A stretch of 35,515 bases of DNA from positions 1 through 35,515 of the IMG/VR virus record IMGVR_UViG_3300042564_003199. One strand, 5' to 3'. Origin of the DNA: a virus. Positions 1 through 35,515 of this stretch are shown here, piece by piece. Numbering within the stretch: the stretch's first letter is position 1; the number at the start of each line of letters is the position of its first letter. The translations under genes were made by a program, and so were the position numbers. The notes beneath the pieces are model-generated. The model was not told the origin of the DNA. It made no database searches and saw only the letters and a list, made by a program, of their open reading frames with translations.

Positions 1-1
1 A

Positions 2-583
2 ATGATGGTCAGTTACTTTGTGGGCACTAGTCCAGAGTTGTTGGCATTCTTTTTTACAGGCGTGATGAAATGGATTGTGATCTTTTCACCGCTAGTTGCT
101 ATTTTTGGCGTTGCTATGATCCTAGGCAATAATCCTAGTAAGGGTGTAGCACAGTTATGCTTACATGGATTTGCGGCCCTAATGGGATTGAGCTTTGCCA
201 CTATATTTGCCGTATTTACTATGGGGTCGATTGTTAGTGCCTTTATGGGCGCGGCCATTCTGTTTGGTGTAATGAGTGCGTATGGTTACTTTACCAAACA
301 AAGTCTAGACAGCATGGGCAAATTTATGTTTGTTGGATTGATTGCTATCGTTATTGCCAGCATTGTTAATATCTTTATTGGATCAACTGTGATGCAGATG
401 GTAATCTCAGCATTGGCTATTATCATCTTTCTTGGCCTAACTGCTTATGACACACAGAAGATCCGTGAGGAACTTTCAGTAGAAGCTAGCGATGTTGCTG
501 AGGTTCGAGGAGCATTGACTCTGTACATGGACTTTATCAACTTGTTTATTAATCTGTTACAACTTTTTGGAGATCGTAAATGA
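2..583 (+). CDS. Bax inhibitor-1 (YccA/YetJ-like) family membrane protein, 5' partial
   Basis: Integral membrane protein of the BI-1/TMBIM superfamily, whose bacterial members act as pH-sensitive calcium leak channels or bind the FtsH protease. Seen here: about six hydrophobic segments over 193 residues, the family signature GLTAYDTQKI near residues 145-154, and the C-terminal MDFINLFINLLQLFG segment. Asp150 and Asp177 correspond to the conserved aspartate pair at the pore. Family members are usually about 210-240 residues with seven segments, so the true N-terminus probably lies upstream of the window and the ATG at position 2 is likely internal. The stop codon overlaps the next start by 4 nt (ATGA), which indicates translational coupling. 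Its role in a phage is not established; control of host membrane ion balance or of FtsH is a guess. Confidence 0.85.
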   Translation: MMVSYFVGTSPELLAFFFTGVMKWIVIFSPLVAIFGVAMILGNNPSKGVAQLCLHGFAALMGLSFATIFAVFTMGSIVSAFMGAAILFGVMSAYGYFTKQSLDSMGKFMFVGLIAIVIASIVNIFIGSTVMQMVISALAIIIFLGLTAYDTQKIREELSVEASDVAEVRGALTLYMDFINLFINLLQLFGDRK

Positions 584-1017
584 TCCGTGAGTTTATCAAT
601 ATTGTAGAAGGCAAAGGCATTACCGATGCGTGGTTCAAGGACGGTGGATTTAAAACCTATAAGCGTCCTGCCAAAGAACGTTATGAGATTGCTAACGAGC
701 CAGGCACGATTGACACACTTGAAGGTCCAGTTAAGTATCCAAAAGGATTCTATATTATGACTGGACCCAAAGGTGAGCAGTATCCTATTAGTCCAGATGC
801 GTTTAATGATCTTAAAGACGATTTAGGTAATGGTGTTTGCACACCAAAGAAGATCGTCAAGTTTGCTAAGTTGGCAGATCACTCCGGATCAGTTGACACA
901 TCATGGGGTGAGAAGTTACACTATAATCCAGGCGAAGATGTTATTGTTCGCCATGGTGAGAATGACTACGGTGTAGTCAAAAAAGACATCTTTGCACAAA
1001 CATACGAGAAAATATAA
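580..1017 (+). CDS. Hypothetical protein, 145 aa, with PGD/DYGVV-type C-terminal domain
   Basis: Soluble protein of unknown function with no signal peptide or membrane segment. The middle part (residues about 45-75) is a beta-rich stretch around GPVKYPKGFYIMTGPKG. The C-terminus (about 105-145) carries NPGEDVIVRHGENDYGVV followed by DIFAQTYEKI, a pattern I associate with small phage and bacterial hypothetical proteins that have a 'PGD...YGVV...F..TY' ending. This family memory is loose. The gene starts inside the BI-1 stop codon after a good ribosome site (GGAG about 10 nt before ATG) and ends in a one-base TAATG overlap with the next gene, so the three are probably translated from one message. 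Confidence 0.7.
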   Translation: MIREFINIVEGKGITDAWFKDGGFKTYKRPAKERYEIANEPGTIDTLEGPVKYPKGFYIMTGPKGEQYPISPDAFNDLKDDLGNGVCTPKKIVKFAKLADHSGSVDTSWGEKLHYNPGEDVIVRHGENDYGVVKKDIFAQTYEKI

Positions 1018-1850
1018 TGAGAAGTAACTATTGGTCATGCACAAAGTTTGCAGATTGGATTCGTGGTACTCCTAAAAAAGGTGCCCTAACTGCGGATGGT
1101 TGGCATGAATGGGAAACGGAAGCCAAAGGCTACAACCCTGTTCGCTATTGGATTGCTGAAGAGGCCCTGGATGCAATTCAAAACTTTATTTGGTGGCCAG
1201 TGGATCAATTATATGCTGTCAAATATTATATCAACAACCGTTTTGTTACCCGCACTCATAGCCTTACCGCTCATCCCAGGGATATTAAGCCTGGCCAGTG
1301 GCAAGACGTAGGGAACCGCTTTTTGCCTTGCCTATTCAATGAGCTTGTTGATTTTGTTGAAGTAGAATCAGCATGGAGTCATATTGCGTGGGGTGATAAG
1401 GAAGCTCGTGCAAAGTACGATCCTCCATTCTGGGCAAGTGGTTGGTTCCGTTGGCGCACATGGCGTTGTCCGCAGGCAGGGATTGATCATCTTGACTGGG
1501 CAATGACTCTAAAGCATGACGATGAGTGGACCCCAAAAGATGATCCAATATATGGCAAGCCTACATCTCAAGCAGAACGTGCCAAGGAAATTAAAGAACT
1601 TTACACGTGGTGGACTGTAACATATCGTGCTCGCCCTGATCCATATGATGCGTCAGGGTGGAGTGAATACTGCGAAAAGACACGGTTACTCAACGATGGC
1701 AGACTTTTTGGCAGCAAGAAAACTCCCGAACTTGAAGAACTTAGCACACGTTCACATGAATTGCTACAGAAGATTGAAGCTGACTATGCGGCAGAAGATG
1801 AAGCTATGATGATTCGGTTAATCAAAGCTCGAGACAGTCTTTGGACTTAA
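1017..1850 (+). CDS. Hypothetical Trp-rich protein, 277 aa
   Basis: Not recognised. The protein is soluble, strikingly rich in tryptophan and other aromatic residues (for example YWSCTKFADWIRG at residues 5-17, FIWWPVDQLY near 57-66, and a WFRWRTW cluster near residue 145) and has a charged helical C-terminus (about 230-277). Such Trp density suggests a compact all-alpha fold or carbohydrate/protein surface binding, but no catalytic motif is visible. It is translationally coupled to the gene before it by TAATG. The ribosome site is weak (GAG only), which fits coupling. Downstream there is a 91-base gap before the next small gene. Confidence 0.7.
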   Translation: MRSNYWSCTKFADWIRGTPKKGALTADGWHEWETEAKGYNPVRYWIAEEALDAIQNFIWWPVDQLYAVKYYINNRFVTRTHSLTAHPRDIKPGQWQDVGNRFLPCLFNELVDFVEVESAWSHIAWGDKEARAKYDPPFWASGWFRWRTWRCPQAGIDHLDWAMTLKHDDEWTPKDDPIYGKPTSQAERAKEIKELYTWWTVTYRARPDPYDASGWSEYCEKTRLLNDGRLFGSKKTPELEELSTRSHELLQKIEADYAAEDEAMMIRLIKARDSLWT

Positions 1851-1941
1851 ATCGTCAAACTGTGTCAACTTTCTATAAGGCTACCGCGTTATATATATGT
1901 AGGGATAAAAATTCTTACATAACCAAAAAGGAAACTTTAAA

Positions 1942-2157
1942 ATGAAATTGATCGCAACTCTAATCGCAACTATGTTTGCCGCTACAGCGTTCGCCGCAGA
2001 ACCAGCTAAGAAAGAAGAAAAGAAAGCTGATGCTAAACCTGCTGTCACAGCCACTGCCAAGCCAGCCGCGCCAGCACCTGCCGCTACTGCGCCAGCAACG
2101 CCTGCTAAAAGTGAGCCTCTTAAGAAAGACGACAAGAAAGAGCCTGCTAAGAAGTAA
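1942..2157 (+). CDS. Small secreted Lys/Ala/Pro-rich protein, 71 aa
   Basis: A short protein with a clear Sec signal peptide (MKLIATLIATMFAATAFA, probable cleavage after residue 18 or 19) and a mature part made almost wholly of Lys, Ala, Pro and Glu. It ends in KKEPAKK. The mature segment is low-complexity, probably disordered and mainly basic, so periplasmic or outer-surface binding to polyanions (LPS, DNA, teichoic-like polymers) is conceivable but unproven. The start is fixed by AAAAAGGAAAC 9-12 nt upstream of ATG. A second gene of the same design lies at 2383, also ending in EPAKK(Q), which suggests duplication or convergent low-complexity drift. Confidence 0.65.
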   Translation: MKLIATLIATMFAATAFAAEPAKKEEKKADAKPAVTATAKPAAPAPAATAPATPAKSEPLKKDDKKEPAKK

Positions 2158-2335
2158 TCCAAATGATCTAGAGGACGGTGACTACGAAATAAACGACGAA
2201 GTCACATTTGGCCGTAATCGACAAGCTGAGAATTTTGGTAAGATAGTTGAAGAAGAACTATCAGACTATGTAAAGTTTAGATTATGGCTAGCTAGACAAA
2301 TTGCATTGGCAAAATACAAAGAAGTCCATGGTTAA
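2144..2335 (+). pseudogene. Coding-like segment without a usable start codon
   Basis: After the stop of the 71-aa gene, the +1 frame runs on to a TAA at 2333-2335 and encodes a protein-like sequence: an acidic start (NDLEDGDYEIND) followed by a plausible amphipathic helix (EELSDYVKFRLWLARQ) and ALAKYKEVHG. No ATG, GTG or TTG lies at its beginning in this frame; the first possible start is CTG at 2144. An ATG at 2163 is in the wrong frame and meets TAG two codons later. One inserted base just after 2167 would join that ATG to the open frame. It is therefore a gene with an indel or sequencing error, a non-standard start, or a product of frameshifting from the gene before it. The low-complexity part upstream in this frame is a shadow. 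Confidence 0.4.
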
Positions 2336-2336
2336 T

Positions 2337-2352
2337 AGCCCTGGGCTTTTTT
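2337..2352 (+). terminator. Possible weak intrinsic terminator
   Basis: AGCC-CTG-GGCT forms a 4-bp stem with a 3-base loop and runs directly into six T residues. It lies just after the stop at 2335 and just before the late-type promoter motif of the next gene. The stem is short, so the call is tentative. Confidence 0.35.
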
Positions 2353-2355
2353 GTG

Positions 2356-2365
2356 TAAATAAATA
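2356..2365 (+). promoter_or_regulatory. T4-late-type promoter motif (AATAAATA)
   Basis: AATAAATA at 2358-2365 matches the NATAAATA form of the T4-like late promoter. It stands 17 nt before the ATG at 2383, with the ribosome site AAAAGGAG between. The same core-to-start geometry recurs at several other genes in the window. Confidence 0.55.
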
Positions 2366-2382
2366 ATCAAAAGGAGATTGCT

Positions 2383-2649
2383 ATGAAATTATTAACCGCA
2401 TTAGTATTAGGATTATCATTAGGTTTAGCACAGGCCGGTAGCGAGCCTGCTAAGAAGCTAGAAGGCGAAACCAAAGACGTTAAAGTTGGTAACAAGACTG
2501 TAGAAGCCCGTGTACCAAAGTCAGCAAAGATTGACTGTAAAGACAAGGCAAATGCAGACAAAACTGAGTGCAAGAAACAGCCAAAAGAAATGCCAAAGAT
2601 TGAAAAGCCGGTGGTAGAAAAGAAAGCTGAACCAGCTAAGAAACAATAA
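2383..2649 (+). CDS. Small secreted Lys-rich protein with paired cysteines, 88 aa
   Basis: The signal peptide is MKLLTALVLGLSLGLAQA, with cleavage probably after residue 18. The mature protein is highly charged and lysine-rich, with two cysteines about 12 residues apart in AKIDCKDKANADKTECKK that could form a disulphide in the periplasm. The tail EKKAEPAKKQ echoes that of the 71-aa gene just upstream. The start is set by AAAAGGAG 7-8 nt before ATG. It has its own late-type promoter motif and a strong terminator after it, so it is probably a monocistronic late gene. No enzymatic motif is seen; the function is unknown. Confidence 0.7.
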   Translation: MKLLTALVLGLSLGLAQAGSEPAKKLEGETKDVKVGNKTVEARVPKSAKIDCKDKANADKTECKKQPKEMPKIEKPVVEKKAEPAKKQ

Positions 2650-2657
2650 TAACACGG

Positions 2658-2700
2658 CCCGTCCCACTGATGTCATAGACTTACGGGCGGGTTTTCTTTT
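2658..2700 (+). terminator. Strong rho-independent terminator
   Basis: A 7-bp stem, CCCGTCC (2658-2664) with GGGCGGG (2685-2691) and one G-U pair, encloses a 20-base loop and is followed by TTTTCTTTT. It separates the small secreted protein genes from the radical SAM block. Confidence 0.75.
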
Positions 2701-2774
2701 GTCTATATTTTTCTATTAGAAAAAAAATCGTCATAGACAGCTATCGGATAATTAATATACACGCAAGGATTTAA

Positions 2775-4199
2775 ATGGAAGACGATGATATTAATTCTAA
2801 GTACGCTAAGGTAAAAGAGAAACTAGACATAGTTAGTCCTAGTTATTGTATCGCTAAATGGAAAGAAGTAACTATTCACCTAGATACTGGTAGAACACAT
2901 AGTTGTCACCATCCTAGCACACATAAAATACCAGTTGAAGAAATTTTAAAAAATCCCAGTGCTTTACATAACACTGAGTTTAAAAAACAACAACGAAAAT
3001 TGATGCTTGAGGGACAGCGCCCTGAAGAGTGTGACTATTGCTGGAGAGTAGAAGATAGTAATAAAGAAGGTAGTATTACTACCTATAGTGATAGAGTAGT
3101 TAAAAGTGCAAACAGCTGGGCAAGAAATTGTACTCCTGAAATTTTAAAGAACGGCTGGGACGATAATACCTATCCTACAAGTGTAGAAGTTAATTTTGGA
3201 AGTACTTGTAATTTCAAATGTAGCTATTGCAATCCAGAAATAAGCAGTCAATGGATGGGCGAAGTTAAACAGCATGGTGGATATCAACTAACTGATCGAA
3301 TATACAATGATATTGTTTGGTTAGAAAAAACTGATCGTATACCTATACCTAACAAAGATTATAATCCTTACATTGATGCATTTTGGCAATGGTGGCCTGA
3401 CCTAGTAGACAATTTAAAAATATTTAGAATTACTGGCGGAGAACCATTACTAAACAAAAATACATTTGAAGTTTTAGATTATTTAATAGCTAATCCTAAG
3501 CCCAATATGCGTTTATCAATTAACAGCAATCTCGGAGTACCAAAAACTATTATTAAACAATTCATTGATAAAATGAAAATTATTCAAGAAAAGAAAGCTG
3601 TTAAAGAATTTGTTTTGTATACCAGTTGCGAGGCTTACGGGGCTAAGGCAGAGTATATTAGGCACGGATTAAATTATCAAGAATGGTTAACTAACTGTGA
3701 ATCTATTATTAGAGATATTCCAGATAGTAGATTAAGTCTCATGTGTACTTACAATATTTTAAGTATAACATCATTCAAAGATATGTTGAAAGACATTGTA
3801 GTTTTGAAAAACAAATACACACAACAACCAGAACGCCCACATCCTGTTAGTGTTGATATTCCATATCTTCGACATCCTAATTTTATGGCTGCATGGATTA
3901 TGCCTCAAGAATGGTTACAACATATAGAAGATACAGTATCATGGATGTATAGTAATCTTCAACAAACATATTGGCCTCCGCTTTGTGGCAAAGGATTCTT
4001 TGATTATGAAATCAAAAAGATGGAACGTGTATATATTGTTTGTAAAGAAGCAATGAATGATCCTAGTAAACAAGATGAGATAGAGCAAGGCAGACGCAAC
4101 TTAATTGCATTTGTTAAAGAACATGATAAAAGACGTGGTACTGATTTTTTAGCCACATTCCCAGAATTAGAGGATTTTTACAGGAAATATTCCCAATGA
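2775..4199 (+). CDS. Radical SAM protein with N-terminal twitch/SPASM-like domain (first of a tandem pair)
   Basis: Predicted S-adenosylmethionine radical enzyme, 474 aa. The core cluster motif is Cys145-x3-Cys149-x2-Cys152 (CNFKCSYC), with ITGGEPLL near residue 220 for SAM binding. Before the core, residues 20-92 hold Cys25, Cys44, Cys86 and Cys89 in the pattern C..W...G..HSCHHP...HN...R..ML.G.RP.EC.YCW, as in twitch/SPASM auxiliary-cluster domains, here at the N-terminus. Proteins annotated as twitch-domain radical SAM from phages show this order. The reaction and substrate are unknown; SPASM/twitch relatives often modify peptides. The start ATG follows AAGGAT. The stop overlaps the next start by 4 nt. 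It is 32-36% AT-richer to the eye than the fibre genes only in a qualitative sense; no measurement was made. Confidence 0.85.
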   Translation: MEDDDINSKYAKVKEKLDIVSPSYCIAKWKEVTIHLDTGRTHSCHHPSTHKIPVEEILKNPSALHNTEFKKQQRKLMLEGQRPEECDYCWRVEDSNKEGSITTYSDRVVKSANSWARNCTPEILKNGWDDNTYPTSVEVNFGSTCNFKCSYCNPEISSQWMGEVKQHGGYQLTDRIYNDIVWLEKTDRIPIPNKDYNPYIDAFWQWWPDLVDNLKIFRITGGEPLLNKNTFEVLDYLIANPKPNMRLSINSNLGVPKTIIKQFIDKMKIIQEKKAVKEFVLYTSCEAYGAKAEYIRHGLNYQEWLTNCESIIRDIPDSRLSLMCTYNILSITSFKDMLKDIVVLKNKYTQQPERPHPVSVDIPYLRHPNFMAAWIMPQEWLQHIEDTVSWMYSNLQQTYWPPLCGKGFFDYEIKKMERVYIVCKEAMNDPSKQDEIEQGRRNLIAFVKEHDKRRGTDFLATFPELEDFYRKYSQ

Positions 4200-5578
4200 T
4201 TGATTATAATAAAAAACTAAGAGACATTAAAGTAACTATTGATAAAGTAGGCAAAGGCTTTTGCATGGCCAAATGGTATCACGTTAGTATGCACTTACAC
4301 AAAGGTATGAACCATAGTTGTTATCATCCTGCTCCTAAAGTTGTAAGTTTAGAAGAAATTCAAGCTAATCCTAGCTCGTTACATAATAGCGAATGGAAGA
4401 AAGAACAACGAAAATTAATGCTAGAGGGAGGCAGACCTAGCGAATGCAGCTATTGCTGGGATATCGAAGACTTGCCGGGCGATCATATTAGTGATAGACC
4501 TATTCGCAGTGCAGAATCATGGGCTGTTCCGTTGATTGAAGAAACCACTAAACTTGATTGGCGAGCGGATGTAGATCCGCGATATTTAGAAGTTAACTTT
4601 GGATATGAGTGCCAATTGAAATGTAGCTATTGTACTACTACTATTAGCAGTGCATGGTATCAAGAAATCAAAAAACATGGAATGTATCCATTAGACAATC
4701 CGCAAAACAAATATCAATATAGCATTGAAGAACAAGGTACTACATTTTATAAAAAAGAGGAAGACAATCCATACATTGATGCATTCTGGAAATGGCTACC
4801 CGGTGTCTATAATAATTTACATACTTTCAGAGTCACTGGAGGAGAGCCGTTATTAAGTAGTAATGTATTTAAAGTATTAGAATATATTGATAATAATCCT
4901 CATCCTAATCTCACATTTGCTATTAACAGTAATATGTGTGTACCCGAAAGGAACATTAATAAATTTGTCGACGTTGCGTTTAAATTAAAATCAGAAAATA
5001 AAATTAAACAACTAGGAATGTTTACCAGTGTGGATACATGGGGACCGCAGTGTGAGTATATTAGAAATGGCTTTGACATGGAGAAATGGATATCAAACAT
5101 AGACCTGTATCTTACTAAAGTACCCGGAACCCATGTATCTTTTATGATTACATTTTGTTTCATGAGTATTCCTAGCTTTAAACTCTTATTGGATAAGATT
5201 TTAGAACTGCGCAGGAAATATAATGTTAACTATCCTAGAATTGAATTTGATACTCCGTATCTTATTGAGCCTCCACATTTATCTGCTCAGCTTGCTACCG
5301 ACAAACACATTGCACATTTAAATGAAACTCTTGCGTATATGAAGACGCAAGTTCGAGACGGTTATGAACCGATGTATTTCACGCAGACTGAGTATGAAAA
5401 ATTTCAACGTGTTATTCGCTGGATCGAACAAAACAGATATCAAGGTGATATGATGAAGGTAAATCGTAAGGATTTTGTTAAGTTTGTTGACGAGCACGAT
5501 CTTCGTCGAGGAACAAATTTCTTAGAAACATTTCCTGAGCTGTCCAAAGACTACTGGGAATGGAAAAATTACGAATAA
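4196..5578 (+). CDS. Radical SAM protein with N-terminal twitch/SPASM-like domain (second of a tandem pair)
   Basis: Paralogue of the preceding gene along its whole length, 460 aa. The radical SAM motif is Cys139-x3-Cys143-x2-Cys146 (CQLKCSYC), with VTGGEPLL near residue 215. The N-terminal auxiliary Cys set is Cys23, Cys42, Cys84 and Cys87. Shared blocks include NP.SLHN.E.KK.QRKLMLEG, NPYIDAFW.W and HD.RRGT.FL.TFPEL near the C-terminus. The ATGA overlap with the first copy suggests co-translation at a fixed ratio, compatible with a heterodimer or a two-step modification. Substrate specificity is not visible. The last third, around YLRHPN/YLIEPP, differs most between copies and may hold the substrate-binding differences. 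Confidence 0.85.
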   Translation: MIDYNKKLRDIKVTIDKVGKGFCMAKWYHVSMHLHKGMNHSCYHPAPKVVSLEEIQANPSSLHNSEWKKEQRKLMLEGGRPSECSYCWDIEDLPGDHISDRPIRSAESWAVPLIEETTKLDWRADVDPRYLEVNFGYECQLKCSYCTTTISSAWYQEIKKHGMYPLDNPQNKYQYSIEEQGTTFYKKEEDNPYIDAFWKWLPGVYNNLHTFRVTGGEPLLSSNVFKVLEYIDNNPHPNLTFAINSNMCVPERNINKFVDVAFKLKSENKIKQLGMFTSVDTWGPQCEYIRNGFDMEKWISNIDLYLTKVPGTHVSFMITFCFMSIPSFKLLLDKILELRRKYNVNYPRIEFDTPYLIEPPHLSAQLATDKHIAHLNETLAYMKTQVRDGYEPMYFTQTEYEKFQRVIRWIEQNRYQGDMMKVNRKDFVKFVDEHDLRRGTNFLETFPELSKDYWEWKNYE

Positions 5579-5579
5579 G

Positions 5580-5597
5580 ATAGTTCTAAACTATTTT
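5580..5597. terminator. Possible hairpin between convergent genes
   Basis: ATAGTT-CTA-AACTAT forms a 6-bp AT-rich stem with a 3-base loop, followed by TTTT on the + strand. It sits in the 12-base gap between the stops of the second and third radical SAM genes. The stem is weak, so termination is only possible. Confidence 0.35.
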
Positions 5598-6802
5598 ACA
5601 TATAACTGGTTTATTGCTGCATTTTTACCACAAATTTCTGCACAATAAGCCATTTTTCCTTCACCAATTGTAGACTTACTCCATGAGTCTGCAAAGACTC
5701 TATCAAGAATTCCAGATTGTATTATTTCTTCCATGTTATAGTTGTTTAGATCTAATTTATCCTTTACAGCATTTATTTTAGATTTTAGTTGATGGTCGAC
5801 AAAATAATCAATACTTGCGTCGTACCTCGTACCAATATAACAGCACGGAAATACTATGCCCTGCGCATTTACGTACACTTCCGAAAATGGTGTAGAATCC
5901 CAATACATATGGCTCTTACAACTAATTTCTTTAGACTCAAGTTCTTTAGTATAAGTTTGGCCAAGTTCATGTATACCGTTGCTATCTTTAAAAGATTCTA
6001 AACGAGTTTTAATTCTTGGAGAAAACTTTAACTCTTTAACTGTTTCGTAAGTTGTTAAATCAATATCGTCATATTTTTTCTCAACATATTCCGATCCTTC
6101 AGATGACATTAGATATTCTTGCTGCTTTGGAGGATATAGATTATATTGCAACTCACCCTGTTTATTATAAACTGGTCGCGGTACTAGTTCTTTAGTATTG
6201 GGGAAATCAAAACCCATTGCTCTCTTAGGAGCAAACTCTTTAAATCCCATAGACTTAGATAGTTCTCTAGCTAACTCAACTTGATGCTCGTTGTGTCCAA
6301 AAATTAAATATTCCCAATATGCGTTTCCGCCAGCTTTAATAAATGCTGTAACATTACGCATTAACATGTCCCAGTCAACTTTTCTTCTATATAGATGGTT
6401 TGTATCTTCTAATCCGTCAATAGAAAATATCAGTTTCATATTTCTACTTTGAAATAATTCTCCCATCTTAGTCCAAAATTTTTCATCTCTAAGACCGCCA
6501 TTTGTATGTACACGAATTACACAATTCTTATTAATAGATTTAACATGCGAGAATATCTCATAACAATCTTTTGCCATGATTGGATCTCCCATTGTACCAC
6601 ACACATGCAGATGTACTAGATCTTTTAGTACATTTACAGAGAAATATTTTTTAAAATCATCTAACGATATTGAATTTAATTTTAAATCAGGGCGAACTAG
6701 GTCAGTATTTTCATAATACCTAAGACAAAAAGGACATGCAGCATTGCAGTGAGTTGACAACTCAATATGAATTTGCCTAAGTTTAAATTTTTCCCAGCTC
6801 AT
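5591..6802 (-). CDS. Radical SAM/SPASM-like protein (third, convergent)
   Basis: Radical SAM enzyme, 403 aa, on the opposite strand to the tandem pair. The core motif is Cys19-x3-Cys23-x2-Cys26 (CNAACPFC) right at the N-terminus, with GTMGDPIM (about 69-76) in the GGEP-loop position and FSIDG at about 126-130. A C-terminal auxiliary domain contains Cys295, the adjacent pair Cys320-Cys321 (VFPCCYIG), Cys387 and Cys391, in SPASM-like order. So it has the common architecture, unlike its two neighbours. The start follows AAGG on the minus strand and lies 21 nt from a CTAAATA motif. Its substrate is unknown; a peptide or the products of the neighbouring glycan genes are possible. Confidence 0.85.
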   Translation of the reverse strand: MSWEKFKLRQIHIELSTHCNAACPFCLRYYENTDLVRPDLKLNSISLDDFKKYFSVNVLKDLVHLHVCGTMGDPIMAKDCYEIFSHVKSINKNCVIRVHTNGGLRDEKFWTKMGELFQSRNMKLIFSIDGLEDTNHLYRRKVDWDMLMRNVTAFIKAGGNAYWEYLIFGHNEHQVELARELSKSMGFKEFAPKRAMGFDFPNTKELVPRPVYNKQGELQYNLYPPKQQEYLMSSEGSEYVEKKYDDIDLTTYETVKELKFSPRIKTRLESFKDSNGIHELGQTYTKELESKEISCKSHMYWDSTPFSEVYVNAQGIVFPCCYIGTRYDASIDYFVDHQLKSKINAVKDKLDLNNYNMEEIIQSGILDRVFADSWSKSTIGEGKMAYCAEICGKNAAINQLYVK

Positions 6803-6823
6803 AGTGGACCTTATTAAAAATAT

Positions 6824-6830
6824 TATTTAG
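6824..6830 (-). promoter_or_regulatory. Late-type promoter motif (CTAAATA) for the convergent radical SAM gene
   Basis: CTAAATA on the minus strand has its core ending 21 nt before the ATG at 6802. It is divergent from the exact TATAAATA at 6843, giving back-to-back late-type motifs in a 70-base intergenic region. Confidence 0.4.
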
Positions 6831-6842
6831 TAGTTGCTCGAT

Positions 6843-6850
6843 TATAAATA
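6843..6850 (+). promoter_or_regulatory. Exact T4 late promoter motif TATAAATA
   Basis: TATAAATA followed by CTCC, 22 nt before the ATG at 6873. It is the only recognisable promoter for the overlapping five-gene operon to 11025, so those genes are predicted to be expressed late. Confidence 0.6.
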
Positions 6851-6872
6851 CTCCAACATTGAATATATTAAT

Positions 6873-7409
6873 ATGACTGACTCTTCCATGCCTCGATTAG
6901 CTATTTGTTTATACGGGGACGATAACTCTGAATTAGAATTAGTTAAATCTATATGTATACAACGATATTCAAAATTTGATATTACATTTTTTGAAAAAAT
7001 TCATCAAGACAAATTTAAAGCTATGTGGCTTTGCTCGTTTGATAAAGATTGTTATGAATTCGATACAAAATTATTATTTCATATATGTATAGCTATTGAT
7101 ATTAAAGAGTACAGACTTTTAGATTTTACAAACATACCATATAGAATTGAGGATAAGGTATACTACACTAGTGGATTTTACAAATTTGAGAGACATTATA
7201 CTGGAGCAAGTCCTTGTATATTTTTTGCAAACTCAATACTTTTTAGTCGAGCCTGTGAATTTTATTTAAATAACATACCACTAGATGCGTTAGTTGAAGA
7301 TTCTCTAGAAGTAAGATTTTTCTTTCATTTAAAAAGTTACAATATAATAACCGAATGTATTAATTATGAGAATCGCTCTTTGTTTAAGCGGACAGCCCCG
7401 AACTCTTAA
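6873..7409 (+). CDS. Hypothetical protein related at its N-terminus to glycosyltransferase-like neighbours, 178 aa
   Basis: Function not recognised. The start of the conserved part, PRLAICLYGDD, resembles RIALCLSGQP and NLAILIAGEY at the N-termini of two downstream genes, so this may be a short or shrunken member of the same glycosyltransferase-like family. The rest alternates aromatic strands and helices and lacks the YD-x5-RxD segment of the longer neighbours, so it may be inactive or accessory. ATG 6873 was chosen because it gives the same distance to TATAAATA as elsewhere; ATG 6888 (five codons later) would fit the homology equally well. The reading frame also runs 5' to 6834 without an ATG. 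The last 44 bases overlap the next gene. Confidence 0.6.
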   Translation: MTDSSMPRLAICLYGDDNSELELVKSICIQRYSKFDITFFEKIHQDKFKAMWLCSFDKDCYEFDTKLLFHICIAIDIKEYRLLDFTNIPYRIEDKVYYTSGFYKFERHYTGASPCIFFANSILFSRACEFYLNNIPLDALVEDSLEVRFFFHLKSYNIITECINYENRSLFKRTAPNS

Positions 7410-8127
7410 GTACGCTGCACCGTCTATTTTAAATTTCTTTTCAGATACCCATACCTATGACTATTTTTGTCATGCGTGGGACTATAACAACTATAAGAAA
7501 AAATCTGACGGTATTTCTTGGACGCCAAATGAACTAATAGACAAAGATGAGTTAACTAACGACTTAGCAATATTCAATCCTAAATCAATACAAATACACG
7601 GCAAATGCGACCTACCTAGAACATATAATTATTGGAGTTCATTGTTTTACAGTGCGTGGTGTGCTAATCATCTTAAAAAGAAATATGAAATTGAAAATGA
7701 CTTTAGGTATGATTTAGTAATCAAATTAAGGTATGATTTAGTGTTTAATCCAGGTCGTAGATTTAAATTAAATCATCCTCTTGAAAATGATTTGGAAATT
7801 TATTGTATGCACCATGAAAGAATGCCTTATGAATATATGAGACCCAATTTTAGCGATATTATATATTACGGGAGTTCTAGAGCAATGGACGGGTTATCGG
7901 ATGTTTATAAATTTCTAAATTCTAACAGATTTAGAATGGATAATTATGAAGGACTAGGACCAGGGACCTGGCTCACAAAATATAGCCAGTCTATTAATCT
8001 TCGTTCAACAACTGTTACAACCTTAGAAGAAACTATCTATAGAGACGATAGTATTCCTGCACATTATCAAGACGATTATGCGATAATAGCAGACTTTCAC
8101 CGAGCAGTATATTTAAATTTAAAATGA
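7366..8127 (+). CDS. Glycosyltransferase-like protein, 253 aa
   Basis: Opens with MRIALCLSGQPRTLKYAAPS, a beta-strand and Gly loop typical of nucleotide-sugar-binding folds, and carries FYSAWCANHLKKKYE followed by RYDLVIKLRYDLVFNPG (residues about 114-130). The YD-x6-RxD arrangement occupies the place of a DxD-type motif in related capsule and surface polysaccharide proteins. The assignment to a glycosyltransferase-like family rests on this pattern only. The same pattern recurs in the N-terminal half of the fusion gene at 8864. It overlaps the previous gene by 44 nt and the next by 4 nt (ATGA). There is no Shine-Dalgarno sequence of note, so coupling is likely. Confidence 0.6.
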   Translation: MRIALCLSGQPRTLKYAAPSILNFFSDTHTYDYFCHAWDYNNYKKKSDGISWTPNELIDKDELTNDLAIFNPKSIQIHGKCDLPRTYNYWSSLFYSAWCANHLKKKYEIENDFRYDLVIKLRYDLVFNPGRRFKLNHPLENDLEIYCMHHERMPYEYMRPNFSDIIYYGSSRAMDGLSDVYKFLNSNRFRMDNYEGLGPGTWLTKYSQSINLRSTTVTTLEETIYRDDSIPAHYQDDYAIIADFHRAVYLNLK

Positions 8128-8867
8128 TAAAATGTTTTTATGTTACCGGAGATTCTTTTGCCTTTGGTGAAGAATTAGGGATTGACAATCCTGATGTTAA
8201 AATAGCCCACAAGTACGAATTTACTGAATATCACAGACAGAATTGCTATTCTGGAATTATAGCATCTAAATTAAAAATACCTGAATACATTAATTCAGCA
8301 GCCCAGGGCGGGTCTAATGAGAGAGCCTATCGATATTTAATTACCGATATTCCTAAATTACTTAACACATATCAACCTCACGAAATTTTTGTTAATGTTA
8401 GCCTAAGCCATATTGCACGTCGAGAATTTTATACACCATCTAACCACACCTGGGCATTGTATATGGCATCTCACGAACCCCCAAAGTCAGATAAAATGTA
8501 TCACATGTTATGGAGTTCGTTAACAAAAGACTTTAACGGAGATTTTGGATACTGTACTTTTGATATAATGATTGAACTAGCTATTCAAAATTTTCTTATG
8601 GTTAACAAAATACCATACTTGCTAACGTCATCAATGGGAAATGCATTTGAAAAAGAGTTACGTCAAAGATATATCGATAAAGTAGTACTTGATCAAATTT
8701 ATCCAGCTAGGTCTTATACAGACTTATCATTCCATGTGTTTAGCCACGCAATGGGGTGCAAAGTTGGCCCAAATCATCATCCGTTAGAAGATGGACATAG
8801 AGAATGGGCTGCACATTTACTTGACCATATACATAGAAAAACTTTGCTAGACAATAGAGACTTATGA
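8124..8867 (+). CDS. SGNH/GDSL-type hydrolase-like protein, 247 aa
   Basis: Block I is YVTGDSFAFG with the putative nucleophile Ser11. Block II is AAQGGSNERAYR with Gly62/63 and Asn65. A strand with VNVSLSHIARREF follows in block III position. The C-terminus holds HHPLEDGHREWAAHL, the HP...GH pattern of block V with candidate catalytic His219. The usual Asp three residues before that His is replaced (Pro216 by my count), so activity may rely on another acid or be altered. Family members remove acyl groups or act on polysaccharides and lipids. Lying inside a glycan-like operon, a role as sugar O-acyl esterase or transferase is plausible. It starts in an ATGA overlap and ends in another. Confidence 0.7.
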   Translation: MIKCFYVTGDSFAFGEELGIDNPDVKIAHKYEFTEYHRQNCYSGIIASKLKIPEYINSAAQGGSNERAYRYLITDIPKLLNTYQPHEIFVNVSLSHIARREFYTPSNHTWALYMASHEPPKSDKMYHMLWSSLTKDFNGDFGYCTFDIMIELAIQNFLMVNKIPYLLTSSMGNAFEKELRQRYIDKVVLDQIYPARSYTDLSFHVFSHAMGCKVGPNHHPLEDGHREWAAHLLDHIHRKTLLDNRDL

Positions 8868-10330
8868 ATTTAGCTATTTTAATTGCCGGTGAATACCGTG
8901 AATTTGACATAGCAGTAAAATCTTGGAATTTTTTAGATTTTGCCCCTGATGTCTATTTTTCAACTTGGAGCACTACATCTGAAATTAATCCTAAATTAGG
9001 AATAGACATAACTGAAGAAGTAACAGCAGAAAGAATTACTCAATACATACCTCAATGTGAAACGTTAATTGAGTCTCCTAACGACAGCTTACATTCAAAT
9101 CAAAAAATGATGTATAAATGGATTAGTGCTATCAAGATGATGATACAGTCTAAAAAAACTTACGACGCCGTTGTGTTGTTGAGACCAGATCTATTTGTAA
9201 ATTGTGATTTAGAAGAATTTATTAAATTTGTAAATATCATTAATAGTAACAACATCTATGGGCATACTCATAATGCACCTATTAATAATCATATGCCTGA
9301 TTTAATAATAATGGGTACGCAAGATGCCATTACTAAATTATTAGAACTACCTATCAAAGATTTAGAAACAACTGAGAAAGTAAACATACATTGGTGGTTA
9401 GCAGTTAATTTTAATAAGTTGTATCAAGCAGTTAACAATCTAACTTTCTTAAAAGGACACGGTGCATCTTTAGTTAGAAGCAACGCTCGGAATCTACAAG
9501 TAAAAACATTAGATACAATTTATGAATCAGCAAATGACTGGTATCAAGCTAGGCATAATGCAGGAACTACTGTAAAAGAATTTACTGGATTTTCAGGTAG
9601 TAAAGTAACATTAGTTAAAAACTTATTCCCAATTAAATCAACTAATAGTTACTACCTAATCAAAAAACAAGGCAACATAGAAAGAAATTATGAAAAAATG
9701 ACTGTCCTTATTGAGAAAGGATTTAAATTGCCAAAGATTTATTATAAATCTAATGACGTATTAGATATGGAATTTATTTCCGGTTACGACATGATATCTT
9801 TCCTGCAGCGACATAGTCCTTCTGAATTGTTAGATTTTATTTGCAATACTATTGATCAGTTTAAAGCCGAGTCAATAATAGAAGATTATACTAACATATA
9901 TGAAACACATTTAGAATCATTATCAAATGATAAATTTTTGCCTTTTCATATTTCAGAACTAATACAAAAACTACCAACTAATATCAAATCATCACTGTGT
10001 CATGGGGATTTTACTTTAGAAAATCTCATTTACCGAGACGGGGAATTTTATATGATTGATCCTTCATCTGGAGTCTATAATTCTTGGATATTTGATATCG
10101 CAAAGCTTCGACAAGATTTAGATGGCAAGTGGTTTCTTAGAAAAACTACAAATAAGGACAGTTATAATGTTGAACTTAACTTTATCAAGACATCATTAGA
10201 ACACAAGTACCCTGAAGCGTTTAACGATAACATATACATATTGATGCTGTTAAGAGTTTACAAATATGTAAACCCATCTGATTTAGAGCATAAATTTATT
10301 TTAGAGGAAATAAAAAGACTATGGAAATAA
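8864..10330 (+). CDS. Fusion: glycosyltransferase-like domain plus APH-type kinase domain, 488 aa
   Basis: Residues 1 to about 225 match the neighbouring glycosyltransferase-like protein in layout: NLAILIAGEYREF at the start, then MYKWISAIKMMI and YDAVVLLRPDLF (100-111). Residues about 240-488 form an aminoglycoside/choline-kinase-like fold: LCHGDFTLENLIY has the catalytic Asp382 and Asn387 of the HGDxxxxN motif, followed by the metal-binding FYMIDPSS (Asp399) and SWIFDIAKLRQD. An N-lobe Lys lies in YYLIKKQGN (about 263-270). So a sugar, choline-like or other small alcohol is probably phosphorylated. It overlaps the upstream gene by 4 nt and the downstream nucleotidyltransferase by 10 nt. Kinase plus nucleotidyltransferase recalls LicA/LicC and AmgK/MurU pairs. 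Confidence 0.75.
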   Translation: MNLAILIAGEYREFDIAVKSWNFLDFAPDVYFSTWSTTSEINPKLGIDITEEVTAERITQYIPQCETLIESPNDSLHSNQKMMYKWISAIKMMIQSKKTYDAVVLLRPDLFVNCDLEEFIKFVNIINSNNIYGHTHNAPINNHMPDLIIMGTQDAITKLLELPIKDLETTEKVNIHWWLAVNFNKLYQAVNNLTFLKGHGASLVRSNARNLQVKTLDTIYESANDWYQARHNAGTTVKEFTGFSGSKVTLVKNLFPIKSTNSYYLIKKQGNIERNYEKMTVLIEKGFKLPKIYYKSNDVLDMEFISGYDMISFLQRHSPSELLDFICNTIDQFKAESIIEDYTNIYETHLESLSNDKFLPFHISELIQKLPTNIKSSLCHGDFTLENLIYRDGEFYMIDPSSGVYNSWIFDIAKLRQDLDGKWFLRKTTNKDSYNVELNFIKTSLEHKYPEAFNDNIYILMLLRVYKYVNPSDLEHKFILEEIKRLWK

Positions 10331-11025
10331 TTGTACCAGCAGCCGGACTATCTTCTAGATTTCCGAATACTAAACCAAAATACCTATTGCATGATTACAC
10401 AGGTAAAAGTATGCTCTACAGAGCAGTTGAACCATTTATTGGCCGGCATCGTATAACTGTTGGAATCTTACAGGAACATAATGAAAAATATAATGTAGTT
10501 GAAAGTATAAAAAAAGAGTTCAATGAACAAATAGATATTGTTATCATTCCCGTTTTAACTTCGGGTCCAGCCGAAACGGTATTTACTATATTATGTAATG
10601 CTAATATTGACTTAAACAATGAAATTTTTGTTAAAGATTGTGATAGTTATTTTAATCATGACAAAAGTTATGGCAATTATATATGTGTGTCAAATATAGA
10701 AAATTATAATACAATAAACAAGATTCATAATAAAAGTTTTATAATTAAGAGTGATCAAGGTATTGTCACTAAGATAGTAGAAAAACAGGTAGTATCTAAC
10801 ATGTTCTGTGTAGGTGGATATAAATTTTCATTAGGATACGATTTTAAAAAAGCCTATGAAGAAATAAGATTTGGAAATAATCAAGAAGTATTCATTAGCC
10901 ATGTGATTCAACAATTAATGTTAACTGGGCATGTGTTTCAAATCAAAGAAGTAGTTGACTACGCAGATGTTGGAACTTTGGATGATTGGGTTCAATATAA
11001 TCAGCCACACGGGTTCCAATTTTAA
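10321..11025 (+). CDS. Sugar-phosphate/choline-phosphate nucleotidyltransferase-like protein, 234 aa
   Basis: The N-terminal signature VPAAGLSSRFPNTKPKYLL (residues 5-23) is the nucleotide-binding G-x-SRF...K loop of NTP_transferase enzymes, which couple a phosphorylated sugar or alcohol to an NTP with release of pyrophosphate. GPAETV (82-87) and the DxD-like VKDCDSYF (Asp106, Asp108) fit base recognition and metal binding. VVDYADVGTLDDW near the C-terminus matches the second metal site region. The size (234 aa) agrees with LicC/MurU/RmlA-core proteins without extra domains. It overlaps the kinase fusion gene by 10 nt behind GAGGAA, so the two steps, phosphorylation and nucleotidyl transfer, are probably sequential. 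The nucleotide and substrate cannot be read from the sequence. Confidence 0.75.
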   Translation: MEIIVPAAGLSSRFPNTKPKYLLHDYTGKSMLYRAVEPFIGRHRITVGILQEHNEKYNVVESIKKEFNEQIDIVIIPVLTSGPAETVFTILCNANIDLNNEIFVKDCDSYFNHDKSYGNYICVSNIENYNTINKIHNKSFIIKSDQGIVTKIVEKQVVSNMFCVGGYKFSLGYDFKKAYEEIRFGNNQEVFISHVIQQLMLTGHVFQIKEVVDYADVGTLDDWVQYNQPHGFQF

Positions 11026-11059
11026 TAATTTTGAGTTGGTCTTCTGTAACCAAAATAGC

Positions 11060-11088
11060 TTGACAGGTAAGTAAAATGACTGTATAAT
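11060..11088 (+). promoter_or_regulatory. Host-type sigma-70 promoter (TTGACA-N17-TATAAT)
   Basis: TTGACA at 11060-11065, a 17-base spacer, and TATAAT at 11083-11088: a perfect consensus. It drives the 393-aa gene from a leader of about 25 nt with AAAGGAG before the ATG at 11121. Expression by unmodified host polymerase, and so early, is expected. Confidence 0.85.
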
Positions 11089-11120
11089 ATACATATTGTT
11101 TAACGCAAAGGAGCAACTAA

Positions 11121-12302
11121 ATGGCAACTAAACTCAAAAAAGAATCTATTGCAATCCGTGAAAAAGCCAAACGTGACTACAGTCCAAGTTGGGTAGGTTG
11201 CGAAGCTTGGGATGAGAATCAGTTTCTGCGTTACTTCCACAGTGCCATGAAGTACTACCGCATGGAGTCCTCTAGTAAAGAGCTCAAAGCCAAAGTTATT
11301 GACTGGATGGGCAAGAATGGTTACGACAAAAAGACCATTGCATCTTTTAAGAAAACCAAAGACAATCGTTGCTCGCTGACTGTGGGCTCAATTGCTGCCT
11401 GCTTGCTAAAAGGTATGCAGAGCACACGAGTAGACTTTAATCAAGGACGTGACACTGCCACTTGGTTGGGTGCGGAAATTGCTAAGATTATTGATGAAGG
11501 TAAGAATGACATCGATGAAGATGCTGTCAAAGCGGCAGAGGCCGACAAGCCTGCAGTTTATACACCTAGTATCCAAGAACGTACTAGAGATGCCGCTTTG
11601 TTGATGACAGAAGAAATCGAAGATGCATACGAAAGCTACCAAACTGATCCAGAAGCATTTGATCCAAAAGCATTTAAGATGCTGAACTTGCTCAAAGGCA
11701 AAGGCGCTAAGGCTGCTCATGCACGTATCATCCGTGACTTCTATGCAGGCGATCTTGCCGAGCTGAACGAGCTTGCCAGCGGTGAGGGTGATGAACAGTT
11801 GAAAGAAGGCTACAAGCATCGTACCCGTAAGCAAATCAAGAACTTTATTGCGTTCCTGCAAGAGATTGAATCGGCTTGCAACATGCTTATGCAAGAAGCC
11901 AAAGTTAACAAGAAGCCCCGCAAGACTAAGGCAGTTAGCAAGGACAAGTTGATTGCTAAACTCAAGTTCAAGAAGACTGATGAGCCGTTAAAACTGGTCA
12001 GTGTTAATCCTGCTGACATTATTGGTGCTCAGGAACTGTGGGTGTTTAACAGTAAGACTCGCAAGTTGGGCAAGTATGTTGCAGAGGAGTTTAAAGAACT
12101 TGGAGTTAAAGGTACTACAATCACAGGGTTTAGTGAGATGAAGTCAGTGCAAAAGACTCTGCGTAAGCCTGTAGAACAGTTAGCAGCCTTCAAAGCAGCC
12201 GGAAAAGTAGTTCTACGCAAGTTCCTTGAAGACATCAACGCTGTAGATACTAAGATGAACGGTCGTTTAAACGAAGAAACGATCCTACTTAAAGTAGCAT
12301 AA
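11121..12302 (+). CDS. Conserved-looking hypothetical protein, 393 aa, early promoter
   Basis: Not recognised with confidence. The protein is soluble, mostly helical and charged. Residues about 1-115 hold a compact region with WVGCEAWDENQFLRYFHSAMKYY. Residues 140-290 are helical and acidic/basic (EDAYESYQTDPEAFDPKAF and similar). A Lys-rich linker (NKKPRKTKAVSKDKLIAKLKF, about 272-292) leads to a beta-rich C-terminal domain with ELWVFNSKTRKLGKY and a Lys-rich end. The basic linker and two-domain layout would fit nucleic-acid binding, but that is a guess. It has a perfect sigma-70 promoter and a strong ribosome site, unlike its late-type neighbours, so it may act early in takeover of the host. 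Codon usage looks less AT-rich than in the block before it. Confidence 0.75.
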   Translation: MATKLKKESIAIREKAKRDYSPSWVGCEAWDENQFLRYFHSAMKYYRMESSSKELKAKVIDWMGKNGYDKKTIASFKKTKDNRCSLTVGSIAACLLKGMQSTRVDFNQGRDTATWLGAEIAKIIDEGKNDIDEDAVKAAEADKPAVYTPSIQERTRDAALLMTEEIEDAYESYQTDPEAFDPKAFKMLNLLKGKGAKAAHARIIRDFYAGDLAELNELASGEGDEQLKEGYKHRTRKQIKNFIAFLQEIESACNMLMQEAKVNKKPRKTKAVSKDKLIAKLKFKKTDEPLKLVSVNPADIIGAQELWVFNSKTRKLGKYVAEEFKELGVKGTTITGFSEMKSVQKTLRKPVEQLAAFKAAGKVVLRKFLEDINAVDTKMNGRLNEETILLKVA

Positions 12303-12318
12303 CACTACCAGGGCTATA

Positions 12319-12326
12319 GATAAATA
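12319..12326 (+). promoter_or_regulatory. Late-type promoter motif (GATAAATA)
   Basis: GATAAATA, 18 nt before the ATG at 12345. It sits in the 42-base gap after the early-type 393-aa gene and so could switch the following virion gene to late expression. Confidence 0.5.
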
Positions 12327-12344
12327 CTTGAAAGAGAGTATTCT

Positions 12345-13685
12345 ATGGCCCTAAACATTTTTGAACCACTAAAATTCAGCACCCAAGGTATTAACGACCT
12401 TGCTACACAAACATCTTTGATTGTTAGCAACGGTAAGATTACTGTTGACGTTGTTGAGCCCACTAAAGCAGTTAGCTTTTCCGGAGGTAGCTTTGCCGAA
12501 GTTGAAGGCAGAGGTATTAAATGGACCGGCGGAAATAAAAGCAAGACCCTAACCCTTAGACAGTCTAAGTTATGGACTGATATGAGTGTCAATCTTGTCG
12601 AAGATCAAGCATATGAAATTAATAACACTCCTGTAATCAGCTTTGGAGAGTTAGGACCGTCAGTAACAAAAAGTAATCTAAAACAAATTGGCACATTAAA
12701 AAGTCTAAGAGTTGCGGGAAATACCACACTCGGTGACTTTGCCTTCATATCTAGTGATTTAAATAGAGTCGGTATTAATGTTGAATCGCCCAAGGCTGCA
12801 ATTGGCATTCTTGAAAATGAAGTTGAAATTGTATTGGGTAGTACTAAAACTGATACTGCGGTGTTGGGAACAGTTACAAACGATCATTTTGAAATTATTA
12901 CCGATAATACGACCCGTATCACTATAAAAAATAGTGGCGATGTTCGATTCCATGGTAGAATTTTTGCAGAAGAAGTAGTTACACAACGATCAAGTCCCTT
13001 AGTTTTTAAAGAAACAGATACTAGTACCAATTACGGTAAAGGTATTATTTGGTCAAACAAGAATGGCATTAACAATCAATTAGTCTATCAAGCTAATCCA
13101 GATCGTATCTGGTCAACTGATAGCATCGAATTAGCAGTTGAAAAATACTTTTCTATTGATAGTGCAATGGTTCTGAGTAAAACTAGCTTAGGTCAGACTG
13201 TTGTAGATAGTAATTTAACCACAGTTGGATTGTTAAAAGGACTGCAAGTTGCAGGCGATGCCGCAGTTACTAGAACAATATCTACTAGCAGAATAGAGAT
13301 TGGCAACTTTGCAATTGATAACAATCGATTAGAATATACTGATACATTTGCTATCCAAACAGGTAGTACTGCTGAATTTAAAATTGGATCTGATATTGTT
13401 ATCGGTAATGTTGATAATACAACAAGACCAGTTTCAATCTACGGACAATTAACAATTGGTGTTGCAAGACCGCAAGAAAATGTAGCACTAACAGTTGCAG
13501 GCGCTGTTAGTTTTGATAACAAGAAATTCGAAACTAATAACGGTATCCCAACTGAGGGAAGATATAACAAGGGTGATATTGTTTGGAACACTGATCCAAA
13601 GGCTACAGACTATATTGGCTGGGTATGTGTAGTCCCAGGCAGTCCAGGTGCATGGTTACCTTTTGGTGCTATTGCTAGCCGATAA
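12345..13685 (+). CDS. Tail-fibre/virion structural protein, 446 aa
   Basis: Beta-rich, Ser/Thr/Asn/Gly-rich sequence of phage fibre type. It contains an internal duplication: SNLKQIGTLKSLRVAGNTTLG near residues 106-126 and SNLTTVGLLKGLQVAGDAAV near 287-306, each followed by strands around a 'GDFAF/GNFAI' turn. The C-terminus (KGDIVWNTDPKATDYIGWV, then GAWLPFGAI) resembles compact terminal knobs seen on phage fibres. There is no coiled coil or membrane segment. It has a late-type motif upstream and GAGAG as a moderate ribosome site. It lies apart from the main fibre cluster, with three early or auxiliary units between. The exact virion position is unknown. Confidence 0.7.
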   Translation: MALNIFEPLKFSTQGINDLATQTSLIVSNGKITVDVVEPTKAVSFSGGSFAEVEGRGIKWTGGNKSKTLTLRQSKLWTDMSVNLVEDQAYEINNTPVISFGELGPSVTKSNLKQIGTLKSLRVAGNTTLGDFAFISSDLNRVGINVESPKAAIGILENEVEIVLGSTKTDTAVLGTVTNDHFEIITDNTTRITIKNSGDVRFHGRIFAEEVVTQRSSPLVFKETDTSTNYGKGIIWSNKNGINNQLVYQANPDRIWSTDSIELAVEKYFSIDSAMVLSKTSLGQTVVDSNLTTVGLLKGLQVAGDAAVTRTISTSRIEIGNFAIDNNRLEYTDTFAIQTGSTAEFKIGSDIVIGNVDNTTRPVSIYGQLTIGVARPQENVALTVAGAVSFDNKKFETNNGIPTEGRYNKGDIVWNTDPKATDYIGWVCVVPGSPGAWLPFGAIASR

Positions 13686-13687
13686 GG

Positions 13688-13715
13688 TTGACATACAGTA
13701 GCAATACTGTATAAT
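13688..13715 (+). promoter_or_regulatory. Host-type sigma-70 promoter (TTGACA-N16-TATAAT)
   Basis: TTGACA at 13688-13693, a 16-base spacer and TATAAT at 13710-13715. It starts only two bases after the fibre gene's stop. The predicted leader of about 80 nt contains a weak ACCGG/CCGGT pairing and then AAAGGAG before the ATG at 13802. Confidence 0.8.
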
Positions 13716-13801
13716 TACTATAACCGGACTTTAACGTCATTCATCCCGGTATACAAACTCTGCATGTCGTCAAACTTGCTACCTTACAAAGGAGACTAGA
13801 G

Positions 13802-14308
13802 ATGGCAAATCTACAACCCGTACTTTATAAGTACACTTCGACAAAAGAATATCACGATGCATTTCCCTGTGCTTACAGGCAATGGAGAAGTGATAGTCAC
13901 TGTAATCTAATTCACGGCTATTCATTTAGTATGAAATTTTACTTTGGCACCAACGACCTGGATGTCCGCAATTGGGCGGCTGACTATGGTGGTTTGAAAG
14001 AACTAAAGAAAACCCTAGAAGATCAATTTGATCATACACTTATTGTAGCACAAGATGATCCTCAGCTTGACGTATTCAAAATGCTACAAGAAAAGAATAT
14101 GGCTAAGATTGTTATCCTGCCTGCACTAGGTTGTGAAGCATTGAGTGATATGCTTTACAAATATGTGAATGGTGTTTACATTCCAGACATGTGGGGTCCA
14201 GGAGAAGCCAAACGTCTTTGGTGTTATCGTGTAGAAGTACGTGAAACCCAAGCCAATATGGCATTCCGTGAAGGACATCGTGAATGGAATGAAAACTTAC
14301 TAGATTAA
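13802..14308 (+). CDS. 6-pyruvoyl-tetrahydropterin synthase/QueD-like protein, 168 aa
   Basis: Member of the tunnelling-fold 6-PTPS/QueD family, which in cells converts dihydroneopterin triphosphate to 6-carboxy- or 6-pyruvoyl-tetrahydropterin. Seen: FPCAYRQW (21-28), SDSHCNLIHGYSF (30-42) with the family Cys (Cys34) and His38, DYGGLKELKK, and QFDHTLI with His78. In classical enzymes zinc is held by a His in the first motif and both His of HGH. Here the first is Tyr25 and HGH reads HGY (Tyr40), so only His38 is kept, unless His33 serves as a substitute. GCEALSDM matches the distal Glu region. Activity may therefore be altered. It has its own sigma-70 promoter and strong ribosome site. No FolE, QueE or QueC partner is in the window. 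Confidence 0.8.
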   Translation: MANLQPVLYKYTSTKEYHDAFPCAYRQWRSDSHCNLIHGYSFSMKFYFGTNDLDVRNWAADYGGLKELKKTLEDQFDHTLIVAQDDPQLDVFKMLQEKNMAKIVILPALGCEALSDMLYKYVNGVYIPDMWGPGEAKRLWCYRVEVRETQANMAFREGHREWNENLLD

Positions 14309-14319
14309 TATCAAATAAG

Positions 14320-14348
14320 TTGACTGTTAGTGGACATAGTGTTATAAT
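14320..14348 (+). promoter_or_regulatory. Host-type sigma-70 promoter (TTGACT-N17-TATAAT)
   Basis: TTGACT at 14320-14325, a 17-base spacer and TATAAT at 14343-14348, upstream of the UV endonuclease gene. The -10 box lies exactly in the centre of a 9-bp inverted repeat (14331-14360). Confidence 0.8.
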
Positions 14349-14366
14349 ATGCTATGTCCATTTTTA
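14331..14366. promoter_or_regulatory. Perfect 9-bp inverted repeat centred on the -10 box, followed by T-run
   Basis: TGGACATAG (14331-14339) and CTATGTCCA (14352-14360) are exact reverse complements with a 12-base gap, and the TATAAT box occupies the middle of that gap. TTTTTATT follows at once. Read as RNA from the upstream gene it is a plausible intrinsic terminator; read as DNA it is a plausible operator that would block the promoter. Both may apply. Confidence 0.6.
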
Positions 14367-14379
14367 TTGATTGTGTATT

Positions 14380-15405
14380 ATGAAACGTATTGGTTTTGCT
14401 TGTAAGTGGATTGATCGTCCTGATCAAGTTGAAGGTATTGATAAGAAAGACGAATGTAAGGCTCTTAACACTGGCTCTACTACCGTTGCGTGGTTAAATA
14501 GACAGAGCCAGGAAGTAGCTGATCAAAAGTTATGGGACCTAATGGTAGGTAACATCGAAGCTACTCGTCGACTGGTCGAACGTGTAGGTACACTCGATGA
14601 AAATCTTAGAATGGTACGACTCAGTAGCGATATACTACCTGTATATACTCAGTCAGTTTGGAGCAGGTTTTGGCGGCTTCCCGATGTCCGAGCCTATTGC
14701 GAAAGAGCATTTGGAGTCGTGGGAGATCTGGCTCGCGAGAGGGGTGTTAGGTTGTCTATGCATCCTGGTCAGTTTACTGTGTTGGCAAGTATCAACCCAG
14801 GTATTGTAGAACGTTCAATAGAGGAATTTGAATATCATGCAGATATGGTCAGGTGGATGGGATACGGCAAGACTTTTCAGGACTTTAAAATCAACGTACA
14901 CATCTCGGGTAAACTCGGTCCCGAAGGCATTCGAGCTGCCTACAAACAGCTTACCCCCGAAGCCCGGAATTGTATTACAATTGAAAACGAAGAAAACGCT
15001 TGGGGATTAGATGACTGTCTTACTATTAGCGATGTGGTGCCTATCGTACTTGATATTCATCACCATTGGATTAAAACGGGTGACTACATACAGCCCATGG
15101 ACTCTCGCGTCAGTCGTGTGGTTGATAGTTGGCGTGGTGTTAGGCCTACTATGCACTATAGTGTCAGTCGTGAAGATTACCTCGTGGATCATGACACTGA
15201 TCTAGCACCAGATCACGCCGGACTATTATCAGAAGGCTACAAAAAACAAAAGCTCAGGGCACATTCGGACTTTTACTGGAACTCAGTAACGAACGATTGG
15301 GCATTGAGCTTTCTGGGCACACATGATCTCATGTGTGAAAGTAAAGGCAAGAACCTAGCCAGCTTTGCATTACACAAGCGGGCCAAAGAACTTACTTTGC
15401 TTTAG
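14380..15405 (+). CDS. uvsE: UV damage endonuclease UvsE/UvdE
   Basis: TIM-barrel endonuclease that nicks DNA 5' of UV photoproducts using metal ions. 341 aa from ATG 14380; a TTG three codons earlier was not used because the ATG starts the family-like MKRIGFACKW. Metal-ligand candidates in family order: LSMHPGQFTVL (His128), EYHADM (His153), INVHISGK (His174), TIENEENAW (Glu202), VLDIHHHW (Asp225, His228), TMHYSVSRE (His259), RAHSDFYW (His295) and MCESKGK (Glu320). All appear intact, so activity is expected. The size fits the UvsE family (about 300-350). Its sigma-70 promoter suggests early repair of phage or host DNA under sunlight. The 3' end overlaps a convergent small gene by 14 nt. Confidence 0.92.
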   Translation: MKRIGFACKWIDRPDQVEGIDKKDECKALNTGSTTVAWLNRQSQEVADQKLWDLMVGNIEATRRLVERVGTLDENLRMVRLSSDILPVYTQSVWSRFWRLPDVRAYCERAFGVVGDLARERGVRLSMHPGQFTVLASINPGIVERSIEEFEYHADMVRWMGYGKTFQDFKINVHISGKLGPEGIRAAYKQLTPEARNCITIENEENAWGLDDCLTISDVVPIVLDIHHHWIKTGDYIQPMDSRVSRVVDSWRGVRPTMHYSVSREDYLVDHDTDLAPDHAGLLSEGYKKQKLRAHSDFYWNSVTNDWALSFLGTHDLMCESKGKNLASFALHKRAKELTLL

Positions 15406-15685
15406 GAGCACGTGGCTTCTTAGCAGCCGGTGCTTTTACAACAGCTGGTTTAGCTTTTGGCTTAGCCGGTGCTCGTGGCTTCTTAGTTGGTGCAGGTGCT
15501 GGTGCAGCCACCGGTGCTTGCTCAACTACTCCTGCTGGTACTACAGCTTCTGGAACAACTACCACTGCTTCAACTGCTGGTGCAGGTGCCGCTTCAACTG
15601 GTGCTGTTTCTACTTTGTATGGGGCCGCTACAGGTGATTGAACTGGGGCGCTGCCAAACAAGAAATCTTTAATTTTACTGAACAT
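15392..15685 (-). CDS. Pro/Ala/Lys-rich low-complexity protein, 97 aa
   Basis: Begins MFSKIKDFLFG, an amphipathic membrane- or partner-binding-like helix, then a Pro/Ala/Val-rich linker (residues about 15-65). It ends in a basic tail with repeated KKPRAP and KPKAK units (two KKPRAPxK copies), similar in texture to histone H1-like and AT-hook-like tails. DNA binding or packaging is plausible, not shown. The gene is convincing because of its signals: TATAAATA and AAGGAGGAA at good spacing on the minus strand. The stop overlaps the UV endonuclease 3' end by 14 nt. The + strand frames over it are low-complexity shadows. Confidence 0.7.
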   Translation of the reverse strand: MFSKIKDFLFGSAPVQSPVAAPYKVETAPVEAAPAPAVEAVVVVPEAVVPAGVVEQAPVAAPAPAPTKKPRAPAKPKAKPAVVKAPAAKKPRAPKAK

Positions 15686-15706
15686 TTAAGTTCCTCCTTA
15701 GGTGTT

Positions 15707-15714
15707 TATTTATA
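15707..15714 (-). promoter_or_regulatory. Exact T4 late promoter motif TATAAATA (minus strand)
   Basis: TATAAATA reads leftwards from 15714 to 15707, 21 nt before the ATG at 15685, with the very strong ribosome site AAGGAGGAA between. Three bases to its right a TAAATATA on the + strand (15717-15724) may serve the divergent superoxide dismutase gene. Confidence 0.6.
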
Positions 15715-15754
15715 ACTAAATATAACTATGAGCTATAATTTTATCAGGTGGAGT

Positions 15755-16282
15755 ATGTTACAAGAATCAAATACCCCAAAGACCCTGGAATTGTTTAAAC
15801 TTCCTTATCACAGAGAGGATTTAGATCCTAGCATCAGCATGGAAACAATCAACTATCATTACGGTAAGTTGGCTAAGACCTACGTTGACCGCTATAATGC
15901 AGGGGAAGGTGATGCTGATTTCAACGAAGCAGGTGCGTATCTGCACAATATCCTATTTCCACAGTATAAAAAGTATACAGGATCAAATCCTCCAACAGGT
16001 GCAGCTCTAGAATTTATCAACAAGCACCATAAGACATTTGATAACTTTAAAGAAAAGTTTGTCAAAGTAGCAATGGGTATACAGGGATCGGGCTGGGTCT
16101 ATCTAGCACGTAACGGTGAGATCAAAACCATTGTCAATCATCAAACTCGCAGTGATATTGTGTTACTAATAGACTGGTGGGAACATGCCTGGGCGTTAGA
16201 TTATCAACACGATAAGAAAAAGTACTTAGAGAATCAATGGAAGATTATTGATTGGGATATTGTATCTGCTAGAGTCGGCTGA
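15755..16282 (+). CDS. Iron/manganese superoxide dismutase
   Basis: Converts superoxide to oxygen and hydrogen peroxide. Counting from ATG 15728, the family pattern is clear: LPYHREDLDPSIS, INYHYGK with metal ligand His44, TYVDRYN with gateway Tyr52, FNEAGAYLHNILF with His73, GSGWVYLARNG, and IDWWEHAWALDYQ with Asp149 and His153. KYLENQWKIIDW follows as in typical SODs. The usual KHH before TYV reads KLA, so the second-shell His is lost. Gln139 in VNHQ suggests the manganese-type Gln position. ATG 15755 was chosen because AGGTGGAG precedes it, whereas ATG 15728 has no ribosome site and sits 4 nt from a promoter-like motif. The protein is then 175 aa. Convergent overlap of 14 nt with the zinc-ribbon gene. 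Confidence 0.85.
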   Translation: MLQESNTPKTLELFKLPYHREDLDPSISMETINYHYGKLAKTYVDRYNAGEGDADFNEAGAYLHNILFPQYKKYTGSNPPTGAALEFINKHHKTFDNFKEKFVKVAMGIQGSGWVYLARNGEIKTIVNHQTRSDIVLLIDWWEHAWALDYQHDKKKYLENQWKIIDWDIVSARVG

Positions 16283-16559
16283 TATCAGCAGTACTTGATA
16301 CCGGCATATCCCATATTAGGCGTCGCTCGACGCCTTTCTTTTGGGCGAAACGTTTGGCATCACAATTATCACAACAATGAAAGTAGTTGTTGTTTAGTCT
16401 CTTGGGGCTGATCTTTTCTTTAGGTCTTGTAAACCCCTCACCGCAATTGTCACAACGAAACACTGCTACTGTACGAGTGCGGTTATAGGTGTGCTCTCGA
16501 CCTAGCTTGCTGGTTCTAGTGTAATGTGTTGTTTCTATTTCGGTTGTGATGAACATCAT
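16269..16559 (-). CDS. Small zinc-ribbon protein, 96 aa
   Basis: Two Cys pairs, CDNC (Cys36, Cys39) and HCCDNC (Cys62/63, Cys66), about 23 residues apart form a treble-clef or zinc-ribbon knuckle. The N-terminal half is Thr/Arg-rich ([19 protein letters not shown]), and [16 protein letters not shown] lies between the knuckles. Such proteins occur widely in T4-like phages as hypothetical zinc-binding or HNH-related proteins, but the HNH catalytic His-Asn-His is not evident here. DNA or RNA binding is likely by texture. The start has no strong ribosome site; a second ATG follows directly. The 5' side faces the divergent IscA gene across 42 bases. Confidence 0.7.
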
Positions 16560-16601
16560 GTATTTACATTAGGGTTACAAAACGTTATGATAAATATTGA
16601 T

Positions 16602-16925
16602 ATGATAACAATTTCCAACTCAGCACAAGTAAAAATACTAGATATTCTAGCAGAAGAAAACAATCCTAAGGTAGCATTACGTACATTTGTACAAGGTGGC
16701 GGCTGTTCAGGATTCAGCTATGGATTCACCATAGAAGAAGAACAAGCAGAAGATGATTTTGAAATAGCAGTGGGTTCTTTTCGAGTACTAGTAGATGCAA
16801 TGAGTATGCAATACTTAGCAGGTGCTGAAATAGACTACAAAGATGAACTAATGGGTGCAAGTTTCACAATTAAAAATCCAAATGCAACAACTACCTGTGG
16901 TTGCGGATCAAGTTTCGGGGTATAA
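16602..16925 (+). CDS. A-type iron-sulphur carrier (IscA/ErpA/SufA-like)
   Basis: 107 aa with the three invariant ligands of A-type carriers: Cys35 in [12 protein letters not shown], then Cys99 and Cys101 in [10 protein letters not shown] (C-x63-C-x-C). [16 protein letters not shown] at the N-terminus and [18 protein letters not shown] in the middle are typical of the family. Such proteins receive Fe-S clusters from a scaffold and pass them to apo-enzymes. ATG 16602 was chosen because family members begin 'ItIs..A'; ATG 16587 would add five residues. Five bases separate its stop from the giant fibre gene, so the two probably share a message. Possible clients nearby are the three radical SAM proteins. 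Confidence 0.92.
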
Positions 16926-16930
16926 CACAA

Positions 16931-19900
16931 ATGGCAAAACAACAAATTGATATTGGCGTACAAGGTAATGACGGCACCGGCGATAGTATTCGCGAAGCAT
17001 TCCGTAAGGTCAATGACAACTTTACAGATTTGTATGCAGTGTTTGGTGCTGGTGGGCAGATTAATTCTACTGATCTTGATGACATGCCATCTAGTTACAC
17101 TATTAATCAAGTCTTTATTACCAACTCAACTGGCGATGCTGTATTGGCAAAAACATTATCAGGCGGTGCAGGCATTGATATTGACACAAGTGCGCTAGAC
17201 GAAATTGTTATTAGCTCAACTAGTTCAAGTATTGACTCTGATGCTTCTCCTAGTCTAGGTGGACCACTCAATGGTACTACTTTCCCAATTGGTAATATTG
17301 CGGTGCCTAGTCCGGCAGCATTGGCACAATTTAATGCAGTACATGCTACGAACTACACTATTGATACACTTGTAATCAATAAGGGCTACGCTGATCGTCG
17401 TTATATTCAACAAGCCGGTGGCGGTGCTGCCGGGCAACTACGAGTTAGAAATGAACCCGCTGATCAAACAGCCTACACAAAGACTATTTCATCATGGGCT
17501 AACGGTAATGCTGTTATTACTGCTCACGGATTTGACAGCGGCTCAGATGGTATTGCGTTTAAATTTAATTCATCAGTACCACTTAACAAGCCATCAAATT
17601 TAACTGTTGGTACTATATATTATCTGCGTTATGTTAGTGACAGTCAACTTAGTGTACACCCGACCGTTGACGACGCTAAAAATGACACAAATAAAATTAT
17701 TGTATCCTATACTATTCCTGGTGGAACGTCAAATACATTTGTTGATGCTTATTTAGATATTACCCTAAGTGGCAACTGGATTTCAAACGAAGCATTACCT
17801 CGTATTTCAACTGTTCGTCGCCAAGGCGATACAATGACTGGAACGTTATTATTATCTGATCACCCGGGTACATTAGCCGGCGCTGGCGCACCAAATGGTC
17901 CCGACGATCTACAAGCTGCTACAAAATACTATGTAGACAACTCAAGTTTTGCCAGTAACATTAATTTATTTGTTAGCACGTCAGGCGACGATACTCAGGC
18001 AAATACCCCTGCAGGCAAAGAAGGTCGAGCATTTGCCTATGCTTACTCTACAATAGGCGCTGCCTGTGCTAAAGCTGTAGAATTAATTGATTTGGCTAGT
18101 ACTGAATTAGGACCATATCGTCAAAGTATTTCATATACATTGCTAGGCGTTAGAACTGATAGTATAATTCAGTCAGTGACAATTACTGGAGGTAATAGCA
18201 CCTATACTCCTATACGAGATACACTTAATGCTAATAGAGAATATATTAGGGCAGAAGTCATTGGGTATTTAAATACAACAGAGCCTGATTTAATTTACAA
18301 TAGCGAAACTTGTTCTCGAGATATTGGAATTATTATCGATGCTATTATTATCGATGCATTAGTTGATGGTAACTATCAAAGTGTTAATGCTGGTCGTGCA
18401 TACTTTAAAAATGCCAGTGCAAAGGTTGCTAGCGGAACTCAGCAATTAGAAACTGTAGCTGGCATCTCTTATGCAAAATATCTAGCTGGTCAGGTACTAC
18501 AAGGACTTGCTCCAGTAACCTCATATCAGACTGTTTATACACGAGTTGCACCAATTGGATCTGTTACTAGTCCAATGCGTACATTTGTTGCTGCCAGCTT
18601 CGATATTATTACCAATATAATTACTAACGGAACTAGTGCAGCCCCAAACAGAAACTACGGTTCTGGATTATATTCGGTAGTGGTCAACAACGGTGGATTA
18701 GGGCATGTAGATCAAGGAAGTCCTACTAATATAGATATTACTCCAGGAAAATTAATACAGGGAGTATTAAGTAGAGCAGTTGCTCGTATTGTGTCATACA
18801 CGCCAGATAGTGCAACTGATACAATCTCTGCTAGTTTACTAACTCCATACGGATTCCAAGAAAATGAAAAGATTGAATTTGCAGATGCAAATAAAGATCT
18901 TCAGATTACCATTCGAGTTGAAAGTGGTATTTACTACGAAGATTATCCTATTAAGGTTCCTGCTAACGTAGCTATTAAAGGCGATGAATTCCGTCGTACT
19001 ATCCTGCGTCCAAAAGATCGTGCTAGTCAGAGTCCATGGATTGAAACATATTTCTATAGAGATGTAGAGTTTGACGGGCTATCGTTAGCACCCGCATATA
19101 ATCCTAATGCTATTACATTACTAAATGCTAATAAGAGTTATCTTAGAAGAGAGATAATAGAATGGATAGATGCTGAGATCGTAGCAAATAATATTCCATT
19201 TGTTGGATTTACTTATGATCCAACACGAGTTGGACAAAACATTATCAATATTATTGATGCTATTACTTCTGATATAAAATTTGGGGGCAACGGCGAATCG
19301 TACGACACGGCTGCACTATTTTATAACGGTGCTACTCCTAAGATCCCAGGGCAAACTGCACAATATGCTGCTGCTGTATCACAACTACGTGTAATTATTA
19401 ATTCGTTTATTTTAACTAATACACCGTATACGTCTTTACAAACAGTAGAAGCACAGACAATTAATTCTAATAATGGTGAGGCCGTTGCTATTACTCAGTC
19501 TGGTGTTTTATTGACTGCTATAGAGGATGTAATCGACACTGGGTTGACTGCGCTACCGGCAGTGTTTGATAGTCCAAAGTACGGAAAACATTATCTAGTA
19601 GACTCGACTCGAGATATGAATGTCGGTACATCGTATGCTAATGCCGGTGGGTATGTTAGAGCTGCTAAATTAATAGAAATTAACAAGGCATTTATTCAAG
19701 CTGAAGTAACAGCATATGTAGCAGTACAACCTGGCGTGATTACATTTGATCAAGACTTATCTTTGAGAGATACAGGGTTAATTGTTGATGCAATAGTGGC
19801 AGATTTAATTGCTGGTGGTAAAGCCAATGTAGTAGATGTTGCATCAAGATTCTACGGTGATAATGTTGGTTCAACTGTAACCCAAGCTGCATGTATTGCT

Positions 19901-22900
19901 GGTATGACATATATTAATACATTAGCTCAAAAAATTATTGATAATGTGTTACTTACAGGCGCACCTACTCCTACTGTACCACCGAAGCGCAGCACTGTTA
20001 CACAAATTAGAGATACAAGTATTATAAAAGAAACGGCCAGTGTGGCCGTGATTGCCAGCTTAGTAGGTACAGTGGTATTTGCATTTGATCCTGCGTATAA
20101 TCCTCCAAAGAACAATAAAGAATTAGACGTATTCATGTTTAATGATGCAGTTAAGTTGCACAATATTACTGCACAAGGACATGGCGGATTCATGTGTGTA
20201 CTTGATCCAGCTGGCATTGTTGGATCTAAAAGTCCCTATGTACAAAGTTGTGGTTGTTTCTCTAGAAGCATAAATCAACAAACATTCGCCGGCGGCATGT
20301 TCATTGACGGATTTAGTGGTAGACTACATGCAGTGATCACAACAGTTAATAGTACAACACAGTTAACCCTGTCAGACCTAACACAACGTGAACCGGTGGC
20401 TCCTACTAGTTTTTATTACAACGGTTTTAGATATCAAGTAGATAATATAGTATCCTGGAATCCAACTACTGGTATTGCTGTAATTAATTTAAATCCAACA
20501 ACTCCGTGGTCAAGCGGCACTCTTAATATCACATTAGAAACTCCAGGCAATCGTTCAATGTTAGCCAATGACTTTACTCAGGTCAACGATTTGGGCTATG
20601 GAATTGTTGCACACAACGCAGGCTTAACTGAACAAGTTTCAACGTTTACCTACTACTGCTGGACAGCTTATTTGGCCAGCTATGGTGGACAGATCCGTTC
20701 AGTAGCTGGATCAAATGCACATGGTCAGTATGGTTTAAAGTCAGTTGGTGCCGATCCTACTGAAGTACCTGATCAAGTTACCTTAGCTGATAACATGACG
20801 CAGGTTGCTAAAATTTATCGTTTCAGCGACTATAGTGATAACAACCAAAAATCAGATACTACATTTTACTTAAAGCGTTACAGTTATGTTCCTTCAAGCG
20901 TTAGTGAAGTTGAAATTGATCATTTAAATGGTACAATTTCTCGCTATGAATTACGCAGTGTTACTAGAACAGGCGTTACTGAAAATACCTATAGTTACCG
21001 AATAACTGCTGCTACCACAGCCAGCACATGTGTAATTACTGTAGGTGCAAGTACCCTACCTCTTACTATTACTGGAATATCTAAAGCAGAACCTGGAGTA
21101 GTTTCAGTAGGAGGAAGTCACGGATTGTCCGATGGTGACTTTATAACAATTACCGGTGTAGTTGGAATGGTTCAAATTAATAACGGAAGTTATTACATTA
21201 AATCAACAGGCGCAGGAACATTTGAATTATATAAAGACAGTGCGTTGGTTGTTAAGTTAGACACCAGTGCATTCACAGCATGGAGCTCAGGTGGGTCCGT
21301 AGCTTCGCCTATTAAATTCTATTCAGGAGATAGAATTAAAATTACCGGTGTTGGAGGCATGACTGAATTAAATGGTAACAAATATTATGTTAAGCCATTG
21401 ACGTACCGGACATTTGAATTGTACAGCAACAGTGCATTAACTACTCCCATTGCCTCAACAGGATATACTACGTATACATCTGGCGGCGTAGTAAATGAAA
21501 ACTTTACATATGATATATCGGCTGTTACTAATACTAATCCGGCTCGTGTAACTTTCACTGAGGATCATCACTACAATGACGGTGATCTAGTAAAAATAGA
21601 AAATGCATTGGGGATGATTAGAATTAATGGATCATATTATGCAAAAGTATACAATGCTAATACTATAGAATTGTATAGTGAGTCAACTCTAGTAACTAGT
21701 ATTAATACAACAAATGTTACAACATACCCGGCATACACCGGCAGTGGTACATTATATGGTGGAAGAGAAGTACTAGCAGTAACTTTATCAACCTCTGCAA
21801 ACGACAACAGAGAATCAACAGGATTATTTACTCAGGTAAGTGACCATATGAATGTGTCAATTAGAGAATTACAAAATTTTAGATTTAATGACATTGATAA
21901 CGTTAATCCTACTCGTCCAAGTACTGCATTAGAATTTGATGCTACGTTGCCCGATGTATACAGAATTACATCATACGGTCAGGCACTTACTGACGGTTCA
22001 GCATTGCCTGCAAATAGCGCAATGCTTACATCTGATACCAGCTTCTCATATATTAAACCAGCAACGATCAGCACACAAATTTCGACTACTGACCCTATCG
22101 ACGGCGCTAAGAAATTAGGATCGCAAGTTGGAGATATTAGAATTGCTATCTATTCATTTGAAGGTGACAGCAATACTACTACACGAGATCTTTTAAATTC
22201 AGAAACATTACAGTTTGCTTGGAGTGGCAAGGTACATAGAATTTTAAGCTATACTGAAGCAGCTGGTTTAGTTCCTGCGTACATTACAATCGATGACGTT
22301 TCGAACAATAATAACTTTAATAGCTCAACAGTAGGCTTAGCCACTGCATTAAGTACTACTAGTTCAACTACGTTTAGAGCTGGACTACCATCAGGCTCAA
22401 CAGGTGCTATTACTGTTAAGATTTCAACATGTCGTGTGACAGGACATGATTTCTTAGACATTGGTACAGGCGGATATAACACTACTAACTACCCAACAAC
22501 TATTTTTGGTAATGCTGCACAAGCAGCCAATCAATCAAATGAAGTTATTGAAGAATTTAAAGGTCGTGTTTTTTATGTAAGTACTGACCAAAACGGTATT
22601 TTCCGTGTAGGTCGATTCTTTACAGTTGACCAAGGCACTGGTACTGTTACATTCAGTGCAAGTATTGCACTGAGTAACTTAGACGGATTAGGATTCAAAG
22701 CTGGTGTTACAGTTAGTGAATTCAGTACTGACAGTACATTTACAAACAATGCTAGTGATGCTGTGCCTGTACAGGCAGCGGTTCGCGGCTACATTGATAA
22801 ACGACTTGGCATTGATCACGGCGGTAATCCGGTTCCTGTTGGTAATAAGATTGGTCCAGGATACTTGCCAGTAGACGGCTCAGTAGAGATGACAGCTCCG

Positions 22901-24310
22901 TTGAACTTAGCCGGTAACCGTATTTTAAACATAGGTTCTCCTAGTGCCGCAGACGATGCAGCCAATAAGGCCTATGTTGATGATTCATTGGCAGCACTTA
23001 ACGAATTAGGCGAATTGACTGATGTTACTATTGCTACACCTGCAACTGGCAATGTGTTAGTTTATGATAACGACAATTCATTATGGAAAAATGCAGAACT
23101 AGTAGGCGATGTTGCACTGTCATTTGATACTGGTACAGGAGTATTAACTGCTGCCATACAATCAGACGTTATCATTAACGATCAAATATCAACTACTGCG
23201 GCCATTGAACAAAGTAAGCTAGCAATGAATTCTGCAACTACTAGAGCAGATGCTACAGGTATTACACAAGCAGATTTAGGACTGGCCAGTTTTAACAGCA
23301 GTGCGTTTGATATTACCAGCGGATGGGTAAGCCTTAAAGATGCGGGCACTAGCCTAGGTAAGATTGCAACAATCAGCGATGCTAGAATTTTAGGTAATTT
23401 CTCAGGAGCGGCCGCTAGTCCAATTGAACTAACTGCGTCAACCGTTGGTGCAAAATCTCTAGAAGCATTGTTTACTACTAATGGTGCGCTAACCAGAACA
23501 GGCAGTGAAACATTTGCCGTAGTTACTATTTCAACATCGGGAGGTGCTGATAGTCTAGTCAAAACTGACGCTAATGGTATTATTGATGTCAAGGGTGTCA
23601 AGATCAACAGCAGCAGTGTTAACATTTTAGATGTAACCAGCACCACTGTTGCGGTTAACACTCCGGGTAGTGTGTCAGTTATTTCAGCATCAGGTACTAC
23701 CGAAGCAAACACTAACGTGGTATTAACAGGACAGTTCACACTGGGTGCAAGTAGTACATTTGTTGCATCAAGTGCAACCACTGCTGGTACTGCAACTAAT
23801 GCAAACAATTTAAACGTAGGTGGATTGTATAGAGCAGCGGCCACTGCTGCTACTGCCAACACTATTGCTGCTAGAGATGCAAGCGGCGACTTGTATGCTA
23901 ACCTATTCCAGGGTACTGCTACCAGTGCTAGATATGCTGACTTGGCAGAGTACTATACTACTGATCAAGAATATGCTCCGGGGACTGTGTTGGTATTTGG
24001 TGGTGTAGCTGAAACTACCACTACTAATATTTTTAGTGACTCAAGACTAGCTGGTGTAGTATCAACCGCTCCGGGCTATATCATGAATAGTGAATTGGTT
24101 GGTACTAGGGCGTGTATTGCCCTACAAGGTCGTGTGCCATGTAAGGTAGTTGGACAGGTCAAGAAAGGCGACATGCTGACCACTGCGGGTATTCCGGGAC
24201 ACGCTGCCAAGGCAATGGATCCTCGAGTAGGCACTATCATTGGCAAGGCCCTGGAAGATAAAGACTATTCCGAAGCAGGCGTGATTGAAGTTGCCGTGGG
24301 CAGAGTTTAA
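16931..24310 (+). CDS. Giant tail fibre/adhesin protein, 2459 aa
   Basis: Virion adhesin. Domains in order: a shared attachment-like N-terminus (IDIGVQGNDGTGDSIREAF, KVNDNFTDLY) at 5-40; a beta-rich region with AATKYYVDNSSF near 335; three copies of a roughly 110-aa helical module (about 431-537, 730-840, 914-1020), each with 'NAN..YIR.E' and '(D/G)..I.DAI..D'; a beta-helix-like part with VPANVAIKGDEFRRTIL near 690 and HGGFMCVLDPAG near 1087; three FCCH-like repeats (about 1377-1613); FYVSTDQNGIFRVGRFF near 1880; and a C-terminal domain (about 2334-2459: YADLAEYYTTD, GRVPCKVVGQVKKGDML). ATG 16931 was chosen by alignment with the other fibres' N-termini, although the frame is open upstream. 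Ribosome site weak (GGGG). Confidence 0.88.
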   Translation: MAKQQIDIGVQGNDGTGDSIREAFRKVNDNFTDLYAVFGAGGQINSTDLDDMPSSYTINQVFITNSTGDAVLAKTLSGGAGIDIDTSALDEIVISSTSSSIDSDASPSLGGPLNGTTFPIGNIAVPSPAALAQFNAVHATNYTIDTLVINKGYADRRYIQQAGGGAAGQLRVRNEPADQTAYTKTISSWANGNAVITAHGFDSGSDGIAFKFNSSVPLNKPSNLTVGTIYYLRYVSDSQLSVHPTVDDAKNDTNKIIVSYTIPGGTSNTFVDAYLDITLSGNWISNEALPRISTVRRQGDTMTGTLLLSDHPGTLAGAGAPNGPDDLQAATKYYVDNSSFASNINLFVSTSGDDTQANTPAGKEGRAFAYAYSTIGAACAKAVELIDLASTELGPYRQSISYTLLGVRTDSIIQSVTITGGNSTYTPIRDTLNANREYIRAEVIGYLNTTEPDLIYNSETCSRDIGIIIDAIIIDALVDGNYQSVNAGRAYFKNASAKVASGTQQLETVAGISYAKYLAGQVLQGLAPVTSYQTVYTRVAPIGSVTSPMRTFVAASFDIITNIITNGTSAAPNRNYGSGLYSVVVNNGGLGHVDQGSPTNIDITPGKLIQGVLSRAVARIVSYTPDSATDTISASLLTPYGFQENEKIEFADANKDLQITIRVESGIYYEDYPIKVPANVAIKGDEFRRTILRPKDRASQSPWIETYFYRDVEFDGLSLAPAYNPNAITLLNANKSYLRREIIEWIDAEIVANNIPFVGFTYDPTRVGQNIINIIDAITSDIKFGGNGESYDTAALFYNGATPKIPGQTAQYAAAVSQLRVIINSFILTNTPYTSLQTVEAQTINSNNGEAVAITQSGVLLTAIEDVIDTGLTALPAVFDSPKYGKHYLVDSTRDMNVGTSYANAGGYVRAAKLIEINKAFIQAEVTAYVAVQPGVITFDQDLSLRDTGLIVDAIVADLIAGGKANVVDVASRFYGDNVGSTVTQAACIAGMTYINTLAQKIIDNVLLTGAPTPTVPPKRSTVTQIRDTSIIKETASVAVIASLVGTVVFAFDPAYNPPKNNKELDVFMFNDAVKLHNITAQGHGGFMCVLDPAGIVGSKSPYVQSCGCFSRSINQQTFAGGMFIDGFSGRLHAVITTVNSTTQLTLSDLTQREPVAPTSFYYNGFRYQVDNIVSWNPTTGIAVINLNPTTPWSSGTLNITLETPGNRSMLANDFTQVNDLGYGIVAHNAGLTEQVSTFTYYCWTAYLASYGGQIRSVAGSNAHGQYGLKSVGADPTEVPDQVTLADNMTQVAKIYRFSDYSDNNQKSDTTFYLKRYSYVPSSVSEVEIDHLNGTISRYELRSVTRTGVTENTYSYRITAATTASTCVITVGASTLPLTITGISKAEPGVVSVGGSHGLSDGDFITITGVVGMVQINNGSYYIKSTGAGTFELYKDSALVVKLDTSAFTAWSSGGSVASPIKFYSGDRIKITGVGGMTELNGNKYYVKPLTYRTFELYSNSALTTPIASTGYTTYTSGGVVNENFTYDISAVTNTNPARVTFTEDHHYNDGDLVKIENALGMIRINGSYYAKVYNANTIELYSESTLVTSINTTNVTTYPAYTGSGTLYGGREVLAVTLSTSANDNRESTGLFTQVSDHMNVSIRELQNFRFNDIDNVNPTRPSTALEFDATLPDVYRITSYGQALTDGSALPANSAMLTSDTSFSYIKPATISTQISTTDPIDGAKKLGSQVGDIRIAIYSFEGDSNTTTRDLLNSETLQFAWSGKVHRILSYTEAAGLVPAYITIDDVSNNNNFNSSTVGLATALSTTSSTTFRAGLPSGSTGAITVKISTCRVTGHDFLDIGTGGYNTTNYPTTIFGNAAQAANQSNEVIEEFKGRVFYVSTDQNGIFRVGRFFTVDQGTGTVTFSASIALSNLDGLGFKAGVTVSEFSTDSTFTNNASDAVPVQAAVRGYIDKRLGIDHGGNPVPVGNKIGPGYLPVDGSVEMTAPLNLAGNRILNIGSPSAADDAANKAYVDDSLAALNELGELTDVTIATPATGNVLVYDNDNSLWKNAELVGDVALSFDTGTGVLTAAIQSDVIINDQISTTAAIEQSKLAMNSATTRADATGITQADLGLASFNSSAFDITSGWVSLKDAGTSLGKIATISDARILGNFSGAAASPIELTASTVGAKSLEALFTTNGALTRTGSETFAVVTISTSGGADSLVKTDANGIIDVKGVKINSSSVNILDVTSTTVAVNTPGSVSVISASGTTEANTNVVLTGQFTLGASSTFVASSATTAGTATNANNLNVGGLYRAAATAATANTIAARDASGDLYANLFQGTATSARYADLAEYYTTDQEYAPGTVLVFGGVAETTTTNIFSDSRLAGVVSTAPGYIMNSELVGTRACIALQGRVPCKVVGQVKKGDMLTTAGIPGHAAKAMDPRVGTIIGKALEDKDYSEAGVIEVAVGRV
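18223..19990 (+). repeat. Three-copy helical module inside the giant fibre
   Basis: Copies at about 18223-18540, 19118-19450 and 19670-19990 encode similar sequences: LNANREYIRAEVIGYL, LNANKSYLRREIIEWI and IEINKAFIQAEVTAYV, each followed some 20-30 residues later by IGIIIDAIIIDAL, NIINIIDAITSDI and TGLIVDAIVADLI. The copies are diverged at DNA level, so the duplications are old. Confidence 0.7.
21061..21770 (+). repeat. Three FCCH-like beta repeats inside the giant fibre
   Basis: Three tandem units of roughly 75 residues share GD-x-(I/V)-x-I-x-(G/N)-(V/A)-x-GM-x-x-(I/L)-NG-x-x-Y and (T)FELY/IELY followed by a Tyr/Thr-rich turn and SGG. This resembles the ubiquitin-activating E1 FCCH-domain-like repeats annotated in phage fibres. 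Confidence 0.65.
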
Positions 24311-24313
24311 ATA
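24308..24313 (+). promoter_or_regulatory. Late-type promoter core TAAATA
   Basis: TTTAAATATA overlaps the stop codon of the giant fibre gene; the core ends 18 nt before the ATG at 24332, with GGAGCGAG between. Confidence 0.45.
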
Positions 24314-24331
24314 TATAATCGGAGCGAGTGA

Positions 24332-27154
24332 ATGACACAACAAATAATTAATCTTGGCACTGCTGACAAAGGCAATGGCGATGTATTACGCACAGCTTTC
24401 GGTAAAGTAAATGCAAACTTTGCTGAATTGTACAATCAAATAGCAACAAGTGTAGTCGTGGGAGCCACTGCACCTACTGGCCCAGAAGAAGGTGCCCTAT
24501 GGTGGAATAGTGAAAGTGGCAGGATGTATGTGTACTTTGGAACTGCATGGGTTGACTCTAGTCCAGTAGACGGTGCTGGTATTAGTTCAACTAATCAACT
24601 GGTCAACGGTGCTTACACAGTGAGCCTTGGTACAAATGGTGTATTAACATTGGCTGATGGTAGTATTATTAACGGTGCTACGCTAAAAACCATAGCAGGC
24701 AACTATGCTGGTATCACAGCAGGACCAGCAAGCCCAGCAGGTAAAGATGAAGATTCATGGATGTGGGTTGACAACAATGGCGCTACTATTGCCACAAAAT
24801 ACAGTACAGATGCTCATACTTGGACATTTAACAACAGTGGTGCATTAACATTCCCACAAGGCACCACAATTGCCACCGCTGACGGAACAGATGCATTTAT
24901 CATAGACGGTGCTGTTGACAAAGATATTCAAATATATACCTACAGTGGTCCTACTCCTACTGCTCACGGTTGGACGTTTGGCGCAGATGGTAGTTTAACA
25001 TTGCCAGGGACTGGTTGGATTAAAGATTCTATCGGACGTGGTTTTATAAATGTTAATACAATGGGCAACAATGAATCCATAGTTTCATTAGGATCAAATT
25101 CAGTTGACGAGATGGTTACGTCTACTATTGAAATAGCTCCTAATTATGGTATTGGTTTAACAAGTGTTCGAAACGTAGACATAACAGCAGGCTATGACAT
25201 CGCTACAGTGAAGTGGGACCTTTGGCAGGCCGCAGAAGCAGCGTGGGTAACTGCTCGGAACGAAGATGCGCTAGAGGTTGCTCCAGACACTAGACCATGG
25301 GAAGGCATGCCAAGCTATGAAGCCTATCCTGTGATGTTGACTTGGATTGGAGAAGGTAACGGTTCTCCATTAATACTACCACTTGCCTTAGATGCCAAAA
25401 CCGCTTATGATACATGGCAAACAGAACAATCTGCAATTAATGTCACTATCACGGCAAGAGACAAGACATGGACATTTAACAACGATGGTAATTTGACAAC
25501 TCCAGTCGGCCTTAGATTTGGTGGTTCTGACGGTCATGCCGAGATTACTAACACCAGTCCTAACGCTAGTCTTTATATAGTTAACACTGGTCTGAATCAA
25601 TTAGTCGTGGAGTGGACTGCAGGAAATAATCAACTTCCTGTTGGAGCTGATGTAAAGGCTGCTGGCATATATGCTGGCGTTAATGGACTTAACATAGGAC
25701 TACTCAATGCCCAAGATGTGAGCCATAGTTGGCACTTCAACGGAGATGGCAGTTTAAGATTTCCAGATTTGACCGTACAGACCACAGCTTGGACTGGCAT
25801 TACAGGATTTGGCGAAGGCTTTAGTCTAACAGCCGCTGACAAGATTGTCACAAACAAACTTTACAGTACTAACCTAACACAGCCAACACAGCACTATAGA
25901 TTAGAATTAGATACCAACGGTGTTGTTGTATTACCAGATGGTAGTATTATCAATGGCAGCACCATTAGAGGTGTTGCTGGCACTGGGGAATTAAACTATA
26001 CAGGTATTACCATTGGTCCTAATATCAATGATGCTGAAAAGACCTGGATGTGGGTTGATCATGAAAATGCTTACGTTAGCACCAACAACGCTGCACATAC
26101 ATGGACCTTTGGCAATGATGGTAAGTTAACATTACCACTGGGTGCCGGTATTAGTGAAACTGCATCAAGTCCGGGACTGTTAAAAAGAAAATATAGTGGG
26201 ACTTTTGTATTAGATCCAACTTGGTTTGCAGCCAATGCTGGAAATTTGGTTGAAACTACTACAATTAATAGCACTATACAAAGTACGGATTTAGAAGTGT
26301 TCAATGCTTTTAGTTTCGAATTTACAGGATACTTTGTTCCTCCAACATCAAACCTTTACACATTCAAAGCACATGCCGATGAGACTTTTATATTCTGGAT
26401 TGGTGACAAAGCACTGTCAGGGTATACCTACGCCAACAAAGATATGTATGGTGATTACAATGGTACAAGTCCGGAGCAACAAGTACAATCTTTTACCATT
26501 GCCTTAACCGCTGGACAGTTTTATCCTATTAGAATTCAATGGGGTAATAGTGCGGGGTGGGGACAACTTGATACGTTTACTTGGGCTAGGTTTGGGCAAG
26601 CAGACTCAGCAGACTTTAGCGGACTTATATACACTGCCAACACTGGAGCAGCAATAGTATCAGTCAGTGATAATAAATCTATTGTATTACGTACTGATAA
26701 CGACATAACAAATAATTGGAACTTTGCCCCAGATGGCAGTTTAACTTTCCCAGACAACACAGTTCAATCCACTGCATACGTGGCACCAACTACTGGCAAT
26801 TCTACAATAGTTTCTGATCCGGAAGGCACCACAGTTAGTAGAAACGGTATGACTATCAGAGTCACATCAGCGGGCATGATACAAATGTCCTTTGACAGTG
26901 CAATTAACGTTAAAGGACGCAGTTCAATTAACAATACTGATTCGACAGTTATTGCATCACCTAACGGTGTTACTACCATTGGAACATGGTATAATATCGG
27001 TGCAGTATTGGCCGAAGGAGATCATTTAACAGCTACTATTGTGGACGAAAGTTATCATCATATTTACAGACTAACTGCAATAATTATTCAGAAAACTACA
27101 ACCCCTGGACAAGAAATTGTTGTATCATACGCAATTATTGAGCAGTTACAATGA
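24332..27154 (+). CDS. Tail fibre protein with PA14/GLEYA-like adhesin domain, 940 aa
   Basis: The N-terminus (INLGTADKGNGDVLRTAF, KVNANFAELYNQ) matches those of the giant fibre and the last fibre. EGALWWNSESGRMYVYF and AWVDSSPVDG follow at about 55-85, also shared with the last fibre. Six copies of the W-x-F...G-x-L-x-x-P module are spread through the protein (near nt 24817, 24964, 25465, 25727, 26096 and 26713). Residues about 615-753 resemble a PA14/GLEYA carbohydrate-binding fold: FEFTGYFVPPTSNLYTF, FIFWIGDKALSGYT, and FYPIRIQWGNSAGWGQL. The C-terminus is a beta-sandwich-like ending (YHHIYRLTAIII). Probably receptor binding on glycans. A good ribosome site GGAGCGAG precedes the start. Confidence 0.85.
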   Translation: MTQQIINLGTADKGNGDVLRTAFGKVNANFAELYNQIATSVVVGATAPTGPEEGALWWNSESGRMYVYFGTAWVDSSPVDGAGISSTNQLVNGAYTVSLGTNGVLTLADGSIINGATLKTIAGNYAGITAGPASPAGKDEDSWMWVDNNGATIATKYSTDAHTWTFNNSGALTFPQGTTIATADGTDAFIIDGAVDKDIQIYTYSGPTPTAHGWTFGADGSLTLPGTGWIKDSIGRGFINVNTMGNNESIVSLGSNSVDEMVTSTIEIAPNYGIGLTSVRNVDITAGYDIATVKWDLWQAAEAAWVTARNEDALEVAPDTRPWEGMPSYEAYPVMLTWIGEGNGSPLILPLALDAKTAYDTWQTEQSAINVTITARDKTWTFNNDGNLTTPVGLRFGGSDGHAEITNTSPNASLYIVNTGLNQLVVEWTAGNNQLPVGADVKAAGIYAGVNGLNIGLLNAQDVSHSWHFNGDGSLRFPDLTVQTTAWTGITGFGEGFSLTAADKIVTNKLYSTNLTQPTQHYRLELDTNGVVVLPDGSIINGSTIRGVAGTGELNYTGITIGPNINDAEKTWMWVDHENAYVSTNNAAHTWTFGNDGKLTLPLGAGISETASSPGLLKRKYSGTFVLDPTWFAANAGNLVETTTINSTIQSTDLEVFNAFSFEFTGYFVPPTSNLYTFKAHADETFIFWIGDKALSGYTYANKDMYGDYNGTSPEQQVQSFTIALTAGQFYPIRIQWGNSAGWGQLDTFTWARFGQADSADFSGLIYTANTGAAIVSVSDNKSIVLRTDNDITNNWNFAPDGSLTFPDNTVQSTAYVAPTTGNSTIVSDPEGTTVSRNGMTIRVTSAGMIQMSFDSAINVKGRSSINNTDSTVIASPNGVTTIGTWYNIGAVLAEGDHLTATIVDESYHHIYRLTAIIIQKTTTPGQEIVVSYAIIEQLQ

Positions 27155-27169
27155 ACTTAGCAAAACAGT

Positions 27170-27175
27170 TAAATA
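27170..27175 (+). promoter_or_regulatory. Late-type promoter core TAAATA
   Basis: GTTAAATATAG with the core ending 19 nt before the ATG at 27195, followed by CGGAGC as ribosome site. Almost the same arrangement as at 24308 and 34702. Confidence 0.45.
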
Positions 27176-27194
27176 TAGAATACGGAGCAAATAA

Positions 27195-28979
27195 ATGACA
27201 ATACTAACATTCCCAACGAATCCAACACTGGGGCAGCTATATAATGCGCCTAATCAAATACAATATGTATATGACGGTGTCAAGTGGATCGTAGAAACAG
27301 TAGCATCAACATCTGCCGCAGTGACTAATTCAATGCAAGATCGTGTTGCCCCCATGTTGGTTGCCGGACCACATACTGGTATTGCATTTACCTACAATGC
27401 AGGCACAAATGCTTTGAGTGCCAGTATTACCGCACTTAACGGTGATACACTGGTCAACGGTGTTCACGAACTTACATTAGAATCAACTGGTGCTGTAACA
27501 CTGCCAACACTGACAGTTCCTATTAGCGACAACGCTACTCCTAGCGGCACTGGGCAAACATTAAAATTTAACGATTCAACACAGCAGGCCATTATATTTG
27601 GACCAGAAGCATTATCACTAAGTAACCCAAGTGCTCAACGAGTTATCATCCAAGGTGCTCCAGGATTCACAGGAACTACTGGCGAAGGTGGCGACGTTTA
27701 CCTATGGGCTGGACCTGGCGGAAGCCTCAACGGCAACGGCGGTGATATCAAAGTACGTGCTGGTCAAGGCGATGGCACTGGCAGTGGTGGCTACCTAAAC
27801 TTCCAAGCAGGCGACTCCGGTACAGGCAGTGGTGGTTATATCAATATTGAAAGCGGTTATTCTAATACCTACGGCAGTGGTGGTGACATTACAGTACAGG
27901 CCAACCGCGGTGGCGAAGTGTACATTCGCACATATTCTGATGGTGGAGCAAATAACTGGCTGTTTGGCAACAATGGCGTATTAACATTACCAAACAACGG
28001 CACTATAAATGATTACGTTGGCAGTGCTGGTGTTCTTGGCATACTTATTGATAGAACTTTTCAAACTCCCGACAATACCAACTCTGCAAACTTTGGAACA
28101 GACACTGTAAAACTATTGCTGTCAGATGTTGAGGCAGCAGAAATAGTAAGTTATTTGACAGCAAGTATTGGAGTACGAGTTTGGTTTAATCAAGGCAACA
28201 ATTACCCAATTACCAGTTGTGTTCAAGTGTCTACTGGTATATGGACAGTCACAGCCACAGGCATGGGCAACACATTTGCTACCTTTGCGGCCAGTAACAC
28301 ATTGATATTCATCTACACTGGCGCTACTCCAAATACCTATACAAACTTCCCGCAATATGTTCCAGTGGGTGACGGCGCTGGCATTACTATTTCTAAAGGC
28401 GTAAACAGTTGGAACTTTGGCACAGATGGTAGTTTAACCCTACCAAATGGTGAGCCAATACTGTTTGGCAATGGTAACTCACGTATACAAGCAGGAATGG
28501 GTTTCCACATCAACAGTGAAGAAGGTATTTCATTAGAAGCAGTTGATGCTACCGATCCACTAAATCCTATCACTCATCAATGGCAGTTTGGCATAAATGA
28601 CACACTAGCATATCCCAACAGTGCTGTACAGCGCGACACTGGCACAGTGACATGTGCGGGCAATGCCAGTACTGTGGTTTACACAGCGTCAGGTCAATAT
28701 CAACACACTATAAGATTATTGATACAGGTTGAAGGTAATGAGGGTGCGTCTGTAGATTGGGACACACAAGCGTGTGAAATGATCATAGCCAAAAGTTGGA
28801 GAGCCGATGACATAGCCGCAACAGTGTATGGCATTGTACATACTAGCGCGGCACCATTGGCAACATTTACCGCAGAGTGGAACGCACTGACCAGCAGAGT
28901 AGAAGTACTATGCGCCACACCCAGTGCCAACACAGTTTACGTTAGAACGTTCGCAACAGAAATTACAACAGCAGATTAA
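27195..28979 (+). CDS. Tail fibre protein with Gly-rich repeat region, 594 aa
   Basis: The N-terminus differs from the other fibres but keeps the small 'G.LY....QYVYDGVKWIVE' module (about 11-35) also used by them. Residues about 155-245 form a Gly-rich array built on the theme GG-(D/Y)-(I/V/L)-x-(V/I/F)-x-(A)-G (GGDVYLWAG, GGDIKVRAG, GGYLNFQAG, GGYINIESG, GGDITVQAN, GGEVYIRTY), predicted as a stacked beta or polyglycine sheet. Three W-x-F...P modules follow at nt about 27952, 28406 and 28578. The last 130 residues form a separate compact domain starting at GTVTCAGNASTVVYTAS. Likely a receptor-binding or connecting fibre. Good ribosome site. Confidence 0.82.
   Translation: MTILTFPTNPTLGQLYNAPNQIQYVYDGVKWIVETVASTSAAVTNSMQDRVAPMLVAGPHTGIAFTYNAGTNALSASITALNGDTLVNGVHELTLESTGAVTLPTLTVPISDNATPSGTGQTLKFNDSTQQAIIFGPEALSLSNPSAQRVIIQGAPGFTGTTGEGGDVYLWAGPGGSLNGNGGDIKVRAGQGDGTGSGGYLNFQAGDSGTGSGGYINIESGYSNTYGSGGDITVQANRGGEVYIRTYSDGGANNWLFGNNGVLTLPNNGTINDYVGSAGVLGILIDRTFQTPDNTNSANFGTDTVKLLLSDVEAAEIVSYLTASIGVRVWFNQGNNYPITSCVQVSTGIWTVTATGMGNTFATFAASNTLIFIYTGATPNTYTNFPQYVPVGDGAGITISKGVNSWNFGTDGSLTLPNGEPILFGNGNSRIQAGMGFHINSEEGISLEAVDATDPLNPITHQWQFGINDTLAYPNSAVQRDTGTVTCAGNASTVVYTASGQYQHTIRLLIQVEGNEGASVDWDTQACEMIIAKSWRADDIAATVYGIVHTSAAPLATFTAEWNALTSRVEVLCATPSANTVYVRTFATEITTAD
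27690..27935 (+). repeat. Gly-rich (GG-x-hydrophobic-x) repeat array
   Basis: Six consecutive units of about 13-15 residues, each beginning GG followed by an alternating hydrophobic strand. At DNA level the units share gg(t/c)ggc/ggtggc cores but are not identical, so they read as a protein-level repeat. Confidence 0.7.
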
Positions 28980-28992
28980 GGAATAATATAAC

Positions 28993-31900
28993 ATGGCAAA
29001 TAAACCATTCGCAATACAGGGCGCTGACCTAACACTAGGCGGCGTGAATTTACAAGCAGGTACAACTGGTGTTGTTATTCCTGGCGTTACACAGGCGGCT
29101 AACTATCTAGTAGAAGAAGTTGATGCGATGCCTAACATCGGAGGTCAAGACCTTGGCAGTGACGAAACTGCTGTTACTGTGATTGACAATGCTGAATACT
29201 TGTATCTTGTCAACGACGGCGACTCTCCAAGTGCTGATTATGTTTCGGCCACTTACAGTGTTGATGAACTAAACGAACTCGGCGACATTGAAGAGATTAC
29301 GGTTGAAACTGAAGGCGTGTTTTTGGCCGCTGACAAGACTCGTGCAGAAGCCAGTAACATGTGGGCTACTTTAACACCTACACCATTTGTGTCATTCAAC
29401 ACGGCCAATTGGACACAGATTCCTTTCCGTCCTAAGATGCGAGCAGGTGAGGTTGAGAATGTTGGCGGTGGTGGTGGTGGCGATAAATTGGTCAACGGTT
29501 CCTTTGAAGTAGTATTAGATTCTAGCGGAAACTTAACCGCAGATGGCGACATTAAAACAGGCGTTGACGGTGGTAGATTTATACAAGACTGTGACGATGG
29601 CACAACTTCAATGCGTTGGATCAACGCAACTGTTGAAAGCGAAAGCACACAACTTATTCGAGCCTACAGTGGTGATCCAGATGGTGAAGGTGACAGTGAC
29701 GAACGAGCACAGATTAAACTAAACTGGCAGGATGAAGATCGCAGTGGCCTAACCATTAGAGCATTTGATCGCACAGATCCAGAAGATACTGTTAGCCATG
29801 ATTGGAACTTTTCTGGAGATGGTGATCTCTACATTCCACCAGGCAAGACCATCCGTGACGCCATGACTGGTGATGACCTTTTAGCAGGTGGTGGCGGATC
29901 TACTGTGAGCAACGTGTGGGTACAGACATTTGAGTCAGCAACTCCTCTACTAGATACACCACTGATAGCACTGAGTGTAGAATATGACAGTGTTGGCAAC
30001 GTGATTGCTCTTTTCTATAACGTGGAAGACAGTGGCGGGACATTTTATTCAGTGGGCAAGTACACTGCATCTGGCACACGAATTTGGACCACAAGATTTG
30101 CAACAGGCTACAACACAGACGGATGGGGATTGGCCGTAGATCCAACTAATGGATTCATCTATGTAGCGGGAAAAACAAATACCGATGGCGGACAGGAAAA
30201 GTCCACTTTAACTAAAATTGCCAGTGGCGGCGGCGCAGTTGAATGGAGCAAGACCTATGCGTTTGGCGTGAGCATTAATAGTAACAGCCAGGTAGTTGAT
30301 GTAGCATCGGACGGAAATCCCGTCATGGTTGGTTTCGCTGTCGCTGGCGCTGACACTGGCTATGTGACAACCACTAAGGTAGATGCTGAAGATGGTTCAA
30401 TCATTTGGTCAAAAAAATTAGACGGACAGGCTGACGAACAAGCCTACGGCATGGCAGTTGGACCCGCAGGCGAAGTAGTGGCCGTGGGTTACATGGATCA
30501 ACTGGGTCTTGGCAGTACCAATGCTGTAGCCACAGTAGTCACAGTACCCAGCAGTAATCCTAACTGGACTACTCAATATGGAGGCGGCGACGGTACTAAC
30601 GAGAATTATCAAGACATAATATTTGACATAATTGTAACTGACGGTGTGCCCGCAATTACTATTAAAACTGACCCGGTAGGTAACAGAACTATCGGTGATA
30701 CAATTATGACTCTGCCAGGTGATTCGTTTGGCGGAGTTAATGGCGTTGACGACATGGTTGTTAACGTGGCCAGTGTATCCTCTGCGGCAGGCAGTGAAGA
30801 CGATCACATGCTGGTTGTCAAGTACAACAGCGCAGGAGCAATACAGTGGCAAAAGGCCATATTGTTTGACGCAGGCCTTGACAGTACTGGAGCGGACGCT
30901 GACATCGACAGTGAGGGTAACGTCTATGTCTGCGGACAATACGAAGTCAACGAGCCTACTCTATCCGGTGTTTGTATGAATTTAGTTAAATTCAACAGTG
31001 CGGGTGTCAAACAGTGGAGTCGTCGTGTAGAGGGTGACTGTGGATCAATTGCTACCAGCATAGTGGTTGGTGCTGATGACAAACTTTATCTGTCTGGTTC
31101 ACTGTTCAGTTCAACTGTGCCTAATCCAGGGCCTGGCGATCCTATTGACATTTCCTGTGTAGTGGCCAAGTATAATCTAGATGGCACAGTAGTATGGCAA
31201 AGACTATTAGATAATACAGAGTTGCTTTCAGTCAGTGGTTCCGACTTCTTGTCGGAGCAAGGCGGCGGAAGTAACCTAGCGGTCAAACAAGATTATGTAG
31301 CACTTGCCGGTGGCTTTGGGACAAATCCAGGCGACTTCCGTGCTCTAATAGCACAGTTGCCTGCCGCAGGCGACCTATTCACAGTGAGCGTCTGGGATTT
31401 CAAAGCCTCAAGTCTTACTGGTACATTAAACACAGGAGCCAGCGACATCACAGTGGTCGACGCAGATAAGACTGACACTGACAATACGTCAAACATAACC
31501 GTGGCCACTGTTACACCAACCGTTGACAGCAGTGCTTTCCTAATAGGCACACTGTATTCAGCACCCGGTAGCAACAACAGTTTGGTTAACAACGGCAATC
31601 AACTGGTATTAGAATCAACTGGCACTTTAACATTACCAGCGGGTGGCACTATCTCAGAAGGGTACGTTACCAGCAATCCAACTATTCAATTAACTCCTGA
31701 TAATCCAACTGTGGTCAGTCAGAAGTTGGTGATCAAAGGCGGTGGTTCGTACCCAAACACAGAAAACGGTATTTACTTAAACACCTATACCATTACTTGG
31801 GCAGTGTCTACTGCTGTTGAATTTTATGTGTATGATCCAACCCGTGCTAATGAAACGCTCTACTGGTGGATTGTGCCTGAAGGAAGCGGCATATCCACAA

Positions 31901-33993
31901 CAATGTCGGGCACGGTAGCGTTGGATGGCATCGGTGACGGTAATTTTACTTTCACATTAGACAGTGACGCTTATGAATTTAGAGTTCGTGTATCACCTGA
32001 AGACAACAACTACGACCCTAATAATACAGGTGTTGAATCAGTATTGATCAACGGTGACGAACCCACCTTTGAAGGTGAGCATCACTTACACTTGACCACA
32101 GGCAATTTAGAAGTGACCAGTATCTTCTTGGGCACTGACAATCACAATGTGCGTACTACAGTTGATGGTGGAATACAAGTAACAACAGGTGGGCAATTTA
32201 ATATCTGTACTATTGACAATGCGGGAAGTGGATATACTAGTGGTACTACAATCCCAGCCGCAACAACAGGTGGTACTGGTACGGGAATGACTGCGGACTT
32301 TGGATATGGTATAGAAGGTCAATTAGTCAGTGTTTCCGTAAATAATCCCGGCACTGGCTACACTAACGGGGACGTTATAACTGTTGGTGGCGGTACTGGC
32401 ACATTTGTATTAACTCGATACAATAACCTTGCTAATCAAGGCAACAGTAATAGTTTCCAGTCGGCCTGGAACTTTAGCGCAGATGGCGTATTAACATTCC
32501 CGGATGGTACTAGTCAAACTGGAGTGTTTACTGGCTATGACTATGAAATTCACGTTAGCCAAACTGACGGTGATGACACCACTGGCAATGGCGACCTGCT
32601 TAAACCAGTAGCATCCATCACCAAGGCGTTGACTTTGATAAGTGGGCAACGTAGAACAATTGTTATTCATCCGGGTAGCTATACTGAAAGTCCATTAATC
32701 ACCACTCAATACACAGTCTTAACCACATTTGAACCATTGGGTGGGAATACTGCGATTATTGGAACAGTCAGTACATCTGTGGGCTGTACAATTACAGGAT
32801 TAACAATTGAAAATCTTACCATTACTGCTGGTACAGGTGTTGGAGTTCCTAATATTATTAATTGTAATATAAGTGGAACATTAACTAAAAGTGGAAATGC
32901 CGCTTTTACTGATATACACAACTGTGACATTGGCACCGCTTGTAATATAACAGGCAATGGACTTGTGACTATTAATGATGGTAATCCATCTTTTGTAACA
33001 GTGAATAATGCTGGTGCAAGTGTAATTATCAAAAATAGTATGTCTTGTATTGCCCCATCGGTAATTGCAGGAACATTAAATGTTGTAGATGCCGTAGTAA
33101 TTGCAGCTGTCACAAACGCTGTCACATCTAGTGCCTCAACTGTGGTCAGTTTAGCCAATTGCCAAATATTAACTTCAGCATTAACTGCCGTTGCTCCAGT
33201 TTCTTTATCAGGGTTTTATTCATTTTTCAACTGCGTGTTTGATAAACCAAACTCAACCCTGGTAGCCCTGTCAGCGACAGGTGGTTCAACCAATTCCGTT
33301 GATTACTTCCAGTACATCAATGCTGATAGATTGATACTAGCATCAGGTGGGCAAATAACATTCCCAGATGATACAGTACAGACCACTGCTTACCCCGGTA
33401 TCACCACAGTGGCCAAGACTGGTGTAGTATTACCGACAACTACGGGTGTTGTGACCACACTGGCCCACGATTCTGTGCTGACCGGGCTAACTGATGCTAC
33501 ATACGGTCCGTTTACATTAGGTGTAGTGACATTCAGTGTTGTAGTATTTGGCGGAGTTATCAATTCAATTAGTAGCCTTAGTTCTAGCGGTGATGTAACG
33601 GTTGACGATGCGATAGGCCAAATGCCTGACACCTTTGTTGGTGGGCCCGGTGGAACTACTATTACTTGGACGATTGGCAGTGTAGTACAGGAAACGCCAA
33701 TAGCCATAGACCTAACAAAAACAGTCAACAAACTATCAGACGGCTTATACACATTAGCTGACGGCGTTGAAGGACAGATCATGTACCTAGTGGCACAAAA
33801 TGGTGTTGTTCCGACTGACGTAAGTGTATTAGTTGCCAATAGTCGTAATATAGGCGTTGGCACATTGTTGCCATTCAGCGTATACGACAATTCTGATGAT
33901 AGTTATTATGGTAGTATTGGTGGCATCTGTACTTTAATCTTTACAGACGGTGCTTGGCAACAAAGTGGCGGAGCGTGGGAGATAATAACTTAA
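28993..33993 (+). CDS. Tail fibre/adhesin with beta-propeller and beta-helix regions, 1666 aa
   Basis: Mosaic adhesin. Residues 1-150 form a beta-rich N-domain with a Gly-run (VGGGGGGD near 156). A W-x-F module lies at nt 29799. Residues about 305-800 hold roughly seven repeats of the type K-x-(N/A)-x-x-G-x-x-x-W followed by D-x-x-G-N-x-Y-V-x-G (for example VKFNSAGVKQWSR, SEGNVYVCGQY), which is the SBBP/PQQ-like beta-propeller pattern. Residues about 1070-1140 carry two GTGYTNGDVI-type turns. Residues about 1187-1430 resemble a pectin-lyase-like beta-helix (QTDGDDTTGNGDLLKPVASI, RTIVIHPGSYTES). A degenerate module ITFPDDTVQTTAY and a beta C-terminus follow. AAGGA precedes the start, 13 nt after the previous stop. 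Confidence 0.85.
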   Translation: MANKPFAIQGADLTLGGVNLQAGTTGVVIPGVTQAANYLVEEVDAMPNIGGQDLGSDETAVTVIDNAEYLYLVNDGDSPSADYVSATYSVDELNELGDIEEITVETEGVFLAADKTRAEASNMWATLTPTPFVSFNTANWTQIPFRPKMRAGEVENVGGGGGGDKLVNGSFEVVLDSSGNLTADGDIKTGVDGGRFIQDCDDGTTSMRWINATVESESTQLIRAYSGDPDGEGDSDERAQIKLNWQDEDRSGLTIRAFDRTDPEDTVSHDWNFSGDGDLYIPPGKTIRDAMTGDDLLAGGGGSTVSNVWVQTFESATPLLDTPLIALSVEYDSVGNVIALFYNVEDSGGTFYSVGKYTASGTRIWTTRFATGYNTDGWGLAVDPTNGFIYVAGKTNTDGGQEKSTLTKIASGGGAVEWSKTYAFGVSINSNSQVVDVASDGNPVMVGFAVAGADTGYVTTTKVDAEDGSIIWSKKLDGQADEQAYGMAVGPAGEVVAVGYMDQLGLGSTNAVATVVTVPSSNPNWTTQYGGGDGTNENYQDIIFDIIVTDGVPAITIKTDPVGNRTIGDTIMTLPGDSFGGVNGVDDMVVNVASVSSAAGSEDDHMLVVKYNSAGAIQWQKAILFDAGLDSTGADADIDSEGNVYVCGQYEVNEPTLSGVCMNLVKFNSAGVKQWSRRVEGDCGSIATSIVVGADDKLYLSGSLFSSTVPNPGPGDPIDISCVVAKYNLDGTVVWQRLLDNTELLSVSGSDFLSEQGGGSNLAVKQDYVALAGGFGTNPGDFRALIAQLPAAGDLFTVSVWDFKASSLTGTLNTGASDITVVDADKTDTDNTSNITVATVTPTVDSSAFLIGTLYSAPGSNNSLVNNGNQLVLESTGTLTLPAGGTISEGYVTSNPTIQLTPDNPTVVSQKLVIKGGGSYPNTENGIYLNTYTITWAVSTAVEFYVYDPTRANETLYWWIVPEGSGISTTMSGTVALDGIGDGNFTFTLDSDAYEFRVRVSPEDNNYDPNNTGVESVLINGDEPTFEGEHHLHLTTGNLEVTSIFLGTDNHNVRTTVDGGIQVTTGGQFNICTIDNAGSGYTSGTTIPAATTGGTGTGMTADFGYGIEGQLVSVSVNNPGTGYTNGDVITVGGGTGTFVLTRYNNLANQGNSNSFQSAWNFSADGVLTFPDGTSQTGVFTGYDYEIHVSQTDGDDTTGNGDLLKPVASITKALTLISGQRRTIVIHPGSYTESPLITTQYTVLTTFEPLGGNTAIIGTVSTSVGCTITGLTIENLTITAGTGVGVPNIINCNISGTLTKSGNAAFTDIHNCDIGTACNITGNGLVTINDGNPSFVTVNNAGASVIIKNSMSCIAPSVIAGTLNVVDAVVIAAVTNAVTSSASTVVSLANCQILTSALTAVAPVSLSGFYSFFNCVFDKPNSTLVALSATGGSTNSVDYFQYINADRLILASGGQITFPDDTVQTTAYPGITTVAKTGVVLPTTTGVVTTLAHDSVLTGLTDATYGPFTLGVVTFSVVVFGGVINSISSLSSSGDVTVDDAIGQMPDTFVGGPGGTTITWTIGSVVQETPIAIDLTKTVNKLSDGLYTLADGVEGQIMYLVAQNGVVPTDVSVLVANSRNIGVGTLLPFSVYDNSDDSYYGSIGGICTLIFTDGAWQQSGGAWEIIT

Positions 33994-33996
33994 CCT

Positions 33997-34704
33997 ATGA
34001 CTATAATCTTAATCACACTTTTAATGACGCACTTGACTATAGTGTCAGTTACGCTGTACCTACATCGCAGTCAAAGTCATAGAGGTGTTGAATTCCATCC
34101 TGTACTAAGTCACGCTATGCGTTTTTGGCTATGGCTTACAACTGGCATGACCACTAAACAGTGGGTGGCGGTACATCGCAAGCATCATCAGAATACAGAC
34201 GTGGAAGGTGATCCACATAGCCCACACGTATACGGCATATGGCAATTAGTCTTTGGGGGAGTCAAGTATTACAATCGTGCAGGCAGTGATGCTGATATGG
34301 TTATGAAATACGGCATGGGCACTCCTAAAGACTGGATCGAACGCAAACTTTATACACCCCACCATCGCCTGGGCATTCTTCTAATGTTGGTCATAGACTT
34401 GTTGTTATTTGGGCCATGGGGATTTCTAGTGTGGGGTGTTCAGATGATATGGATACCATTTTTTGCGGCGGGTGTAATAAACGGCGTCGGACATTGGTGG
34501 GGCTATCGCAACACTGACACCAATGATAAAAGTAAAAATCTAATGCCATGGGGCATATGGATCGGTGGGGAAGAACTACACAATAATCACCATGCAGACA
34601 TTGCTAATCCCAAGTTTAGTCAGAAATGGTATGAATTTGACATAGGATGGTTTTATATACGCACTTTAAGTCTGCTGGGTTTGGCAAAAGTGCGAACCAG
34701 CTAA
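33997..34704 (+). CDS. Membrane fatty acid (acyl-CoA/acyl-lipid) desaturase
   Basis: Di-iron membrane desaturase that introduces a double bond in acyl chains. All three His boxes are present: HRSQSH (23-28), HRKHH (60-64) and HNNHH (195-199), with the extra His166 in GVGHWWGYRNTDTNDKSKN, as in the delta-9 acyl-CoA desaturase type. Hydrophobic segments at about 2-20, 38-52, 125-145 and 147-165 fit the four-helix topology. At 235 aa it is shorter than bacterial delta-9 enzymes (often 280-400), with short termini but an intact core. It starts 3 nt after the preceding fibre gene's stop, so it is probably co-transcribed with it. Cyanophages are known to carry lipid desaturases; the host lipid target here is unknown. 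Confidence 0.9.
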   Translation: MTIILITLLMTHLTIVSVTLYLHRSQSHRGVEFHPVLSHAMRFWLWLTTGMTTKQWVAVHRKHHQNTDVEGDPHSPHVYGIWQLVFGGVKYYNRAGSDADMVMKYGMGTPKDWIERKLYTPHHRLGILLMLVIDLLLFGPWGFLVWGVQMIWIPFFAAGVINGVGHWWGYRNTDTNDKSKNLMPWGIWIGGEELHNNHHADIANPKFSQKWYEFDIGWFYIRTLSLLGLAKVRTS

Positions 34705-34707
34705 ATA
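34702..34707 (+). promoter_or_regulatory. Late-type promoter core TAAATA
   Basis: GCTAAATATAG overlaps the desaturase stop codon; the core ends 19 nt before the ATG at 34727, with GAGAGCG as ribosome site. Confidence 0.45.
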
Positions 34708-34726
34708 TAGTATATGAGAGCGAACT

Positions 34727-35515
34727 ATGGCAATACAAACTATTAATCTAGGAACTTATGCAAACGACGGCACTGGCGATGATCTACGTGTAGCATTCCA
34801 GAAAGTCAATGCTAATATTTTAGAACTATATAGCACAGTCTATGGTGCTAATGTAGGATCAGTTCCACCTATATCAGGTGTTGAACAAGGCGAACTATGG
34901 TGGAGTACTGTAGAAGGTAGACTATACGTTTATTATAACGGTGCATGGGTTGATGCAAGTCCAGAAGACGGATTTGTAACTTATGACATCACTGCTGAAA
35001 CTGCAACTGGTGGTGCCAGTGTAAGATTAAACGGTACAGATTTATCTCAAGATAGTATTAAATTTGCATCCAGCACAAACGTAACAGTTACACAAACTGA
35101 CGCAAACACTATTACTTTTAGTTCTGAAAGTTTTACTGGTAATGTAACTGGTAATTTATTAGGCAATGTACAAGGCAATGTTGTTGGTAATCTTATTGGT
35201 AATACCAACGGCCTACACACTGGCGCAGTCATTGGTAATGTAACTGGCGATGTGCTTGGTGATACTGCCGGTCTACACACTGGCGCAGTCATTGGTAATG
35301 TAACTGGCGATGTAACTGGTGACACTACTGGAACACATACTGGCGCAGTTATCGGAAATGTAACTGGTAATTTATTAGGTGATGTTACAGGTAATGTTAT
35401 TGGCAATTTATTGGGTGACATCAGTGGCAATGCTGGATCAGTTACCAATGGCGTATATACTACAGGTGATCAAACTATTGGTGGTACTAAGACTTTTAGT
35501 AACACAATCAGTGGA
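34727..35515 (+). CDS. Tail fibre protein with short-period repeats, 3' partial
   Basis: The frame is open to the window end, giving 263 codons. The N-terminus (MAIQTINLGTYANDGTGDD, LRVAFQKVNANILELY) matches the fibres at 16931 and 24332. GELWWSTVEGRLYVYYNGAW and VDASPEDG at about 65-92 match the 940-aa fibre. From about residue 137 on, the protein is built of 4-residue G-N/D-V-x units, merging into three 20-residue repeats of the type HTGAVIGNVTGD. The stretch QTIGGTKTFSNTISG at the end is typical of the region just before a fibre's further repeats. The late-type motif and ribosome site GAGAGCG precede the ATG. The C-terminal receptor-binding end lies outside the window. Confidence 0.88.
   Translation, partial: MAIQTINLGTYANDGTGDDLRVAFQKVNANILELYSTVYGANVGSVPPISGVEQGELWWSTVEGRLYVYYNGAWVDASPEDGFVTYDITAETATGGASVRLNGTDLSQDSIKFASSTNVTVTQTDANTITFSSESFTGNVTGNLLGNVQGNVVGNLIGNTNGLHTGAVIGNVTGDVLGDTAGLHTGAVIGNVTGDVTGDTTGTHTGAVIGNVTGNLLGDVTGNVIGNLLGDISGNAGSVTNGVYTTGDQTIGGTKTFSNTISG
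35213..35392 (+). repeat. Three tandem 60-bp repeats within the last fibre gene
   Basis: Copies at 35213-35272, 35273-35332 and 35333-35392 encode LHTGAVIGNVTGDVLGDTAG and two close variants. Copies 1 and 2 share a long identical run over tggcgcagtcattggtaatg and the bases after it; copy 3 is more diverged. The preceding segment (about 35137-35212) has a 12-bp sub-period (GNVx). Confidence 0.85.

Follow-up and report, generated by a model that had tools for sequence, protein, structure and literature searches.

A candidate phage cassette for the activation and transfer of a sugar-like molecule

AmgK belongs to the APH family of kinases. In Pseudomonas, AmgK and MurU act with MupP in the anabolic recycling of MurNAc, where the gene for an anomeric sugar kinase lies beside that for a GlmU-like nucleotidyltransferase and the pathway includes a HAD phosphatase (PMC5371407). 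LicA/LicC likewise comprises a kinase and a nucleotidyltransferase, and Tyr197 of LicA is a residue of the choline pocket (PMC4364537). In T4-like aquatic phages, the pelagimyophage host recognition cluster, a variable island lying between VrlC and the neck gene gp14, holds tail fibres together with glycosyltransferases (GTs) and radical-SAM cassettes (PMC7029224). Mycobacteriophage GTs decorate the capsid and tail tube, according to an excerpt of PMC12363180 (citing Freeman et al. 2023). We analysed a stretch of DNA of 35,515 nucleotides from an aquatic phage (IMG/VR record IMGVR_UViG_3300042564_003199; hereafter the window), in which five genes had been predicted to form a late-type operon that activates and transfers a small molecule.

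Organisation and surroundings of the five-gene run

The window contains five overlapping genes on one strand (6834/6873–11025, +; Table 1), with successive overlaps of 44, 4, 4 and 10 nt, in agreement with the 4–44 nt originally predicted. These are not chance open reading frames, since all five have homologues and their order is kept elsewhere. The single motif said to precede the run, TATAAATA, is present but uninformative: 4.4 copies would be expected in the window and two are seen. For the longer TATAAATACT the expectation is 0.24 and the count is one (P = 0.23). Because TATAAATA occurs at chance level it was ruled out as a late promoter, which leaves the description of the operon as ‘late-type’ unsupported. 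Two perfect TTGACA-N16/17-TATAAT promoters (0.06 expected in the window, P = 0.003) lie at 11060 and 13688, upstream of flanking genes.

Table 1. Features of the cassette and adjoining radical SAM genes (window coordinates)
Feature	Position	Strand	Basis or remark
Twitch-domain radical SAM protein, NF033640	2775–4199	+	E 1e-93; same AT-rich cassette
Second twitch-domain radical SAM protein, NF033640	4196–5578	+	E 2e-88
Third radical SAM protein, different subfamily, weak SPASM similarity	5591–6802	−	
TATAAATA motif preceding the run of five genes	6843–6850	+	Chance-level; no reliable promoter signal
SHORT, degenerate GT-A paralogue	6873–7409	+	Frame open from TTG 6834; first ATG 6873
GT-A-fold glycosyltransferase-like protein, phrog_13607	7366–8127	+	Structure model, VIA, Foldseek
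SGNH-fold hydrolase/esterase-like protein, Pfam DUF6071	8124–8867	+	Pfam, structure model
GT-like/APH-kinase fusion, whole gene	8864–10330	+	
N-terminal GT-A-like domain of fusion	8864–9568	+	Divergent homologue of 7366–8127
C-terminal APH/RIO-like small-molecule kinase domain of fusion	9569–10330	+	Catalytic motifs intact
Sugar-1-phosphate-type nucleotidyltransferase, phrog_3980	10321–11025	+	Profile matches

In relatives, a twitch-domain radical SAM gene of the 2775–4199 type precedes SHORT, GT and SGNH, and in one of them (L158) a homologue of the 5591–6802 radical SAM gene interrupts the run, with SGNH on one side and the second GT-like gene on the other. Tail-fibre genes adjoin the cassette in the window, as they do in L005, L171 and L194, and the neighbouring gene at 11121–12302 has a homologue in PA5oct just before the neck and sheath genes. 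VrlC was not identified. A QueD-like gene is located at 13802–14308. PADLOC returned no match to any of the five genes and only weak viperin matches for the three radical SAM proteins, and a defence system was rejected on these grounds.

Folds and catalytic motifs of the encoded proteins

Neither the GT profile nor the SGNH profile matched any PDB sequence significantly (the top weak matches for SGNH being CE2 esterases), so structure models were built. The AlphaFold2 model of the GT (pLDDT 89.5, pTM 0.90) has a GT-A fold, as expected of the glycosyltransferase-like protein first proposed, and aligns with BoGT6a (4ayl; VIA-align Z 12.7, rmsd 3.7, 189 residues aligned) and the PBCV-1 capsid glycosyltransferase (Z 11.4); the Foldseek search of the model gave E 1.1e-6. 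The canonical DxD metal motif is absent from this protein, with an invariant R122-x-D124 at the equivalent site, and activity of the GTs is not assured, since they have R-x-D at a site that is DxD in most GT-A enzymes. BoGT6a carries NxN in place of DxD. Judging from the title of the 4ayl entry, DxD is likewise missing from metal-independent members of GT6, BoGT6a among them. SHORT is without the R-x-D motif and directly precedes the GT gene in five other loci as well (L155–L159).

The protein encoded by 8124–8867 matches DUF6071 (E 2.6e-14), and its model (pLDDT 93.8) aligns with TesA (VIA-align Z 15.0) and with CE2 carbohydrate esterases (Z about 13), consistent with its earlier assignment as SGNH hydrolase-like. 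Together with the fold, it has the GDS serine and the C-terminal histidine of SGNH enzymes; Gly9, Ser11 and His219 are invariant in 30 sequences. In the same sequences the catalytic aspartate at −3 from the histidine is absent, Pro216 occupying that position and no aspartate being conserved. CE2 esterases also work with a Ser-His dyad.

The fusion scores 24.5 bits against Pfam APH (cut-off 23.2) and carries the HxDxxxxN loop (HGDFTLEN at 380), the ID metal motif (MID at 397) and the N-lobe lysine (KK at 267, fusion numbering) of APH-type kinases, which bears out the kinase assignment. Phylogenetically, the kinase domain falls in a viral clade with support of 100/100, the phage kinases forming a well-supported group of their own apart from the bacterial homologues. 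The best PDB match of the kinase profile with a known metabolic substrate is the choline kinase LicA (4r77, E 4.5e-4). The fusion is natural and not a frameshift or assembly artefact, because three other contigs (L228–L230) carry the identical architecture, a 477-residue GT-kinase followed by a nucleotidyltransferase without a HAD domain. Among named phages, the only tblastn match of the fusion is Marine virus AG-345-E15, and the SGNH protein has none.

For the nucleotidyltransferase, the nearest of the 60 PDB matches listed is 4evw (E 7e-26), and 5z09 (4e-8) and GlmU (1e-7) lie within the range of 1e-6 to 1e-8. With this homology and an active-site signature read from its sequence (family-conserved Gly9, Arg13, Pro19, Lys20, Asp108, Glu154, Lys155 and Gly218), the protein is of the sugar-1-phosphate nucleotidyltransferase type; a nucleotidyltransferase had originally been predicted. 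No LicC or MurU chain is among the 60 matches, though kinship may still exist. The window protein lacks the C-terminal HAD domain borne by most viral relatives (fused in 63 of the 68 scored), which suggests that this phage either does without a dephosphorylation step or leaves it to a different enzyme.

Conservation of the kinase–nucleotidyltransferase pair

Single-protein scans of the viral collection (IMG/VR) found little, so it was scanned with alignment-based profiles, whose counts are lower bounds. The nucleotidyltransferase profile matches at least 311 viral stretches and the kinase profile at least 366. The kinase lies directly upstream of the nucleotidyltransferase, with an overlap of exactly 10 nt, in 76 of 84 nucleotidyltransferase loci; conversely, the nucleotidyltransferase is the next gene in 71 of 76 kinase loci, and a GT gene directly precedes the kinase in 68 of them. 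Among 22 non-redundant kinases, 20 are followed by the nucleotidyltransferase, in most cases overlapping it by exactly 10 nt as in the window, and 11 are directly preceded by a GT. In L002 and L007 the two enzymes are themselves fused, as read from sequence. One apparent homologous locus (L004) was discarded as a spurious match inside a giant ORF. Bacterial kinase loci have an adjacent nucleotidyltransferase in 37 of 47 cases, several of them in polysaccharide-type clusters (e.g. L088, L103, L107 and L114).

The kinase-plus-nucleotidyltransferase logic has strong support, the combination occurring hundreds of times in viruses and dozens of times in bacteria, and the order SHORT-GT-SGNH recurs in other contigs, as does the pair. 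Two outcomes had been named beforehand as counting against the prediction, folds outside the proposed classes and no conservation of gene order; neither was found.

Proposed function and comparison with known systems

We tentatively propose that this phage-borne cassette activates a sugar or sugar-like molecule and transfers it to an acceptor, probably a component of the phage virion itself, such as the tail fibres. In the scheme that we infer, in its reactions, substrate, order of steps, acceptor and timing alike, the APH-type kinase domain would phosphorylate a sugar-like molecule, probably at the anomeric position, and the nucleotidyltransferase would convert the resulting phosphate to an NDP-linked donor. 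The fusion's GT-A-like domain, along with the stand-alone GT-A enzyme, would then move the residue onto the acceptor, most likely tail fibres or other virion proteins of the phage, and the SGNH protein would add an acyl group to the product or remove one. Virion parts are the probable acceptor because the phage clusters are nearly without polytopic membrane proteins such as flippases: a simple hydropathy scan covering only 4–8 kb of flank counted 42 among 564 ORFs in bacterial loci, against 1 of 951 and 0 of 963 viral ORFs. This is not decisive, because phages could use host flippases and the flank covered is short. The virion link is also weakened by a second large phage set, in which the pair is kept near replication genes (a DnaB-like helicase), with no identifiable tail fibres nearby.

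The acceptor for the same enzymes could instead be LPS, O-chain or capsule on the surface of the host, which would be altered during infection to exclude other phages. The polysaccharide-type setting of the homologous bacterial pairs fits this, and the authors of PMC7029224 favour it for the GT genes of the host recognition cluster, but a flippase, a polymerase and an initiating membrane transferase are all missing from the phage flanks covered (4–8 kb) and a surface change would presumably benefit a lytic phage only briefly; we consider this reading unlikely. The activated residue might alternatively be the phosphate of an amino alcohol (choline or ethanolamine) or of a polyol (glycerol) that decorates surface or virion, as in LicA/LicC. 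That LicA is the best metabolic match of the kinase tempers a sugar-type reading, and 28 of 71 related clusters contain genes that look GDPD-like by eye. However, LicA Tyr197 (PMC4364537) has no conserved equivalent, aligning, on our reading of the motif, with the last position of ID-x-x-Ser/Thr/Asp in the kinase family (other pocket residues fall outside the alignment), sugar-1-phosphate enzymes are the nearest matches of the nucleotidyltransferase, with no LicC among the 60 listed, and GT-A enzymes imply glycosyl donors; we consider an amino alcohol or polyol improbable.

We regard it as very improbable that the cassette makes a donor for glycosylating modified phage DNA as protection from restriction. 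Virus-encoded DNA-hypermodifying GTs are known (Pyle et al. 2024, as cited in an excerpt of PMC12619734), the window has the QueD-like gene at 13802–14308, and some relatives have a replicative helicase close by. No enzyme that would hydroxymethylate bases was identified in the vicinity of the cassette, however, and the number and variety of GTs in related clusters (up to eight copies per locus), with arrays of SGNH genes, suit a glycan better than base modification.

Extending our proposal of virion glycosylation, the combination of GT-A, APH-type kinase and nucleotidyltransferase, often with HAD, could be a widespread, unrecognised phage module that makes a dedicated NDP-linked donor unavailable from the host for glycosylating tail fibres or other virion parts, the fusion coupling activation to transfer; this we put forward as a doubtful but possible generalisation. 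Many phages may then make their own activated building block and not just borrow host sugars, an idea based on the fixed 10-nt overlap of the pair across hundreds of viral contigs. If tail fibres are decorated, the way in which sequence is read for host range and receptor recognition in aquatic phages would change. As the kinase and nucleotidyltransferase are two small soluble enzymes, their product should be detectable by assay.

Our search of the open-access literature found no account of the conserved kinase–nucleotidyltransferase module, so the description of the system as undescribed holds for this core; it does not hold for GT and radical-SAM cassettes beside tail fibres, which are known (PMC7029224). 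The window resembles the pelagimyophage cluster in that its tail-fibre genes adjoin both GT and radical-SAM genes, whereas the main text of that paper makes no mention of nucleotidyltransferases and gives no account of the conserved kinase–nucleotidyltransferase core or the GT-kinase fusion. Phage-encoded GTs are shared with mycobacteriophage virion glycosylation, for which the acceptor is known and the excerpt of PMC12363180 mentions no donor-making kinase or nucleotidyltransferase. In the bacterial polysaccharide-type loci a homologous kinase directly precedes a homologous nucleotidyltransferase, but the bacterial kinase–nucleotidyltransferase(-HAD) loci include multi-pass membrane proteins, unlike the phage clusters. 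With LicA/LicC the cassette shares a kinase plus nucleotidyltransferase and the weak sequence match to LicA (E 4.5e-4), and differs in a nucleotidyltransferase nearest to sugar-1-phosphate enzymes and a kinase fused to a GT-A-like domain. As in AmgK/MurU/MupP, an APH-type kinase and a nucleotidyltransferase are encoded side by side, and most viral relatives have kinase, nucleotidyltransferase and fused HAD; unlike that system, the window has no HAD, and its pair adjoins GTs and tail fibres and not peptidoglycan recycling. The cassette may therefore work like AmgK/MurU(/MupP) or LicA/LicC, a likeness of logic that does not by itself imply membership in either.

Layout of the candidate cassette

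The 35,515-base virus record comes without a completeness estimate and probably represents only part of a larger genome. Many of its other genes encode tail fibre, baseplate and structural proteins. The five genes of interest run in the same direction and overlap, in order, by 44, 4, 4 and 10 nt. The GC content of 2775-11025 is 0.325, against about 0.42 across most of the remaining window, as expected for an exchangeable cassette. The TATAAATA motif, which the original prediction had placed ahead of a late-type operon, is present but occurs at chance frequency, and we do not retain it as a promoter signal. Perfect sigma70-type promoters (TTGACA-N16/17-TATAAT) occur twice in the window, compared with 0.06 expected.

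Features of the window discussed here
Feature	Position	Remark
193-aa protein	2-583	five hydrophobic segments; no PHROG match
Radical SAM gene	2775-4199	upstream of five-gene run; tandem; twitch family NF033640
Radical SAM gene	4196-5578	upstream of five-gene run; tandem; twitch family NF033640
Radical SAM gene	5591-6802	divergent; just upstream of five-gene run
SHORT	6834 (or ATG 6873)-7409	191 aa
TATAAATA	6843-6850
GT	7366-8127	253 aa
SGNH	8124-8867	247 aa
GT-like/kinase fusion	8864-10330	488 aa
Nucleotidyltransferase	10321-11025	234 aa
Perfect sigma70-type promoter	11060-11088	precedes flanking gene at 11121
Perfect sigma70-type promoter	13688-13715	precedes flanking gene at 13802
QueD-like 6-pyruvoyl-tetrahydropterin synthase	13802-14308	PHROG E 3e-36

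Folds and family assignments

The structure of GT was predicted from a 31-sequence alignment (pLDDT 89.5, pTM 0.90). The model matches GT-A glycosyltransferases, with Z scores of 12.7 to BoGT6a, 12.5 to the Chlorella virus hyaluronan synthase and 11.4 to the PBCV-1 capsid glycosyltransferase, and a Foldseek search also returned a GT-A match; model comparison therefore bears out the glycosyltransferase-like assignment. Among viral structure models, the nearest are uncharacterised phage and giant-virus proteins, the latter including some from Catovirus, Fadolivirus, Tupanvirus and a chlorovirus that match at roughly 20% identity with E values between 1e-15 and 1e-11. The GT family has an invariant R-x-D where the DxD usually sits, and SHORT is a shorter paralogue lacking it. 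The SGNH hydrolase-like assignment likewise holds, as the model (pLDDT 93.8) adopts an SGNH fold with Z scores of 15.0 to TesA and about 13 to CE2 carbohydrate esterases. This protein matches Pfam DUF6071 (E 2.6e-14), with Ser11 and His219 invariant and the Asp at -3 absent.

Judged from sequence, the fusion protein comprises a GT-A-like half and a predicted APH-type kinase, in which the HGDFTLEN and ID motifs are both intact. The 234-aa protein is likewise placed among the nucleotidyltransferases by sequence: a profile of its family hits PDB 4evw (E 7e-26) as well as GlmU (E 1e-7) and a dual sugar-1-phosphate nucleotidyltransferase (E 4e-8). Both assignments agree with the original prediction.

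Conservation of the pair and its neighbours

Profile scans of IMG/VR confirmed at least 311 stretches from the nucleotidyltransferase side, with 80 loci read, and at least 366 from the kinase side; the two samples overlap, are not free of near-copies and were ordered by how closely they resemble the window. The kinase lies directly upstream, at exactly the window's -10 nt, in 76 of 84 nucleotidyltransferase loci (including loci from other searches). For the 76 clear kinases read, the next gene is the nucleotidyltransferase in 71 cases (66 of them with the -10 nt spacing), and the gene immediately upstream is a GT in 68. When kinases were reduced to <62% identity, the -10 overlap was kept in 20/22 and the upstream GT in 11/22. 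A C-terminal HAD (phosphatase-type) domain is present on the nucleotidyltransferase in 63 of 68 scored loci and absent from that of the window.

In a maximum-likelihood tree, the window kinase and 22 viral kinases form one clade (100/100), outside which fall the viral kinases of L002 and L220 and four from RuBisCO-like loci. The kinase profile matched 67 bacterial loci, and an adjacent nucleotidyltransferase occurs in 37 of the 47 holding a clear kinase. Hosts of the bacterial pair include Gastranaerophilales, Alphaproteobacteria, Lachnospiraceae, Planctomycetota and Nitrospirota. By eye, several of these loci read as polysaccharide-type clusters, in which glycosyltransferases, epimerases and membrane proteins are encoded beside the pair.

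The window's gene order recurs elsewhere as far as the GT-like gene: radical SAM-radical SAM-SHORT-GT-SGNH-GT-like is found in the related loci L155-L158 and, in a close version, in L159. L157 and L158 each have an additional gene just ahead of the final GT-like one, a second SGNH in L157 and a radical SAM in L158. The degenerate SHORT directly precedes GT in all five. L228, L229 and L230, perhaps contigs of one phage species, also carry the GT-kinase fusion, here of 477 aa; the nucleotidyltransferase gene after it lacks the HAD domain, and a radical SAM gene lies two genes upstream. An assembly error in the window is thereby ruled out. In L155 and L157 the kinase is replaced, and the GT-like half is joined to a domain that, by eye, its GCSFTEG and HPG motifs mark as SGNH-like. 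Nucleotidyltransferase-kinase fusions were read in L002 and L007. Because these fusions are interchangeable, they suggest that the GT-like, kinase, SGNH-like and nucleotidyltransferase domains act in one pathway.

Prochlorococcus AG-402-C09 (L142) encodes a 724-aa chain (6297-8471) matching nucleotidyltransferase, HAD and kinase; close by, a kinase gene and a nucleotidyltransferase-HAD gene form a pair of their own. Across 71 related GT loci, SGNH is present in 53, family NF033640 in 48 and RuBisCO-like proteins in 22. RuBisCO-like proteins of phage glycan-type clusters are encoded at L005:12022-13140 (Pfam RuBisCO_large, E 3e-34) and L006:10031-11167 as well. A distant APH-like kinase often follows the RuBisCO-like gene in phage clusters. 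Tandem arrays of several SGNH-like and GT-like genes occur in L005, L006, L007 and L160-L220.

Proposed pathway and known systems

By analogy, a kinase with a nucleotidyltransferase is the logic of NDP-linked donor synthesis, and such donors are what GT-A enzymes use; the pair would make the donor and the GT-A enzymes would then transfer from it. A choline-type substrate is less likely: LicA is the best metabolic match to the kinase, yet its Tyr197 is not conserved.

The acceptor could be the virion, for example its tail fibres, as the window cassette sits among tail-fibre genes and the L005, L171 and L194 cassettes close after tail-fibre-like C-termini. By a simple hydropathy count, polytopic membrane proteins, which export would need, number 1/951 and 0/963 among phage-cluster ORFs versus 42/564 among bacterial ones, which also favours the virion, although the DnaB-like helicase near many viral relatives argues against a simple virion story. 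Modification of the host surface, as proposed in PMC7029224, is in turn favoured by the bacterial relatives of the pair.

Neither the conserved kinase-nucleotidyltransferase(-HAD)-GT module nor the GT-kinase fusion turned up in our searches of the open-access literature, and the interest of the module lies in its breadth and testability. The HAD-bearing viral relatives would share the phosphatase, kinase and nucleotidyltransferase logic of MupP-AmgK-MurU, in which amgK and murU are adjacent genes (PMC5371407). In mycobacteriophages, phage enzymes glycosylate virions, as described in PMC12363180. Aquatic T4-like phages are already known to carry glycosyltransferase and radical-SAM cassettes in a variable island that contains their tail fibres (PMC7029224), and the window cassette resembles these islands in carrying both kinds of gene beside tail fibres.
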